Positions 1 through 64,000 of a stretch of DNA of 64,000 bases are shown here, in pieces. Each line of letters begins with the position of its first letter. Position 1 is the first letter of the stretch. Source of the stretch: Pseudoxanthomonas spadix (GTDB taxonomy: Bacteria; Pseudomonadota; Gammaproteobacteria; Xanthomonadales; Xanthomonadaceae); the NCBI RefSeq assembly GCF_003703395.1, contig NZ_RDQN01000001.1, positions 248,001-312,000 of the forward strand, read 5' to 3'. A program made the position numbers and the translations under genes. Below the pieces are notes generated by a model. That model made no database searches and was not told the origin of the DNA. It saw only the letters and a program-made list of their open reading frames with translations.

Positions 1-921
1 GAGCGCCTGCCGGAAGAAGGCGCCGGCGCGACCCTGGACGAGGATCCGGCGCGCATGCGCATCGCCTTCGTCGGCCGGCCCAACGTGGGCAAGTCGACCC
101 TGGTCAACCGCCTGCTGGGCGCTGAACGCATGATCGCCTCGGAAGTGCCGGGCACCACCCGCGATTCGATCGCCGTGGACCTGGAACGCGACGGCAAGCT
201 GTACCGGCTGGTGGACACCGCTGGCATCCGCCGCAAGGGCAAGGTGGAGGAGGCAGTGGAGAAGTTCTCCATCGTCAAGACCCTGCAGGCCATCGAGCAG
301 TGCCAGGTCGCGGTGCTGCTGCTGGATGCCACCGAAGGGGTGACCGACCAGGACGCCAGCGTGCTTGGTGCGATCCTGGATGCCGGGCGGGCGCTGGTGG
401 TGGCGGTCAACAAGTGGGATGGGCTGACCGAATACCAGCGCCAGCAGGCCGAGTCGCTGCTGGCGCGCAAGCTCAACTTCGTCGAATGGGCCGAGGCGGT
501 GCGCATCTCGGCCAAGCATGGTTCGGGCCTGCGCGAACTGTTCCAGGCCGTGCACCGGGCCCATGCCTCGGCGACCAAGGTGTTCAGTACCAGCGAGGTC
601 AATACCGCGCTGGAGATCGCCTATGAAGCCAATCCGCCGCCCAGCATCCGCGGCCATGTCTCCAAGCTGCGCTACGTGCATCCGGGCGGCGAGAATCCGC
701 CGACCTTCATCGTCCACGGCACCCGCCTGAAAGTGCTGCCCGAGTCGTACAAGCGCTATCTGGAAAACTTCTTCCGCAAGCGCTTCAAGCTGGTCGGCAC
801 GCCGGTGCGGTTCCTGTTCCGCGAAGGCAGCAACCCGTACGAAGGCAAGAAGAACGTGCTGACCGAGCGCCAGATCGCCAAGAAGAAGCGCCTGATCCGT
901 CACGTCAAGGGACGCAAGTAG
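1..921 (+). CDS. der: GTPase Der (EngA), 5' truncated by the window edge
   Basis: Der is an essential cytoplasmic GTPase that helps mature the 50S ribosomal subunit. The frame is open through base 1, so the gene begins upstream and the first of its two G domains is missing here. What remains is the second G domain, with G1 GRPNVGKST (bases 73-99), G3 DTAG and G4 NKWD. The C-terminal KH-like domain follows and ends in a Lys/Arg-rich tail. The stop lies four bases before moeA, so the two are probably cotranscribed. Confidence 0.96.
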
Positions 922-925
922 CGCG

Positions 926-2143
926 GTGGCCGATGTCCCGACCCGGATCGATTACGCCCGCGCGCTGGAAATCGTCCAGCGCGTGGCCGGCGCGCGCCGG
1001 CCGGGCAGCGAACGGGTCGCGATCCAGCGGGTCGACGGGCGGGTGCTGGCGCAGGCGGTCACCGCGCAGTTCCCGCTGCCGCGGTTCGACAACAGCCGCA
1101 TGGATGGGTTTGCCGTGCGCAGCGCCGACCTGGCGGCCGATGTGCCGACCACGCTGACCCTGGCCGGCGAGCAGTTCGCCGGGCCGGATGCCGGCCTGGT
1201 CCTGCAGGCCGGCCAGTGCGCGCGCATCACCACCGGCGCGCCGCTGCCGGGCGGGGCCGATGCGGTGGTGATGAAGGAACTGGTGCAGCTGCACGGCGAC
1301 CAGGTCACCGTGCCGCCCGGAATCTTGGCCGGTAATGACATCCGCCGCGCCGGCGAGGACGTGCAGGCCGGCCAGCAGGTGCTGCACGCCGGCCAGGTGC
1401 TGACCCCGGCGCGGGTGTCGCTGGCCGCCGCGCTGGGCCATGCGGAGCTGGCGATCCAGCCGCGCCCGACCGTGGCGGTATTCTCCACCGGCGACGAGCT
1501 GGCCGAGCCGGGCACCGCGCTCAAGCCGGGCCAGATCTACGACAGCAACCGCGCGCTGCTGATGGGCCTGCTGCGCCAGCTCGGCCTGGAGCCGGTGGCC
1601 TGGCCGCGCCTGCCGGACGATCCGCAGCGGGTGGAAACGGCGCTGCGCGATGCCGCCGGCGCGTTCGACGTGGTGATCACCGCCGGCGGCGTATCTGCCG
1701 GCGAGAAGGACCTGCTGCCGGGCCTGCTGCAGGCGCATGGCCAGGTGCATTTCTGGAAGGTGAAGATCAAGCCTGGCATGCCGGTGCTGTTCGGCACGCT
1801 GGAACAGGCACTGCTGCTGGGCCTGCCGGGCAATCCGGTCTCGGTGCTGGCCACCTTCCTGGCGCTGGGCCGGCCGCTGCTGGACGCGCTGCAGGGCCGG
1901 GCCGAGCCACGTCCGCGCTTGACCGCGCGCCTGGCCTGTGCCTGGAACAAATCGCACGAGCGGCTGGAGTTCCTGCGCGGCCGCCTGCGCTGCAGCGAGG
2001 ACGGCGTGCTGCTGGTCGAACCCAACCCGGCCCAAGCCTCGCACCAGCTGCGCGGCGCGGCCGACAGCGATGCCCTGATCGTGCTGGAAGCCGGCGCGCG
2101 CGCTTACCCGGCCGGCGCGCCGGTGCCGGTGTTGCCGTACTGA
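926..2143 (+). CDS. moeA: molybdopterin molybdotransferase MoeA
   Basis: MoeA inserts molybdate into adenylylated molybdopterin in the last step of molybdenum cofactor synthesis. The 405-residue length is normal. Family signatures are visible in order: NSRMDGFAVR near residue 57, TGAPLPGGADAVV near 107, STGDEL near 188, GGVSAGEKD near 253 and LPGNPVSV near 298. The start is GTG, four bases after the der stop. It is followed 27 bases later by moeB, so two cofactor genes sit together. Function is confident from the motifs; operon membership is inferred from spacing. Confidence 0.95.
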   Translation: MADVPTRIDYARALEIVQRVAGARRPGSERVAIQRVDGRVLAQAVTAQFPLPRFDNSRMDGFAVRSADLAADVPTTLTLAGEQFAGPDAGLVLQAGQCARITTGAPLPGGADAVVMKELVQLHGDQVTVPPGILAGNDIRRAGEDVQAGQQVLHAGQVLTPARVSLAAALGHAELAIQPRPTVAVFSTGDELAEPGTALKPGQIYDSNRALLMGLLRQLGLEPVAWPRLPDDPQRVETALRDAAGAFDVVITAGGVSAGEKDLLPGLLQAHGQVHFWKVKIKPGMPVLFGTLEQALLLGLPGNPVSVLATFLALGRPLLDALQGRAEPRPRLTARLACAWNKSHERLEFLRGRLRCSEDGVLLVEPNPAQASHQLRGAADSDALIVLEAGARAYPAGAPVPVLPY

Positions 2144-2170
2144 TACCGCGGCGCGGGCGATAATCGGCGC

Positions 2171-3265
2171 ATGCAGATCCACCGCCTCACCCCCGCCCAG
2201 GCCCGCGCCCGCCAGTCCGCCGGCGCCGTGCTGATCGACGTGCGCGAAGAACACGAGCGCGCCGGCGGCCAGGCCGAAGGCGCGCTGGGCATCGCCCGCG
2301 CCACGCTGGAAGCCGACCCGGCCGCGCACCTGCCCGATCGCGCCGGCGAAGTGGTGCTGATCTGCCAGATCGGTGGACGTTCGCTGGCCGCCGCCCAGGC
2401 GCTGGTGGCGGCCGGTTACCTACAGGTGGCCTCGGTCGAAGGTGGCACCACGCGCTGGGTCGAAGACGGCCTGCCGCTGGTCAAGCCGGTGCTGGACGCC
2501 GAGCGTGTCGATTTCCTCGAGCGCTATTCGCGCCACCTGCGCCTGCCCCAGGTCGGCGAGGCCGGCCAGCAACGCCTGCGCGCGGCGCGCGTGCTGGTGG
2601 TCGGCGCCGGCGGGCTGGGATCGCCGGCTGCGTTCTACCTGGCCGCGGCCGGCGTGGGCACGCTGCGCATCGTCGATGACGATCATGTCGAGCTGAGCAA
2701 CCTGCAGCGCCAGATCCTGCACACCCAGGCGCGCATCGGCGAGCCCAAGGTGGCCTCGGCCGAGCGCGCCCTCGGTGCGCTCAACCCGCAGGTGCGCGTG
2801 GAGGCCATCGCCGAACGGGTCACCACCGGCAATGCCCGGCGCCTGCTCGAAGGCGTGGACGTGGTGATCGACGGCGCCGACAACTTCGCCACCCGCTATG
2901 TGCTCAACGATGCCTGCGTGGAGCTCGGCAAGCCGCTGGTCTATGGCGCGGTGCTGCAGTTCCAGGGCCAGGTCAGCGTGTTCGATGCCGGCCGCCGGCG
3001 CGGGCAGGCGCCGTGCTATCGCTGCCTGTTCCCGGCACCGCCGCCGCCGGAACTGGCGCCCAACTGCGCCGACGCCGGCGTGCTGGGCGTGCTGCCCGGC
3101 GTGATCGGGCTGCTGCAGGCCACCGAGGCGATCAAGCTGCTGCTGGACATCGGCCAGTCGCTGGCCGGGCGGCTGCTCAACTTCGATGCGCTGGCGATGC
3201 GCTTCCACCAGATGCGGCTCGACCCCGATCCGTCGTGCCCGGTGTGTGCGCCGGCCAGCGGCTGA
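2171..3265 (+). CDS. moeB: rhodanese-MoeB fusion, sulfur-carrier adenylyltransferase
   Basis: This enzyme adenylates the C terminus of the MoaD/ThiS-type sulfur carrier so that sulfur can be loaded for molybdopterin or thiamine synthesis. Residues 1-105 form a rhodanese domain whose active loop CQIGGRS carries the sulfur-accepting Cys. Residues from about 115 form the ThiF/MoeB adenylylation domain with the nucleotide loop GAGGLGSP and a zinc site made by CYRC and CPVC near the C terminus. The domain order (rhodanese first) is unlike E. coli MoeB, which has no rhodanese. It sits directly behind moeA. Confidence 0.92.
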   Translation: MQIHRLTPAQARARQSAGAVLIDVREEHERAGGQAEGALGIARATLEADPAAHLPDRAGEVVLICQIGGRSLAAAQALVAAGYLQVASVEGGTTRWVEDGLPLVKPVLDAERVDFLERYSRHLRLPQVGEAGQQRLRAARVLVVGAGGLGSPAAFYLAAAGVGTLRIVDDDHVELSNLQRQILHTQARIGEPKVASAERALGALNPQVRVEAIAERVTTGNARRLLEGVDVVIDGADNFATRYVLNDACVELGKPLVYGAVLQFQGQVSVFDAGRRRGQAPCYRCLFPAPPPPELAPNCADAGVLGVLPGVIGLLQATEAIKLLLDIGQSLAGRLLNFDALAMRFHQMRLDPDPSCPVCAPASG

Positions 3266-3469
3266 CGAGACCCGCGACGGCCGCGGATGCGGTGGCGCCA
3301 TGCGCGCTCGGGCGCAGGCCGGCAAACCAGCGACGGCCCTTGCGCACCGGTCTTGCAAGCCTGTGCCAGATGATGAAAATGCAGCGCCCGCCATGCCCGC
3401 CATGCCCGCTGTGCCCGCTCCAGCTGGCCCCGGCCTGTGCAGGCCCATGGCCTGGCTGGACTTTCCGCC

Positions 3470-5296
3470 ATGAGCGCACTGCCCCCGTCCAATGAACTGA
3501 TCAAGCTCGTCGTCCTGCTGGCGGCGGCCGTGGTGGCCGTGCCGGTGTTTCGCCGGCTTGGATTCAGTTCGGTGCTGGGTTATCTGGCTGGCGGCCTGGC
3601 GATCGGCCCGTTCGGGCTGAAGTGGTTCCACGATCCGCAGGCCATCCTGCACGTGGCCGAGCTGGGCGTGGTGCTGTTCCTGTTCGTGGTCGGGCTGGAG
3701 ATGCGGCCCCTGCATCTGTGGAGCCTGCGCCGGCAGATCTTCGGCCTGGGGACGCTGCAGATCACGGTGTGCACGCTGGCGCTGACCGGGGTCGGCCTGG
3801 CCTTTGGCCTGCACGGCCCGGCGGCGTTCATCGCCGCGGCCGGGTTCGTGCTGACTTCCACGGCCACGGTGATGCAGCTGCTGGGCGAACGCGGCGACAT
3901 CACGCTGCCGCACGGGCAGAAGATCGTCTCGGTGCTGCTGCTGGAGGACCTGCTGATCGTGCCGCTGCTGGCGCTGGTGGCCTTGCTCTCGCCACGGCCG
4001 CCGGCCGAAGGCGGGCTCTGGGATTGGCGCGCGATCGGCCTGGGCATCGCCTGCCTGGCCGCCCTGATCGCGGCCGGGATGTGGCTGCTCAATCCGCTGT
4101 TCCGGGTGTTGGCCAAGGCCAAGGCGCGCGAGGTCATGACCTCGGCTGCGTTGCTGGTGGTGCTGGGCGCGGCGCTGTTGATGCAGCTGGGCGGGCTGCC
4201 GATGGCAATGGGTGCCTTTGTGGCCGGCGTGCTGCTGTCCGAGTCCACCTTTCGCCACCAGATCCAGGCGGACATCGAGCCTTTCCGTGGCGTGCTGCTG
4301 GGTCTGTTCTTCCTGGCCGTGGGCATGGCGCTGGACCTGGCCGCGGTGGCGCAGAACTGGCTGCTGGTCTCGGCGCTGGTGGTTGCGATGATGATCACCA
4401 AGGCGTTGTGCATCTATCTCATCGCGCGGCTGACCCGCAGCTCCCATGGCGAGGCGCTCGACCGCGCGGTGCTGATGGCCCAGGGCGGCGAATTTGCCTT
4501 CATGCTGTACGCGGCCGCCGCGGCCGCCGGGCTGATCGATGCCGGGGTCGGCGCCACCATGACCGCGGTGGTGGTGCTGTCGATGGCGCTGACTCCACTG
4601 GTGGTGGTCGGCGCGCGCCGGTTCATGCCCGGGGTGGCCGCCTCGATGGACGTGGTGCAAGCGCTCCACGACCGCAGCGGCAGCGTGCTGATCATCGGCT
4701 TTGGCCGCTTCGGCCAGGTCATGAGCCAGTTGCTGCTGGCGCGCGACATCGCGGTGACCATCATCGACAACGACATCGACATGGTCCGCAGCGCCGAGGA
4801 ATTCGGCTTCAGGATCTTCTTCGGCGATGGCACCCGCCTGGACGTGCTGCACGCCTCGGGCGCGGCCACCGCGCGGGCCATCGCGGTCTGCACCGATGAC
4901 CGCGCGGTGACCAGCCGGATCGTGGCGCTGGTGCGCGAGGCATTTCCGCAGGCCAAGGTGCTGGCGCGTTCGTTCGACCGCGAGCACGCGCTGCAGCTGG
5001 TCAAGGCCGGGGTGGATTACCAGATCCGCGAAACCTTCGAGTCGGCGCTGCGCTTTGGCCAGGCGGCGCTGGTGGAGATGGGCGTGGACGCCGACGAGGC
5101 CGCGCGCACGGCCGAACAGGTCCGGCGCCTGGATGGCGAACGCTTCGACCTTGAACTGGCCGCCGGCGATATCCGCGCCGGATTTCCGTTGCTGATCGGC
5201 AACACCGCGCCCGGGACGCCGACCCCGTTGACCGCCCCGCGCCGTGAGAGCCAGGTCCTCAATCCCTCCAGTCCGGTGAACCTGGAAGACCCCTGA
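3470..5296 (+). CDS. Kef-type K+/H+ antiporter (CPA2 family) with TrkA-N domain
   Basis: This is a monovalent cation:proton antiporter of the inner membrane, of the KefB/KefC type. Roughly a dozen hydrophobic segments fill residues 5-390. They are followed by an RCK/TrkA-N Rossmann domain starting at VLIIGFGRFGQ near residue 407. The C-terminal 80 residues are charged and less conserved. I chose the ATG at 3470 because it fits the usual KefC N terminus; an in-frame ATG at 3437 would add 11 residues that look non-native. Whether it is glutathione-gated like E. coli KefC cannot be told, and no KefF/KefG ancillary gene is adjacent. Confidence 0.88.
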   Translation: MSALPPSNELIKLVVLLAAAVVAVPVFRRLGFSSVLGYLAGGLAIGPFGLKWFHDPQAILHVAELGVVLFLFVVGLEMRPLHLWSLRRQIFGLGTLQITVCTLALTGVGLAFGLHGPAAFIAAAGFVLTSTATVMQLLGERGDITLPHGQKIVSVLLLEDLLIVPLLALVALLSPRPPAEGGLWDWRAIGLGIACLAALIAAGMWLLNPLFRVLAKAKAREVMTSAALLVVLGAALLMQLGGLPMAMGAFVAGVLLSESTFRHQIQADIEPFRGVLLGLFFLAVGMALDLAAVAQNWLLVSALVVAMMITKALCIYLIARLTRSSHGEALDRAVLMAQGGEFAFMLYAAAAAAGLIDAGVGATMTAVVVLSMALTPLVVVGARRFMPGVAASMDVVQALHDRSGSVLIIGFGRFGQVMSQLLLARDIAVTIIDNDIDMVRSAEEFGFRIFFGDGTRLDVLHASGAATARAIAVCTDDRAVTSRIVALVREAFPQAKVLARSFDREHALQLVKAGVDYQIRETFESALRFGQAALVEMGVDADEAARTAEQVRRLDGERFDLELAAGDIRAGFPLLIGNTAPGTPTPLTAPRRESQVLNPSSPVNLEDP

Positions 5297-5471
5297 GCCC
5301 CGCGCAGCGCGCCATCGCGCCGGCCGGCTGGCCGGCGGCGATGATGACGGTGCGGCATGAGTTCATGCACTCGGATGCAGGCCGGCGGCGCTCATCCTAA
5401 CCAGACCTTTACGCGTGGCCGGCGCCGCTGGGTTCCACTCGCCCTTCCCCTGGAGAGAGGAGAACGTTTCC

Positions 5472-6869
5472 ATGCAGATCACCCTGATCGGCGCCGGTTT
5501 CTGCGGCAGCACCCTGGCCGTGGAGCTGTTGCGCCAGGGCGGCCCGGACACGCGCGTGACCCTGGTCGGCCAGCCGGAGACCTTCGGCCGCGGCGTGGCC
5601 TACGGCGCGGCGCGGCCCGAACACCTGCTCAACGTGCGCGCCAAGGACCTGGGCGCCGATGCGGCGGTGCCCAGCGGCTTTGCCGACACCCTGGCGCTGG
5701 GCGAGCGCGGCCGTCTGGACTTCCTGCCGCGCCTTGCCTACGGGGAATACCTGCAGTCGCGCCTGCAGCAGGCCGCCGAAGCGGCCAGCGGCCTTGCCCG
5801 GATCGAGGAGGAAGCCGTCGCGGTGGACCGGGTGCCCGGTGGGTTCCAGGTGCTGCTGGCCAATGGCGAGGATTTCTTCAGCGAGGTGGTGGTGCTGGCG
5901 GTGGGCGCGCTGCCGCCGCAGCGCCTGGCCGGGGTCGGTCCGCGCCTGGCGGTGGACCGGCGCTACATCGGCTGGCCGTGGCAGGACGGGGCGATCGACA
6001 CGATCGCGCCGGAGGCGCGGCTGCTGATCGTCGGCGCCGGGCTGACCATGGCCGATGTCGCCGTGACCCTGCGCCAGCGCGGCCACCGCGGGCCGATCAC
6101 CGCGCTTTCGCGCCACGGCCTGGTGCCGCAGGCGCACCTGGAGGTGCCCGGCGCGCCGCTGGAGCTGCCGCCGGGCGTGCACCAGGCGCTGCGCGATCAC
6201 GACCTGCGCGGCCTGGTGCGCACCCTGCGCCAGCTGTCCACGGTGGTCGACGACTGGCGCCGGGTGGTCGATGCGCTGCGGCCACACCTGCAGCCGTTCT
6301 GGCGCGGCCTGGACCTGGCCACGCGCGCGCGCTTCCTGCGCCACCTGCGTTCGCACTGGGAAACCCTGCGCCATCGCCTCGCCCCGTCCGTGGCCGGGCA
6401 GCTGCAGGCCATGCAGGCGGCCGGTCAGCTGCGGGTGGTGGCCGGGCGCCTGCTGCGCGCGCGGGTGGGGGTGGGCGATGTGGAAGCGCTGATCCGCCCA
6501 CGTGGCGCCGACAGTGCCTGGCTGGGCCATTTCGACGTGATGATCCGCGCCACCGGGCTGGATACCGACATCGAGCGCAGCAGCCACCCGCTGGTGGCCA
6601 CGCTGCGCGATGCGGGCCTGATCGGCGCCGATCCGCTGGGCCTGGGTGTGGATGCCGATGCACACCTGCGGTTGCGCGATCGGTTCGGCAGCCCGGTCAC
6701 CGGCCTGTACTGCCTGGGCCCCTTGCTGCGCGGCCAGCTGTGGGAAATCACCGCCGTGCCCGAGTTGCGCGCCGCCGCCCGCGACCTGGCCAGGCGCCTG
6801 TTGTCGCAGCAGGCCGGTGCTGGGCGGGGCGCCGCCGACGCCGACGGCGATCTGCGCGAAGCCGGCTGA
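5472..6869 (+). CDS. FAD/NAD(P)-binding oxidoreductase of unknown substrate
   Basis: A 465-residue flavoprotein of the type annotated FAD/NAD(P)-binding (NAD_binding_9 family). The N terminus is a dinucleotide fold with GAGFCGST at residues 6-13. A second glycine-rich loop, VGAGLTMADV, lies near residue 188. The substrate is not evident. The start at 5472 is supported by the purine-rich GAGAGGAGAA just upstream; a longer in-frame start at 5415 would bury that Shine-Dalgarno sequence. It is flanked by kef on the same strand and a convergent DUF1244 gene, so context gives no functional clue. Confidence 0.8.
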   Translation: MQITLIGAGFCGSTLAVELLRQGGPDTRVTLVGQPETFGRGVAYGAARPEHLLNVRAKDLGADAAVPSGFADTLALGERGRLDFLPRLAYGEYLQSRLQQAAEAASGLARIEEEAVAVDRVPGGFQVLLANGEDFFSEVVVLAVGALPPQRLAGVGPRLAVDRRYIGWPWQDGAIDTIAPEARLLIVGAGLTMADVAVTLRQRGHRGPITALSRHGLVPQAHLEVPGAPLELPPGVHQALRDHDLRGLVRTLRQLSTVVDDWRRVVDALRPHLQPFWRGLDLATRARFLRHLRSHWETLRHRLAPSVAGQLQAMQAAGQLRVVAGRLLRARVGVGDVEALIRPRGADSAWLGHFDVMIRATGLDTDIERSSHPLVATLRDAGLIGADPLGLGVDADAHLRLRDRFGSPVTGLYCLGPLLRGQLWEITAVPELRAAARDLARRLLSQQAGAGRGAADADGDLREAG

Positions 6870-6975
6870 GGCGGGTCGGCGCGGGGGGTTTTCGTGCCCC
6901 CGCGCCGGCTGGCACCGGCACTTCATCGGCAAGGCGGGCGCCGGCACCAGAGCCGCCCACCGCGAGCGCCCGGGC

Positions 6976-7272
6976 TCAACCGTGGCGCTGCTGCGCCGCC
7001 TGGAACGCCGCCAGCTGCTCGGGGCTGGCATCGGCCTGATATCTGGCCTTCCATTGCGCGAAGGGCATGCCGTAGATCGCCTCGCGGGCCTGGTCCTTGC
7101 TCATCGGCGTGCCGGCGGCCTGGGCCGCTTCGCGATACCAGTCCGCCAGGCAGTTGCGGCAGAACCCGGCCAGGGTCATCAGGTCGATGTTCTGCACGTC
7201 GTGCCGGTCCTGGTTGAGGTGCTGGAGCAGGCGGCGGAAGGCGGCCGCTTCGAACTGCGTGGTGTCGGTCAT
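6976..7272 (-). CDS. DUF1244 family protein
   Basis: A 98-residue cytoplasmic protein matching the DUF1244 family, whose hallmark is the central segment LAGFCRNCL followed by W-Y and the YGMPFAQWK motif near residues 66-74. The function of this family is not established. The paired Cys residues of the FCRNC motif suggest a metal or redox role, but that is inference. The start at 7272 is chosen because upstream in-frame codons run into folD. It is transcribed divergently from folD, with only 49 bases between start codons, so their promoters must overlap. Confidence 0.88.
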
Positions 7273-7321
7273 GGTGGCAATCAGGGACAATGCGGAGCCA
7301 CGCACTTTACAACGCGACTCG

Positions 7322-8197
7322 ATGACCGCTTCCGCCCCCGCCCGCATCCTCGACGGCCGCCGCATCGCGGAGGACCTGCTGGACCAGCTCAAGCAGCGGG
7401 TCGATGCGCGGGTGGCCGCCGGCAAGGCCGCGCCGGGCCTGGCGGTGGTGCTGGTGGGCGGCGACCCGGCCAGCACCGTCTACGTGCGCAACAAGCGCCG
7501 GGCGGCGGAGAAGGTCGGCATCGTCGCCTACGACCATGACCTGCCGGCCGGCACGAGCGAGGCCCAGCTGCTGGCGCTGATCGACCAGCTCAATGCCGAC
7601 CCCAAGGTCCACGGCATCCTGGTCCAGCTGCCGCTGCCGGGCATCGCCGATGCGCGCCGCCTGATCCACCGCATCGACCCGCGCAAGGACGTGGACGGCT
7701 TCCATCCGGAAAACGTCGGCCACCTGGCCCTGCGCGAGTTCGGCCTGCGTCCGTGCACCCCGCGCGGCATCGTCACGCTGCTGGGCCACACCGACCAGCC
7801 GGTGCGCGGCCGCAACGCCACCGTGGTCGGCGTGTCCAACCACGTCGGCCGGCCGATGGCGCTGGAACTGCTGATCGCCGGCTGCACGGTGACCAGCTGC
7901 CACAAGTTCACCCCGCCGGCCGTGCTGGAAGCGCGGGTGCGCGATGCCGACATCCTGGTGGTGGCCGTAGGCCGTCCCGGCCTGATCCCCGGCGAATGGG
8001 TCAAGCCGGGCGCGGTGGTGATCGATGTGGGCATCAACCGGCTGCAAGACGGCCGCCTGACCGGTGACATCGGCTATGAAGCCGCCGCCCGGCGCGCCAG
8101 CTGGATCACCCCGGTGCCCGGTGGCGTGGGGCCCATGACCGTGGCCACCCTGATGCAGAACACCCTGGAAGCGGCCGAGGCCAGCGACGCTGGCTGA
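7322..8197 (+). CDS. folD: bifunctional methylenetetrahydrofolate dehydrogenase/cyclohydrolase FolD
   Basis: FolD interconverts 5,10-methylene-THF and 10-formyl-THF, supplying one-carbon units to purine synthesis. The 291-residue product is of normal length. Signatures seen are [14 protein letters not shown] (residues 54-67, holding the catalytic Lys), the [11 protein letters not shown] segment, the NADP-binding GVSNHVGRP loop and [10 protein letters not shown] near residue 264. The start at 7322 is the one that begins the family homology. It precedes guaB and guaA, two other purine genes, though a 124-base gap separates it from guaB. Confidence 0.96.
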
Positions 8198-8285
8198 ACG
8201 GGCAGGCCGGCGGGCGGTTTCCCGCCTCGCGCCAGCGTGGCAGCCCGCCCGAGCGGCGGGGGAAAAGGCTGCCGCGCTGCGCTAG

Positions 8286-9779
<1,494 letters not shown>

Positions 9780-9783
9780 GAGC

Positions 9784-9918
9784 CGGGACTCGGGACTCGG
9801 GACTCGAGACTCGGCAAAGCAGTTCATCGGCGGCGGAGGATGCGCATCCTTGGTCGCCGTTTCTACATCGCCAGCGGACATGGGAGCCCGAGTCCCGCGT
9901 CCCGAGTCCCGAGTCCCG
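9784..9918 (+). repeat. heptamer inverted-repeat arms forming a stem that ends at the guaA start codon
   Basis: Four tandem heptamers (CGGGACT three times, then CGAGACT) occupy 9784-9811, followed by CGG. Four complementary heptamers (AGTCCCG or CGTCCCG) occupy 9891-9918, preceded by CCG. The arms pair over about 31 bp with two mismatches around a loop of about 73 nt. The last base of the right arm is the base immediately before the guaA ATG at 9919. The right arm also occupies the place where a ribosome binding site would be, and no Shine-Dalgarno sequence is visible there. A structural or regulatory role is inference. Confidence 0.85.
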
Positions 9919-11499
<1,581 letters not shown>

Positions 11500-11512
11500 A
11501 ATCGAGTCCTTC

Positions 11513-12131
11513 GGGGACTATCGTAAGTTATCGAAGAAATCCGGCCGAGATCCGGCTGGCGCTGCGCATGGTCCTGCTGCCCCTGGTGCGCAAGAGCGAA
11601 CTGATCGAGGCCACCTGGAGCGAGATCGACTTCGAGAACGCGACCTGGACGTCCCGAAGCAGCGCATGAAGGGGCGCAACCCTCACGTGGCCTATTTGTC
11701 ACGTAAGGCCCTGGACATCCTGGTGGCGTTGCACACCTGCGCGGCTGGCTCGATGTTCGTACTGCCCTCGCACTACGGGCCGACCCGTTGCATGTCGCAT
11801 GCGACCCTGAACCGGGTCGCCCAACTCATCGTGGAGCGGGCCAAGGCGGCCGGACTGCCGCTGGAGCCCTTTACCGTACATGACCTGCGCCGTACCGGCT
11901 CGACGCTGCTCAACGAGGGGCTTCAACGGCGACTGGATCGAAAAGTGCCTCGCGCACGAAGAGGGGCGCTCCTCGCGCTCGGTCTACAACAAGGCCGAGT
12001 ATGCAGAGCAACGGCGCCACATGCTGCAGGAGTGGGCGGACATGGTCGATGCCTGGATCGACGGGCGAACCCTTATGCCGAAGCTGCTGCCGGAGAACGT
12101 ATCGGTCCCGGTGCTCAGCGCGGCTTTGTGA
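11513..12131 (+). pseudogene. tyrosine-recombinase (P4-type island integrase) remnant
   Basis: The C-terminal catalytic half of an island integrase survives in three reading frames. Bases 11513 to about 11650 encode LVRKSELIEATWSEID, with the first catalytic Arg. A frameshift near 11650 leads to KGRNPHVAYLS and the HDLRRTGSTLLNE box. A second frameshift near 11920 leads to GDWIEKCLAHEE and the catalytic Tyr in SVYNKAEY. The N-terminal arm-binding domain is absent. The position immediately after guaA fits an element that integrated at the guaA 3' end. Two frameshifts make it almost certainly inactive, unless they are sequencing errors. Confidence 0.88.
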
Positions 12132-12304
12132 AGAAAGGCCGCATGATGACTCCCTCGGGAATTGCTGTTGGCGGGCAGGGCAGCGTTTGCATCCGCGACG
12201 TCGCGACCAAGCCGTCTGTGCTGGAACTGTCGCGGTCCCGGATTGTCGCGCAGGTGTAATGCACCCGGCACACCCTTGAACGCCCGGGCCTTGCCAACGC
12301 CGGT

Positions 12305-12346
12305 TTGATCCAGATCAAGGCGCCGGGGTTGCACGGCGCCTAGCGT
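12305..12346 (+). promoter_or_regulatory. FNR/Anr-type box with class II promoter
   Basis: TTGATCCAGATCAA at 12305-12318 is a perfect match to the FNR/Anr consensus TTGAT-N4-ATCAA. Its centre (12311.5) lies 41.5 bases before a start point at about 12353. TAGCGT at 12341-12346 sits where the -10 element of a class II FNR-dependent promoter belongs. The next gene starts at 12398 behind a GCGAGG sequence. Control by an Anr/FNR-family oxygen sensor is inferred from the motif geometry. Confidence 0.75.
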
Positions 12347-12397
12347 GAAGAACATGCCGATATCCCGGCATCGCAACATCCAGCGCGAGGTAGTGCG

Positions 12398-13057
12398 ATG
12401 GAAAGTCATTTCGAAGACCGGCATGCAGCTGGCCGACTTCTGGCTGGAGCGCTTCGTGCCTATGCTGGTCGAAGCGACCTCGTTGTCCTGGCGCTTGCTC
12501 GCGGTGGAGTTCCCGTGGGCTACGAGGTGGCCAAGGCCCTTGGCGCCGAGTTCGACGTGCTCATCGTGCGCAAACTCGGTCTGCCACATCACCCGGAACT
12601 GGCGATGGGCGCCATCGCGTCCGGTGGCGCAATCGATCTCAACCGCAATGTGATTGCAATGTCCGGCGTCACCCAGCGCGACATCGAAGGCGTGCTGGCG
12701 CAGGAATATCGCGAACTTACACGGCGGGAAGCGCTTTACCGTGGCGCCCGTCCTGCGGCGCGGATCGAAGGGCGCACGGTCATCGTCGTCGACGACGGCA
12801 TTGCCACCGGAGCGTCGATGCGCGCCGCACTCAAGGCGCTTCGCACGCGCAAGCCGGCAAAAATCATCGTCGCCGTTCCCGTTGCACCCATCGACACGCG
12901 AGAACGCCTGCAGGATGTGGCCGACGAATTCGTCTGCGTGCTCAGTCCGGCCGATTTCCAGGCGGTCGGTCAGTTTTACCGGAACTTCGATCAGACCAGC
13001 GACGACGAGGTGCGCACCCTGCTGGCGAAATTCGACTCCACCGGAGCACTGAAATGA
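12398..13057 (+). CDS. phosphoribosyltransferase-domain protein
   Basis: A 219-residue type I phosphoribosyltransferase. The PRPP-binding loop is in VIVVDDGIATGASM, near residue 130. The N-terminal half contains ALARGGVPVGYEVAKALGA and VRKLGLPHHPELAMGA, which fit the group often found beside erythromycin-esterase homologues in stress clusters. The substrate base is unknown. It is the first gene behind the FNR/Anr-type promoter, and its last four bases overlap the start of the next gene, so the two are translationally coupled. Confidence 0.85.
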   Translation: MESHFEDRHAAGRLLAGALRAYAGRSDLVVLALARGGVPVGYEVAKALGAEFDVLIVRKLGLPHHPELAMGAIASGGAIDLNRNVIAMSGVTQRDIEGVLAQEYRELTRREALYRGARPAARIEGRTVIVVDDGIATGASMRAALKALRTRKPAKIIVAVPVAPIDTRERLQDVADEFVCVLSPADFQAVGQFYRNFDQTSDDEVRTLLAKFDSTGALK

Positions 13058-14370
13058 CCACACCGATGACGCCCTTTCTGGCGACACGCGCACTGGCGCA
13101 GCGGCTGCAAGAGCGCGCCACGGACTATGACGCCCTGCTGGAGATGGCTGCCGACCGGCGTTTCGTGCTGCTCGGCGAGGCGACCCACGGCACGCAGGAG
13201 TTCTATCGCATGCGCGCGGAGATCACCCGCAGGTTGATTGCCGAGCACGGCTTCGATGCCGTTGCCGTCGAGGCCGACTGGCCCGATGCGTGGCGGGTCA
13301 ACCGCTACGTTCAGGGCGACGGTGATGACGATGCCGCATCGGCGCTCGACGACTTCGAGCGTTTTCCCCAGTGGATGTGGCGCAACCGCGAAGTCCTGAA
13401 TTTCATCTCATGGCTGCGCACTTGCAACGCCGATCTCGGTCCGCAAGCCCGCGTCGGTTTCTACGGGCTGGATCTCTACAGCCTCTACCGCTCAACCGAC
13501 GCCGTGATCCGCTACCTGCAGCAAGTCGATCCCGAGCAGGCGGAAATCGCCCGCGGTCGTTATGCAGCGCTCGATCATGTGCGCGAGCCCCAGGTGTACG
13601 GCTATCAGGCGGCCTTCGGCCAGCGTCCGGCCGCCCGCGAGGCGACAGTGGCGCAGTTGCTGCAGCTGCGCGAGGACGCGCAGGCCTATCTCGAACGCAA
13701 CGGCCTGGCGGCGATCGATGCGCATTTCTTTGCCGAGCGCAACGCGGCCGTGGTGGTCAATGCCGAGACCTATTACCGCGCCATGTTCGGTCGACGCATC
13801 AACACCTGGAATCTGCGCGACGCCCATATGCGCGATACCCTGCTGGCGCTGGCGGATTACCGGATTCGCCGTGGCGGGACCGGCAAGGTGGTCGTCTGGG
13901 CGCACAACTCGCATCTGGGCGACGCGCGAGCGACCGAGGCGCATCTGCGCGGCGAATGGAACCTGGGCCAGCTCATGCGGCAGGAGGTCGGGGACAAGGC
14001 GCTGCTGGTGGGTTTCACCACCTACACAGGCCACGTTTCGGCGGCCTCGCAGTGGGATGGCGAGGTCGAACACAAATGGGTCCGGCCCGCGCTGCATGAC
14101 AGTTACGAATACCTGTTTCACAGTACGGGCATCGACCGCTTCTTCCTGAAGCTGAACGACCCCGCGGCCGAACCCCTGCGAGAAACCATGCTGGAGCGCG
14201 CCATTGGGGTGATCTATGTGCCGCAGACCGAGCGCGCGAGCCATTATTTCGTCACCTCGCTGGCCCAGCAATTCGATGCAGTGTTCCATCTCGACGAAAC
14301 CGCTGCGCTCGAACCCCTGGATGCGCCGCGCCATTGGCACTGGCCCGAAGCCGTGGAAGCTGCGGCCTGA
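13054..14370 (+). CDS. erythromycin esterase family protein
   Basis: A 438-residue member of the erythromycin-esterase family (PF05139). The characteristic opening LLGEATHGTQEFYRMRAEIT lies near residue 35 and is followed by VAVEADWPDAWRVNRYVQG. A later segment, VVWAHNSHLGDARAT, carries conserved His residues. Few members have been shown to hydrolyse macrolides. In stress clusters beside phosphoribosyltransferases the true substrate is unknown, so calling it a resistance gene would be over-interpretation. It overlaps the upstream gene by four bases and is followed six bases later by an alpha/beta hydrolase. Confidence 0.88.
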   Translation: MTTPMTPFLATRALAQRLQERATDYDALLEMAADRRFVLLGEATHGTQEFYRMRAEITRRLIAEHGFDAVAVEADWPDAWRVNRYVQGDGDDDAASALDDFERFPQWMWRNREVLNFISWLRTCNADLGPQARVGFYGLDLYSLYRSTDAVIRYLQQVDPEQAEIARGRYAALDHVREPQVYGYQAAFGQRPAAREATVAQLLQLREDAQAYLERNGLAAIDAHFFAERNAAVVVNAETYYRAMFGRRINTWNLRDAHMRDTLLALADYRIRRGGTGKVVVWAHNSHLGDARATEAHLRGEWNLGQLMRQEVGDKALLVGFTTYTGHVSAASQWDGEVEHKWVRPALHDSYEYLFHSTGIDRFFLKLNDPAAEPLRETMLERAIGVIYVPQTERASHYFVTSLAQQFDAVFHLDETAALEPLDAPRHWHWPEAVEAAA

Positions 14371-14376
14371 AGACCC

Positions 14377-15048
14377 ATGCCCATGTCCCCCGTCCAGATC
14401 CTCGACGTGGCCATCCCTTCCGGAAGAGCCCTGCTGCAGGGCAGTCTGGTCATGCCACCGAACGCGCTCGGCATCGTGGCCTTCGCACACGGCAGCGGCA
14501 GCAGCCGTTTCAGCCGTCGCAACCAGCGTGTGGCGCAATTCCTGAATCAGGCGAAGCTTGCCACCCTGTTGTTCGACCTGCTCACTGCCGAGGAAAACAC
14601 GCGCGATCTGGCCACCGCCGAATATCGATTCGACATTCCACTGCTTGCAAGGCGCCTGACATCTGCCGTCGACTGGCTGGGCAATGAAACCGTGTCGCGA
14701 TCACTGGCGGTTGGGCTGTTTGGTGCCAGCACCGGCGCTGCGGCCGCGTTGATCACCGCTGCAGACCGTCCGCATTCGGTCGCCGCGGTGGTGTCGCGCG
14801 GTGGCCGGCCCGACCTGGCTGGCGAGGCGCTCGGCCGGGTTCGCGCGCCGACCCTGCTCATCGTCGGCGGCTGGGACACAGACGTCATCGCACTGAACGA
14901 ACGGGCAGCGCAGCGGCTCTCCTGCGAGCATCGCATCACCATCGTCCCGGAGGCGACCCATCTTTTCGAGGAGCCGGGCAAGCTGGACGAGGTGTCCAGG
15001 CTGGCCAGCGCGTGGTTCGTGAGGTGCCTGAGCGCCGCCGGTGCCTGA
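14377..15048 (+). CDS. dienelactone-hydrolase-like alpha/beta hydrolase
   Basis: A 223-residue alpha/beta hydrolase. The nucleophile elbow reads GLFGASTGAAAAL (residues 110-122), with Ser as nucleophile. An Asp follows in GGWDTDVIAL and a His in VPEATHLFEEPG, completing a plausible triad. The oxyanion region is FAHGSGSSRFS near residue 37. The substrate is unknown. It is the third gene of the FNR-box cluster, after the phosphoribosyltransferase and the esterase homologue, and probably shares their transcript. Confidence 0.85.
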   Translation: MPMSPVQILDVAIPSGRALLQGSLVMPPNALGIVAFAHGSGSSRFSRRNQRVAQFLNQAKLATLLFDLLTAEENTRDLATAEYRFDIPLLARRLTSAVDWLGNETVSRSLAVGLFGASTGAAAALITAADRPHSVAAVVSRGGRPDLAGEALGRVRAPTLLIVGGWDTDVIALNERAAQRLSCEHRITIVPEATHLFEEPGKLDEVSRLASAWFVRCLSAAGA

Positions 15049-15291
15049 TGTGTATCGGCCAAGTGGCCTGGTCTCGCTGCAGTGCGTGGGAACAGTTCAA
15101 GTGAACACCGTATCGATCACCCCATCGAGAGCGGGAATCAACATGCAAGTCGAAGAGGTCCTTACGCATCCCGGTCGCGCAATCCCCGCCGCGGCCAATC
15201 GGAATCATTCCCTTCACCGGCCGCCGTTCAAAGCATGCGGGTCATTTGACGGCAGCATCTTCATTCACGGCCCGCTGACGAGAGGTGCATC
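15049..15291. other. intergenic region before hsp20, possible gene remnant
   Basis: No complete gene is seen. An ATG at 15143 opens with MQVEEVLTHPGRAIPAA, which resembles the start of a CBS-domain protein, then loses any resemblance; it may be a decayed gene. A TTGACG at 15246-15251 could be a -35 element, but no matching -10 is present. An AGAGG sequence precedes the hsp20 ATG. Confidence 0.35.
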
Positions 15292-15735
15292 ATGGCTTTA
15301 GTGAAATGGGATCCTTGGCATGAAATCGAAGACATGTTCGACCGGTATACCCGCGCCATGGGAATGCGTCGTACAGGGGGCGGAAGCGAGATCGCCGCCG
15401 TGGCGGATTGGTCCCCGCAGGTGGACATCACGGAGGGACCGGACGAGTTCACGATCAAGGCCGAGATTCCCGAGGTGAACAAGGACGATGTCAAGATCAC
15501 GATCGACAACGGAGTGGTCACCATCCAGGGCGAGCGCAAGCAGGAGAAAGAAGAAAAGGACAAGAAATTCCATCGCATCGAACGGTTCTATGGCAGTTTC
15601 AGCCGCAGTTTCTCGCTACCCGATAATGTCAGCGCAAGTGCGGCCAAGGCGACCTTCAAGGATGGCGTGCTGACCCTGCAAATCCCCAAGACAGCCGAAA
15701 CCAAGCCCAAAGGCATCGAAGTCAAGGTGGAGTGA
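15292..15735 (+). CDS. Hsp20/alpha-crystallin small heat shock protein
   Basis: A 147-residue small heat shock protein that would hold unfolding proteins in the cytoplasm for refolding by DnaK/ClpB. The N-terminal arm (residues 1-40) is followed by an alpha-crystallin domain that starts near WSPQVDITEGPDEF. The conserved FKDGVLTLQIPK motif lies near residue 122, and the C-terminal IEVKV provides the I-x-V anchor used for oligomer assembly. It lies 243 bases behind the hydrolase gene, so it may have its own promoter. A short hairpin overlaps its stop codon. Confidence 0.95.
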   Translation: MALVKWDPWHEIEDMFDRYTRAMGMRRTGGGSEIAAVADWSPQVDITEGPDEFTIKAEIPEVNKDDVKITIDNGVVTIQGERKQEKEEKDKKFHRIERFYGSFSRSFSLPDNVSASAAKATFKDGVLTLQIPKTAETKPKGIEVKVE

Positions 15736-15750
15736 CCGGATTTTCCGGTC
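15734..15750 (+). terminator. short hairpin overlapping the hsp20 stop codon
   Basis: GACCGGA, loop TTT, TCCGGTC forms a perfect seven-base stem. The run after it is TGTCTGTC rather than a clean T tract, so it is a weak intrinsic terminator or an mRNA 3' stabiliser. The following 270 bases (to 16023) contain nothing I recognise. Confidence 0.5.
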
Positions 15751-16023
15751 TGTCTGTCGCATCTGGCGGGCTGCCTGTTGGTGTCCTGCCAGATGCGGTG
15801 GCCGATCCTCCCCCATGGCCACTCCATTTGTGCACCCGCGTTGTCCCCCAGACGGGGAGGATGCAAGGCGGAGGGCCTGCGGCCACCGTGGGCACAGACC
15901 GGGGACAAGCCGATGGACGGCTGACGCCGCCCACACCTTGGCCCCCGCCTGCACCCACTTCGCCCCAGAAGGGCCAAAAGCAAAAGGCACCACCACCGAG
16001 CAGGCGAGCCGCAGAAGGCTCGC

Positions 16024-16317
16024 CTACGCGAACAACAACGGTGCGTAGTCCATCGCGCCGTGCAACACATGGACGATCAGCACTCGATCCGCCGCGACAC
16101 GATAGAAGATCAAATAGGGGCCATGCACGCAGCGGCGGATGCCGTGCCGCTCATAGCGGGACACGAGCGGGAAAGCCTCCGGTGTCAGCGCCAAATCCAT
16201 GCACTTTTCACGCAGTTCGCGCACAAAGGTCAGCGCTCGGCGCGGGTTATCTTTGGCGATGTAATCGCCGATGCGTTCAAGGTCGCCCTCGGCCTCCGCC
16301 GACAGCTGCACGATCAT
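16024..16317 (-). CDS. parE: ParE/RelE-type toxin
   Basis: A 97-residue toxin of the ParE/RelE superfamily, the downstream partner of the antitoxin that starts at 16572. Family features are the opening SAEAEGDLERIGDYIAKDNP, the FVRELREKCMDLA helix, and the strand pair ending VHGPYLIFYRVAADRVLIVHVLHG. ParE proteins poison DNA gyrase, but the target here is inferred from family only. Six bases separate it from the antitoxin gene, and both are read on the minus strand, opposite to the surrounding stress genes. Confidence 0.9.
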   Translation of the reverse strand: MIVQLSAEAEGDLERIGDYIAKDNPRRALTFVRELREKCMDLALTPEAFPLVSRYERHGIRRCVHGPYLIFYRVAADRVLIVHVLHGAMDYAPLLFA

Positions 16318-16323
16318 GCGGTG

Positions 16324-16572
16324 CTAGCCCGCCTGCGCTCGATACTTCGCTTCAAGCCGATCAAACACGGCTTCGGCAGGCTTCGTCCGCCCGGCGTCGG
16401 CGTCGGCCATGCCACGGGCGATGGAAGCGTCCAACGCTGCGAGACGGGTTTCCCGATCTTGAACCAGGCGCACCCCTTCGCGCAGCACTTCGCTCTTCGA
16501 GCCGTAACGGCCAGAGGCGACTAGCTGCGCCACATAGTGCTCAAGTAGTTGGCCGAGGTCGGCGCTGATCAT
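16324..16572 (-). CDS. parD: ParD-type antitoxin
   Basis: An 82-residue ribbon-helix-helix antitoxin. It opens with ISADLGQLLEHYVAQLVASG and continues YGSKSEVLREGVRLV, which is typical ParD. The N-terminal ribbon-helix-helix fold binds DNA as a dimer, and the charged C terminus would wrap the toxin. The start at 16572 is preferred over an in-frame ATG at 16602 because the family begins here and an AAGGTG sequence lies eight bases upstream. The promoter carries a perfect palindrome, probably its own operator. Confidence 0.9.
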   Translation of the reverse strand: MISADLGQLLEHYVAQLVASGRYGSKSEVLREGVRLVQDRETRLAALDASIARGMADADAGRTKPAEAVFDRLEAKYRAQAG

Positions 16573-16601
16573 GGTGTTCACCTTCACTAGGAAGCTGGCC
16601 A

Positions 16602-16631
16602 AGGATAGCTCGCTTGATAACTGTTATCAAG
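16602..16631 (-). promoter_or_regulatory. parDE promoter with palindromic operator
   Basis: On the minus strand TTGATA (16630-16625), a 17-base spacer and TATCCT (16607-16602) form a good sigma70 promoter 29 bases before the parD ATG. The perfect 19-bp palindrome CTTGATAACTGTTATCAAG (16613-16631, plus-strand reading) covers the -35 element and half the spacer. Binding by ParD or the ParDE complex there would block RNA polymerase. This is the usual autoregulatory layout, but binding itself is inferred. Confidence 0.75.
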
Positions 16632-16674
16632 ACGCCTTTCGGTCGCCAACTGCCCGCTGGCTTCTGCCGTGGCT

Positions 16675-16745
16675 GCTGTCGCCGATAGGGGCCGTGTCGA
16701 AAATGATGTGCGCGTAATCCTGTGTCAGCGCCGCATCGGGCAGCA
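16675..16745 (-). pseudogene. fragment resembling an ArsA-type ATPase
   Basis: On the minus strand these bases read LPDAALTQDYAHIIFDTAPIG. This resembles the switch-region segment HIIFDTAPTG of arsenite-pump ATPases (ArsA) and related P-loop proteins. No start, P-loop or remaining domain is present, so it is at most a decayed fragment. The rest of 16632-16874 shows no gene. A 10-bp palindrome TGACATGTCA lies at 16775-16784 with no clear promoter around it. Confidence 0.35.
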
Positions 16746-16874
16746 CGCCTCGCACCGGGCCGACAATCTATGATTGACATGTCAGGGCGGTCAACGCCCA
16801 TTGGCATCGGTGGCTCCTGACTCCGGCGGTTCGCCGCGCCATGCTGGTGCTTTCACAGGCAGACGCGGTATTCC

Positions 16875-19328
16875 ATGGCAATCAACGGGCCCGGCGTGAC
16901 ACAAGTGCGTCAGCTCGCAGAGGATTTGGGCAACACGATGGGTGATCTGGACGATTTGAAGAAACCGCAGTTCGCCCTGGATGCTCCCGGCCGTCCCGGC
17001 ATCGCGCCGACCTGGAGCAGCAGTGCGAAAGATGCCGTGGGCTGTTCGCTCGGGCTTTCGCGGCTGTGGTTCACCACCGGCTTCGGGATCCTCAACGAGG
17101 TCTATTACCCGCGTGTCGACCTTCCCCAGATCCGCGATCTGGGCTTCATCGTGGCCGATGGCCGCGGCTTCTGGTCCGAAGTCAAGCGACTGGAAAACTA
17201 CACGGTAAATTTCGTGGCGCCGGGGGTTGCGGCCCTGGAAATCAGCCACCACCACCCGCGGTACACCCTGCGGTTGCGGATCTCGCCAGATCCGCGACGC
17301 GACGTGCTGGCGATCGAGGTTCGGCTGGACGGCGACGCGCAGCTGCGGCCCTACGTGCTGCTCGCCCCCCGCCTGGGGGCAACCGGCCATGGCAACCGCG
17401 CCACGGTCGGGCGCCATCGTGGCCGCTGCGTGCTGCTGGCCGGGCAAGGGCCTTTCGCGCTGGCCCTCGCCGCCGTGGATGAGGACCAGCGCGACGCGTT
17501 CAGCGCGGCCAGCGCCGGTTACGTGGGTCACAGCGACGGCTGGCAGGATTTTGCCCGCAACGGTGCCTTGACCTGGCGTTATCCCAGTGCCGGTCCGGGC
17601 AATGTCGCCCTGACCGGCGAACTGCCGCGCCGGGCAGTGCTGGCCCTGGGCTTCGGCAGCAGCATGAGCGCGGCGGCGACTCTGGCCATCTCCAGCCTGC
17701 TGCAACCGTTCGACATGCTCCTGCAACATCAGGTCGCCGATTGGGAGGCCTGGCAGGCGCGCCGCAGTGAGCGCTTTGCGGTGCCGCTGGATCTTCCCGA
17801 TTCCCTGCGCCGGCAGTTGCAGGTCTCGGCCATGGTCCTGCGCACCCATCTGGACAAGACCTATCCGGGGGCGATGGTGGCCAGCCTCAGCGTTCCCTGG
17901 GGCGACACGGGGGAAGAGCGGGGCGGTTACCACCTGGTTTGGCCGCGCGACCTGGTGGAATGTGCAGGCGCGCTGCTGGCCCTGGGCGCCGAGGAGGAAG
18001 CCCGCGACACCCTGCGCTACCTGATCGCCAGCCAGCACGAGGGCGGCCACTGGAGCCAGAACCAATGGCTGGGCGGCAAACCCTTCTGGTCGGGGGTCCA
18101 GCTGGACGAAACGGCCTTCCCGGTGCTGTTGGCTGCAGCAATCGATGAACGGGGCGGCCTGGGTGGAATCGAAGTGGGCGCCATGGTCGGCCAGGCGCTG
18201 GGCTTCATTGCCCTGCAGGGGCCGGTCACCCAGCAGGATCGCTGGGAAGAAAACAGCGGCATCAACAGCTTCACGCTTGCCGCCTGTATCGCTGCCCTGG
18301 TGGCGGGCAGTGACTTCGTGGCCGAGGACGCCCGCCAATGGGTGCTGGCGCTGGCCGACTACTGGAATGATCGCCTCGAATCCTGGGCCGTGGCCCGCAA
18401 CACCGAACTGGCGGACCGTCTGGGCGTGCCGGCCTACCATGTGCGCACCGCTCCCGCGGAAGTGCTGCAGCAGGGAGCGGCCGCCCTGCGCCGGCCGCTG
18501 CCGGTCCGCAACCGCGAAGATGGTCTGATCCTGCCGGCCGATGAGCACGTTTCCACCGACTTTCTCCAGCTGGTGCGCTTCGGTCTGCGGCTTGCCGATG
18601 ATCCCTTGATCCTCGACAGCCTGGCGGTGGTGGATCATCTGCTCAAGGTCGACACGCCGGCCGGACCGGTGTGGCGGCGCTACAACGGCGACGGCTATGG
18701 CGAACACGACGATGGCCGCGCCTACGACGGCACCGGTCGCGGACGGCCCTGGCCCCTGCTGACCGGCGAGCGCGGGCACTATGCGCTGGCCGCAGGTCAG
18801 GACCCCTTGCCCTGGCTGGAGACCATGGCGGGGCTGGCAAATGCCACTGGCCTCATCCCCGAGCAGGTCTGGGATGGCCCGGACGTGCCGGCGCGGCGCC
18901 TGGTCTTCGGGCGTCCGACGGGGGCGGCCATGCCCCTGGTCTGGGCCCATGCGGAGTTCACCAAGCTGATGGTGTCGCGCCATCTGGGCGCTCCGTTCGA
19001 CCGGCCCCGAGCGGTCTGGGCGCGCTACAAGGGACAGCGTCCGCGCATCCAGCGCGCGTTCTGGTCGCAGATGGCGCCCATCGGCACCCTCCAGCCCGGG
19101 CTTGGGCTGGTGATCCTGTTGCCTGCGCCAGCCCTGATCCACTGGGGCGTCGACGGCTGGCAGGACACCCAGGACCTGATCAGCGTCGACAGCGGCCTGG
19201 GTTTTCAGGTGGCGGAGCTGGACGTCCGGTCCCTGCGGCCCGGCCAGCGCCTGGATTTCACGTTCCGATGGCAGGTGTCCAGCACCTGGGTGGGCTGCGA
19301 CTATCATGTGAGGGTGGAAACCGACTGA
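16875..19328 (+). CDS. glucan 1,4-alpha-glucosidase (GH15 glucoamylase)
   Basis: An 817-residue GH15 enzyme that releases glucose from the non-reducing ends of alpha-glucans. The N-terminal beta-sandwich covers about residues 1-290 and the alpha/alpha barrel about 300-690. The general acid lies in RWEENSG (Glu458/459) and the general base is Glu663 in GLIPEQVWDG. A further all-beta C-terminal section follows. No signal peptide is visible, so it probably acts on internal glycogen or dextrins. It belongs to the acquired stress region and is followed 41 bases later by a small unknown gene. Confidence 0.92.
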   Translation: MAINGPGVTQVRQLAEDLGNTMGDLDDLKKPQFALDAPGRPGIAPTWSSSAKDAVGCSLGLSRLWFTTGFGILNEVYYPRVDLPQIRDLGFIVADGRGFWSEVKRLENYTVNFVAPGVAALEISHHHPRYTLRLRISPDPRRDVLAIEVRLDGDAQLRPYVLLAPRLGATGHGNRATVGRHRGRCVLLAGQGPFALALAAVDEDQRDAFSAASAGYVGHSDGWQDFARNGALTWRYPSAGPGNVALTGELPRRAVLALGFGSSMSAAATLAISSLLQPFDMLLQHQVADWEAWQARRSERFAVPLDLPDSLRRQLQVSAMVLRTHLDKTYPGAMVASLSVPWGDTGEERGGYHLVWPRDLVECAGALLALGAEEEARDTLRYLIASQHEGGHWSQNQWLGGKPFWSGVQLDETAFPVLLAAAIDERGGLGGIEVGAMVGQALGFIALQGPVTQQDRWEENSGINSFTLAACIAALVAGSDFVAEDARQWVLALADYWNDRLESWAVARNTELADRLGVPAYHVRTAPAEVLQQGAAALRRPLPVRNREDGLILPADEHVSTDFLQLVRFGLRLADDPLILDSLAVVDHLLKVDTPAGPVWRRYNGDGYGEHDDGRAYDGTGRGRPWPLLTGERGHYALAAGQDPLPWLETMAGLANATGLIPEQVWDGPDVPARRLVFGRPTGAAMPLVWAHAEFTKLMVSRHLGAPFDRPRAVWARYKGQRPRIQRAFWSQMAPIGTLQPGLGLVILLPAPALIHWGVDGWQDTQDLISVDSGLGFQVAELDVRSLRPGQRLDFTFRWQVSSTWVGCDYHVRVETD

Positions 19329-19369
19329 CTGGGGTCGGTTGCGGTCCGCACTGCGGCCGGAGGCGTCCG

Positions 19370-19660
19370 ATGAGACTTGTGATCCGGGATAGCTGGTTCC
19401 CCGCGGGAACCCGAATCGACATCGAGGCAGGCCAGGATGAACTGGCCTTTGTCCGCTGCACCTTCGAGGGCGGTGAAGTCGTGGTGGATGCGGCGGTCGA
19501 CCGTCCGATCTTCCTGGCCTGCCTGTTCCAGGGGACCCGATTCAGTGGCCAGCCCCTGTCGGCGCGCATTTCCCATGAATGCCATTGGTGTGCCCCGGCA
19601 ACCGAGGCCTCTGCTTCCGCCCCCGTCGGAACGGCTGGCCACGACGTGCATCCCGGATAA
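19370..19660 (+). CDS. small hypothetical protein linked to the glucoamylase gene
   Basis: A 96-residue protein with no recognised family. The core residues 1-66 alternate short beta-like segments such as LAFVRCTFEGG and IFLACLFQGTRF. This F-x-x-C-x-F-x-G pattern recalls a pentapeptide-repeat or right-handed beta-helix fragment. The last 25 residues are Ala/Pro/Ser-rich and may be disordered. A good GGAGG lies eight bases before the ATG, which supports a real gene. It follows the glucoamylase by 41 bases and is probably cotranscribed with it. The 200 bases after it hold no gene. Confidence 0.6.
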   Translation: MRLVIRDSWFPAGTRIDIEAGQDELAFVRCTFEGGEVVVDAAVDRPIFLACLFQGTRFSGQPLSARISHECHWCAPATEASASAPVGTAGHDVHPG

Positions 19661-19831
19661 CCATCTGCCGCCAATCCGGGGCGGGGCGCGGCGGCCCACG
19701 AACATGCGGGCAAGCTCGGGATCCTTGCAGGCGTCTTCGGCTGACTCAATCCACGGATGCGAGCCGCATGGCCGCAAGCGGGGGGCGCAGCTCGGGGACG
19801 TTCCATCGGTTGTCCGGGCGCACGGATTGTG

Positions 19832-19851
19832 TTAACGTGATAGCGCGTTAA
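19832..19851 (+). promoter_or_regulatory. inverted repeat upstream of hisR, candidate operator
   Basis: TTAACG (19832-19837) and CGTTAA (19846-19851) form a perfect inverted repeat with an eight-base spacer. It lies 15 bases before the start of the TrpR-family gene that heads the his operon. The position suits autorepression of the whole operon by that regulator when histidine is plentiful. The regulator-site pairing is inference. Confidence 0.6.
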
Positions 19852-19866
19852 TACATTGAGACATCC

Positions 19867-20190
19867 ATGAAGCGTCGCACCGACATCGACGAGAAGACCG
19901 CCAGCCTGGCCCTGCAGGCGCTGGCCCGGGCCCTGGCCGGCCTGTCCCGGCCGGAGGACGTGCGCGCGTTTCTGCAGGACCTGTGCACCCCCGCCGAACT
20001 GGAGGCCATGGCCGACCGCTGGCGGGTGGTGCCGCTGATCCTCAAGGGTGTGCCGTATCGCGAAATCCACGAACTGACCGAAGTCAGCGTCACCACCATC
20101 GGGCGCGTCGCGCGCACGCTGGAGACCGGCGCCGGCGGCTATGCCGCTGCGCTGCGTCGCCAGCAGTCGCGCACCAGCGCCGCACAGTGA
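19867..20190 (+). CDS. hisR: TrpR/YerC-family regulator, probable his operon repressor
   Basis: A 107-residue protein of the TrpR-like YerC/YecD family. The all-helical domain contains [20 protein letters not shown] and a helix-turn-helix around [21 protein letters not shown] (residues 59-79). Xanthomonadales his operons commonly start with such a gene, and comparative regulon work names it HisR with histidine as presumed effector. Here it heads an unbroken hisGDCBHAF-IE run, and a perfect inverted repeat lies just before it. Direct evidence of repression is not in the sequence. Confidence 0.82.
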
Positions 20191-20201
20191 AGTCCACCCT
20201 C

Positions 20202-21116
20202 ATGCCTGCCATCGTCGCCAACGCGACGCGCGACCGTCTGCGCATCGCCATCCAGAAATCCGGCCGCCTGGCCGAACCCGCGCGCAGCCTGCTGGCCGCC
20301 TGCGGCCTGAGCTGGCGCGAGAGCCGCGACAGGCTGTTCTGCTACGGCGAATCGTTACCCGTGGACCTGCTGCTGGTCCGCGATGACGACATTCCCGGCC
20401 TGATCGCCGATGGCGTGTGCGACTACGGCATCGTCGGCCGCAACGAGCTGGATGAGCAGGCCAACGCGCGCCTGGAACTTGGCCTGGCACCGGCCTATCG
20501 CGAAGTGCGCGCGCTTGGCTTCGGCGGCTGCCGGCTGATGCTCGCCATCCCCGAGACCTGGGAATGGGAAGGCGCGCAGCAGCTGCAGGGCCTGCGCATC
20601 GCCACCAGCTATCCGGCGATCCTGCGCCAGTGGCTCGGCGCGCGCGGTGTGGATGCGGCGGTGGTCGAGCTGTCCGGTTCGGTCGAGATTGCGCCCAAGC
20701 TGGGCACCGCCGACCTGATCTGCGACCTGGTCTCCAGCGGCGCCACGCTGCGCGCCAACCAGCTCAAGCCGGTCGAAACCCTGCTGGAAAGCCAGGCCGT
20801 GCTGGCAGGCCCGGTGCATGGCTTCAACGATGCGCGCGCTGACCTTTCGGCGATGTTGCTGCGGCGCATGGATGGGGTGCTCAAGCTCAAGGACAGCAAG
20901 CTGTTGATGTTCCGCGCCGCGCCCGATACGGTGCCGGCATTGACGCGCCTGCTGGTCGATGCCGAGCCGCTGGTGCAGCTGCCGGGCGAACACGCCGAAG
21001 GCATTTCGCTGCAGACCATGTGCCACACCGCGATCAGCTGGCAGCAGCTGGAGGAACTGGAGCGGGCGGGCGCGCGCGGGCTGATGGTGCTGTCGGTGGA
21101 GCGCTCGCTGGCATGA
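20202..21116 (+). CDS. hisG: ATP phosphoribosyltransferase
   Basis: HisG condenses ATP with PRPP, the first step of histidine synthesis. At 304 residues it is the long form with its own C-terminal regulatory domain, so it should not need HisZ and should be feedback-inhibited by histidine. Signatures are [16 protein letters not shown] near the start, [11 protein letters not shown] near residue 76 and [20 protein letters not shown], the PRPP-binding region, near 162. I chose ATG 20202; a GTG at 20187 overlapping the hisR stop would add five residues. It overlaps hisD by four bases. Confidence 0.95.
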
Positions 21117-22444
21117 ACGCATCGCTTCGCACGCAATCGCTGGCCGTGCAGCGCAGCCTCTGGCGCGCGCTGGATGCCGATGCGCAGGCACGCACCCTGC
21201 AACGCCCGGCGCAGACGGTGGCTGCGCAGACACGGCGCACGGTCGCCGCATTGATCGACGAGGTGCGCAGTGGCGGGCTTGAAGCCCTGCGTGCCATTAC
21301 CGCGCGTCTGGATGGGGCGGCGCCGGCGTCCTTTGAAGTCGGCCAAGCCGAGTTCGCCGCGGCCGAGGCGGCCATCGGCCCGGCGCTGAAGCAGGCCATG
21401 GTCGAAGCCGCCGCGCGCATCGAAGCCTTCCACAGGGCCGGCATCGCCCAGCCCTACGCGGTGGAAACCGCCCCGGGCGTGGTCTGCGAACGCATCATCC
21501 GGCCGATCGCTCGGGTCGGCCTGTATGTGCCGGCCGGCAGCGCGCCGCTGCCTTCCACCGCGCTGATGCTGGGCGTGCCGGCGCGCCTGGCCGGCTGCCG
21601 CCAGGTGGTGCTGTGCACGCCGCCGCGCAAGGACGGCAGCGCCGATCCTGCGGTGCTGGTGGCTGCGCGCCTGACCGGGGTAAGCCGGGTGTTCGTGCTG
21701 GGCGGAGCCCAGGCAATCGCGGCGATGGCCTACGGCGCTGGCCCGGTGCCGGCCTGCGACAAGCTGTTCGGGCCCGGCAACGCGTATGTGACCGAAGCCA
21801 AGCAGCAGGTGGCGCAGAACGGCGCGGCGGCGATCGACATGCCGGCCGGTCCTTCGGAAGTGCTGGTGATCGCCGATGCCGGCGCCAATGCCGCCTTCGT
21901 CGCCGCCGACCTGCTCTCCCAGGCCGAGCACGGCCCGGATTCGCAGGTGCTGCTGCTGTCCGACGATGCCGGCCTGCTGGATCGGGTGGAAGCCGAGCTC
22001 GCAGCGCAGCTGGCCGCGCTGCCGCGTGCGGACATCGCGCGCCAGGCGCTGTCGGCCTCGCGGCTGGTGCAGGTCGACTCGCTGGATGAAGCCTTCGCCA
22101 TCAGCAATGCCTACGCCCCGGAACACCTGATCCTGGCGCTGCGCGATGCGCGCATGTGGCTGGCCAAGGTCGAGGCCGCCGGCTCGGTGTTCCTGGGCGA
22201 CTACACGCCCGAGGCGCTGGGCGATTACTGCAGCGGCACCAACCACGTGCTGCCCACCAGCGGCGCGGCACGCGCCTACAGCGGCGTGTCGGTGGCCAGT
22301 TTCCAGAATTTCGTCAGCGTGCAGGCAGCCAGTGCGGCCGGCATCCTGGCCATCGGGCCGTCGGCGGTGACCCTGGCGACGGCCGAAAGCCTGGAGGCCC
22401 ACGCCAACGCCGTGCGCCTGCGCCTGCAGGAGGCCGGGCGATGA
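21113..22444 (+). CDS. hisD: histidinol dehydrogenase
   Basis: HisD is the zinc- and NAD-dependent enzyme that oxidises L-histidinol to histidine, the last step of the pathway. The 443-residue product shows [32 protein letters not shown], the [12 protein letters not shown] motif and [14 protein letters not shown]. The [10 protein letters not shown] segment contains family zinc ligands. Its ATG overlaps the hisG stop by four bases and its stop overlaps hisC by four, as through most of this operon, which implies translational coupling. Confidence 0.97.
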
Positions 22445-23529
22445 GCAAGCCTGATCTGCTCGAGCTGGTGCGCCCGGACCTACGCGGCTTTGGCGGCTAC
22501 AAGTCCGCGCGCAGCGAGGATCTGCGTGGCGATGTGTGGCTCAACGCCAACGAAAGCGCATGGAACAATCCGGCCGATGCCAATGCGAGCTTGCGCCGCT
22601 ATCCCGATCCGCAGCCGGCTGCGCTGAAGACCGCGCTGGCGGGCCTGTATGGCTGCGCGCCGGAGGAGCTGCTGATCGGCCGCGGCAGCGACGAGGCCAT
22701 CGACCTGCTGGTGCGCGCGCTGTGCGTGGCCGGGCAGGACGCGGTGGTGGCCACCCCGCCGGTGTTCGGCATGTATGCGGTGAGTGCGCGCTTGCAGGAT
22801 GCCCGGCTGATCACGGTGCCGCTGATCGACGGCGCCGAAGGCTTCGCCCCGGATTTCGATGGCATTGCCGCGGCAGTGCTGGAGCAGGGCGCGAAGATCG
22901 TGTTCCTGTGCTCGCCAGCCAACCCGACCGGGGCCTCGATTGCGCTGGCCCGGATCGAAGCGCTGCTGCAGACCCTGCAGGGCAGGGCGCTGGTGGTGGT
23001 CGACGAAGCCTATGGCGAATTCTCGCAGGTGCCTTCGGCGTTGACGCTGCGTGCGCGCCATCCGGAAGTGGCGGTGCTGCGCACGCTGTCCAAGGCGCAT
23101 GCGCTGGCTGCGGCGCGAGTGGGCGTGGTGATCGCCGACCCGCGCCTGATCGCGGTGCTGCGCGCCTGCCAGGCGCCGTATCCGGTGCCCACGCCGTGCG
23201 CCGAACTGGCCGTGGCCGGCCTCTCGCCGGGCGCGCTGGCATCCACCGGGGCGCGCATCGCGCTGGTGATCGAGGAACGCGCGCGGCTGGCCTGCGCGCT
23301 GTCGGCGCTGCCCGGCGTGCGCCGGGTATACGCCTCCGATGCGAACTTCCTGCTGGTGCGCTTCGCCGATGCCGAGGGTGCGTTCCGCGCATTGCTGGCC
23401 GCCGGCGTGGTGGTGCGCGACCAGCGCGCCGCCCCGCAACTGCAGGACGCGCTGCGCATCACCATCGGCACGCCGGAGCAGAACGCCCGGGTGCTGGCCG
23501 CGCTGAGCGCGCAGGCGGTGGCCGCATGA
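22441..23529 (+). CDS. hisC: histidinol-phosphate aminotransferase
   Basis: HisC is a fold-type I PLP enzyme that transfers an amino group from glutamate to imidazole acetol phosphate. The 362-residue protein has [11 protein letters not shown] near residue 36, PANPTGASI near 162 and the PLP-binding Lys in [15 protein letters not shown] near 219. The [11 protein letters not shown] segment binds the cofactor phosphate. Its start overlaps the hisD stop and its stop overlaps hisB. Sequence and position agree, so the call is secure. Confidence 0.96.
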
Positions 23530-24602
23530 GCCAGAAAATTCTGTTCATCGACCGCGACGGCACCCTGATCGAGGAGCCGGCCGACTTCCAGATCGACTCT
23601 TACGACAAGCTGCGCCTGGTCAAGGGCGTGATCCCGGCGCTGCTCAAGTTGCGTGATGCGGGCTTTCAGTTCGTGATCGTCACCAACCAGGACGGGCTGG
23701 GCAGCGACGCCTATCCGCGCGAAAGCTTCGACGGCCCCAACAACCTGATGCTGCAGATCTTCGAGAGCCAGGGCATCACCTTTCGCGAAATCCTGGTGGA
23801 CGGCAGCTGGCCGGCCGACAACGCGCCCACGCGCAAGCCGGGCCTGGCCCTGGTGATGCACTACCTGCGCGATCGCGGCATCGACCTGGACGGCTCGGCG
23901 GTGGTCGGTGACCGCGACAGCGACATGCAGTTCGCGCAGAACCTGGGCATCGGCGGCTTCCAGCTCAGGACCGAGCAGTTCGGCGGGCAGTGGGACTGGG
24001 CCGGCATCGCCCACGTCCTGGCCGATGCGCCGCGCACGGCCCGCGTGCACCGCAAGACCAGGGAAACCGACATCCTGGTCGAACTGGACCTGGACCAGGC
24101 GGCCGAGCCGAAGGTCCACACCGGCCTGCCGTTCTTCGACCACATGCTGGAGCAGATCGGCAAGCACGGTGGCTTCGCCCTGACGGTCCAGGCCAGCGGC
24201 GACCTGCACATCGACGAGCACCACACCATCGAGGACACCGCCCTGGCCCTGGGCCAGGCGCTGAAGCAGGCGCTGGGCGACAAGCGCGGCATCGGCCGTT
24301 ACGGCTTCACCCTGCCGATGGACGAGTGCCTGGCCAGCGCGGCGCTGGATTTTTCCGGACGGCCGTACCTGGTGTTCGACGGCACTTTCAAGCGCGAGCG
24401 CGTGGGCGACATGCCGACCGAGCTGGTGCCGCATTTCTTCCGCTCGCTGTGCGATGCGGCCGGGCTCAACCTCAACCTGCAGGTGCGCGGCGACAACGAC
24501 CACCACCAGGTCGAAGGCTGCTTCAAGGCGCTGGCGCGCGCGTTGCGCCAGGCGATCAGGCGCGAAGGCTCCGAGCTGCCTTCGACCAAAGGGGCGCTGT
24601 GA
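23526..24602 (+). CDS. hisB: bifunctional histidinol-phosphatase/imidazoleglycerol-phosphate dehydratase
   Basis: HisB here is the enterobacterial-type fusion of 358 residues. The N-terminal HAD phosphatase shows [12 protein letters not shown] at residues 7-18 and [12 protein letters not shown] near 125. From about residue 170 the dehydratase shows [33 protein letters not shown] and [20 protein letters not shown], which carry its manganese-binding histidines. It therefore catalyses two separate steps of the pathway. The stop overlaps the hisH ATG by one base. Confidence 0.97.
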
Positions 24603-25201
24603 TGCGGCTGGCCCTGATCGATGCCGGCGGCGCCAACATCGGCTCGGTGCGCTACGCACTGGGCCGGCTGGGGGTGGAAGCCGAACTGACCACCGATGCG
24701 CAGGTGATCCGCAGCGCCGACCGGGTGATCCTGCCGGGTGTCGGCGCGGCGGCGCAGGTCATGGGCCGGCTGCGCGAGCTGCAGCTGGTGGATACGATCA
24801 AGACCCTGCAGGCGCCGCTTTTGGGGGTGTGTGTCGGGATGCAGGTGTTGTTCGAGCATTCCGAGGAAGACGACACGCCCTGCCTGGGCCTGCTGGCCGG
24901 CAAGGTCGCCAAGCTGCCGCTCAGTGAGGGTATCCGGGTGCCGCACATGGGCTGGAATACGCTCACGCCCAGGCGCGAGGCTTCGCTGACCCGCGGCATC
25001 GGCGCCCAGGACCAGGCCTACTTTGTGCACAGCTACGCCGCGCCGGTCAGCGAGGACTGCCTCAGTGCGACCACGCACGGCCAGACCTTCGCCGCCATCG
25101 TCCAGCGCGGAGCGGTGGCCGGTGCGCAGTTCCATCCCGAACGCTCCGCTGCGGTAGGCGCGCGCCTGCTGCAGAACTTCATCGAAGGAGGCCTGGCGTG
25201 A
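24602..25201 (+). CDS. hisH: imidazole glycerol phosphate synthase, glutaminase subunit
   Basis: HisH hydrolyses glutamine and channels ammonia to HisF. The 199-residue class I amidotransferase shows the nucleophile loop [13 protein letters not shown] near residue 77 and the His-x-Glu pair in GAQFHPERS near 178. The opening [17 protein letters not shown] is typical of gammaproteobacterial HisH. ATG 24602 shares one base with the hisB stop, and the stop overlaps the GTG start of hisA. Confidence 0.96.
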
Positions 25202-25974
25202 GTGCCGTGCCCGACACCAGCGCCGCCACGGCGTTCCAGCTGTATCCGGCCATCGACGTGCGCGGTGGCCGGGTGGTGCGCCTGGCCCAGGGCGACTACG
25301 ACCGCGAAACGACCTATGGCGATGATCCGCTCGCCGCGGCACAGGCCTATGCCGCGCAGGGTGCGCGCTGGCTGCATCTGGTCGATCTGGACGCAGCCCG
25401 CGCCGGTGGCTACACGCTGTTGCCGCTGCTGCAGCAGATCCGCGCCAGCACCGGGCTGCAGGTCCAGACTGGCGGCGGCGTGCGCAGCCATGGCGACGTG
25501 GCCGCGCTGCTGCAGGCGGGCGCCTCGCGGGTGGTGATCGGCTCGCTGTCGGTGCGTGCGCCGCTGCAGGTGCTGGGCTGGCTGGACGAGTTCGGCCCCG
25601 AGCGCATCACCGTGGCCCTGGATGCACGCCAGGACGCGGCCGGCGTGTGGCAGTTGCCGATCCACGGCTGGACCGAAGGCTCGGGCGTGCTGCTGGACGC
25701 GCTGGCGGTGCGCTATGCCCGGGCCGGCCTGGCGCACCTGCTGTGCACCGACATCGCCCGCGACGGCATGCTGACCGGGCCCAACTTCGCCCTGTATCGG
25801 CACCTGGTCGCGCTGCTGCCGCAGGTGCAGGTGCAGGCCTCCGGCGGCGTCCACGCGGTGACCGATGTCAGCCAGGCCAAGGCCGCCGGTTGCGGCGGCA
25901 TCGTGCTGGGGCGCGCGCTGCTGGAAGGCCGCTTCACCCTGGCGCAGGCCTTTGCGCAGGCGGGCGCATGTTGA
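25198..25974 (+). CDS. hisA: phosphoribosylformimino-5-aminoimidazole carboxamide ribotide isomerase
   Basis: HisA is a beta/alpha-barrel isomerase that opens the ribose ring of ProFAR to give PRFAR. The 258-residue protein has the catalytic Asp in [19 protein letters not shown] near the start, a second Asp in VALDARQD and phosphate loops GGGVRS and ASGGVH. It begins with GTG, overlapping the hisH stop by four bases. Its N-terminal 12 residues are longer than in E. coli. The last bases overlap hisF by seven. Confidence 0.96.
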
Positions 25975-26744
25975 GCCGTCGCATCGTGCCGTGCCTGGAC
26001 GTGCGCGGCGGGCGCGTGGTCAAGGGCGTGAGGTTCCGCGACCACATCGACATGGGCGACATCGCCGAGCTGGCGCTGCGCTACCGCGATGCCGGGGCCG
26101 ACGAGCTGGTGTTCTACGACATCGGCGCCAGCCCGGAAGGCCGTTCGGTCGACTATGCCTGGGTGGAAAAGGTCTCGCGCCTGCTCGACATCCCGTTCTG
26201 CGTGGCCGGTGGCATCCGCAGCGTGGCCACCGCGCGGGCGGTGCTGCATGCCGGCGCGGACAAGGTCTCGATCAACACCCCGGCGCTGGAGCGGCCGGCG
26301 TTGATTGGCGAGCTGGCCACCGCCTTCGGCGTGCAGTGCGTGGTGGTGGGCATCGACTCGGTGCGCGAGGCCGACGGCCAGTGGCGCGTGCGCAGCCATA
26401 CCGGTGATCCGAGCAAGACCCGTGCGCAACCGCTGCGCACGCTGGACTGGATCGTGCAGGCGCAGGAGCTGGGCGCCGGCGAGATCGTGCTCAACTGCAT
26501 GGACAGCGACGGCGTGCGTCGCGGCTACGACATCGAGCAGCTCAAGGCCGCGCGTGCGGTGTGCCACGTGCCGCTGGTGGCCTCCGGCGGGGCCGGCGCG
26601 CCGGAGCATTTCATCGCCGCCTTCCAGCAGGCCGACGTGGACGCCGCGCTGGCGGCCAGCGTCTTCCACAGTGGCGCCATCGCCATCCCCGACCTCAAGC
26701 GCACGCTGGCCGCGGCCGGCATCCCGATGCGCCTGGCCGCCTGA
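25968..26744 (+). CDS. hisF: imidazole glycerol phosphate synthase, cyclase subunit
   Basis: HisF uses ammonia from HisH to convert PRFAR to imidazole glycerol phosphate and AICAR. The 258-residue barrel has its two catalytic acids in [17 protein letters not shown] and [14 protein letters not shown], with phosphate-binding loops CVAGGIRS and ASGGAG. AICAR links this operon back to purine synthesis. The start overlaps the end of hisA by seven bases. A 23-base gap separates it from hisIE, the largest gap in the operon after hisR. Confidence 0.97.
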
Positions 26745-26767
26745 GCGGCCGTGACTGGATCGCAATC

Positions 26768-27397
26768 ATGAGCACGACCGATACGCTGGACTGGGCCAAG
26801 GGCGATGGATTGTTGCCGGCCGTGGTCCAGGACGCCGACACGCTGCGCGTGCTGATGCTGGGCTACATGAACGCCGAGGCGCTGCAGGTCACCCGCAGCA
26901 CCGGCCATGTCACCTTCTTCAGCCGCAGCAAGCAGCGGCTGTGGACCAAGGGCGAGAGCTCCGGGCATTTCCTGGATTTGGTCGACGTGCAGATCGACTG
27001 CGATGCCGACACGCTGCTGGTGTTGGCGCGTCCGCACGGCGATACCTGCCACCTGCAGCGGCCCAGCTGTTTCGCTGCCGCGCCGGGCGTGCAAGCACCT
27101 GCCTCCGGCGGTATCGCGTTCCTGGCCGAGCTGGACACGCTGATCGCCCAGCGCCATGCACAACAGCCCGCCGGCAGCTACACGACCAGGTTGTTCGAAG
27201 GCGGCATCCGCCGCATCGCCCAGAAAGTGGGCGAGGAGGGCGTGGAAACCGCGCTGGCCGCCGTGGCGCAGGAGGATGCCGACCTGCTCGGCGAAAGCGC
27301 CGACCTGCTGTATCACTTGACCGTGCTGCTGCGCGCGCGCGGCCTGTCGTTGGCCGATGCGGTGGCCGTGCTGCAGCAGCGGCATGATCCGCGCTGA
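26768..27397 (+). CDS. hisIE: bifunctional phosphoribosyl-AMP cyclohydrolase/phosphoribosyl-ATP pyrophosphatase
   Basis: A 209-residue fusion that catalyses steps two and three of histidine synthesis. The HisI half shows MLGYMNAEALQVT, FFSRSKQRLWTKGESSGH and the zinc-site segments DCDADTLL and GDTCHLQRPSCF. From residue 115 the HisE half is an all-alpha NTP pyrophosphatase with TRLFEGGIRRIAQKVGEEG and an E-x-x-D pair in LLGESADLLYH. It closes the his operon. The convergent uraD gene ends 46 bases downstream, and no terminator hairpin is evident. Confidence 0.96.
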   Translation: MSTTDTLDWAKGDGLLPAVVQDADTLRVLMLGYMNAEALQVTRSTGHVTFFSRSKQRLWTKGESSGHFLDLVDVQIDCDADTLLVLARPHGDTCHLQRPSCFAAAPGVQAPASGGIAFLAELDTLIAQRHAQQPAGSYTTRLFEGGIRRIAQKVGEEGVETALAAVAQEDADLLGESADLLYHLTVLLRARGLSLADAVAVLQQRHDPR

Positions 27398-27442
27398 GGC
27401 GCTTGGCGCTTGGCCGCCGCCGCTGAAGCGGCCTTGCACGAC

Positions 27443-27952
27443 TCATTCCCGGACCAGGTCGGCCAGCCGCAGCGCGGCGATCTGCTCGATCTGGCGCAGA
27501 CATTCGGCGATCTCGGTCGCCGTGTCGCGCGCCAGCCGCTCGCGCAGGGACGCGATGATGCTGGTTCGGGTGTGGCCGCGCACGGCCAGGATGAAGGGGA
27601 AGCCGTGGCGCTGGTGGTAGCGGTGGTTCAAGTCCACCAGCTCGGCGTATTCGTCGGCGCTGCATTGATCCAGGCCGGCGCCGCGCTGTTCGCTGGCCGA
27701 TGCGGCGGTGAGCTCACCGGCGATGGCGGCCTTGCCGGCCAGTTCGGGATGGGCGCGGATCAGGCCCAGCTGCGCCTCCAGGCCGGCCTCGCGCACCACC
27801 GCGCACATGGCCGCGTGCAGGGCTTCGCGCGAGGGGTAGGGCCGCCTGTCCGCCGCGCCGGCCGGCACCCACGGCGAATGCTCGAAGATGCCCTGCAGCG
27901 CGCCGATGAAGGCATCGGCGGGCAGCGCGTTGAGCTCGGCCAGGGCGATCAT
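27443..27952 (-). CDS. uraD: 2-oxo-4-hydroxy-4-carboxy-5-ureidoimidazoline (OHCU) decarboxylase
   Basis: UraD decarboxylates OHCU to S-allantoin, the third step of urate degradation. The 169-residue protein is all-helical. The family segment FIGALQGIFEHSPWVPAGA lies near residue 14, followed by LIRAHPELAGKAA. A later segment is FPFILAVRGHTRTSI. The overlap of four bases with puuE shows that the two are cotranscribed. The preceding urate and HIU steps are encoded about 19 kb away by hpyO and uraH, so the purine pathway is split by an insertion. Confidence 0.93.
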   Translation of the reverse strand: MIALAELNALPADAFIGALQGIFEHSPWVPAGAADRRPYPSREALHAAMCAVVREAGLEAQLGLIRAHPELAGKAAIAGELTAASASEQRGAGLDQCSADEYAELVDLNHRYHQRHGFPFILAVRGHTRTSIIASLRERLARDTATEIAECLRQIEQIAALRLADLVRE

Positions 27953-28884
27953 GCCGCAGCTTCCACGAACGGATGCCGCTGCCGCCAGTGGTTGGCGATG
28001 TCGATCCGTCGGCACACCCACACCCGGTCGTGTCTTGCGATGTGGTCCAGGAACTTCTGCAGGCCCACGATGCGCCCGGGCCGACCGAGCAGCCGGCAAT
28101 GCATGCCGATGGAGAGCATCTTCGGCGCCTCCTCGCCTTCGGCATAGAGCGCATCGAAGCTGTCGCGCAGGTACTCGAACAAGTGCGTGGCCGTGTTGAA
28201 GCCCTGCGGCGTGGCAAAGCGCATGTCGTTGGCGTCCAGCGTGTAGGGCACCACCAGGTGCGGCTTGCGCTCGCCGCTGGAGGTTTCGACCCGGGTCCAG
28301 AACGGCAGGTCGTCGCCGTAGTAATCGGCGTCATAGGCAAAGCCGCCGTGTTCGACCACCAGCCGGCGGGTGTTGGGACTGTCGCGGCCGGTGTACCAGC
28401 CCAGCGGCGCGCTGCCGGTCAGGCGCGCATGCAGTTGCACCGCGCGCTCCAGGTGCGCCCGTTCCAGCGCCGGGTCCATGTCCTGGTAGTGGATCCAGCG
28501 CCAGCCGTGGCTGGCGATCTCGTGGCCCAGTTCGACGAACGCCGCGGTGGCTTCCGGATTGCGCTGCAGCGCCATGGCCACGCCGAACACGGTCAACGGC
28601 AGGCCGCGTCGCTCGAACTCGCGCAGGATCCGCCATACGCCCACCCGCGAGCCGTATTCGTAGATCGACTCCATGCTCATGTGCCGCGCCGGATAGCTGG
28701 CCGCGCCGACGATCTCGGACAGGAACTGCTCCGAACCGGCATCGCCATGCAGCACGTTGTTCTCGCCGCCCTCCTCGTAATTGAGTACGAACTGCACCGC
28801 GATCCTGGCCTTGCCCGGCCAGTCGGCGAACGGCGGGTGGCGGCCATGGCCGATCAGGTCGCGGGGATAGGCATCATCGGGCAT
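27949..28884 (-). CDS. puuE: allantoinase PuuE (polysaccharide-deacetylase fold)
   Basis: PuuE hydrolyses allantoin to allantoate, and is unrelated to the amidohydrolase-type AllB. The 311-residue protein belongs to the polysaccharide deacetylase superfamily. It shows the opening RDLIGHGRHPPFADWPGKAR, then VQFVLNYEEGGENN, the metal-site segment LGHEIASHGWRWIHYQ near residue 118 and WYTGRDSPNTRRL. Allantoate would pass to the amidohydrolase at 43.8 kb. It is the first gene of the puuE-uraD operon. Confidence 0.93.
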   Translation of the reverse strand: MPDDAYPRDLIGHGRHPPFADWPGKARIAVQFVLNYEEGGENNVLHGDAGSEQFLSEIVGAASYPARHMSMESIYEYGSRVGVWRILREFERRGLPLTVFGVAMALQRNPEATAAFVELGHEIASHGWRWIHYQDMDPALERAHLERAVQLHARLTGSAPLGWYTGRDSPNTRRLVVEHGGFAYDADYYGDDLPFWTRVETSSGERKPHLVVPYTLDANDMRFATPQGFNTATHLFEYLRDSFDALYAEGEEAPKMLSIGMHCRLLGRPGRIVGLQKFLDHIARHDRVWVCRRIDIANHWRQRHPFVEAAA

Positions 28885-29325
28885 CGGGACGGGTCACGCA
28901 GGCGGTGGAAAACGCACTTTAGGAACAACCGCCCGCAAATGGAAAGGCGCGCGGCTTGCGCGCAGTCTGGCGCGATCTGGGTCTGGTTGCACCGGCGTGG
29001 CCAGTCTGCAGCGGAACAGGTTTTCATCCTTGTTCACAAAGACAGGGTCGTACGATGCAGGACGCCCTGTCGGCGCTCGCCCGTCGCCGGCAGTGCTCCC
29101 GGATGCCGCCTCCGCAGCAGGCTACTCAGCAGTTGCAATCGACGCCCCGCTACGCCGGGGGCGCGAATTGCTCCGGCATCCGTACGAACTCTGCTGACGG
29201 CACGCCGTGGAGCGCAATGCCAAGTGTCGAATAGGCACCTGGCGTATCGGCCAGCCCGAAGTTCGGATTCCGCTGACGCTCCCCACGTGGAAGCTGCCCG
29301 CATCGACCCGCCGGCGGGAGGCGTG
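28885..29325. other. intergenic region with a possible decayed C-terminal fragment
   Basis: No intact gene is seen between puuE and the AbiE pair. On the minus strand, bases 29150 to about 29285 read NPNFGLADTPGAYSTLGIAL and end in a stop. This looks like a real coding C terminus without its body, but I do not recognise the family. The rest shows nothing. Confidence 0.35.
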
Positions 29326-29369
29326 TTATAAAACCTCGGCTGATAGTGGTTTCGGCCAAGGTTTTGTAA
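29326..29369 (+). promoter_or_regulatory. inverted repeat at the abiE promoter, candidate AbiEi operator
   Basis: The left arm TTATAAAACCTCGGC (29326-29340) and right arm GCCAAGGTTTTGTAA (29355-29369) match in 13 of 15 positions around a 14-base centre. The left arm includes a TATAAA that could serve as a -10. The right arm ends two bases before the AbiEi GTG start. AbiEi antitoxins are known to bind inverted repeats upstream of their operon and to repress it, so this is the probable operator. Confidence 0.7.
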
Positions 29370-29371
29370 CA

Positions 29372-29995
29372 GTGCCCATCCCCCCAACCAGTACCCAACG
29401 CGAACACGCCCTCTCGCTGCTGCAACGCCGCGGGATGATGCGCCTGCGCGAGTTCGGCGAAGCTGGGGTGACGGCCACGACCGTCTCCCGGCTCGAGCGG
29501 GATGGTGCCATCGTGCGACTGGCACGAGGCCTGTACCAGCTTGCCGACGCGGACCTCGACCAGCAGCACACGCTGGCGGAAGTGGCCAAGCTGATCCCGA
29601 AGGGAGTCGTCTGCCTGACCTCGGCGCTGGCCTTCCACGGCCTGACCGACCAGCTGCCCGCTCGGGTGTGGGTGGCACTGGACAGGAAGGACTGGCGCCC
29701 TCGCATCGCCTATCCCCCGGTCCGGATCGTCCGCTTCCCTGCCGAACAGCTGGCGGCCGGCGTCGAGCGCCACCTCATCGAAGACATCCCGGTGTCGATC
29801 TTCGGCGTCGCCAAGACAATTGCCGACCTGTTCCGCTATCGCCGCACGGTCGGCGAGGCAGTGGTGATCGAAGCACTCCGGGAAACGCTTCGCCAGCGCA
29901 AGGCCAACCCGGCCGACATCGCCAGGTTTGCCAAGCAGGCGGGCGTCTGGAAGACCATGCAGCCCTACCTGACCACGCTGACCTCCGATGGCTAA
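29372..29995 (+). CDS. abiEi: AbiEi-type antitoxin (type IV toxin-antitoxin)
   Basis: A 207-residue transcriptional-repressor antitoxin of the AbiEi family. The N-terminal winged helix-turn-helix covers residues 5-60 (LLQRRGMMRLREFGEAGVT, then GLYQLAD). The C-terminal domain includes VCLTSALAFHGLTDQLP and the DIPVSIFGVAKTIADLF segment conserved in the family. In type IV systems the antitoxin does not bind the toxin but opposes its effect. I chose GTG 29372 because it follows the inverted repeat and gives the usual length. The stop overlaps the toxin start by eight bases. Confidence 0.9.
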   Translation: MPIPPTSTQREHALSLLQRRGMMRLREFGEAGVTATTVSRLERDGAIVRLARGLYQLADADLDQQHTLAEVAKLIPKGVVCLTSALAFHGLTDQLPARVWVALDRKDWRPRIAYPPVRIVRFPAEQLAAGVERHLIEDIPVSIFGVAKTIADLFRYRRTVGEAVVIEALRETLRQRKANPADIARFAKQAGVWKTMQPYLTTLTSDG

Positions 29996-30860
29996 GCCCC
30001 CGACCAACATCGCGGCATCGGTACGCGCGCGATTGCTGAATCTCGCCCGCGAAACGCAGCGTCCGCTGGACCAGCTGCTGACCCGCTACGCATTGGAACG
30101 CCTGCTGTATCGCCTCAGCCTTTCGGCTTACCGCGACCGCTACGTGCTCAAGGGTGCGCTTCTGGTCACGACCTGGTTCAAAAGCCCACACCGTCCGACC
30201 CGCGACGTCGACTTCCTCGCTTTCGGCGACCCATCGATGGACGTCCTGCTGGCGCGATTCCGCGAGATCGCGGCGATCCCGGTCGACGACGGCCTGGTCT
30301 ACGACATCGATGCATTGAAAGCGGAGCTGATCCGCGACGATCAGCACTACGGCGGCGTGCGCTTGCGGACGACCGCGAGGCTGGCCGGCGCACGTATCCC
30401 CATCGTCATCGACGTCGGGTTCGGCGACGCGACCGAGCCTGGCCTGCAGGAGATCGACCTGCCCGTGCTGCTGGACATGCCGGCACCGCACCTGCTGGCC
30501 TATCCACCTGAAACGGTGATCGCCGAGAAGTTCGAGGCCATGGTCAAGCTCGGACTGGCCAACTCCCGGATCAAGGATTACTACGACGTGTGGGCGCTGT
30601 TGATGACGCGGGAACCTGACCTCGAACGACTCGCCAGCGCGATTCGCGCCACGTTCGAACGCCGAGGCACTGCCCTGCCTGGCGGGACGCCGGACGCGCT
30701 GAGCGCGACCTTTGCAGAGGACGACACGCACAAGAGTCAATGGCGTGCCTTCACGCGAAACGTCGAACAAGAGGCACCGGCGCTGGAGGTGGTAGTCGCC
30801 GAGCTGAAGGCGCGGCTGATGCCGGTTGTACTGCGGCTTTTCGCCCAGCAGCACTCCTAA
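29988..30860 (+). CDS. abiEii: AbiEii-type nucleotidyltransferase toxin
   Basis: A 290-residue member of the AbiEii/AbiGii nucleotidyltransferase family (DUF1814). The NTase motifs are present in order: LKGALLVTTWF then RPTRDVDFL (the D-x-D pair), IVIDVGFGD, EKFEAMVKLG and SRIKDYYDVWALL. Relatives are bacteriostatic toxins that can abort phage infection, with some shown to modify tRNA ends. All key residues are retained, so it should be active. It overlaps its antitoxin gene and sits at the left end of the acquired block between the two purine clusters. Confidence 0.9.
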   Translation: MAKPPTNIAASVRARLLNLARETQRPLDQLLTRYALERLLYRLSLSAYRDRYVLKGALLVTTWFKSPHRPTRDVDFLAFGDPSMDVLLARFREIAAIPVDDGLVYDIDALKAELIRDDQHYGGVRLRTTARLAGARIPIVIDVGFGDATEPGLQEIDLPVLLDMPAPHLLAYPPETVIAEKFEAMVKLGLANSRIKDYYDVWALLMTREPDLERLASAIRATFERRGTALPGGTPDALSATFAEDDTHKSQWRAFTRNVEQEAPALEVVVAELKARLMPVVLRLFAQQHS

Positions 30861-30949
30861 ACCAGATTGAGCTGCAGTGATCGGATCGCCGACGCACGAA
30901 CATGGCTCGACCTCATGGGCAGCCAAGCTCCTGACAGGATCTCTGGCAA

Positions 30950-32108
30950 GTGCACCATGATGAATACTTCTCGCAACGCACAGACATCCTCCGCGCCATG
31001 GCCGACGCCGCCACCTTCCGCTTCCCTGACATGAACTACCGATCTCCGCCGGCACTGGCATACCAGGTATGGTTTGGCGGCGGCCAAGTCGCGCTCTACA
31101 GCGCGAGCAAGTGCCAGCTCGACCACACGCACGGACTAAACGAGCTGGTGTTCGCTTCGCTGCAATCGCTGCAGTTGGACAAGCTGTTCTCCTGCCTATC
31201 TACATGCGGCCTGCCGATCCTGGGGCATCACTGCCTACCAGCTCAGGGACGAATTTACTGGTCGACGTGTTCCGCTTTTCATGGCGTGGCAGGACGCAGA
31301 GTACTGGTGGGGAGCCAAGCAGGCTCACGACCGCTGGAACATGGTGAGCCACGGCGCTGAAGTCGCAAGCCAGACGCGCTTGGCCGATCTTGCAGACCGC
31401 CTCGCCTGCGCTGTCGATGAATGTCAGACCCACCTGCAAAACCTTTGCGAGGCTTATGCCGTCCAATTGGGTGCGCAGGACGCGGAAACCTGGGAGCTTC
31501 CATCCCGATGCTTCTCCGACAGCCATTCGCAAGCAGTGTATCCGGCCATCCACAGTTTCTTCTGGCAACTGGCCGTGCTACGCGACTTGCTCGCCGAGTT
31601 CGCCGCAGGGCACATTTTTGGACATGACGGCATCGCAACCTACAAGGGATTGCTGGACAAGCTCAAACGCGACTCCACGCCTGATCCCGATCTCGCGGTC
31701 AAGCTTCGCGCCGCGGGCGACGCCGGAGGCTGGATTTCTGTTTTCACGAGCTATCGCAACCTGTTCACCCACGCCGCTTCACTTCGAAGCGTCCAAGGCT
31801 TTCACCACACGTACCAGGACACGCGCACTCTCTATACGCGTTCGGTGCCGCAACTCTACTACCCGCTCCGGCGTGATCCGCAGCTGTTGGTTCAACAGCG
31901 ATCTTCAGGTTCCGCCACGCGTACACCGACCATCCCCATTGAGCCGACAGAACCGAACCGCTCTCATGAACCTGATGCGCTGGAGTACCTAGCCTCCACG
32001 TTCGACCGATTTGTTCAGCTCGCGATCGCTCTATCGCTCCGTTCACCGGTGGAGCCGCAGATGCCGACGCTCACGGATGAAGACATTATCGAGTTCAAGG
32101 GGATCTGA
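30950..32108 (+). pseudogene. frameshifted gene of about 385 codons with a HEPN-like R-x4-H motif
   Basis: The first part starts at GTG 30950 and reads DILRAMADAATFRFPDMNY. Coding character moves to another frame near 31190, then continues AACRSWGITAYQLRDEF and AEYWWGAKQAHDRW without a stop to 32108. One inserted or lost base would join the halves. The second half contains TSYRNLFTHAASL (Arg at 31755, His at 31770), the R-x4-H signature of HEPN RNase domains. The family is otherwise unrecognised. It lies 89 bases behind the AbiE toxin on the same strand. It may be a broken defence gene or a sequencing error; either reading is open. Confidence 0.6.
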
Positions 32109-32117
32109 ACGACCATG

Positions 32118-32309
32118 TCAGCCATCGGATGAGAACAGGTCGGCGCTGAGCGGGAAGGCGGTATCGGCGCCCGCCACGACCAATGGCACCGCCACCGCCC
32201 GGCACACATCAGCACGACGTGCTGGATGGCGAGCAGGAACCAGGACCGGCCGGCGGCACCGCATCGATCGGAGAAGGCGAGGGCAGTGCGCGGGACATCG
32301 GGCATGCTC
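32118..32309 (-). pseudogene. remnant of an NCS2 (xanthine/urate) permease N terminus
   Basis: Read on the minus strand, 32309-32118 encodes PRTALAFSDRCG then SWFLLAIQHVVLMCAG. After a one-base frameshift it continues AVAVPLVVAGADTAFPLSAD and stops. The combination of QHVVLMxAG, AVAVPLVVAG and LSADLF is the N-terminal signature of NCS2 nucleobase:cation symporters, which include xanthine and urate permeases. Everything beyond the second membrane segment is gone. It suggests that a purine uptake gene once stood between the two purine gene groups. The bases from 32310 to 32420 show no further gene. Confidence 0.6.
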
Positions 32310-32420
32310 AACGGGGGCAAGCCAAGAACTGAGCCGGGGCTGGTGCGATGCACAATGTTGATGGCGAACGCCAAATTGGCTATCGCCAGGCACTGGCTAG
32401 GTGGGGGCCTGCGTGCATGT

Positions 32421-32456
32421 TGCACTCTGACCCTGAGGCTTCGACCCTGAGGTTTC
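32421..32456 (-). repeat. inverted copy of the dispersed repeat terminus, left edge of the cassette block
   Basis: TGCACTCTGACCCTGAGG (32421-32438) is the exact reverse complement of the terminus found in direct orientation at 34666 and 35661. GACCCTGAGGTTTC (32443-32456) likewise inverts the motif that begins the 12-bp tandem array after the cassettes. The low-GC cassette block is thus bracketed by oppositely oriented copies of one motif. Confidence 0.7.
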
Positions 32457-32643
32457 ATCCGCATTTCCTTCTAACCCCTCTTTCCAGTAAACTGAAACTT
32501 GATAGGATGGCGGAACATTCCATCGGGCCAGCGACGGCATATTCCTGTTGTCGTAGGGTGAGTTAGGGCCGAAGCAAGATTTACTACTTCGTCCATGGGT
32601 GATGTTCCAATATAGAAAGCTAGGTCTCGGGGCTTTACGCTAA

Positions 32644-32698
32644 TGCCAACAACTAGTTCAAGAAAAACCGCTTCGCGGGCCGGCCTAATTCGTTTGCA
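32644..32698 (+). repeat. integron attC recombination site 1
   Basis: The outer boxes TGCCAAC (32644-32650) and GTTTGCA (32692-32698) are complementary except at one position. Inside them AGTTCAAG and CCTAATTC form the inner arms, and CCGCTTCGCGG makes the central hairpin. Size (55 bp) and layout match the short attC sites of chromosomal integrons of Vibrio and Xanthomonas. It lies 16 bases before the first cassette gene, so it belongs to a lost upstream cassette. The 180 bases before it hold no gene I can support. Confidence 0.7.
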
Positions 32699-32714
32699 TG
32701 GGAAAGGCCTCGGC

Positions 32715-33767
32715 ATGTCTCGATTATTAACCCTGGCGCTGGCGTTAGTTGTCCCTGCTTATGCAGCTGAGCCAATGCAGTTCAAGATCGCTCCTAACAC
32801 CCCTAAGAACAATCTCTTTCGGGCTGCGCTACGTGGCGGCCAGTACGAGATCTTCGCTTTTGGTGAGATCGACAGAGGAGCTTCTGAGAGATTTCAAAAG
32901 TTCGTCACCGCAAATGCGATCAATGACGCAATCGTGTTATTTGATTCCCCGGGCGGATCGCTATCCGAAGGGTTGAGACTGGGGAAGGCGATTCGATCTA
33001 TGCGCTTTGATACAGGCGTAGGTTCGTATGGCCAGAACGGCGGGCGCCTATATCAGGGCATGTGTGCAAGCTCTTGTGCCTATGCATTCGCAGGGGGTGA
33101 ATACCGTTTCTATTACGGTGGCAAAGAGAGGCTCGGGATACATCAGTTTTATTCATCTGGCACCAACCAAGTCGACATTGGAGAAACTCAAATTGTCAGC
33201 TCGGTTATCGTCGATTATTTACAGTCCATGGGAGTTGATCCGCAGGCATTTGTCGTTGCAAGCACTGCCCGCGGCGATTCGATGTTCTGGCTGACCGAAG
33301 GTCAGGCCATTTCATTGGGGCTTTCAAACAATGGCGCCAATCCGACTGTGGCTGAGATCAAGATGGTTGGTGCAACTCCATACTTAAAACTAGAGCAGAG
33401 GAGTAGCAATGGGACAGCAAGGCTCTTATTTGGGTGCGAGGATAATAGCATCATCCTGCTGGCGGGAATTGTCACGACTCAAGATCTGTCAAGAGAGAAG
33501 CAATTTGGCCTGGCTAGAAACTATCTTGAAACGGACTCGGGCGAATTGCTGGTTGCAAAAGCACGATCGGGAACCAGTGCAGTTGACAGCGTGCTTTGGC
33601 TGCAGCGATTGCCCTCTAACTCCGACCTATTAAATTTGCTCAAGACTAACACAATTGGCATTTGGACTGAGAACGGCGGGCCAACCAGATGGGGGATAAC
33701 TATAGATGTCCGCCCCGCGAGGCAGAAGATGGCTTACTTCATAAAAAACTGTTTGCAAGGTCGCTAG
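32715..33767 (+). CDS. integron cassette gene: secreted ClpP/crotonase-fold protein (COG3904-like)
   Basis: A 350-residue exported protein. A signal peptide (LLTLALALVVPAYAAEP) should be cleaved after AYA at residue 17. The next domain looks like a ClpP-fold periplasmic serine protease. It has DSPGGSLSEGLRLGKAIRS (oxyanion region), CASSCAYAFAGG (candidate catalytic Ser) and LGIHQFY (candidate His). The C-terminal 150 residues are not recognised. GC content is visibly lower than in neighbours, with many AT-rich codons. It lies between two attC sites in the orientation of a normal cassette. The substrate is unknown. Confidence 0.72.
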   Translation: MSRLLTLALALVVPAYAAEPMQFKIAPNTPKNNLFRAALRGGQYEIFAFGEIDRGASERFQKFVTANAINDAIVLFDSPGGSLSEGLRLGKAIRSMRFDTGVGSYGQNGGRLYQGMCASSCAYAFAGGEYRFYYGGKERLGIHQFYSSGTNQVDIGETQIVSSVIVDYLQSMGVDPQAFVVASTARGDSMFWLTEGQAISLGLSNNGANPTVAEIKMVGATPYLKLEQRSSNGTARLLFGCEDNSIILLAGIVTTQDLSREKQFGLARNYLETDSGELLVAKARSGTSAVDSVLWLQRLPSNSDLLNLLKTNTIGIWTENGGPTRWGITIDVRPARQKMAYFIKNCLQGR

Positions 33768-33773
33768 GCTTTT

Positions 33774-33833
33774 GCCTAACAAGTAATTCAAGCCGAACAG
33801 GCTTCGCGGGTTGGACTAATTCAGGCGTTATGC
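33774..33833 (+). repeat. integron attC recombination site 2
   Basis: R'' GCCTAAC (33774-33780) and R' GTTATGC (33827-33833) pair with one mismatch. Between them ATTCAAGCC and GGACTAATTCA form the inner arms around GGCTTCGCGGG. This is a textbook short attC of 60 bp. It starts six bases after the stop of the first cassette gene and ends 18 bases before the next gene, exactly as in an integron array. Confidence 0.82.
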
Positions 33834-33851
33834 GGAAAACGGAGGTCCGTT

Positions 33852-34550
33852 GTGAATCGAAAAGACGCGATTGAAATTTTGAGCCGATCGATAGCGAGGT
33901 TGAGAGAGTTTACCAACGATGATGATCTGGCTCAGCTGGATTTGCCGTTGGCTGATTGGTTTCTTTGGGGATCATCTTGGTACGACTATCGGCTTTCTCT
34001 AATCGAGGATCGCCTCGATAAGTTACTAGAGCAGGAACATTTCCGGTGCAGACTGCAAGAGCCCGCCGCTCAAGATTTCATGCATCTTATGACAAGTGTT
34101 GGCCCTGCCGAACGAAGGAGCGGAATCAATTATCTCCGGGAAGGCCTTGGAAATCCATATCAAGTAACCATCTGCGATCCGTACCTTCTAAGGGGTCGTC
34201 GTGATATGACCGCAGCTGACTTGATCAATGGACTTGACGAGCTGATCCCACAATCGACAAGAAAACTTGAAATATTCATCAAGCCACGTGCTCGTGACGT
34301 AGATATAGCTGGACAAGTTAATGAGCTTTGTAGGCGCAGACGGCTAAAAATTACCTGCAGAAGAACTGAGCAATTCCATGACCGTGTCTGGCTCGCTGAT
34401 GATCAAGTAGCCTGGTCTGTTGGGGCCTCATTCAACGGACTAGGTCATAAGCCAGCTTTCATTCTACGCATCCCTGATGAAGATTGCCTTGCATTTGTTC
34501 GTGTAGTTCGGGAGCTCAGAGAGTCTCTACCGGTATCCAGGTCTGCCTAA
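33852..34550 (+). CDS. integron cassette gene: protein with PLD-like C-terminal motif
   Basis: A 232-residue protein, GTG start, preceded by GGAGG at 33841-33845. The N-terminal half is helical and charged and I do not recognise it. The C-terminal part, EQFHDRVWLADDQVAWSVG followed by ASFNGLGHKP, resembles the single H-D-R type phospholipase-D-like domain found in some nucleases and defence proteins. Only one HKD-like motif is present, so activity would require dimerisation. Its GC content is low, as in the preceding cassette. The expected attC at its 3' end is cut short: only a GCCTAA remains (34545-34550) before tandem repeats begin. Confidence 0.65.
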   Translation: MNRKDAIEILSRSIARLREFTNDDDLAQLDLPLADWFLWGSSWYDYRLSLIEDRLDKLLEQEHFRCRLQEPAAQDFMHLMTSVGPAERRSGINYLREGLGNPYQVTICDPYLLRGRRDMTAADLINGLDELIPQSTRKLEIFIKPRARDVDIAGQVNELCRRRRLKITCRRTEQFHDRVWLADDQVAWSVGASFNGLGHKPAFILRIPDEDCLAFVRVVRELRESLPVSRSA

Positions 34551-34554
34551 AAAC

Positions 34555-34629
34555 CGAAAACCTCAGGGTCGAAAACCTCAGCGAAAACCTCAGCGAAAAC
34601 CTCAGCGAAAACCTCAGCGAAAACCTCAG
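34555..34629 (+). repeat. 12-bp tandem repeat array (CGAAAACCTCAG)
   Basis: CGAAAACCTCAG occurs once at 34555-34566 and then five times in perfect tandem at 34570-34629. It begins where the second cassette's attC should be and shares the CCTCAG motif with the dispersed repeat that follows. No spacer sequences are present, so it is not CRISPR. Confidence 0.9.
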
Positions 34630-34665
34630 GGTCAAAGTACACTTTCCCTCTTCCCATCTCGGATA

Positions 34666-34825
34666 CCTCAGGGTCAGAGTGCACTTTCCCTTTTCTCATC
34701 TCTGGGAGCCAATCGAAGTCCCCGGATTCCCGCCTTCGCGGGAATGACGAATAAAGAGGGCGCTTTTGCTTTCAGCCGCTGTGAGTCTTTCGGGCCTCGA
34801 CCTTCTTCCCCGACTTCCCCACGTT
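34666..34825 (+). repeat. dispersed repeat unit 0 carrying the last bases of the LysR gene
   Basis: The unit begins CCTCAGGGTCAGAGTGCAC, passes through the hairpin ATTCCCGCCTTCGCGGGAAT (34727-34746), and continues into a copy of the LysR 3' terminus that includes GACCTTCTTCCCCGACTT. It leaves the LysR sequence near 34822. It is the shortest of four units with the same left end and different right ends. A partial start of another copy lies at 34624-34665. Confidence 0.75.
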
Positions 34826-35050
34826 CGCGGGAAAGCCCCGTCGCGGCGAGGCCCGCCGGCCGCGGCGGGGGCAGCGCCTACGGGCGCGCCGGGCACCGGT
34901 TGTAGGAGGCCCGCCCTCGGGCCGATGGCTTGGTTCGCCGGGAAAGCCCGATCGCGGCGGGAACGCCGCTCCTACAGGCGTATTGGGTTGGATAGGTTCT
35001 TGAACGGGTGCTATTGTTGGTCCTGTCTACAGAGCCTTGAGGATACCGGT
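34826..35050. repeat. REP-like palindrome cluster upstream of a toxin-antitoxin pair
   Basis: TGTAGGAGGCCCGCC with its complementary GGGCC (about 34899-34925) and an oppositely oriented copy ending GCCGCTCCTACAGG (34963-34978) form a REP/BIME-like pair. A degenerate third copy precedes them near 34850-34890. No gene is present. The remainder to 35050 must hold the promoter of the antitoxin gene, but no convincing hexamers stand out. Confidence 0.6.
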
Positions 35051-35320
35051 ATGGGCACCAAGTTCTCCGAGGACGTGATTCCGCTGACCGACCTGAAGGT
35101 CAACCCCGGCCGCGTCGTCAAGCATGCGGCGGACGCGCACCGCCCTGTGCTGCTCACCAGCCGCGGGCGCGGCGTGGCCGTGGTGCAGTCGATGCGCGAC
35201 TACGAGACGGCCGAAGAGGAACGCGCATTCATGCGGGCGGTCGTTGCCGGTCTCGCCGACCTCGAGGCGGGCCGGGAGCTGTCATTGGCGCAGGCCAAGG
35301 CGCGGCTCGGTTTGAAGTAG
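35051..35320 (+). CDS. Phd/YefM-type antitoxin
   Basis: An 89-residue antitoxin. It opens MGTKFSEDVIPLTDLKVNPG, continues VVKHAADAHRPVLLTSRGRG and VAVVQSMRDYE, which is the Phd/YefM fold used for DNA binding and dimerisation. The Lys/Leu-rich C terminus would bind the toxin. It starts at ATG 35051 behind GAGGAT. The toxin gene follows four bases later. Both genes have host-like high GC content, unlike the cassettes to the left. Confidence 0.88.
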   Translation: MGTKFSEDVIPLTDLKVNPGRVVKHAADAHRPVLLTSRGRGVAVVQSMRDYETAEEERAFMRAVVAGLADLEAGRELSLAQAKARLGLK

Positions 35321-35324
35321 CGGC

Positions 35325-35636
35325 GTGGCCAAGGTTGCCGTCCGGCTCGCCGAATCCGCGCTGGTCGATCCAGAGTCGATACGGGCGTGGTACGCCGAAC
35401 GGGGTGTGCCTGAAGTGGGCGAGCGCTTGCTCGGCGAAACCGTCACGCGCATCGAGGCACTCGCCGATCATCCGGACCTTGGGCGTATCGTCCCCGAGTT
35501 CGACCAGCCTTTTCTGCGCGAGCTGATCCGGCCACCGTTTCGCATCGTCTATCGGCGTGACCTGAAGCAGGTGCGCGTGGTTCGGGTCTGGCGCAATGAG
35601 CGCCTGCTCGACGTGCCAGACGAAGACGCACCATGA
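35325..35636 (+). CDS. RelE/ParE-type toxin
   Basis: A 103-residue toxin of the RelE/ParE fold. It opens with VAVRLAESALVDPESIRAWY, has the helix VGERLLGETVTRIEAL and the typical LGRIVPEF, LRELIRPPFRIVYRRD and VRVVRVWRNERL segments. Whether it cleaves mRNA or attacks gyrase is not evident. The start is GTG 35325, four bases after the antitoxin stop. It is the second plasmid-type addiction pair in the window and stabilises, or hitchhikes on, the repeat-rich block. Confidence 0.88.
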   Translation: MAKVAVRLAESALVDPESIRAWYAERGVPEVGERLLGETVTRIEALADHPDLGRIVPEFDQPFLRELIRPPFRIVYRRDLKQVRVVRVWRNERLLDVPDEDAP

Positions 35637-35660
35637 GCGATGAGCGTGGGCGATGCGATA

Positions 35661-35879
35661 CCTCAGGGTCAGAGTGCACTTTCCCTCTTCTCATCTCTGG
35701 GAGCCAATCGAAGTCCCTGGATTCCCGCCTTCGCGGGAATGACGAACAAATCGAAGTCCCTGGATTCCCGCCTTCGCGGGAATGACGAACAAGTCGAAGT
35801 CCCTGGATTCCCGCCTTCGCGGGAATGACGAAGAAATCGAAGTCCCTGGATTCCCGCCTTCGCGGGAATGACGAACAAA
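35661..35879 (+). repeat. dispersed repeat unit A head with four tandem 43-bp repeats
   Basis: The unit starts CCTCAGGGTCAGAGTGCAC at 35661. From 35708 a 43-bp segment beginning TCGAAGTCCCTGGATTCC is repeated four times with exact spacing (35708, 35751, 35794, 35837). Each repeat carries the hairpin ATTCCCGCCTTCGCGGGAAT. Units 0, B and C have this segment once, so unit A has been expanded. Confidence 0.92.
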
Positions 35880-35892
35880 GCGGGCGCTTTTG

Positions 35893-35976
35893 CCTTCAGC
35901 CGCTGTGAGTCTTTCTGGTGCCTTCAGCCGCTGCGAGTCTTTCTGGTGCCTTCAGCCGCTGGGAGACTTTTTGGAC
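35893..35976 (+). repeat. three tandem 28-bp repeats over the copied LysR stop codon
   Basis: CCTTCAGCCGCTGTGAGTCT plus eight bases is repeated at 35893, 35921 and 35949 with point differences. Read on the minus strand it encodes the last residues and stop of the LysR protein. The copy number is three here, two in unit B (36833-36888) and one in unit 0 and at the intact gene. Confidence 0.9.
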
Positions 35977-36724
35977 ACGAGCTTCTGCCCCGATTTGCGC
36001 ACCAGCCGCTCCGGCAATTCCTGCAGCGCAGCCACCATCCTCGCCAGCACCAGGTGGGCGGCGCGGCTGGGCTGGCGGCGCGGGGCGGTGCACACGGCCA
36101 GCTGCAGGGGGCGCGCCTGCCAGCCGTGCAGGGGGACGAAGGCCAGGGTGTCCTGTTCGACATCGTGGGCCACGTCCACCAGGCTCAGCACGCCCACGCC
36201 GCCGCCGGCGCGGATCAGCGAGCGGATCAGGCGGGTGTCGTTGCAGGTGGTGACCCGGCGCGGGTCCACGCCGTGGCGCAGGTACAGGCTGCGGGTGCGC
36301 TCCTCGATCACCAGCGGCGCGGCCGGCACCAGCAGGCGTTGGTCCAGCAGCCGGCTCATGGCCAGGGTCTTCTCGCCGGCCAGGGCGTGAGCGGGCGGCA
36401 GGACTGCGCCCACCGGCACCTCGATGGCCGCGCGCACTTCCAGGTTGCCGTGCTCGACCGGGTCCAGCAGCAGGCCGAAGTCGACTTCGGCCGCGGCCAC
36501 CAGCTCGCTGGCGATGCGGTTCTTGACCACGCGCAGGTCGAAGGAGAAGCCGGGATATTCGCAGGTCAGCTCGGCCAGCAGCTGCGGCACGAAGCCTTCG
36601 CTCAGGGCGTCGATCAGGGCGATGCTGACGTGGCCGCGGCGCAGCCCGCGCAGGTCGCCCACGCGCTCCAGCGTGCGGGTGTGTTCCTTGCGCCAGCGGG
36701 TGAGATCGTCCAGCAGCAGCTCGC
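35952..36724 (-). pseudogene. partial LysR copy A (3' three quarters, no helix-turn-helix)
   Basis: This is a near-identical copy of the LysR gene at 37283-38242. It runs from within LLLDDLTRWRKEHTRTLERV to a stop at 35952, and lacks the start codon and the DNA-binding helix-turn-helix. A few substitutions separate it from the intact gene, for instance AHLVLAR for AQLVLAR and DTLAF for GTLAF. The C terminus differs (KLVSKKSPSG). At its truncated end (about 36724) it joins GCGAACAGGGGTCAG, the head of unit B. It cannot make a functional regulator. Confidence 0.9.
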
Positions 36725-36726
36725 TA

Positions 36727-36888
36727 GCGAACAGGGGTCAGAGTGCACTTTCCCTCTTCTCATCTCTGGGAGCCAATCGAGGTCCCTGGATTCCCGCCTT
36801 CGCGGGAATGACGAACAAAGCGGGCGCTTTTGCTTTCAGCCGCTGTGAGTCTTTCTGGTGCCTTCAGCCGCTGGGAGACTTTCTGGAC
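36727..36888 (+). repeat. dispersed repeat unit B head
   Basis: The unit begins GCGAACAGGGGTCAGAGTGC, has one copy of the 43-bp hairpin segment, then two 28-bp repeats at 36833 and 36861. It runs directly into partial LysR copy B. The bases before 36727 belong to the truncated end of copy A. Confidence 0.88.
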
Positions 36889-37174
36889 CCGAGCTTCTGC
36901 CCCGATTTGCGCACCAGCCGCTCCGGCAATTCCTGCAGCGCAGCCACCATCCTCGCCAGCACCAGCTGGGCGGCGCGGCTGGGCTGGCGGCGCGGGGCGG
37001 TGCACACGGCCAGCTGCAGGGGGCGCGCCTGCCAGCCGTGCAGGGGGACGAAGGCCAGGGTGCCCTGTTCGACATCGTGGGCCACGTCCACCAGGCTCAG
37101 TACGCCCACGCCGCCGCCGGCGCGGATCAGCGAGCGGATCAGGCGGGTGTCGTTGCAGGTGGTGACCCGGCGCG
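36864..37174 (-). pseudogene. partial LysR copy B (3' third only)
   Basis: The copy covers the LysR region from RRVTTCNDTRLIRSLIRAGG to the stop at 36864. It ends at its other side (37174) directly against CGAACAGGGGTCAG, the head of unit C. It carries the QKLGSRKSPSG C terminus, close to that of copy A. The truncation point differs from that of copy A, while the repeat-side end is the same. No function is expected. Confidence 0.9.
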
Positions 37175-37282
37175 CGAACAGGGGTCAGAGTGCACTTTCC
37201 CTCTTCTCATCTCTGGGAGCCAATCGAAGTCCCTGGATTCCCGCCTTCGCGGGAATGACGAACAAAGAGGGCGCTTTTGCTT
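37174..37282 (+). repeat. dispersed repeat unit C head next to the intact LysR gene
   Basis: GCGAACAGGGGTCAGAGTGC starts at 37174 and is followed by one 43-bp hairpin segment and the GAGGGCGCTTTTGC linker. It ends at the stop codon of the intact LysR gene. This is probably the ancestral junction from which the other units were copied. Confidence 0.85.
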
Positions 37283-38242
37283 TCAGCCGCTGTGAGTCTT
37301 TCTGGCCGCGACCTTCTTCCCCGACTTCCCCACCAGCCGCTCCGGCAATTCCTGCAGCGCAGCCACCATCCTCGCCAGCACCAGCTGGGCGGCACGGCTG
37401 GGCTGGCGGCGCGGGGCGGTGCACACGGCCAGCTGCAGGGGGCGCGCCTGCCAGCCGTGCAGGGGGACGAAGGCCAGGGTGCCCTGTTCGACATCGTGGG
37501 CCACGTCCACCAGGCTCAGCACGCCCACGCCGCCGCCGGCGCGGATCAGCGAGCGGATCAGGCGGGTGTCGTTGCAGGTGGTGACCCGGCGCGGGTCCAC
37601 GCCGTGGCGCAGGTACAGGCTGCGGGTGCGCTCCTCGATCACCAGCGGCGCGGCCGGCACCAGCAGGCGTTGGTCCAGCAGCCGGCTCATGGCCAGGGTC
37701 TTCTCGCCGGCCAGGGCGTGAGCGGGCGGCAGGACCGCGCCCACCGGCACCTCGATGGCCGCGCGCACTTCCAGGTTGCCATGCTCGACCGGGTCCAGCA
37801 GCAGGCCGAAGTCGACTTCGGCCGCGGCCACCAGTTCGCTGGCGATGCGGTTCTTGACCACGCGCAGGTCGAAGGAGAAGCCGGGATATTCGCAGGTCAG
37901 CTCGGCCAGCAGCTGCGGCACGAAGCCTTCGCTCAGGGCGTCGATCAGGGCGATGCTGACGTGGCCGCGGCGCAGCCCGCGCAGGTCGCCCACGCGCTCC
38001 AGCGTGCGGGCGTGTTCCTTGCGCCAGCGGGTGAGATCGTCCAGCAGCAGCTCGCCGGCGGTGGTGAGCTTCATGCCGGTGGGCAGGCGTTCGAACAACT
38101 CGGTTTCCAGCTGCTGCTCGGCGCCCTGGATCTGCCGATGGATCGCCGAAGCCGAGACATGCAGCACCTCGGCGGCCTTGCGCAGGTTGCCCTGGGCGGC
38201 GACCTCGATGAAGTAGCTGGCGAAACGGGAGAAGGGCAGCAT
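37283..38242 (-). CDS. LysR-family regulator, probable controller of the purine/Rieske cluster
   Basis: A 319-residue LysR-type regulator. The N-terminal winged helix-turn-helix contains NLRKAAEVLHVSASAIHRQI (residues 19-38). The effector domain spans about 95-300. I chose the ATG at 38242, because the 13 residues before it in frame are not family-like. It is divergent from the Rieske oxygenase gene, and a perfect inverted repeat lies between them. That is the usual LysR layout and suggests it activates the cluster to its right in response to a purine intermediate. The 3' end has been copied repeatedly to its left. It may correspond to HpxR, but that is inferred from context. Confidence 0.88.
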   Translation of the reverse strand: MLPFSRFASYFIEVAAQGNLRKAAEVLHVSASAIHRQIQGAEQQLETELFERLPTGMKLTTAGELLLDDLTRWRKEHARTLERVGDLRGLRRGHVSIALIDALSEGFVPQLLAELTCEYPGFSFDLRVVKNRIASELVAAAEVDFGLLLDPVEHGNLEVRAAIEVPVGAVLPPAHALAGEKTLAMSRLLDQRLLVPAAPLVIEERTRSLYLRHGVDPRRVTTCNDTRLIRSLIRAGGGVGVLSLVDVAHDVEQGTLAFVPLHGWQARPLQLAVCTAPRRQPSRAAQLVLARMVAALQELPERLVGKSGKKVAARKTHSG

Positions 38243-38260
38243 GGCCTGGCCTGTTCTGTT

Positions 38261-38294
38261 TTTTGCAACGGGGAGCTGCAAAATCTCTTATAGA
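38261..38294 (+). promoter_or_regulatory. candidate LysR operator and promoter between regulator and Rieske gene
   Basis: TTTTGCA (38261-38267) and TGCAAAA (38277-38283) form a perfect inverted repeat with a nine-base spacer, which contains the T-N11-A pattern of LysR sites. TATAGA at 38289-38294 could be the -10 of the rightward promoter. The site begins 18 bases from the LysR start codon, so it could serve autorepression as well. Confidence 0.65.
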
Positions 38295-38396
38295 CTGCAA
38301 CACGGGCGGGCAGCAAGGTAGATGCGTTCCTCCGGTTCGCCATGGCCACGCTCCCGTGGGTCCATGGTCCCGGCGCCATCAGGTCGCCTGCCCCGC

Positions 38397-39458
38397 ATGT
38401 CCGCCACTGCCGCCGCTCACCCCGCAAATCCGCACAGCGCGCTGCCGCCCAACTGCACCTTCACCGAGTCGGACTGGCAGCTGCTGGCGCGCCAGTGGTT
38501 CCCGGTGGCCAATGCCGCCGAGGTCACCGGCGCCCCGCACCAGGCCATGCTGCTGGACGAGCCCCTGGTGCTGTATCGGGTGGCGGGCGAAGTGGTGGTG
38601 GCGCGCGATGTCTGCCCGCACCGCGGCGTGCCGTTGAGCATGGGCCGCCACGATGACCAGGGCGTGGTGTGTCCATACCACGGCCTGCGCTTTGGCAGTG
38701 GCGGGCGCTGCAACCGGGTGCCGTCCAGCCCGGACAGGCCGATCCCGGCCAAGCTGCACCTGACAACCTATCCGGCGGTGGAGCGCTACGGCCTGGTCTG
38801 GACCTGCCTGGCGCCCGATCCGCAGTCGCCGGCGCCGCTGCCGGTGATGCCGCACTGGGACGATGCCGGCTTCCAGCAGATCAACTGCCCGGCCTTCGAC
38901 ATCAACGGCTTTGCCGGGCGCCAGATGGAAGGCTTCCTGGACGTGGCGCATTTTGCCTGGATCCACACCGGCACCTTCGCCGACCCGGACAACCAGCGGG
39001 TGCCGGACTACACGACGGTGGAAACCGAACACGGCTTCCGCGCCGACTACATCAGCAGCGTCAGCAACTACGGCGAGGGTTTGCGCCACCTGGCGCCGGC
39101 AGACTTTGCCTGGCTGCGCAGGTTCGAGACCCACCTGCCGTTCACCGCCTCGCTGACCATCCATTTCCCGGGCCAGGACCGGCTGGTGATCTTCAATTGC
39201 GCCAGCCCGATGTCGGCGCGCAAGACCCGGCTGTTCGTGCCGATTGCACGCAACTTCAACCTGGCCCAGCCGGTGGAGGAGGTGCACGCCTTCAACCTGC
39301 GGGTGTTCGAGGAGGACCGGGCCATGGTCGAGATGCAGAAGCCCGAGCGCCTGCCGCTGGACATGGCGCTGGAGGCGCACATTCCCGCCGACCGCAGTTC
39401 CATCGCCTATCGCCGCGGCCTGAAGAAAATGGGCTTTGGCGCGTTCTTCCTGGCCTGA
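38397..39458 (+). CDS. Rieske non-heme iron oxygenase (HpxD-like by context)
   Basis: A 353-residue oxygenase component of the VanA-like group. The Rieske centre is CPHRGVPLSMG and CPYHGLRF (about residues 67-91). The non-heme iron site is in FLDVAHFAWIHTG near residue 180. Electrons would come from the reductase encoded six bases downstream. In Klebsiella an equivalent pair (HpxD/HpxE) is implicated in oxidising hypoxanthine, and the surrounding purine genes make that the best guess. A demethylase role, as in other VanA relatives, cannot be excluded. I chose the ATG at 38397; an in-frame start at 38322 adds residues without homology. Confidence 0.85.
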   Translation: MSATAAAHPANPHSALPPNCTFTESDWQLLARQWFPVANAAEVTGAPHQAMLLDEPLVLYRVAGEVVVARDVCPHRGVPLSMGRHDDQGVVCPYHGLRFGSGGRCNRVPSSPDRPIPAKLHLTTYPAVERYGLVWTCLAPDPQSPAPLPVMPHWDDAGFQQINCPAFDINGFAGRQMEGFLDVAHFAWIHTGTFADPDNQRVPDYTTVETEHGFRADYISSVSNYGEGLRHLAPADFAWLRRFETHLPFTASLTIHFPGQDRLVIFNCASPMSARKTRLFVPIARNFNLAQPVEEVHAFNLRVFEEDRAMVEMQKPERLPLDMALEAHIPADRSSIAYRRGLKKMGFGAFFLA

Positions 39459-39463
39459 TCGCC

Positions 39464-40429
39464 ATGGCCCTGCTGCCGGTGATCGTGGATGCGATGAGCC
39501 GCCAGGGCGCGGGCAACATGGCCCTGGAGCTGGTCTCGGCCGATGGCGCGCCGTTACCGGCGTTCGAGGCCGGGGCACATGTGGACCTGCACCTGCCCGG
39601 CGGGCTGGTGCGCCAGTATTCGATCGCCAGCACCCCGGCCGACCTGACGCGCTACGTGCTGTGCGTGCGGCGCCAAGCGGCCTCGCGCGGCGGCTCGGCC
39701 TGCGTGCACGAACGCCTGCGCGTGGGCGATACGCTGACCATCTCCGCGCCGCGCAACCTGTTCGCGCTGCAACCGGGCGCGCACCACGTGCTGGTCGCCG
39801 GCGGCATCGGGGTCACCCCGCTGCTGGCCATGGCCCAGCAGCTGTACGCACGCCGCGCGTCCTTCGAGCTGCATTACTACACCCGCAGCCGCAGCGAAGT
39901 GGCCTTCGAACGCCTGCTGCAGGAACGGCTCGGCCCGCAGCATGTGCAGGTGCATTGTGGCGATGAGGGCCGCCACGCGCGCCAGCACCTGCCCGCGGCG
40001 TTGCAGGCCGGCGAGGCGGACCATCAGCTCTACCTGTGCGGCCCGGCCGCCTTCATGGAACACATCGCCGCCGCGGCGCGCGTGCACGGCTGGGCGGCCG
40101 AGCGCATCCACAGCGAGGCCTTTGCGCCGCCGGCGGCCATCGTGCAGGGCGACGGTGACGACGCCGGCTTCGAGGTCGAATTGGCCTCGTCCGGCCAGGT
40201 CTTCGCCATCCCCCCGGGCCGGACCATCGCCGCGGTGCTGCAGGAAGCCGGCGTGGCCCTGAGCCTGTCGTGCGAGATGGGCATGTGCGGCGCCTGCCTG
40301 ACCGATGTGGTCGATGGCATCCCCGACCACCGCGACAGCGTGCAGAGCGCGCAGGAAAAGCGCAGCAACCGGCAGATGACCCTGTGCTGCTCGCGCAGCC
40401 ACAGCGCGCGGCTGGTCCTGGCGCTGTGA
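39464..40429 (+). CDS. oxygenase reductase with FMN, NAD and 2Fe-2S domains (HpxE-like by context)
   Basis: A 321-residue phthalate-dioxygenase-reductase type protein. The flavin domain has RQYSIASTP near residue 50. The NAD domain has VAGGIGVTPLLAM near 112 and LYLCGPAAFM. The C-terminal plant-type ferredoxin has the cluster ligands in SCEMGMCGACLTDV and a last Cys in TLCCSRS. It passes electrons from NAD(P)H to the Rieske oxygenase upstream. The start lies five bases after the oxygenase stop, so they form one transcript. Confidence 0.9.
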   Translation: MALLPVIVDAMSRQGAGNMALELVSADGAPLPAFEAGAHVDLHLPGGLVRQYSIASTPADLTRYVLCVRRQAASRGGSACVHERLRVGDTLTISAPRNLFALQPGAHHVLVAGGIGVTPLLAMAQQLYARRASFELHYYTRSRSEVAFERLLQERLGPQHVQVHCGDEGRHARQHLPAALQAGEADHQLYLCGPAAFMEHIAAAARVHGWAAERIHSEAFAPPAAIVQGDGDDAGFEVELASSGQVFAIPPGRTIAAVLQEAGVALSLSCEMGMCGACLTDVVDGIPDHRDSVQSAQEKRSNRQMTLCCSRSHSARLVLAL

Positions 40430-40834
40430 GCGTGGCCGGCGCACATTGGGGTCTGCGCCGCGCGCCGGCTGCGGGCATGATGCAGCTCACGGCATCCAAG
40501 CGGCGCACTTTTTGCCCCCTGCCTTTTGCGCAGCAAAGGGGAGGGCCGGGGTGGGGTCGCTCTTGCTCTGGCTGCACGGCGCAAGCAAAAGCAACCCCTC
40601 CCCAGCCCTCCCCTGCTGCGCAGGGGAGGGGGCCAGAATGTTCCCCAGCCCTTCCCGTGCAGGGGAGGGGGCCAGAATGCTCCCCAGCCCTTCCCGTGCA
40701 GGGGAGGGGCCAGAATGCTCTTCAGCCCTCCTCTGCTGCACAGGGGAGGGGGCGAGAATGCGCTTCCCCGGCCCTGTCCTGCTGCGCAGGGCAGGGACCA
40801 AGCCTGCACTGACCCGACCGGATCTTGTTTTCGC
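40430..40834 (+). repeat. intergenic region with a tandem hairpin array
   Basis: Between 40600 and 40800 five imperfect units of about 36-43 bp follow each other. Each has CCCCAGCCCT, a GC-rich hairpin of the form CCCCTGC...GCAGGGG, and GGCCAGAATG. A related, partly inverted segment (CCTTTTGCGCAGCAAAGG) lies at about 40523-40540. No gene is present in these 405 bases. The array separates the oxygenase pair from the amidase gene, so it may attenuate or terminate transcription between them. Confidence 0.85.
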
Positions 40835-42268
40835 ATGAGCCTTGCATCAGCCACCGCCGCCGACCTCGATCCGCGCCACCGTCCGGGCGTGGTCCAGAAC
40901 CTGGCGCTGCTGGCCGAATACACCAGCGCGCTGGCAGGTTTCGCGCCCGAGCTGCCCTCGACCCATGAAACCGACGCCGCCACGCCCGCCAATACGGTCG
41001 GCGGCGAGCACGCGGCGCTGATCGAGCAGCTGCACGCGCGCAATCCCGCGCTGATGGCCTTCACCCGCATCTTCGCGGTGGACCCCAGCGGGCAGGGTGT
41101 TCGCACGCCGGCCGAAGGCGCGCTGGCCGGGGTGCCGTTCGCGGTCAAGGATCTGTTCGACGTGCAGGGCCTGCCGACCACGGCCGGCGCGGCCATGCGC
41201 GTGGACGCTGCCCCTGCCGCGCGCGATGCCGAAGTGGTGCGCCGGCTCAAGGCCGCCGGCGCGGTGCTGGTGGGCACGACCAACATGGACGAATTCGCCT
41301 ACGGCTTTGCCACGGTCAACGCGCACTTCGGCACCACCCGCAACCCGCACGATCCGGCGCGCCTGGCCGGCGGCTCGTCGGGCGGCTCGGCGGCGGCGGT
41401 CGCCGCAGGCCTGGTGCCGTTCGCGCTGGGCTCGGACACCAACGGTTCGATCCGCGTGCCGGCGGCGCTGTGCGGGATCTATGGCCTGCGCAGCACGCAT
41501 GGGCAGGTGCCGCTGCAAGGGGTGTTTCCGTTCGTCCAGGCCCTGGATGTGGCCGGCCCGTTTGCGCGGTCGCTGGACCTGCTGCAGACCGTGCATGAAG
41601 TGATGGCGGACACCGCCCTGGCGAAGATCGATGTGGCCGGCCTGCGGATCGCGCGCCTGGGCGGCTGGTTCGCGCGCAATCTCGATCCGGACCTGCGCGC
41701 CGGGCTGGATGGCATCAGCGCCGCGCTGGAGATTTCCGGCCCGGTGGAGCTGCCGCAGGCCGAGCAGTCGCGCCGGGCCGCGTTCGTGATGACCGCGATG
41801 GAAGGTGGTTTCTTGCACCGCCAGGCGCTGCGCACCAACCCCGATGGCTTCGATCCCGCGGTGCGCGACCGCCTGCTGGCCGGGCTGTTGCAGCCGGCCG
41901 AACACTGGCTGCAGGTGCAGCGCTTCGCCGAATGGTTCGGCCAGGCGATGGCGCGGCTGTGGCAGCACTTGGATGTGCTGATCGCACCGGCGGTGCCGTG
42001 CGTGGCCCCGCGCATCGACCAGGCGAGCATCGAGGTCGATGGCCAGCAGGTCTCCGCGCGCGCCAACCTGGGCATGTTCACCCAGCCGCTGGGCCTGGCC
42101 GGCTGCCCGGTGCTGGCGGTGCCGCTGCATCGCCCGGGACGGCTGCCGCTGGGCGTGCAGCTGGTGGCTGCGCCGGGGCGCGAGGATCGCCTGTTTGCGC
42201 TGGCCCGGCAGCTGGAGGCCATCGGCCTGACCGGGGTCAGCGCACCGCCGGTCGAGGGCCAGGCCTGA
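40835..42268 (+). CDS. AtzE/HpxY-like amidase with an HpxX/AtzG-like N-terminal segment
   Basis: A 477-residue amidase-signature enzyme. The catalytic Lys is K105 in FAVKDLFDVQG, the cis-Ser lies in GGSSGGSAAA (181-182) and the nucleophile is S205 in DTNGSIRVP. In Klebsiella hpxWXYZ the homologous amidase HpxY works on oxalurate-level intermediates with the small protein HpxX. Here residues 8-38 (DLDPRHRPGVVQNLALLAEY onwards) resemble that DUF4089/AtzG small subunit. The two therefore look fused, and no separate hpxX gene is seen. The substrate is inferred from the cluster. One base overlaps with the next gene. Confidence 0.82.
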   Translation: MSLASATAADLDPRHRPGVVQNLALLAEYTSALAGFAPELPSTHETDAATPANTVGGEHAALIEQLHARNPALMAFTRIFAVDPSGQGVRTPAEGALAGVPFAVKDLFDVQGLPTTAGAAMRVDAAPAARDAEVVRRLKAAGAVLVGTTNMDEFAYGFATVNAHFGTTRNPHDPARLAGGSSGGSAAAVAAGLVPFALGSDTNGSIRVPAALCGIYGLRSTHGQVPLQGVFPFVQALDVAGPFARSLDLLQTVHEVMADTALAKIDVAGLRIARLGGWFARNLDPDLRAGLDGISAALEISGPVELPQAEQSRRAAFVMTAMEGGFLHRQALRTNPDGFDPAVRDRLLAGLLQPAEHWLQVQRFAEWFGQAMARLWQHLDVLIAPAVPCVAPRIDQASIEVDGQQVSARANLGMFTQPLGLAGCPVLAVPLHRPGRLPLGVQLVAAPGREDRLFALARQLEAIGLTGVSAPPVEGQA

Positions 42269-43854
42269 TGCTGCACACCTTGCGCGCGCGCCGCGGCATG
42301 ACGGTGGCCCCGCACCACCTGGCAGCGCACGCCGGGCGCGATGTGCTGCGCGAGGGCGGCAGCGCGGTCGAAGCCTGCGTGGCCATGGCCGCGACCCTGG
42401 CGGTGGTGTATCCGCACATGACCGGGATCGGTGGCGACGGCTTCTGGCTGGTGCGCGAAGCCGACGGCCGGGTGCATGCCATCGATGCCTGCGGGCGCAG
42501 CGCCCAGGCGGCGACGCTGGCCTTCTACGCGGGCCAGACCCGGATCCCCTGGCGCGGTCCGGGCGCGGCCAACACGGTGGCCGGTACGGTCTCCGGCTGG
42601 GCGCTGGCGCTGGCGCTGGCCGGCGAAGGCAACCGCCTGCCGCTGGCGCGGCTGCTGGAGGAGGCGATCGCGCACGCCCGCGCCGGGGTGCCGGTGACCG
42701 CTGGCGGCGCCCAGGTCGCCGCGGCCAAGGGCGCCGAGCTGCGCGCGCAGCCCGGTGCCTACGCGGCCACGTTCGAACCGGATGGCCGTGCGCTGCGCGA
42801 GGGCGAGCTGCTGCGCCAGCCGCGGCTGGCCGACACGCTGGCGCAGCTGGCCCGCGCCGGCCTGGACGATTTCTACCGCGGCGCGCTGGCCCGGACCATC
42901 GCCGCCGACCTGGCCGCGCTGGGCAGTCCGCTGGCGCTGGCCGACCTGCAGGCCCACCGCGCGCAGGCCAGCACCCCGCTGCACGTGCGCCTGGAGCAGG
43001 CCACGCTGTACAACCACGCGCCGCCGACCCAGGGCCTGGCCTCGCTGCTGATCCTGGCGCTGTTCGAGCGCCTGCAGGTGCAGCAGGGTGAGGGCTTCGC
43101 GCACGTGCATGGCCTGGTCGAGGCGACCAAGCAGGCGTTCCTGATCCGCGATGCGCATGTCGGCGACCCGGCCTGGATGTCGCTCGATCCGCAGGCGCTG
43201 CTGGACGATGCCGCCGCCCTGGACGGCCTGGCCGCGCGCATCGACCCGGCCCGCGCCCTGCCGTGGCCCCAGCCCGCGCAGGCCGGCGACACCACCTGGT
43301 TCGGCGCGATCGATGGGCGCGGCCAGGCGGTGAGCTGCATCCAGTCCACGTATTTCGAATTCGGCTCCGGGCTGGTGCTGCCGGCGACCGGGATCACCTG
43401 GCAGAACCGCGGCTGCAGCTTCGGCCTGGCCGCCGATGGCTGGAATGCGCTCAAGCCTGGGCGCAAGCCGTTCCACACGCTCAACCCGGCGCTGGCGGTG
43501 TTCGACGATGGCCGGGTGATGAGCTACGGCACCATGGGCGGCGAAGGCCAGCCGCAGACCCAGGCGGCGATCTTCAGCCGCTATGCGCGCTTCGGCATGC
43601 CGCTGCAGCAGGCGGTGAGCGCGCCGCGCTGGCTGCTGGGCCGCACCTGGGGCGAGGACAGCACCTCGCTGAAGCTGGAGGACCGCTTCGCGCCCGAGCT
43701 CATCCAGGCGCTGCGCGCTGCCGGCCATGTGGTCGAACTGCTGCCGGCCCATACCTCGGTGATGGGCCACGCCGGCGCCCTGGTGCGCGAAGCCGATGGC
43801 ACCCTCAGCGGCGCCAGCGATCCACGCAGCGACGGGGTGGTGGCCGGATGGTAG
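42268..43854 (+). CDS. hpxW: gamma-glutamyltransferase-family oxamate amidohydrolase HpxW
   Basis: A 528-residue Ntn-hydrolase of the gamma-glutamyltranspeptidase family. It would self-cleave before T342 in GDTTWFGAID to make large and small subunits, with that Thr as nucleophile. No signal peptide is seen, so it is cytoplasmic, unlike true Ggt. The clustering with amidase, DUF3225 and allantoate genes matches Klebsiella HpxW, reported as an oxamate amidohydrolase. The N-terminal segment RRGMTVAPHHLAAHAG and MTGIGGDGFWLV are family-typical. It overlaps neighbours on both sides, so it is part of one operon. Confidence 0.85.
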   Translation: MLHTLRARRGMTVAPHHLAAHAGRDVLREGGSAVEACVAMAATLAVVYPHMTGIGGDGFWLVREADGRVHAIDACGRSAQAATLAFYAGQTRIPWRGPGAANTVAGTVSGWALALALAGEGNRLPLARLLEEAIAHARAGVPVTAGGAQVAAAKGAELRAQPGAYAATFEPDGRALREGELLRQPRLADTLAQLARAGLDDFYRGALARTIAADLAALGSPLALADLQAHRAQASTPLHVRLEQATLYNHAPPTQGLASLLILALFERLQVQQGEGFAHVHGLVEATKQAFLIRDAHVGDPAWMSLDPQALLDDAAALDGLAARIDPARALPWPQPAQAGDTTWFGAIDGRGQAVSCIQSTYFEFGSGLVLPATGITWQNRGCSFGLAADGWNALKPGRKPFHTLNPALAVFDDGRVMSYGTMGGEGQPQTQAAIFSRYARFGMPLQQAVSAPRWLLGRTWGEDSTSLKLEDRFAPELIQALRAAGHVVELLPAHTSVMGHAGALVREADGTLSGASDPRSDGVVAGW

Positions 43855-45104
43855 ATCTGCAGGCCGCAGGGCAACGCGCCATCGCCCGCTGCGATGCGCT
43901 GGGCGTGGCGCCGTACAGCGACTCGCAGACCGGCCTGTATCGCGCCTGGCTCACGCCCGCCCATCGGGCCGCGCAGGACAAGGTGGCCCAGTGGATGGGC
44001 CAGGCCGGCATGGCCACGCGCATCGATGCGGCCAGCAACCTGGTCGGTCGTTACCAGGGCAACATGCCGCACGCCCCGGCGCTGCTGATCGGCAGCCACC
44101 TGGACAGCGTGCGCGACGCCGGCCGCTACGACGGCCCGCTCGGGATCATGCTGGGCATCGAATGCGTGGCCGCGCTGCAGGCGTCCGGGGCGCGGCTGCC
44201 GTTTGCCATCGAGGTGATCGCCTTCGGCGACGAGGAGGGCTCGCGCTTTCCCGCTTCGATGTTCACCAGTCGCGCGGTGGCCGGCACGCTGTCGGCCGAT
44301 GCGCTGGACGGGATCGTCGATGCGGCCGGCGTGTCGGTGGCCGAGGCCTTGCGTGGCTGGCAGCTCGACCCGGCCCGGATCACCGAGGCTGCGCGCAGGC
44401 CCGAACAGGTCATCGGCTATCTCGAAGCCCATATCGAACAGGGCCCGGTGCTGGAAGCCGAGGGCCTGGCGCTGGGCGTGGTCACCGGCATCGCCGCGCA
44501 GCTGCGCTTTGAGGTCACCGTGACCGGACGCGCCGGCCATGCCGGCACCTCGCCGATGCCGCTGCGCGCCGATGCGCTGGCGGCGGCGGCCGAATGCGTG
44601 CTGGCGGTCGAAGCCATCGCGCGTGCAGACGACAGCGACCTGGTCGCCACCGTCGGCCGGCTGCAGGTGCTGCCCGGCGCGACCAATGTCGTGCCCGGGC
44701 AGGTGCCGTTCTCGCTGGACGTGCGCGCCGGCGACGACGCCACCCGCGATGCCGGGGCGGCGCAGATCCTGGGCCGGTTCCAGGCCATCGCCGCCGCGCG
44801 CGGGGTGCAGGTCCAGGCCATCCAGGTGCAGGACCTGGCCGCAAGCCCGTGCGATGTGCACTTCATCGCGCTGCTGGAACAGGCCGTGGCCGCGCAGGAC
44901 ATCGCCCCGTACCGGCTGGTGTCCGGGGCCGGGCACGATGCGATGGTGATGCGTGCGCTGTGCCCGACCGCCATGCTGTTCGTCCGCTGCGACGGCGGCA
45001 TCTCGCACAACCCGGCCGAGCGCGCGCACGCGGCCGACGCCGGCGTGGCCGTGGCGGCGATGCTGGATTTCATCGAACGATTGGGAGCAACCCGTGGCAC
45101 CTGA
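43848..45104 (+). CDS. allC: allantoate amidohydrolase (M20 family)
   Basis: A 418-residue M20-family amidase that converts allantoate to ureidoglycine, releasing CO2 and ammonia. The two-metal site is made by GSHLDSV, the Asp of GRYDGPLG, GDEEGSRF and AHIEQGP, with a last His in ISHNPAE. The dimerisation domain lies near residues 205-320. Hydantoinase/carbamoylase enzymes share this fold, but the neighbours favour allantoate. The start overlaps hpxW by seven bases. It would act on the product of PuuE, encoded 15 kb away. Confidence 0.88.
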   Translation: MVDLQAAGQRAIARCDALGVAPYSDSQTGLYRAWLTPAHRAAQDKVAQWMGQAGMATRIDAASNLVGRYQGNMPHAPALLIGSHLDSVRDAGRYDGPLGIMLGIECVAALQASGARLPFAIEVIAFGDEEGSRFPASMFTSRAVAGTLSADALDGIVDAAGVSVAEALRGWQLDPARITEAARRPEQVIGYLEAHIEQGPVLEAEGLALGVVTGIAAQLRFEVTVTGRAGHAGTSPMPLRADALAAAAECVLAVEAIARADDSDLVATVGRLQVLPGATNVVPGQVPFSLDVRAGDDATRDAGAAQILGRFQAIAAARGVQVQAIQVQDLAASPCDVHFIALLEQAVAAQDIAPYRLVSGAGHDAMVMRALCPTAMLFVRCDGGISHNPAERAHAADAGVAVAAMLDFIERLGATRGT

Positions 45105-46335
45105 AGTCTTTGCCGAGATCGATCCGCCGCAGCGCCTGCTGATGGGCCCGGGCCCGGTCAATGCCCATCCGCGCGTGCTGCGCGCCATGTCCGCCGACCT
45201 GCTGGGCCAGTTCGATCCGGAGATGACCGCGTACATGAACGAGGTCATGGCGCTGTATCGGCCGATCTTCGGCACACGCAACACCTGGACCTTCCTGGTC
45301 GATGGCACCGCCCGGGCCGGGATCGAGGCGGCGCTGGTGTCGCTGGTGGCGCCGGGACAGACGGTGCTGGTGGTGGACTTCGGCCGCTTCGGCCTGCTGC
45401 TGGGCGAGATCCTGGCGCGGATCGGGGCCAGGATCGAAACCGTCAGCGCGCCCTGGGGCCAGGTCGTCGAACTGGATGCCATCGAGGACGCCCTCAAGCG
45501 CGTGCGGCCCTCGCTGGTGGCCACCATCCACGGCGACACCTCCACCACCATGGCCCAGCCGCTGGAAGGCTTCGGCGCGCTGTGCCGAAAGTACGGCGCG
45601 CTGTCCTACGTGGACGCCACCGCGACCATCGGCGGCATGGAACTGGCCGCCGACCGCTGGGCCGTGGACGTGGTCAGCGGCGGCCTGCAGAAATGCCTGG
45701 GCGGGCCGTCCGGTTCGGCGCCGATCACCCTGTCCGAGGCGGCGGCCGAACGCATCTTCGCGCGCCGGCACGTGGAGCGCGGCATCGTGCGCGATGACCT
45801 GGACGATGGTGAAGGCCCGCGCATCGGCTCCAACTATTTCGACCTGGCCATGGTCATGGACTACTGGTCGGACAAGCGCCTGAACCACCACACCGAGGCC
45901 ACCACGATGCTCTACGGCGCCCGCGAATGCGCGCGCATCGTGTTGCAGGAAGGCCTGGAAAACCGCTGTGCGCGCCATCGCGCCGCTGGCCGCGCGGTCA
46001 CCGCCGGCGCGCGTGCGCTGGGGCTGGAGGTGTTCGGCGAGGATCGCCATCGCATGAGCAACGTCACCGGCCTCGTGATCCCGCCCGGCGTCGATGGCGA
46101 AGCGGTGCGCCGGCGCATGCGCGAGGATTTCCAGATCGAGATCGGCAGCGCGTTCGGCCCGCTGCAGGGCCGGCTCTGGCGGATTGGCGCGATGGGCTAC
46201 AACGCGGCCAAGCACAAGGTCCTGATCACCCTGGGCGCGCTGGAAACGGTCCTGCGCGCCGAAGGCTTCGCTGCGCCGGCCGGCGTGGCGGTGGAAGCGG
46301 CGCTGGCGGCATGGAACGCGGAACTGTCCGCATGA
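45094..46335 (+). CDS. pucG: ureidoglycine-glyoxylate aminotransferase (PucG/HpxJ type)
   Basis: A 413-residue fold-type I PLP aminotransferase of the alanine-glyoxylate/serine-pyruvate group. It opens RLLMGPGPVNAHPRVLRAM, and the PLP Lys is in SGGLQKCLGGPSG near residue 199. In purine clusters this enzyme moves the amino group of unstable ureidoglycine to glyoxylate, giving oxalurate and glycine, which suits the oxalurate/oxamate genes beside it. The GTG start at 45094 lies behind GGGAG and overlaps the amidohydrolase gene by 11 bases. An alanine-glyoxylate role cannot be excluded. Confidence 0.86.
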   Translation: MAPEVFAEIDPPQRLLMGPGPVNAHPRVLRAMSADLLGQFDPEMTAYMNEVMALYRPIFGTRNTWTFLVDGTARAGIEAALVSLVAPGQTVLVVDFGRFGLLLGEILARIGARIETVSAPWGQVVELDAIEDALKRVRPSLVATIHGDTSTTMAQPLEGFGALCRKYGALSYVDATATIGGMELAADRWAVDVVSGGLQKCLGGPSGSAPITLSEAAAERIFARRHVERGIVRDDLDDGEGPRIGSNYFDLAMVMDYWSDKRLNHHTEATTMLYGARECARIVLQEGLENRCARHRAAGRAVTAGARALGLEVFGEDRHRMSNVTGLVIPPGVDGEAVRRRMREDFQIEIGSAFGPLQGRLWRIGAMGYNAAKHKVLITLGALETVLRAEGFAAPAGVAVEAALAAWNAELSA

Positions 46336-46730
46336 GCGCAGGCCAGGGCATGGCGCTCAACGACCCGGCGGTGGTGGCCCAGGTGCGCGCGGCGTTCGAC
46401 GCCTACGAACGGGCGCTGATGGCCGATGATCTCGCCGCGCTGGATGCGCTGTTCCATGCCGCGCCGAGCACCGTGCGCTACGGCGTGGGCGAGGTGCTGT
46501 ACGGGATCGAGGCGATCCGCGCGTTCCGCATCGGCCGTGGTGGCTCGCCGCAGCGCACCCTGGCGCGGGTGGAGATCGCCACCTTCGGACGCGATTTCGC
46601 CACCGCCAACGCCGAATTCTTCCGCGAAGGCAGCACCGGCCGCGGCCGCCAGAGCCAGAGCTGGGTGCGCTTTGCCGATGGCTGGAAGGTGGTTGCCGCG
46701 CACATCTCGCTGGAGGGCCGCCACGCATGA
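46332..46730 (+). CDS. hpxZ: HpxZ-like DUF3225 protein (SnoaL/NTF2 fold)
   Basis: A 132-residue NTF2-like protein of the DUF3225/AtzH family. The segments VRAAFDAYERALMADDLAAL, YGVGEVLYGIEAIRAFR and SWVRFADGWKVVAAHISL are typical of this cone-shaped fold. HpxZ is required with HpxWXY for oxalurate use in Klebsiella, and AtzH homologues show amidase activity, so it may act directly on an intermediate. It overlaps the aminotransferase gene and the next gene by four bases each, which confirms one operon. Confidence 0.85.
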   Translation: MSAGQGMALNDPAVVAQVRAAFDAYERALMADDLAALDALFHAAPSTVRYGVGEVLYGIEAIRAFRIGRGGSPQRTLARVEIATFGRDFATANAEFFREGSTGRGRQSQSWVRFADGWKVVAAHISLEGRHA

Positions 46731-48145
46731 GCCTGGCCGATCTGCAGGCGCGGCTGGCCCACGACCTGGCCTGCCTGGACCATGGCAGGCCGGACTGGAC
46801 CCGGCCGCGCACGCACGGCGACGGTCACGTCTTTGATGTGGTGATCGTCGGCGGCGGCCAGAGCGGGCTCGGCGCGGCCTTCGCCCTGATGCGCGAGCGG
46901 GTGTCCAACCTGCTGGTGATCGACGAGAACCCGCAAGGGCGCGAAGGCCCGTGGCTCAGCTACGCGCGCATGCTCACCCTGCGCACGCCCAAGCACCTGA
47001 CCTCGATCGATCTGGGGCTGCCATCGCTGACCTTCCGCGCCTGGTGGGAAGCCCAGCACGGCGTGCAGGGCTGGCAGGCGCTGGACAAGATCCCGCGCCA
47101 GGACTGGATGGCCTACCTGTGCTGGTACCGGCGCGTGCTGGCCCTGCCGGTGCGCAACGACACCAGCCTGGAACGGCTCGAACCGCTGCCCGAGATTGGC
47201 CTGCACCGCCTGCACCTGCAGGACGGCCAGACGCTGCTGGCGCGCAAGGTGGTCCTGGCCACCGGCATCCAGGGCGGCGGCCAATGGGTGGTGCCGAAGC
47301 TGGTCGCCGAGCGGCTGCCGCCATCGCTGTACGCGCACACCTCCGGGCCGCTGGACTACGACGCCCTGGCCGGCAAGCGCATCGGCATCCTCGGCGCCGG
47401 TGCCTCCGCGTTCGACAACGCCCAGTACGCGCTGCAGCGCGGGGTGGCCCAGGCGCATGTGTTCGTGCGCCGTGCACAGCTGCCGCGGGTCAACCCGATC
47501 CGGCACATGGAGCAGGCCGGGATCATCGCGCGCTTTGCCGCGCTGCCCGACGCGGACAAGTACGCGCTGATGGCGAGTTTCTTCGCCCGCAACCAACCGC
47601 CGACCAACGACACCTTCGCCCGCGCCGCGGCCATGCCCGGCTTTCACCTGCACCTGGGCGCGCCGTGGCTGGACCTGGGGCAGCGCGATGGCCGCGCGGT
47701 GGTGACCACGCCGCAGGGCGAGCATGAGTTCGACTTCCTGGCCATCGCCACCGGCCTTGTGACCGATCCGGACCTGCGCCCGGAGCTGGCCGCCATCGCG
47801 CCGGCCATCGCCCGCTGGCGCGACCGCTACAGCGCACCGGCGGAGATCGCCAACCCGCTGCTGGACGCGCATCCCTACCTGGGCCCGGGCTTCGAACTGC
47901 AGCCGCGCACGCCGGCAGATGCCGCCGCGCTGCACGGGCTGTTTGCCTTCAACTACTCGGCCCTGATCAACCTGGGGCTGTCGGCCGCGGCGTTGTCCGG
48001 CCTCAAATACGCGCTGCCGCGCCTGGCCCAGGCGGTGGCCAACCAGCTGTTCGTCGATGACCGCCAGGCGGTGCTGGATGATTTTCTGGCCTTCGACGAA
48101 GAAGAATTCACCGGCCAGTGGCCGCTGCAGGAGTCGGCGGCATGA
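46727..48145 (+). CDS. hpyO: FAD-dependent urate hydroxylase HpyO
   Basis: HpyO oxidises urate to 5-hydroxyisourate with NAD(P)H and O2, and was described from Xanthomonas campestris as a non-homologous replacement for HpxO. The 472-residue protein has two dinucleotide folds: VVIVGGGQSGLGAA near residue 38 and IGILGAGASAFDNA near 221. A segment RTPKHLTSIDLGLPSLTFRA follows the first. It is placed exactly before the hydroxyisourate hydrolase gene, whose substrate is its product. That pairing is the main reason for choosing HpyO over a generic monooxygenase. Confidence 0.82.
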   Translation: MSLADLQARLAHDLACLDHGRPDWTRPRTHGDGHVFDVVIVGGGQSGLGAAFALMRERVSNLLVIDENPQGREGPWLSYARMLTLRTPKHLTSIDLGLPSLTFRAWWEAQHGVQGWQALDKIPRQDWMAYLCWYRRVLALPVRNDTSLERLEPLPEIGLHRLHLQDGQTLLARKVVLATGIQGGGQWVVPKLVAERLPPSLYAHTSGPLDYDALAGKRIGILGAGASAFDNAQYALQRGVAQAHVFVRRAQLPRVNPIRHMEQAGIIARFAALPDADKYALMASFFARNQPPTNDTFARAAAMPGFHLHLGAPWLDLGQRDGRAVVTTPQGEHEFDFLAIATGLVTDPDLRPELAAIAPAIARWRDRYSAPAEIANPLLDAHPYLGPGFELQPRTPADAAALHGLFAFNYSALINLGLSAAALSGLKYALPRLAQAVANQLFVDDRQAVLDDFLAFDEEEFTGQWPLQESAA

Positions 48146-48477
48146 CCACGCTTTCCACCCACGTGCTCGACACCAGCCACGGCCGCCCGGCCGCGGGCGT
48201 GGCGGTGCGCCTGTGTGATGCGGCCGGCACCGTCCTGTGGCAGGGGCAGACCGATGCCGACGGGCGCTGTCCGGGGCTGAAGACCCTGGCCCTGCAGGCA
48301 GGCCGCTACCGGCTGGTGTTCGCGATGGCCGACTATTTCCGCGCAACCGGCGTGGAACTGCCCGAGCCGCCGTTCCTGGACCAGATCCCGCTGGAGTTCG
48401 GGCTCACCGCCCAGGGCCATTACCACGTGCCCTTGCTGGTGTCGCCGTTCGGCTATTCGACCTATCGCGGCAGCTGA
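48142..48477 (+). CDS. uraH: 5-hydroxyisourate hydrolase
   Basis: UraH, the transthyretin-related protein, hydrolyses 5-hydroxyisourate to OHCU. The 111-residue protein opens LSTHVLDTSHGRPAAGVAV with the active-site His, and ends in the family hallmark YSTYRGS. HYHVPLLVSPFGYS carries further active-site residues. No signal peptide is present. The start at 48142 overlaps the hpyO stop by four bases. Its product is the substrate of UraD, encoded with PuuE at 27.4 kb. It is the last gene of the rightward purine operon, followed by a large palindrome. Confidence 0.95.
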   Translation: MTTLSTHVLDTSHGRPAAGVAVRLCDAAGTVLWQGQTDADGRCPGLKTLALQAGRYRLVFAMADYFRATGVELPEPPFLDQIPLEFGLTAQGHYHVPLLVSPFGYSTYRGS

Positions 48478-48490
48478 GGCTCGCGCAGGT

Positions 48491-48674
48491 TCAGAGGCTG
48501 AGAAAAATTCGACCGCCGTAGCGAGAGCGCCGCCAAGCGTTCGTGACAAGGTGCGTTGGGGGCAAATCCGGGGAGTTTGGTGAGCCAAATGACCCGGATT
48601 TGCCCGCAGCGCGCCGCCGGCACGGGCGTTTGGCGACGGTCGCAGTAGGCGGGCGATTTTTTCTCAGCCTCTCA
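48491..48674. repeat. 184-bp imperfect palindrome between uraH and mtnC
   Basis: Two 82-base arms (48491-48572 and 48593-48674) are imperfect reverse complements of equal length. Both outer ends carry the core GAGGCTGAGAAAAA, and the inner ends read GGGCAAATCCGGG and CCCGGATTTGCCC. The central 20 bases contain TTTGG-TGAG-CCAAA, so pairing continues to the middle. The right end includes the mtnC stop codon. It could be a bidirectional terminator, a MITE-like insertion, or both. Confidence 0.88.
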
Positions 48675-49376
48675 GGCGGCCGGCACGATCTGGTCGAAGC
48701 TGGTCACCCGCCGATGGCCGTTGGTTTCCTGCGCGCTGCGCGGCTGCGGGTAGTCCTCGACCCGATCCACCAGCACGGTCTGCAGCCCGGCCTGGCGCGC
48801 GGCGTCCAGCTCGGCCACCACGTCGGACAGGAACAGGATCTCGCCCGCCGCCACGCCGATCCGCTCGACGATCCGTGCATAGCTGGCGCGCTCGCGCTTG
48901 CCGCCCACTTCGGTATCGAACCAGCCGGAAAACAGCGGGGTCAGGTCGCCAGCCTCGCAGTGGCCGAACAGCAGCTTCTGCGCGGCCACCGAGCCGGAGG
49001 AGTACACGTACAGCGCCAGGCCTTCGGCGTACCAGCGCTGCAGCGCCTGGACCGCGTCGGGATACATGTGCGCGGTGAACTCGCCCTCGCGGTAGCCCGC
49101 TTCCCAGATCAGGCCCTGCAATGCCTTGAGCGCGGTGTGCTTGCGGTCCTGGTCGATCCAGTCCTGCAGCGCCGCCACGATCGCCTGGTCGTCGGCCGCC
49201 CCGGTTTCGGCCGCGACCGCATCCAGCAGCGCGCGCACCTGCGGCTGGCCGCCGTGCGCGGCGACGAATGCCGGCAGCGCGCGCCGGGCGTAGGGAAACA
49301 GCACGTCCTTGACGAAGGAAATGCTGCTGGTGGTGCCCTCGATGTCGGTGAGGATCGCCAGGACGACGGTGCCCAT
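48672..49376 (-). CDS. mtnC: enolase-phosphatase E1
   Basis: MtnC is a HAD-family enzyme that enolises and dephosphorylates the diketo intermediate of methionine salvage to give acireductone. The 234-residue protein has the HAD motif I as [11 protein letters not shown] near residue 8, [17 protein letters not shown] (motif II) near 120, and [13 protein letters not shown] (motif III) near 185. It needs magnesium. Its ATG overlaps the mtnD stop by one base, and the two act in sequence. The stop codon lies within the 184-bp palindrome. Confidence 0.95.
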
Positions 49377-49933
49377 CAGCCCGGCTGGCCCGGGGTGTAG
49401 CGCGGGAAGCGCGCGGCAATGCTCTCGCCGGTGAAATGCCCGACCCAGCCATCGGGCTCGGTGAAGAAGCGGATCGCCACGAAGCTGGGCTCGGGGCCCA
49501 TGTCGAACCAGTGCCTGGTGCCGTCGGGCACCGCGATCAGGTCGTTGCGCACGCACTCGATCTCGTAGACCTTGTCGTCCACGTGCAGGGTGAACAGGCC
49601 CGAGCCGGCGACGAAGAAGCGCACTTCGTCCTCCTTGTGGTAGTGCTCGTCCAGGAACTTGGTCCGCAGCTCGGCGCGCTTGGGGTTGTCCGGGGCGATG
49701 CTCATCACGTCCACCGACTTGAAGCCGCGCGCGTTCACCAGGCGGTCGATGTCGGCGCGGTAGGCCTCCATCACTTCCTCGGGCGTGGCGCCGGGAGCGA
49801 CTTCCTTGGAGGCCTGCCAGCGCTCGAACAGCACCCCGATTTTCTTCAGTTCGGCGGCGATCAGGTCCGGGTCGTTGCTGGCCAGCAGCGGCGTGGCCGG
49901 GTCGGCGTGGTCGAAGATGCGAAGACGGCTCAT
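49376..49933 (-). CDS. mtnD: acireductone dioxygenase
   Basis: MtnD cleaves acireductone with O2, giving formate and the 2-oxo acid precursor of methionine when iron is bound. The 185-residue cupin has its metal ligands in [16 protein letters not shown] near residue 98 and in [10 protein letters not shown] near 140. The opening [16 protein letters not shown] is typical of the proteobacterial form. The order mtnB-mtnD-mtnC on one strand matches consecutive steps. The gap to mtnB is 92 bases. Confidence 0.95.
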
Positions 49934-50025
49934 GGCAGGTTCCTGGCGAAGGCGAAAACCGGTGCAGAGGGTAGCAAGTGCAACCGGCCGCCGGCGTTGC
50001 CACGGTGCAACGCTGCGGCCGGACC

Positions 50026-50667
50026 TCAGCTGCGACAGCCGAGCTTGCGCAGTTCCAGCTCGCAGTGGAGCAGGAACTCGAAGGCTTCCAGGTGGCGGCG
50101 GGCCTGGGCCATGTCCCGGCCCCACGCATACAGGCCGTGGCCATCGATCAGGTAGCCCCACAGGGGTTGCTGGTCCAGCAGCGCATCGACCTGGGCGGCC
50201 AGCACCTTCATGTTCTGGGTGTTGGGGAACACCGGCACATCCACTGCCGCCTCGTGGGTGCTGTTGCCGTGGAAGGCCTTGAGCAGCTCGTAGCCTTCCA
50301 GGCGGACCTGGCCGGCGCCGGCGTACAGGCGTGAGGCGATGGTCTGCACCGGCGAATGGGTGTGCAGCACGCAGCCGACCTGCGGCAGGCGCTGGTACAG
50401 CCGGGTGTGCAGCAGGGTCTCGGCCGAGGGGCGCTGGTCGCTGGCCACCGGCGCCCCTTCCAGATCCACCACCATGATGTGCTCGCGGCCCATGCGGCCC
50501 TTGTCCGCGCCGGAGACGGTGATTGCCACATGGGCATCGTCCAGGCGTCGGGAAAAGTTGCTGCTGGTGGCCGGGGTCCAGCCAAGGGCGGCCAGTTCGG
50601 CCACGTTGGTGGTGATCTCCTCGGCCAGCACAGCCAGGCGCGCGGCATCGTAGGGCAGGGCGTTCAT
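50026..50667 (-). CDS. mtnB: methylthioribulose-1-phosphate dehydratase
   Basis: MtnB dehydrates methylthioribulose 1-phosphate in the methionine salvage pathway. The 213-residue class II aldolase fold has [14 protein letters not shown] near residue 30, the zinc ligands in [11 protein letters not shown] near 100 and the third His in [11 protein letters not shown] near 175. The signature [10 protein letters not shown] lies between them. It is the first gene of mtnBDC. No mtnA or mtnK lies nearby, so the upstream steps are encoded elsewhere. Confidence 0.95.
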
Positions 50668-50690
50668 GGCTCGATTTTACCCGGATACAG

Positions 50691-50716
50691 AAACGGCGCG
50701 GGTGAGCGCGCCGTTT
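50691..50716 (-). terminator. hairpin between the permease gene and mtnB
   Basis: AAACGGCGCG, loop GGTGAG, CGCGCCGTTT forms a perfect ten-base stem. It lies 25 bases beyond the permease stop, reading leftward, and 23 bases before mtnB. The T run is weak. It probably ends permease transcription. Confidence 0.7.
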
Positions 50717-50741
50717 CGTGTCGATGCCGGGTGGCATGTCC

Positions 50742-52295
50742 CTATGGTGCGTCTTCCTTGAATTCCGGCAGGTCCGGGCCCTCCAACGGCTCCTGGCCCT
50801 TGTAGAGGCGGGAATTGTGCATGCCGTAAACGAAGTAGAGCACGATCGCGGCGATGGTGTACCAGCCGAAGAACACCAGCACGCGGGTTTCGACCGTGAA
50901 GATCAGGGCGAAGCAGGACACGATTCCCAGCAGCGGCAGGACCGGATAAAGCGGAACCTTGAACCCACGGGGGATCTCCGGATGGGTGCGTCGCAGCCAG
51001 ATCACAGACAGGCAGACGATGCCGAACGCGGCCAGGGTACCGACCGAGGTCATGTCGCCCAGGGTGTTGATGTCGAAGAAGGCGGCGGCGACCCCGGTGA
51101 TCAGCCCGACCAGCACCGTGTTGATCCACGGTGTCTTGAACTTGCTGTGGACCGTTGCGAATACGCGCGGGAGCAGTCCGTCGCGCGCCATGGTGTAGAA
51201 AATGCGGGTCTGCCCGTACATCAGCACCAGCACCACTGAGGTCAGGCCGATGATCGCGCCGGCCTTGACCAGTTTGGCGAACCAGCTCCACTGCGGGCCA
51301 AGGGCATCGACCGCGACGGCCACCGGATCGGGCACGTTGAGGGTCTTGTAGTTGACGATCAGGGTCATCACGATCGACACGAGGATGTAGATGGCCGTGC
51401 AGGCGACCAGCGAGCCGATGATGCCGATGGGCATGTCGCGCTTGGGATTCTTGGCCTCCTGGCCAGCGGTGGAGACCGCTTCGAAGCCGATGTAGGCGAA
51501 GAACACGATCGAGGCCGCGCGAAGGATGCCGCCCCAGCCGAATTCCCCCTTGTCGCCGCTGGCGGGCGGGATGAAGGGCTCCCAATTGGCCTTGAGCGTG
51601 TCGAAATGCTCGATGACATACCAGCCGCAGATGGCGATGAACGCCACGATCACGGTGACCTTGATCGCGACGATGACGTTGTTGACCTTGGCGCTTTCGG
51701 ACACACCGATGACCAGCAGGGCGGCCAGCAACATGCAGATCACGAACGCCGGCAGGTTGAACAGGTAGGTGACCGGTGCGCCGTTGACCAGGACATCAAC
51801 TCCCGCCTCCTGCACGTGATGCCCGGTGGGGCCGGTCAACGCCACGGGAATGTGGATGTTGTAGTCACCCAGCAGGCTGACGACATATCCGCCCCAGCCG
51901 ACCGCCACGACCGAGGCTGCCAGGCCGTATTCCAGCAGCAGCAGCGCGCCCATGATCCAGGCGGCGAATTCGCCGATCGTGGTGTAGCTGTAGGTGTAGG
52001 CCGAACCCGAAACCGGAAGCGTGGAAGACAGTTCCGCGTAGCACAGCCCGGCCAGCGCGCAGACCGCGCCGGCCACCAGGAACGACAGCAGGACCGCCGG
52101 GCCCGCGTGCAGGGCCGCGGCATTGCCGGTACGCACGAAGATGCCGGCACCGATGATGCATCCGATGCCCAGAAACACGAGGTTCCACGGTCCAAGGGTG
52201 CGCTTGAGCTGGCTCGTTTCGGTTTCCCGCTGCACTTGCTCGACGCTTTTGCGCAACAGCAGACGCGAGAAGAAGCCTTTGGGAGTACTGCTCAT
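50742..52295 (-). CDS. APC-family amino acid permease
   Basis: A 517-residue inner-membrane transporter of the APC superfamily, close to the cationic amino acid transporter (YhdG-like) group. About twelve hydrophobic segments are visible from residue 35 on. The first contains the substrate-binding [15 protein letters not shown], and later ones include [20 protein letters not shown], also typical. The substrate cannot be read from sequence. The start at 52295 ([13 protein letters not shown]) follows AGGGGA; an in-frame ATG at 52376 is less likely. It lies next to methionine salvage, but a terminator hairpin separates them. Confidence 0.88.
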
Positions 52296-52460
52296 CAATC
52301 TAGGTCCCCTTGGTTTGTCATGGCGGCAAGTCCCGGGATGATCGGGGGCCAAGGGGATGAACCATATCCGTGACACTTGTGCTGCACAAGCGCCGGAGGT
52401 CCCCGACGGGCAATAATGGAAATTCCAGGCGCTGCGGGGCCTGGGTCATGAGGAGAGCTG

Positions 52461-53021
52461 ATGGGAAATCGACCGTTGCTGGCTGCGCAGCTGGAGCGCT
52501 ATCGCCACCTGTGTCCGCAAGAAGCCGGGGTCATCGACGCGTTCGCCGACCTGTTGGACGCCCCGGCCGATCCCTTCGTGCGCGAGCGCCTGGAGGGACA
52601 TTTCACCGGCTCGGCCTGGCTGGTCTCGGCCGACGGCCAGCGCACCCTGCTGACCCACCACCGCAAGCTGGACCGCTGGCTGCAGCCGGGCGGCCATGCC
52701 GACGGCGATCCGGACCTGGCCCGGGTCGCCTTGACCGAGGCGCTGGAAGAGTCGGGCATCGTTGGGTTGCGGGTGGACGGGCAGGCGATCTTCGACCTGG
52801 ACCGGCACTGGATCCCCGCACGCGGGGACGTGCCGGGCCACTGGCACTTCGATGTGCGCTACGTGGTCCATGCCATGGACCGCGAGGACTACGTGGTCGG
52901 CGAGGAATCGCACGACCTGGCCTGGCGGCCGGTGGGCGAGGTGGCCCGGGCGCAGGACCGGTCGCTGCGGCGCATGGCGCGCAAGTGGCTCAAGCGCCAG
53001 GCGATTACGGCTGTCGATTGA
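52461..53021 (+). CDS. NUDIX hydrolase
   Basis: A 186-residue NUDIX protein. The nudix box is GGHADGDPDLARVALTEALE followed by ESGI (about residues 77-100), with Thr in place of the usual Arg of the REUxEE core. The phosphate-binding Glu pair is retained. Segments FDVRYVVHAMDREDYVVGEE and SHDLAWRPV follow. The substrate, possibly an oxidised nucleotide or nucleotide sugar, is unknown. It is divergent from the permease, and a REP-like inverted repeat follows its stop immediately. Confidence 0.9.
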   Translation: MGNRPLLAAQLERYRHLCPQEAGVIDAFADLLDAPADPFVRERLEGHFTGSAWLVSADGQRTLLTHHRKLDRWLQPGGHADGDPDLARVALTEALEESGIVGLRVDGQAIFDLDRHWIPARGDVPGHWHFDVRYVVHAMDREDYVVGEESHDLAWRPVGEVARAQDRSLRRMARKWLKRQAITAVD

Positions 53022-53091
53022 CGTGGGAGCGGCCATGGCGGCGATGCAGCTGTACCGGTGAAGCGCCATCGCCGCTGTAGCGGCTCCCACG
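53022..53091. repeat. REP-like inverted repeat between convergent NUDIX and serA genes
   Basis: Two 25-base arms (53022-53046 and 53067-53091) match in 21 positions; the outer ends read GTGGGAGCGG and CGGCTCCCAC. The loop is 20 bases. The same GTGGGAGCGGC motif recurs near 56623. Located between convergent genes, it probably doubles as a terminator. Confidence 0.8.
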
Positions 53092-53157
53092 GGCAGGAGA
53101 TGTCGCGATACATCGCGAGATTGCCCGGCCGCCGCGGCCGTCGGGCAAGCGCAGGAC

Positions 53158-54396
53158 TCAATACAGGGTGCGCACCCGCAAGGTGCCATCGATCGCGGCC
53201 AGCGCATCCTTCAACACGGTGGTCTGCGCCTCGGTGGCGGTGACGTCGATCACCACGTAACCCACCTGCGCATCGGTGCGCAGGAACTGGCCGTCGATGT
53301 TGATGCCCTGGTCGCGGAACACGTCGTTGATCTGCGACAGCACGCCGGGCACGTTGCGGTGGATGTGCAGGATGCGGCGGCTGCCTTCGTGGCCGGGCAG
53401 GGTGACTTCGGGGAAGTTCACCGCCGACAGGGTGCTGCCGTTGTCGCTGTAGCGCACCAGCTTGGCAGCGACCTCGATGCCGATGTTGTCCTGCGCTTCC
53501 AGGGTGCTGCCGCCCACGTGCGGGGTCAGGATCACCTGGTCCAGGCCGGCCAGCGGCGACACGAATACATCGCCGTTGCCCTTGGGCTCGACCGGGAACA
53601 CGTCCACCGCCGCGCCGCCGAGATGGCCGGACCTGAGCGCTTCGGCCAGGGCATCGATGTCCACCACCGTGCCGCGCGAGGCGTTGATCAGGTGCGCGCC
53701 CTTCTTCATCGCGGCAATCTGGGCGGCGCCGAACAGGTCCCTGGTCGCCGCGGTTTCCGGCACGTGCAGGGTGATCACGTCCGCGCGCTGCAGCAGGTCT
53801 TCCAGGCTCAGCGCCGGGCTGGCGTTGCCCAGCGAGAGCTTGGTTTCGATGTCGTGGAAGATCACCTTCATGCCCAGCGACTCGGCCAGCACCCCGACCT
53901 GGGTGCCGATGTGGCCATAGCCGATGATGCCCAGGGTCTTGCCGCGCACTTCATGGCTGCCGGCGGCCGACTTGGACCAGCCGCCGCGATGGCACTGCGC
54001 GTTTTTCTGCGGGATGCCGCGCATGAGCATGATCGACTCGGCGATGACCAGTTCGGCCACGCTGCGGGTATTGGAATAGGGCGCGTTGAACACCGGGATG
54101 CCGGCCAGCTCGGCCGCCTCGGTGTCCACCTGGTTGGTGCCGATGCAGAAGCAGCCCACCGCGATCAGCCGGCGCGCGTGCGAGAGCACCTCGGCGGTCA
54201 GCTGGGTGCGCGAGCGGATGCCGACGATGTGCGCCTCGGCGATGCGCGCCTTGAGTTCCTCTTCGGGCAGCGACTTGGTGTGGAATTCGATCTGGCTGTA
54301 GCCGGCCGCGGTGAAGGTGTCCACCGCGGTCTGGCTGACGCCTTCCAGCAGCAGCACGCGGATGTCTTGCTTCGGGAACGAGGTCTTCTTCGTCAT
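53158..54396 (-). CDS. serA: D-3-phosphoglycerate dehydrogenase
   Basis: SerA oxidises 3-phosphoglycerate in the first step of serine synthesis. The 412-residue protein is the E. coli-like type with a C-terminal ACT domain (about 338-412), which suggests feedback control by serine. The NAD fold has LGIIGYGHIGTQVG near residue 155. Catalytic Arg and His lie in NASRGTVVD and TPHVGGSTLEAQ. Such enzymes also reduce 2-oxoglutarate to D-2-hydroxyglutarate. The divergent gene at 54539 could recycle that product. Confidence 0.95.
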   Translation of the reverse strand: MTKKTSFPKQDIRVLLLEGVSQTAVDTFTAAGYSQIEFHTKSLPEEELKARIAEAHIVGIRSRTQLTAEVLSHARRLIAVGCFCIGTNQVDTEAAELAGIPVFNAPYSNTRSVAELVIAESIMLMRGIPQKNAQCHRGGWSKSAAGSHEVRGKTLGIIGYGHIGTQVGVLAESLGMKVIFHDIETKLSLGNASPALSLEDLLQRADVITLHVPETAATRDLFGAAQIAAMKKGAHLINASRGTVVDIDALAEALRSGHLGGAAVDVFPVEPKGNGDVFVSPLAGLDQVILTPHVGGSTLEAQDNIGIEVAAKLVRYSDNGSTLSAVNFPEVTLPGHEGSRRILHIHRNVPGVLSQINDVFRDQGINIDGQFLRTDAQVGYVVIDVTATEAQTTVLKDALAAIDGTLRVRTLY

Positions 54397-54538
54397 GGAC
54401 GTTGCAGTGGGGGTGCCAAGCGGGGCGCCACTATGCCAGATGCCCGGCGCGCAGGCGTGCTGGGTCGGCTGGACGTGGCGTTGCGCTGCTGGCACGCTGG
54501 CACACCTTCGATCTGCCGCGGTTTCACGCGCAACTTTC

Positions 54539-55927
54539 ATGAGCCATTCCCTGCTGGATTCCCTGCATGCGGCGGTGCCGGCGCTGCGCCTGAAGACCGA
54601 CCCTGGCGACCTGGAGCACTACGGCCGCGACTGGACCCGGCGCTGGACGCCCAATCCGCTGGCCATTGCGCTGCCGGGCAGCGTCGAGGAAGTCCAGGCG
54701 GTGATGCGCTGGGCCAGCGAACAGGCCGTCAAGGTCGTGCCCTCCGGCGGCCGCACCGGGCTCTCCGGTGGCGCGGTGGCCGCCAACGGCGAGCTGGTGC
54801 TCAGCCTGGAACGCCTGAACAAGCCGCTGTCCTTCGACCGCGTGGATCGCACGCTCACCGTGCAGGCCGGCATGCCGCTGCAAGCCGTGCACGAGGCGGC
54901 GCGCGAGCAAGGCCTGGTGTATCCGGTCGACTTCGCCGCGCGCGGCTCCTGCTCGATCGGCGGCAACATCGCCACCAATGCCGGCGGCATCCACGTGATC
55001 CGCTACGGCAACACGCGCGAGTGGATTGCCGGGCTCAAGGTCGTCACCGCCAGTGGCGAACTGCTCGACCTCAACCGCGCGCTGGTCAAGAACTCCAGCG
55101 GCTACGACCTGCGCCAGCTGATGATCGGCTCGGAAGGCACCCTGGGCATCGTGGTCGAGGCCACGCTGCGGCTGACCGATCCACCGCCGCCGAGCAACGT
55201 GATGCTGCTGGCGCTGCCGAGCTTCGAGGTGTTGATGGAAGTGTTCGCCGCCTTCCGCCAGCGCCTGCAGCTGGAGGCATTCGAGTTCTTTACCGACATC
55301 GCGCTCAGGCATGTGCTGGCGCACGGCGCGGCCAAGCCGTTCGAAGAGGTCCATCCGTATTACGTGGTCACCGAGTTCGCGATCGGCGATGAGGCCGGGG
55401 AGGCCGCGGTGATGGCCGCGTTCGAGGACTGCATGGCGCACGGCTGGGTCAGCGACGGGGTGATCAGCCAGTCCGATGCCCAGGCCCGGCAGCTGTGGCG
55501 CCTGCGCGAAGACATCACCGAGGCGCTGGCGCCGCACGTGCCGTACAAGAACGACGTGTCGGTGCGGATCTCGCAGATGCCGGTATTCCTGGCCCAGACC
55601 ATGCAGCTGCTCGGTGAGGCCTATCCGCATTTCGAGGTGGTGTGGTTTGGCCACATCGGCGACGGCAACCTGCACATCAACGTGCTCAAACCGGCCGGCA
55701 TGGCGCAGGCCGATTTCGTGCGCGACTGCGAGCAGGTCACCAGGTTGCTGGCCCAGGTGCTCAAGCGCCATGGCGGCAGCATCTCGGCCGAACACGGCAT
55801 CGGCCTGGTCAAGAAGGCCTACCTGGACAGCACCCGCAGCCCGGCCGAGATCGCGCTGATGCGCGGCATCCGCCAGGCGATGGACCCGGCCGGCCTGCTC
55901 AACCCCGGCAAGCTGTTCGACCCCTGA
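54539..55927 (+). CDS. FAD-binding oxidoreductase, probable D-2-hydroxyglutarate dehydrogenase
   Basis: A 462-residue VAO-type flavoenzyme. The PCMH FAD domain includes VPSGGRTGLSGGAVA near residue 69, GSCSIGGNIATNAGG near 138 and LIGSEGTLGIVVE-like MIGSEGTLGIV near 197. The C-terminal domain has WFGHIGDGNLHINVL and SISAEHGIGLVKK, which carry metal and substrate residues. D-lactate and glycolate oxidases share this fold. The divergent position beside serA favours a D-2-hydroxyglutarate enzyme, because the two are coupled in other bacteria. The substrate remains inferred. Confidence 0.85.
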   Translation: MSHSLLDSLHAAVPALRLKTDPGDLEHYGRDWTRRWTPNPLAIALPGSVEEVQAVMRWASEQAVKVVPSGGRTGLSGGAVAANGELVLSLERLNKPLSFDRVDRTLTVQAGMPLQAVHEAAREQGLVYPVDFAARGSCSIGGNIATNAGGIHVIRYGNTREWIAGLKVVTASGELLDLNRALVKNSSGYDLRQLMIGSEGTLGIVVEATLRLTDPPPPSNVMLLALPSFEVLMEVFAAFRQRLQLEAFEFFTDIALRHVLAHGAAKPFEEVHPYYVVTEFAIGDEAGEAAVMAAFEDCMAHGWVSDGVISQSDAQARQLWRLREDITEALAPHVPYKNDVSVRISQMPVFLAQTMQLLGEAYPHFEVVWFGHIGDGNLHINVLKPAGMAQADFVRDCEQVTRLLAQVLKRHGGSISAEHGIGLVKKAYLDSTRSPAEIALMRGIRQAMDPAGLLNPGKLFDP

Positions 55928-56018
55928 GCGTGCGCCGCGCAGGGGCGGTGGCAGCGGGCTGACCAGCCGCGCCGTGGCACGGCGCTGTGCCGGGGCTGCG
56001 CCAGAAACCGGGTCCGGA

Positions 56019-56585
56019 TCAGTCCGCGCGCCCGCCGAACTCGCCGGTGGTGGTGTTGATCAGGATGCGCTCGCCGGTGGTGATGTACTCGGGCACCATG
56101 ATCTCGATGCCGGTGCTGAGCCTGGCCGGCTTGGGACGCTTGGTGGCGGTGCCGCCCTTGAGCTCGGGCGGGGTTTCGACCACTTCCAGGGTCACGTGCT
56201 GGGGCAGCTGCAGGGCCACGGGCTGATCGTCGATGACCTGCACGTAGCTGCCGGCCAGGCCTTGGCTGATGTAGCCGGCGGCGTCGCCGATCACCTCGGC
56301 ATCCAGCGTGTACGGGGTGTAGTCCTCGTCATCCAGGAACACGAACGCCTCGCCATCCATGTACGAGAAGGTGGCCTGGCGACGCAGCAGTTCCACCTCC
56401 GGCAGGTTGTCATCGGCGTCGAAGCTGGCATCGAGCTTGGTGCCGCCCGGCACGCTGTACATGATGAAACGGAAGCGCACATTGCCGCCGCGGCCCTGCG
56501 GGGACGAGCGTTCGATGTCGCGGATCTGGTAGACGCCGTTGTTGTACTCGACGACGTTGCCTTTCTTGATGTCGGCAGCCTTCAT
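56019..56585 (-). CDS. yeiP: elongation factor P-like protein (EfpL/YeiP)
   Basis: A 188-residue EF-P paralogue. It has KOW-like, central and C-terminal OB domains. The C terminus GGRAD matches the YeiP/EfpL ending, and segments [17 protein letters not shown] and [16 protein letters not shown] are family-typical. EF-P rescues ribosomes stalled at proline-rich stretches; EfpL has been shown to share that role with wider motif range. The tip position that carries the modified Lys in EF-P lies in SSPQGRG here and has no Lys. The start at 56585 gives the usual length. Confidence 0.88.
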
Positions 56586-56622
56586 GGGTTGATCGCTTGT
56601 GTGGTTGTCAAAGGAATCCGGG

Positions 56623-56728
56623 GTGGGAGCGGCCTTTATCCCCTTTTTCGGGAACATGTTCGGGGACATGGCCGCCAGAGGCTTTACCGGGCAAGCCCCA
56701 TCGCGGCCCTGCGGTCCGCTCCTACCGG
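56623..56728. repeat. REP-like motifs between the EF-P-like and SDR genes
   Basis: GGTGGGAGCGGCC (56623-56635) and GCGGTCCGCTCCTACC (56713-56728) are oppositely oriented REP-type ends. Between them GGGAACATGTTCGGGGACA forms smaller repeats. The right copy overlaps the last codons of the SDR gene. Confidence 0.6.
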
Positions 56729-57492
56729 GGCGCCAGCCGCACCGCGCCGTCCAGGCGGATGGTTTCGCCATTGAGGTAACGGGAGGCCAGGATGAAGGCC
56801 ACTGTATCGGCGTATTCGTCCGGCCGGCCCAGGCGCGAAGGGAAGGGGATCGAGGCGGCCAGCGACTGCTGCACGGCTCCGGGCATGCCATCGACCATCG
56901 GTGTCCAGAAGATGCCCGGGGCGATGGTCATCACCCGCACGCCAAAGCGCGCCAGCTCGCGCGCCATCGGCAGGGTCATGCTGACCACGCCACCTTTTGA
57001 GGCGGCATAGGCGGCCTGGCCGATCTGGCCCTCGAAGGCGGCCACCGAGGCGGTGTTGATGATCACCCCGCGCTCGCCATCTTCGCCCGGGTCATTGTGC
57101 TGCATCAGGTTGGCTGCGGCCTTGGCCACGTTGAAGCTGCCGACCAGGTTGACCAGCACCGTGTTACGGAAGGCGCTCAGTGGCATCGGGCCGTCCTTGC
57201 CCAGCATGCGGCCGGAGCCGAGGATGCCGGCGCAGTTCACCGCCACGTTGACCGTGCCCATGAACTCGTGCGCGGCGCTCAAGGCGGCCGCGACCACGGT
57301 CTCGTCGGTGACATCGGTGCAGATGTAGCGCGCATGGGCGCTGCCCAGTGCGGCCACGGCTGCATCGCCTCTGTCATCGTTGACGTCCAGCAGCGCGACC
57401 TGGCCGCCGCCGGCCACGATGCGCTGCGCGGTGGCCAGGCCCAGGCCGGAAACGCCGCCGGTGATCACGGCACGGGTGTCGGACAGGTGCAT
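56722..57492 (-). CDS. short-chain dehydrogenase, 3-hydroxyacyl-CoA dehydrogenase type
   Basis: A 256-residue classical SDR. The NAD loop is [12 protein letters not shown] near residue 11, NCAGIL near 84, and the catalytic Ser-Tyr-Lys lies in [20 protein letters not shown] and the following Lys. The insertion and the [13 protein letters not shown] segment resemble type 2 3-hydroxyacyl-CoA dehydrogenase (HSD10-like), which acts in fatty or branched-chain acid breakdown. I chose the ATG at 57492 because AAGGAG precedes it. The exact substrate is inferred. Confidence 0.87.
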
Positions 57493-57586
57493 GGCAACTC
57501 CTTGGGCAGGAAGGGAGGCGGACATTTTACGGGAAGCAAGTGCAGCGCCTGGCCCGCTGCGGGTGCCGGCAGCCGTGACGGGGTGG

Positions 57587-58096
57587 TCAGAGCGTCAGCA
57601 GGTACCAGCGGTCGCAGCCGCCGTGACCGGTGGCACCCAGCGGTGCCTCCAGGCGCCTGAAGCCGGTCTTCCGGTACAGGCGCATGGCCGCGTCCATGCC
57701 GTCCAGGGTTTCCAGATAGCACTGGGCGAAGCCAAGGCCGCGCGCGGCCTGCAGGCAGGTCTGGATCATCGCCGTGCCGGCGCCCAGGCCGCGGGCCTGG
57801 GGCAGGAAGTACATCTTGCGCAGCTCGCAGATGTCCTGGCTGCCGCCTTCCAGCGGTGCCACGCCAGCGCCGCCCAGGACCACGCCCCCCGCCTGCGCGG
57901 GGGCAGGCTTGCGTTCGACCACGAAATAGGCGCAGCGCGGCCGCGCGTAGGCGCGGCTGAGCCAGTCCACTTCCGGGTCGTGGATCGCAAAGCCGGCGCC
58001 GCATGCGCCGAACTCGGGCATCACGGTGCGGATGATCGCGGCCATGGCGGCATCGTCGCCGGGGCCGATGGGACGGATCTGCAGGGCGTTGGACAT
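57587..58096 (-). CDS. GNAT-family N-acetyltransferase
   Basis: A 169-residue GNAT acetyltransferase. The acetyl-CoA loop is RGLGAGTAMIQTCL (residues 107-120), preceded by ICELRKMYFLPQA, where the E-L-R-K-M-Y-F strand is typical of the family. GFRRLEAPLGATGHGGCDRW near the C terminus may help bind the acceptor. The substrate is unknown. The start may be ATG 58096 or the in-frame ATG 58105. It is divergent from feoA with about 140 bases between. Confidence 0.88.
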   Translation of the reverse strand: MSNALQIRPIGPGDDAAMAAIIRTVMPEFGACGAGFAIHDPEVDWLSRAYARPRCAYFVVERKPAPAQAGGVVLGGAGVAPLEGGSQDICELRKMYFLPQARGLGAGTAMIQTCLQAARGLGFAQCYLETLDGMDAAMRLYRKTGFRRLEAPLGATGHGGCDRWYLLTL

Positions 58097-58205
58097 TGTT
58101 GGCAAGGGCGCAAAACGGTGGCGCGCGCATGGTATGACAGCGCCGGGGCCACGCCAGCCTGGACAGGGGTTGGGAAGGGCGCGGGCGCGTGAAGAATGCT
58201 ACTAT

Positions 58206-58220
58206 TGAGAACTGTTTTCA
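58206..58220 (+). promoter_or_regulatory. Fur box upstream of feoA
   Basis: TGAGAAC-T-GTTTTCA is a 7-1-7 inverted repeat with six of seven positions matched. It fits the Fur consensus TGATAAT-N-ATTATCA at most key bases. It lies 19 bases before the feoA ATG, where bound Fur-Fe would block the promoter. Iron control of feoAB is well known in other proteobacteria. Confidence 0.75.
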
Positions 58221-58238
58221 TTTGAGCCCGTCTGCGTG

Positions 58239-58481
58239 ATGCTGTCCGAACTGCCCAGGCGCACCCAGGCCATCGTCGACACCGTCGAAGACCGCGGCCC
58301 CAACGACACCATTGCCCGCCGCCTGCGCGAGCTGGGGTTCGTTTCCGGCGAACCGGTGGAAGTGGTCGCGCGCGGGCCGATCGGCGCCGATCCGATCCTG
58401 GTCCAGATCGGCTTCACCCGCTTCGCCCTGCGCCGCAGCGAGGCCGCGCGGGTGCGCCTGCGCGATGGAGAACCGGCATGA
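58239..58481 (+). CDS. feoA: ferrous iron transport protein FeoA
   Basis: An 80-residue SH3-like protein that supports FeoB function in the cytoplasm. The core RRLRELGFVSGEPVEVVARG and DPILVQIGFTRFALRRSEAA match FeoA. The start may be the ATG at 58239 or a GTG three bases earlier. It overlaps feoB by four bases, and a Fur box lies just upstream. Length and position are normal for the family. Confidence 0.94.
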   Translation: MLSELPRRTQAIVDTVEDRGPNDTIARRLRELGFVSGEPVEVVARGPIGADPILVQIGFTRFALRRSEAARVRLRDGEPA

Positions 58482-60334
58482 ACGCCGCCGCTGCCGCGCC
58501 GCGCCTGGCCCTGATCGGCAATCCCAACTGTGGCAAGACCGCGCTGTTCAATCTGCTCACCGGCAGCCGGCAGAAGGTGGCCAACTACGCCGGCGTCACC
58601 GTCGAGCGCAAGGAAGGCCGCTTCGAGGGCGCCAGCGGCCAGAGCTATCTGTTGCTGGACCTTCCGGGCGCCTACAGCCTCAATGCGGCCAGTCTGGATG
58701 AGGCCATCACCCGCGACCTGTGCCGGGGTTTCCTGCCCGGCGAGCCGGCGCCGGATGCACTGGTGTGCGTGGTCGATGCCACCAACCTGCGCCTGAACCT
58801 GCGCTTCGTGCTGGAAGTGCTGCGCCTGGGCCGGCCGGTGATCCTGGCGATCAACATGGCCGATGCGGCCCGGCGTCGCGGCATCGGCATCGATCTGGCG
58901 GTGCTGCAGCGCGAGCTGGGCATCCCGGTGGTGGAAACCGTCGCGGTGCGCGCCAACGGCGCCCGCGCGCTGCTGGAACGAATCGACCGGGTGGTGGCCA
59001 ACCCGCAGCCGCCGGCCAAGGTGTTGCCCGACGATGCCGACCTGCACGCCGAAACCCGCCGCCTGCTGGCGCTGGCGGTGACCATGCCGACCCGCACCGC
59101 GCGCGTGGACGACGCCCTGGATCGCTGGCTGCTGCATCCGGTGTTCGGCCTGGTGGCGCTGGCGCTGGTGATGTTCCTGATCTTTCAGGCCGTCTACGCC
59201 TGGGCCACCCCGCTGATGGACGCCATCGACGCGGCCACCGGCTGGCTGGGCGCGTGGGTCGGTGGGGTGCTGCCCGAAGGTCCGCTCAACAGCCTGCTCA
59301 CCGACGGCATCATCGCTGGCCTGGGCGGGGTGATCGTGTTCCTGCCGCAGATCCTGATCCTGTTCGCCTTCATCCTGGCGCTGGAGGAATCGGGCTACCT
59401 GCCGCGCGCGGCGTTCCTGCTGGACCGGACGATGGCCGCCGCCGGCCTGTCCGGGCGCTCGTTCATCCCGCTGCTGTCCAGCTTTGCCTGCGCGGTGCCG
59501 GGGATCATGTCGACCCGCTCGATCCAGGATCCGCGCGACCGCCTGGCCACGATCCTGGTGGCGCCGCTGATGACCTGTTCGGCGCGGCTGCCGGTGTACG
59601 CGCTGCTGATCGGGGCGTTCATCCCGCAGCAGAAGGTCTGGGGCGTGTTCAACCTGCAGGGGCTGGTGCTGTTCGCGCTGTACTTTGCCGCGATCATCAG
59701 CGCGCTCATGGTGTCGTGGGTGATGAAGCGCTGGCGCCGCGACAAGGGCGAACACGCGCTGCTGCTGGAGCTGCCGTCCTACCGCATCCCGCACCTGCGT
59801 GACCTGGGCATCGGCCTGTACGAGCGGGCGATGATCTTCCTCAAGCGCGTGGGCGGCATCATCCTGGCCCTGACCGTGCTGCTGTGGGTGCTGCTGTCCT
59901 TCCCCAGCGCACCGGCCGACGCCACCCTGCCAGCGATCGACTACAGCTTCGCCGGTCGCATCGGCCACGCCATGACCAGCGTGTTCGCGCCGCTGGGCTT
60001 CAACTGGCAGATCTGCATCGCGCTAATCCCTGGGCTGGCCGCGCGCGAAGTGGCGGTGTCCTCGCTGGCCACCGTCTATGCGCTGTCCGGCGACGATGAC
60101 GCGGCCGCACAGGCGCTGTTGCCGCTGATCCATGACGGCTGGTCGCTGGCCACCGGGCTGTCGCTGCTGGTCTGGTACATCTACGCACCAATGTGCCTGT
60201 CCACGCTGGCCACGATCAAGCGCGAGACCAATTCCTGGAAGCGCATGGCGGCCGCGGCCGGCTATCTGTTCGCGCTGGCCTACATCGCCTCGCTGGTGAC
60301 CTACCAGGTGGCTGTGGCCCTGGGAGCTGGCTGA
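58478..60334 (+). CDS. feoB: ferrous iron transporter FeoB
   Basis: A 618-residue inner-membrane Fe2+ transporter. The N-terminal G domain has GNPNCGKTALFN at residues 14-25, DLPGAYSL near 62 and NMAD near 125. The membrane part, from about residue 210, shows two Gate-type segments, including PRAAFLLDRTMAAAGLSGRS and the conserved PLLSSFACAVPGIMSTR, whose Cys is used in transport. It is on the short side, lacking a long C-terminal tail. The stop overlaps the next small gene by one base. Confidence 0.96.
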   Translation: MNAAAAAPRLALIGNPNCGKTALFNLLTGSRQKVANYAGVTVERKEGRFEGASGQSYLLLDLPGAYSLNAASLDEAITRDLCRGFLPGEPAPDALVCVVDATNLRLNLRFVLEVLRLGRPVILAINMADAARRRGIGIDLAVLQRELGIPVVETVAVRANGARALLERIDRVVANPQPPAKVLPDDADLHAETRRLLALAVTMPTRTARVDDALDRWLLHPVFGLVALALVMFLIFQAVYAWATPLMDAIDAATGWLGAWVGGVLPEGPLNSLLTDGIIAGLGGVIVFLPQILILFAFILALEESGYLPRAAFLLDRTMAAAGLSGRSFIPLLSSFACAVPGIMSTRSIQDPRDRLATILVAPLMTCSARLPVYALLIGAFIPQQKVWGVFNLQGLVLFALYFAAIISALMVSWVMKRWRRDKGEHALLLELPSYRIPHLRDLGIGLYERAMIFLKRVGGIILALTVLLWVLLSFPSAPADATLPAIDYSFAGRIGHAMTSVFAPLGFNWQICIALIPGLAAREVAVSSLATVYALSGDDDAAAQALLPLIHDGWSLATGLSLLVWYIYAPMCLSTLATIKRETNSWKRMAAAAGYLFALAYIASLVTYQVAVALGAG

Positions 60335-60594
60335 TGCAACTGAGCCTGCTGCTGCAGTACGGGGTGATCGCCCTGGCCGCGCTGGTCAGTGCCTGGGTGG
60401 TGGCCAACAAGCAGTTCCCCACGGCGATGCGCAGGCTGCGCCTCTGGCTGGCGTTGCCGTTGGTGCGCGAAGGCCGCCCCGCCTGGATACGCAAGCTGGG
60501 CTCGCGCATCGCCCCGGCAGCGACCGGTGGTGCCGGGGCCTGTGGTGGCTGCAGTAGCTGCGGGCCCTCGAGCCGGGTCAGCGGCAAGCGCTGA
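60334..60594 (+). CDS. small membrane protein with Cys cluster (DUF6587-like), third feo gene
   Basis: An 86-residue protein with one N-terminal membrane segment (LLLQYGVIALAALVSAWVVA) and a short cytoplasmic tail ending GACGGCSSCGPSS. The C-x-x-C-x-x-C arrangement could hold iron or a cluster. I think it is the DUF6587 type found after feoB in Xanthomonads, where FeoC would be in enterobacteria. It shares one base with the feoB stop, so it is the last gene of the operon. A role as FeoB partner is inference. Confidence 0.8.
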   Translation: MQLSLLLQYGVIALAALVSAWVVANKQFPTAMRRLRLWLALPLVREGRPAWIRKLGSRIAPAATGGAGACGGCSSCGPSSRVSGKR

Positions 60595-60596
60595 TC

Positions 60597-60645
60597 GAAC
60601 ACGAAAAGGGCCGTACCGCGGCCCGTCTGGGTTCGTTTCGTGTTC
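60597..60645. terminator. bidirectional hairpin between the feo operon and the zinc-ribbon gene
   Basis: Outer arms GAACACGAAA (60597-60606) and TTTCGTGTTC (60636-60645) are perfect complements, and inside them GGGCCG (60608-60613) pairs with CGGCCC (60619-60624). It lies between convergent genes, so it can end both transcripts. Confidence 0.78.
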
Positions 60646-60668
60646 GCTCGTCGGCTGTCGGATCCCAG

Positions 60669-61049
60669 TCAGGACAGCCGCCGCTTGCCGCGCGGCGCGG
60701 TCGCGCCGGTATGCGGGAACATCTCCACCGCCAGCGAAAACGTGCGCTGCTCGCCCGCGCGCAGGGCGCCAACGCCCACCACGTGGCGATCCAGTTCCTG
60801 CCCGCGCTGGTCGCGGATGACCACCACGGCGGTGTATTCGTAGGCATCGGCGTCGTGCGGATGACGCACGGTGCCTTCCACCTTCAGCGGGACCAGGCGC
60901 TCGGCTTGGCGCTTTTTCACGGTGACAGAATCGTCGAAGCGCAGGTGGTGCCTGCACGACGGACACACCGCCGCGGTCTCCAGGACCGTGGCCTTGCAGT
61001 GTGGACAGGCGCGGGTGGCGCCTGCCGTGCCGGGACGGGCGTTGCTCAC
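60669..61049 (-). CDS. zinc-ribbon protein paired with bactofilin
   Basis: A 126-residue protein. The N terminus has a zinc ribbon of the form CPHCKATVLETAAVCPSC (residues 15-32). The rest is a beta-rich domain with VPLKVEGTVRHPHDADAYEY and VVVIRDQRGQELDRHVVGVG. I do not recognise a characterised family. It overlaps the bactofilin gene upstream by four bases, so they are translated together. This pairing suggests it binds or recruits the bactofilin polymer, which is inference. Confidence 0.75.
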   Translation of the reverse strand: MSNARPGTAGATRACPHCKATVLETAAVCPSCRHHLRFDDSVTVKKRQAERLVPLKVEGTVRHPHDADAYEYTAVVVIRDQRGQELDRHVVGVGALRAGEQRTFSLAVEMFPHTGATAPRGKRRLS

Positions 61050-61567
61050 GCCGCGTCGCTGTCCTTCTTCCTGTCGTTGCCTTCACCGCCGACATCGGCC
61101 TGGCCGCGGAAGCGCGCACCGGAAGCCACGGTCAGCGTGTTGGCCTTGACGTCCCCGATCAGCGCGCCCGAGGCGAGCAGTTCCACCTGCTTGGCGGCCT
61201 CGATATTGCCTTCCAGCTCGCCGGCGATGATGACCTTGTCGGCCTTGACCCCGCCACTGAGCCTGGCGCCCTGTTCGATGGTCAGATCGCCCTGCACGTT
61301 GACGTCGCCCTTGAACTTGCCGGCGATGCGCACATGGCCGGTACCCTCGATCTTGCCCTCGATGGTCAGGTCCGAGGCGATCAGCGATTCCTTGATCGCA
61401 GCCGCGGCCGGGCGTGCCGTTGCCAGGGCTGGCGTCGGCACGGGCGTGGCGGCGATCGGTTCGGGCGCAAAGGGCGCTGGAGCTGGCCCATCGCGCAGCG
61501 GAGCAGGGTCGGCGGGCGGCGGTGTGGCGTCCTTCTTGCCGGACAACTGGTCTTTCCACATGGACAT
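61046..61567 (-). CDS. bactofilin
   Basis: A 173-residue polymer-forming bactofilin (DUF583). The first 55 residues are Pro/Ala-rich and probably disordered. From ESLIASDLTIEGKIEGTGHV a right-handed beta-helix of short repeats continues, for example VRIAGKFKGDVNVQGDL and ADKVIIAGELEGNIEAAKQV. The charged tail GGEGNDRKKDSDAA ends the protein. Bactofilins form membrane-associated filaments that shape cells or place wall enzymes. The first gene of a two-gene unit with the zinc-ribbon protein. Confidence 0.9.
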   Translation of the reverse strand: MSMWKDQLSGKKDATPPPADPAPLRDGPAPAPFAPEPIAATPVPTPALATARPAAAAIKESLIASDLTIEGKIEGTGHVRIAGKFKGDVNVQGDLTIEQGARLSGGVKADKVIIAGELEGNIEAAKQVELLASGALIGDVKANTLTVASGARFRGQADVGGEGNDRKKDSDAA

Positions 61568-61759
61568 GTCGCAGGTTCTCCAGGGCGGGGAAAACGGGAA
61601 ATATCACGGTAAACGCCGCATCAGCGCTGTGACCGACTGCACGATCAGCCATTCGCATCATGCCATCGCATCCAGATCCTGGCGCGCCGGGGCGGCACGT
61701 GCATGGCAATGCGCGGCAATGCCCCGCCTGGCGGCGTGTCTTCAGCGCGCCAGAAAGAA

Positions 61760-61786
61760 AAAGGGTCCGTTCGATGCGGACCCTTT
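61760..61786 (-). terminator. intrinsic terminator after the first lipoprotein gene
   Basis: AAAGGGTCCG and CGGACCCTTT form a ten-base stem around a seven-base loop (61760-61786). On the minus strand the stem is followed by TTTTTCTTT. This is a clear rho-independent terminator 28 bases after the lipoprotein stop. Confidence 0.85.
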
Positions 61787-61814
61787 CCCTTCCAGATAAC
61801 GGTGGCCCGCGCGC

Positions 61815-62156
61815 TTATTGCTTGGCGGCGTCGTCGGCTTCCGCGGACACCTCGGCGGCCTTGTCGGCGGTGGCGTCGGCGCCTTCGGACACGGCCGCAG
61901 CGGCATCGGCAGTGGCCGACTGGGCGGCGTTCTCGGTGTTCTCGGCGGCGGTGCTGGCAGCGTCGGCGGCTTCGCTGGCGGCAGCCGAGGCCTTGTTGGC
62001 GGCTTCGTCGGTGGCAGCGGCGGCCTGGTCGGCAGCGGCGGCGGCATCGTCGGCAGCGCTGGAGGCGGTGGCCGAAGCGGCGTCCTGGGTTTTCTGCGAG
62101 CAGGCGCCAAGGGCCAGCACGGCGGCGATCAGCACGAGGTTGAGCTTGTTGGTCAT
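61815..62156 (-). CDS. alanine-rich lipoprotein
   Basis: A 113-residue lipoprotein. The signal peptide NLVLIAAVLALGAC ends in the lipobox LGAC, so the mature protein starts at Cys20. The rest is almost entirely Ala, Ser, Thr, Asp and Glu, with heptad-like spacing such as AASEAADAASTAAEN. A long amphipathic helix or coiled coil is likely. The residue after Cys is Ser, favouring outer-membrane sorting. Function unknown. The second lipoprotein at 62381-62731 has the same design, so the two are paralogues or convergent low-complexity genes. Confidence 0.8.
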   Translation of the reverse strand: MTNKLNLVLIAAVLALGACSQKTQDAASATASSAADDAAAAADQAAAATDEAANKASAAASEAADAASTAAENTENAAQSATADAAAAVSEGADATADKAAEVSAEADDAAKQ

Positions 62157-62305
62157 GAGGTTTCCCTTCAAAAATATGGAATGGGTGGGTCGTTGATGCC
62201 GCACTGGCCGCAAGAACGGCGCCAGACACGGCAGCGCGCGGATTCTACAGAGCGCCAGGTCAATTGAAAGTCGCCCGTGAAGCGGCGCATCAGGCGCCGC
62301 GCATG

Positions 62306-62338
62306 AAAAAAGGACCGCCGGTTGCCCGGCGATCCTTT
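62306..62338 (-). terminator. intrinsic terminator after the second lipoprotein gene
   Basis: On the minus strand GGATCGCCGG, loop GCAA, CCGGCGGTCC is followed by TTTTTT. This is a strong terminator, 42 bases past the stop. The two lipoprotein genes therefore end their transcripts separately. Confidence 0.85.
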
Positions 62339-62380
62339 CGATCCATCCCAGTGGAAGCGTGGACGCTCCCGCGCGAGGGG

Positions 62381-62731
62381 TTACTTCTGGTCAGCCTCAG
62401 AGGCAGCCTTCTCAGCCGTGTCAGCGGCATCCTGGGCGGTGTCCTTGGCGGTTTCGGCGGTCTCGGCAGCGGTGTCGGCAGCGTCATCCGTGGTCGCAGC
62501 GCCGGCGTCGGCAGCAGCGCTGGCAGCGGTGTCGGCAGCGGTGGCGGCGGTGTCGGCAGCGGCCTGGGCCGAGTCGGCGGTCGGGGTGCTGGCAGCGGTG
62601 TCGGCAGCAGCCTGCGCCTCGGTGGCCGCCTGCTGTGCGTCAGTCGATGCGTCGGCAGCCTGTTCCGGCTTCGAGCAAGCGGCCAGGGCCAGGCCCATTG
62701 CCAGCGCGATCAGCGTCTTGTTGATGCTCAT
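62381..62731 (-). CDS. alanine-rich lipoprotein (second copy)
   Basis: A 116-residue lipoprotein. The signal peptide TLIALAMGLALAACS ends in the lipobox LAAC. The mature part repeats blocks such as AAADTAAS, AAADTAAT and TAAETAET, giving a roughly 7-residue rhythm. As with its neighbour, a surface helix or coiled coil anchored in the outer membrane is likely, and the function is unknown. Short alanine-rich outer-membrane proteins of this size recall Lpp-type spacers, but no C-terminal Lys is placed for peptidoglycan linkage except the final residue K116, which is worth noting. Confidence 0.8.
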   Translation of the reverse strand: MSINKTLIALAMGLALAACSKPEQAADASTDAQQAATEAQAAADTAASTPTADSAQAAADTAATAADTAASAAADAGAATTDDAADTAAETAETAKDTAQDAADTAEKAASEADQK

Positions 62732-62871
62732 TTGGTAAATCCTCGTCGATAAGTTTGGCAACGCGCAGTCTGCGCGCCGGGCGACATCATGACTATCCGG
62801 TTTCCACTGTCAAGCATTGACTGGCATGCGGCTCATGTTCGTCAACTTTGCGTTAAAGACCGGAAACCTCG

Positions 62872-64000
62872 TCAGATCAGTTCCAGCGCAATGGCCGTGG
62901 CTTCGCCCCCGCCGATGCAAAGCGACGCGATGCCACGGCGCTTACCCTGCACGCGCAGGGCGTTGATCAGCGTGACGACCAGGCGCGCGCCCGATGCACC
63001 GATCGGATGACCCAGCGCGCAGGCACCGCCATGGACGTTGACCTTCTCGCGCGCAATGCCAAGCTCCCTGATCGGGACCATGGCGACCACCGCAAAGGCC
63101 TCGTTGATCTCGAACAGGTCCACCTGCTCCACCGACCAGCCGGCCTTTTCCAGCACGCGCTGGATGGCGCCGACCGGGGCAGTGGTGAACCACTGCGGAT
63201 CCTGCGAGAAGGTCGCGTGCGCCACGATCCGCGCCAGCGGGGTGATCCCGCGCCTGGCTGCCTCGTCCGCACTGAGCAGCAGCGTGGCCGCCGCGCCGTC
63301 GGAAATGCTGGAGGAACTGGCCGCGGTCACCGTGCCGTCCTGCTTGAAGGCCGGCTTGAGCGAGGGGATCCTGGCGATGTCCGCCTTGCCGGGCTGCTCG
63401 TCGCTGCCGACGCTGACCTCACCCTTGCGGGTGGTCACGGTGAAGGGAACGATCTCGCCTTCAAATGCGCCCGAAGCCTGCGCGGCCCGTGCGCGCTCGA
63501 CCGAGCCGATCGCGTAGGCGTCCTGGTCCTGGCGACTGAAGCCGTATTTTTCCGCGGTGGCTTCGCCGAACACGCCCATGGCCTGGCCGTCGTACGGGTT
63601 GACCAGCCCATCCCAGGACATGTGGTCGATCGCCTTGAAATCGCCGAAGCGGTTGCCCGTGCGCGAATTGGGGATCATGTGCGGCGCGTTGGTCATCGAT
63701 TCCATGCCACCGGCCACCACGATCTGCGCCGAGCCGGCCTTGATCAGGTCATGCCCCAGCATGATGGTCTTCATGCCCGATCCGCAGACCTTGTTGACCG
63801 TGGTGCAGCCGGTCGAGGAGGGAATGCCGGCCGCCAGCGCTGCCTGGCGGGCGGGCGCCTGGCCCAGGTTGGCCGGCAGCACGCAACCCATCAGCACCTC
63901 GCTGACGTCGGCCGCCGGCACGCCGGATTGGGCAAGCACCGCGCGGATGGCTGCCGCGCCCAGCTGCGGGGCGGGTACGCCGGTGAACTGGCCAAGGAAG
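62872..64000 (-). CDS. acetyl-CoA acetyltransferase (thiolase), 5' truncated by the window edge
   Basis: A thiolase II that joins two acetyl-CoA molecules or cleaves acetoacetyl-CoA. The frame stays open to base 64000, so the start lies outside the window; the first residues seen are FLGQFTGVPAPQLGAAAIRA. The nucleophilic Cys is in VNKVCGSGMKT, and the His and second Cys lie in NVHGGACALGHPIGASGARL and IASLCIGGGEA. Length and motifs fit AtoB/PhaA. Whether it serves polyhydroxybutyrate or fatty acid metabolism cannot be told here. Confidence 0.93.
   Translation of the reverse strand, partial: FLGQFTGVPAPQLGAAAIRAVLAQSGVPAADVSEVLMGCVLPANLGQAPARQAALAAGIPSSTGCTTVNKVCGSGMKTIMLGHDLIKAGSAQIVVAGGMESMTNAPHMIPNSRTGNRFGDFKAIDHMSWDGLVNPYDGQAMGVFGEATAEKYGFSRQDQDAYAIGSVERARAAQASGAFEGEIVPFTVTTRKGEVSVGSDEQPGKADIARIPSLKPAFKQDGTVTAASSSSISDGAAATLLLSADEAARRGITPLARIVAHATFSQDPQWFTTAPVGAIQRVLEKAGWSVEQVDLFEINEAFAVVAMVPIRELGIAREKVNVHGGACALGHPIGASGARLVVTLINALRVQGKRRGIASLCIGGGEATAIALELI

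What the first reader, a model, noticed from the sequence alone, without database searches (positions are those of the whole stretch)
34666..38242. Nested partial copies of the LysR 3' end, each starting at the same repeat
Four units share one fixed end, GGGTCAGAGTGCACTTTCCC, followed by the same hairpin segment and the LysR 3' end. They stop at four different points: about 34822, 36724, 37174, and the complete gene. Two truncated ends abut the next unit at CGAACAGGGG. A fixed end plus variable ends recalls one-ended rolling-circle or REP-transposase events. The copies are nearly identical, so this is recent. No transposase is in the window.
Basis: partly seen in the sequence, partly recalled or inferred. 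Interest (0 to 1): 0.78.

Follow-up and report, generated by a model that had tools for sequence, protein, structure and literature searches.

The report
Transposase-end repeat that re-copies genes
A short end-repeat belonging to a transposase gene elsewhere in this bacterium marks the exact starting point from which neighbouring DNA, here the tail of a regulator gene, has been copied several times to different lengths, and the same pattern appears in related bacteria.

Summary
Four units (34662-34822, 35657-36724, 36728-37174, 37175-38281) share one end and stop at different points in a LysR gene; two truncations abut the next unit. The shared end is a terminal inverted repeat (TIR), RAAACMGGGGTCAGAGTGCACTTTCC. 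Its 18-nt core matches without mismatch in this genome only here (4) and beside one Y1/HUH transposase gene on contig C25 (3). That gene has the same architecture: two truncated copies of its own 3' end, each starting at the TIR, before the complete gene. Among adjacent direct repeats sought without reference to TIRs in TIR-bearing sequences, 10 of 13 pairs start within 5 nt of a TIR outer edge, in 6 genomes of 5 genera. Whole-genome DNA searches found LysR and transposase copies only in their own arrays (40 candidates scored in each). The transposase fits the described TIRYT/TIRtron kind. Best reading: the TIR is nicked at its outer edge and joined to a variable downstream end, giving tandem duplications with one fixed and one free end. 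The geometry is shown; the chemistry is inferred. Simple unequal crossing-over does not explain it. New variant of a known kind.

The parts
34555..34617 (+). micro-copies: one 15-nt CGAAAACCTCAGGGT and four 12-nt CGAAAACCTCAG units, truncations of the TIR itself
   Evidence: read from sequence; repeat family D5
34618..34659 (+). unit A0: 42-nt copy, degenerate TIR (GGTCAAAGTACACTTTCC) plus CTCTTCCCATCT, next to unit A
   Evidence: repeat family D3; one search lists its TIR core with 2 mismatches
34662..34822 (+). unit A: TIR-like head + hairpin segment + about 50 bp of LysR 3' end, then unrelated sequence
   Evidence: 96.7% to D over 152 bp and shared start with B at GATACC; end seen
35657..36724 (+). 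unit B: TIR-like head + hairpin segment in tandem + LysR 3' region up to the equivalent of D 38055; 3 extra nt (TAG, 36725-36727) before the next TIR
36728..37174 (+). unit C: TIR + hairpin segment + LysR 3' region up to the equivalent of D 37593; abuts the TIR of D with no extra base
   Evidence: gap-to-TIR 0
37175..37200 (+). TIR of the complete unit D (CGAACAGGGGTCAGAGTGCACTTTCC)
   Evidence: outer edge set by the logo of 121 heads from relatives
37283..38242 (-). complete LysR-family regulator (HTH_1 + LysR_substrate), the source gene
   Evidence: found at E<=1e-60 in 5 other genomes of the genus
35952..36662 (-). open frame of unit B: LysR effector-binding domain without the HTH
   Evidence: LysR_substrate only, E 1.9e-33
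37237..37256 (+). hairpin ATTCCCGCCTTCGCGGGAAT inside the unit; also dispersed in this genome, and in tandem in unit B

Best explanation
The shared head is the terminal inverted repeat of a TIR-associated Y1 (HUH) tyrosine transposase encoded on contig C25. Shown by sequence: duplications of DNA lying inward of this TIR start at the TIR's outer edge, stop at points X with no evident motif, and sit directly outside the parent TIR in the same orientation; they involve the transposase gene itself and unrelated host genes; in the own genome they were found only locally. Inferred: the transposase cleaves single-stranded DNA at the TIR's outer edge (3'-OH on the flank, 5'-phosphotyrosine on the TIR, as recalled for IS608). 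A 3'-OH at a non-specific position X, from a second illegitimate cut on the sister strand or from repair synthesis primed by the flank, is then transferred to the TIR 5' end. This creates X|TIR, a tandem duplication with one fixed and one free end. Repetition gives nested arrays, down to stutters of the TIR of about 12 nt.
For: TIR core (18 nt) at <=2 mismatches in the own genome: 13 hits; of the 8 at <=1 mismatch, 4 are in this array and 4 around the C25 Y1 gene, where the last is inverted beyond the gene's 5' end; of the 5 at 2 mismatches one is in this array and four elsewhere; reversed control 0. The C25 gene carries NHVH and YIELNP and is Pfam Y1_Tnp at 53.9 bits. The same nested structure is at that gene: copies of 201 and 481 bp, 98.0 and 97.5% identical, junctions AGCGCC|GAAACAGGGG and GCGACC|GAAATAGGGG. 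Adjacent direct repeats found without using TIRs: 10 of 13 start within 5 nt of a TIR outer edge; chance per pair 0.0073, binomial 1e-19 after dropping three overlapping loci. Duplicated neighbours include LysR here, an RHH-like gene (L064) and an SDR-like gene of a genome of the same genus (L238), the last two named by eye. No conserved base outside the TIR edge. 84 short stutters of 12-60 nt; a strict stutter pattern gave 13 hits in 8 of 398 genomes, reversed control 0.
Against: No experiment shows this transposase cutting the TIR, and Y1 genes are present in all 6 relatives checked, with no comparison to TIR-free genomes. Leftmost units A and B carry GATACCTCAGGG where others have RAAACMGGGG, so their fixed end is less clean. 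B is longer than C yet lies to its left, and B and C share a 3' end absent from D, so at least one extra step (gene conversion, or copying from B) is needed. Several joints hold 1-5 extra bases. Unit A is not adjacent to B. The relative G309 has a partial LysR copy about 5 kb from the full gene that ends at an inverted TIR-like sequence, a two-ended unit the simple model does not predict. The TIR alone forms no stable hairpin (-0.7 kcal/mol), unlike REP or IS608 ends. The absence of ectopic copies rests on 40 scored of 380 and 40 of 181 first-look candidates.
Confidence: 0.58

Rival explanations
1. Fork-stall or template-switch duplication: a protein bound at the TIR, or the TIR itself, blocks replication; the nascent strand re-primes at the TIR edge, with no transposase chemistry.
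For: In the own genome copies were found only locally and in direct orientation; extra bases at some joints fit end-joining; the hairpin in the LysR unit folds.
Against: Needs one breakpoint always at the TIR outer edge while the other is free; the LysR hairpin is not seen in the other arrays read; stalling would not be expected to stop at one exact base.
Confidence: 0.17
2. True one-ended transposition: a single-stranded circle TIR...X is excised or copied and re-inserted at the outer edge of another TIR, as a Y1 analogue of IS91/IS801 or Helitrons.
For: The same X|TIR junction is expected; fixed end plus variable end is what IS801 and Helraiser show (passages); the G309 partial copy is about 5 kb away and has TIR-like ends on both sides.
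Against: No ectopic partial copy of LysR or of the transposase was found in the own genome (40 candidates scored in each); a target preference for TIR edges has to be added.
Confidence: 0.15
3. Ordinary unequal crossing-over, slippage or microhomology-mediated duplication with no role for the TIR.
For: Tandem arrays recombine easily; the 43-bp hairpin tandem in unit B is an ordinary example; the B/C 3' ends suggest conversion.
Against: 10 of 13 adjacent repeats start at a TIR edge; homology between the parent sequence after X and the TIR start is 0, 1, 2 and 2 bases in the four joints without extra bases.
Confidence: 0.06
4. Assembly artefact.
For: The own genome is a 26-contig draft; two of the 13 pairs (L061) have an N at the join and one (L244) a run of N.
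Against: Copies differ by about 1-3%; the same architecture is in the single-contig genome G252 (L062), and single-contig G309 has its own partial copy.
Confidence: 0.04

Closest known systems
TIRYT / TIRtron (PMC3733652, passages read; PMC6006769 subclass 2.1, abstract, section 12 and first part of section 15 read)
   Same: Y1/HUH tyrosine transposase with YxxxNP, about 236 aa (subclass median 238), flanked by TIRs with a GGGGWSAS motif; TIRs occur as singles, dimers and groups
   Different: The passages read describe TIR families and clusters, not duplications that start at the TIR edge and run variable distances into host genes
REPtron / REPIN with RAYT (PMC3116915, passages read; PMC8266576, abstract and sections 28 and 29 read)
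   Same: Related transposase; tandem clusters that include flanking DNA; PMC3116915 says its tandem clusters indicate a second mechanism of cluster formation
   Different: No GTAG foot and no stable hairpin at the repeat here; the fixed boundary is the repeat's outer edge; unit lengths run from 12 nt to about 1.07 kb
IS608 / IS200-IS605
   Same: Same superfamily of catalytic domain; the cleavage polarity (recalled) would yield X|TIR
   Different: Protein scores 21.1 on the NCBIfam IS200 model, cut-off 55; no conserved flanking tetranucleotide
IS91/IS801 and Helitrons (PMC3189936 and PMC4778049, passages read)
   Same: Fixed origin end, variable terminator end, capture of adjacent gene fragments
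   Different: Their products land at new sites; these were found only locally; they use other HUH transposases

Membership tests
TIRYT / TIRtron | Y1_Tnp domain with HUH and YxxxNP motif | tested here: met
   Pfam Y1_Tnp 53.9 bits, cut-off 23; NHVH and YIELNP in the ORF
TIRYT / TIRtron | gene flanked by TIRs with GGGGWSAS in inverted orientation | tested here: met
   three direct TIRs at the 3' side and one inverted TIR at the 5' side, each with GGGGTCAG
TIRYT / TIRtron | C-terminal HTH-like domain (Bac_DnaA_C, HTH_23 or HTH_28) | tested here: inconclusive
   C-terminal extension present, but no Pfam HTH hit at E 1e-3
RAYT / REPtron | GTAG-tagged palindromic REP hairpins flanking the gene | tested here: not met
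   the TIR has no GTAG foot; DNA fold -0.7 kcal/mol, z +1.17; NCBIfam REP_Tyr_transpos 70.5 bits, cut-off 80
IS200/IS605 | short TnpA of the IS200 type | tested here: not met
   NF033573 21.1 bits, cut-off 55
IS91 / ISCR | Y2_Tnp transposase in the genome | tested here: inconclusive
   0 hits, but none of the 14 control genomes rang either
One-ended transposition | partial copies at unrelated sites | tested here: not met
   LysR and transposase queries find gene copies only in their own arrays; the weaker hits are the dispersed hairpin, TIRs and distant Y1 genes (40 scored of 380 and of 181 candidates)

The most novel reading that the evidence does not exclude
A subclass of Y1 transposases acts as a site-specific tandem-duplication generator: it uses a single TIR as a fixed start and any downstream single-stranded end as stop. 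It would re-copy adjacent host genes in place and build TIR clusters by stuttering, a mode of gene-fragment amplification distinct from transposition, recombination and slippage.
Probability: 0.4. Interest if true: 0.82.

Novelty: new variant of a known kind. Interest (0 to 1): 0.64.

Why it matters
Clusters of REP and TIR repeats are known in many bacteria, and PMC3116915 (passages) says that tandem REPIN clusters indicate a second mechanism of formation. These arrays tie cluster growth to an exact edge of the repeat and show that the same process duplicates pieces of neighbouring host genes. If a transposase does this at a single end, it is a local duplication activity and a source of gene fragments (here a LysR effector domain without its DNA-binding part). 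It can be tested with one enzyme and one 26-bp site.

Tried and rejected
Rejected: chance repeat (own genome 8 hits of GGGGTCAGAGTGCACTTTCC at <=1 mismatch, reversed control 0). In that logo the 18-nt core is conserved by selection of the heads; the outer RAAACMGG and the lack of conservation beyond both ends are not. Rejected by eye: a conserved motif at X. Weak: the order of the three transposase copies; single bases read conflict. Not explained: the GATACC prefix of A and B, the B/C 3' end, the extra bases. In L038 alone the extra CAG equals the three bases left of the leftmost TIR. Uninformative: IS91-type search. A stricter TIR pattern in a class-wide sample hit only G000 and G010 of 369 genomes, both of the family; exact 25-mers in named genomes hit 14 stretches, all but one (an unclassified gammaproteobacterial MAG) from genera I take to be of this order, a placement that I recall and did not look up. 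Paper searches with no account of this duplication mode in what was listed: 30 of 6,698 listed; 11 of 11; 2 of 2; 15 of 536; 15 of 95; 8 of 8; 12 of 26. The library lacks most subscription papers. I made no control set of TIR-free loci.

Rows dropped before counts: one search used the window and 93 of the 256 loci held; overlapping or short match loci were left out, and three that overlapped others (L032, L050, L089) stayed in by mistake. They hold none of the 13 pairs; one search repeats the site count without them (91 sequences, 656,125 bases, 438 sites). Pairs under 50 bp, under 85% identity, overlapping, or more than 12 nt apart were left out, which removes A, B and the interrupted L062 copies. 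Of the 13 pairs, 3 do not start at a TIR: the hairpin tandem in the window and two L061 pairs with an N at the join; one of the 10 TIR pairs (L244, 77 bp) spans a run of N. Loci were chosen because they hold TIRs, so the rate cannot be extrapolated to genomes, and pairs within one array are not independent. One search printed 17 matches; some are very short or reciprocal rows, and I rely on the LysR, C25, L038, L041 (same place as L064), L062 and L098 (same place as L244) rows.
Full report
What is there. The window holds four direct units that share their left end and run rightwards into the 3' end of a LysR gene on the minus strand. Unit D is the complete gene. Units A, B and C stop at 34822, 36724 and 37174. 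C abuts D with no extra base and B abuts C with three. The LysR parts differ by about 1% (C-D 2/260, B-D 7/722, B-C 3/260), while the two relatives with a TIR-like head at this gene are 84-86% identical over the locus, so the copies are recent. To the left the series goes on in miniature: a 42-nt unit and several 12-15-nt units with a related start.

What the shared end is. The 18-nt core of the head occurs without mismatch at two places in the 3.37-Mb genome: this array (four) and contig C25 (three, plus an inverted one with one mismatch). The C25 sites surround a Y1/HUH transposase gene. An alignment of 121 distinct heads from relatives shows RAAACMGGGGTCAGAGTGCACTTTCC with no conserved base outside either end; the heads were picked by their core, so only the outer eight positions and the lack of conservation beyond are independent evidence. 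The transposase fits the TIRYT/TIRtron description of PMC3733652 (GGGGWSAS in the TIRs) and subclass 2.1 of PMC6006769 (NHVH, YIELNP, median 238 aa); it falls below the cut-offs of the RAYT and IS200 models of NCBIfam.

The same thing happens to the transposase gene. On C25 two truncated copies of the transposase's own 3' end precede the complete gene, each starting with the TIR (copies of 201 and 481 bp, 98.0 and 97.5% identical). The junctions are AGCGCC|GAAACAGGGG and GCGACC|GAAATAGGGG. So the LysR array looks like one instance of a process tied to this TIR.

Generality. In family samples the TIR is present in 41 of 297 genomes or, with a shorter pattern, 99 of 395. I fetched clusters and looked for adjacent direct repeats without using TIR positions: of 13 pairs in the window and 93 loci, 10 start within 5 nt of a TIR outer edge on both copies. 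Without three overlapping loci there are 438 TIR-like sites in 656 kb, a chance of 0.0073 per pair. The 10 pairs lie in 6 genomes of 5 genera: own, G297, G015, G021, G029 and G033. The loci had been chosen for TIRs, and no TIR-free control set was made. Duplicated neighbours include the transposase itself (own; G015 near a Y1 gene), the 5' end of a gene that I read as RHH-like (L064) and the 3' end of one that I read as SDR-like (L238). G252, a single-contig genome, holds further nested copies in an interrupted array. Short stutters of 12-60 nt number 84, among 465 sites of a looser pattern; a strict stutter pattern gave 13 hits in 8 of 398 order genomes and none for the reversed control.

The LysR locus in relatives. 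Of 38 genomes of the genus, 6 including the own have this LysR at E<=1e-60. A degenerate TIR-like head is at the LysR 3' end in G309 and G313 and was not seen in G308, G315 or G316. G309 carries its own partial copy, 90.7% like its own full gene and 82% like ours, so it arose separately. It lies about 5 kb away and ends at an inverted TIR-like sequence.

Mechanism. The fixed point is the TIR outer edge; the other end is free; joints show 0-2 bases of homology or 1-5 extra bases; the copy sits outside the parent TIR in the same orientation; and no ectopic copies were found in the own genome (with 40 candidates scored in each). IS608-type chemistry, recalled, supplies the parts: cleavage at the left end leaves a 3'-OH on the flank and a 5'-phosphotyrosine on the element, and a 3'-OH at X can be transferred to it. 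A sister-strand cut or repair synthesis would supply X. This part is inference. Fork stalling at a TIR-bound protein is the main rival, one-ended transposition with re-insertion at TIRs the second.

Against. The two leftmost units have a different prefix; unit order and the shared B/C 3' end need an extra event; extra bases recur without explanation; no biochemistry of this subclass was seen in the papers consulted; Y1 genes were present in all 6 relatives checked, so their presence alone says little; and the TIR alone does not fold.

Verdict. A real and repeated structure, linked by sequence to a known but little-studied transposase kind, with a duplication mode not described in the papers found here.

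Noticed in passing
window 34823-35654: Phd/YefM antitoxin (35051-35317) and ParE-like toxin (35325-35633) genes sit between units A and B of the array.
   Followed up: partly
window 35700-35880: The 43-bp segment with the ATTCCCGCCTTCGCGGGAAT hairpin is repeated in tandem only in unit B; the hairpin is dispersed over the genome.
   Followed up: partly
L082:6230-6950: In G309 a partial LysR copy lies between two inward-facing TIR-like sequences of different subtype, as a TIR-bounded unit holding a host gene fragment.
   Followed up: partly
G000:C21:87712-87794 and C24:11575-11657: Two short inverted TIR pairs of a GTCGAC subtype in the own genome, REPIN-like dimers with a different core from the array's TIR.
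   Followed up: no
L061:5870-6480: Two exact tandem repeats of 98 and 213 bp, each with one N at the join, look like scaffolding artefacts.
   Followed up: partly
window 35952-36662 (-): Unit B keeps an open frame for a LysR effector-binding domain without HTH, which might be expressed.
   Followed up: no
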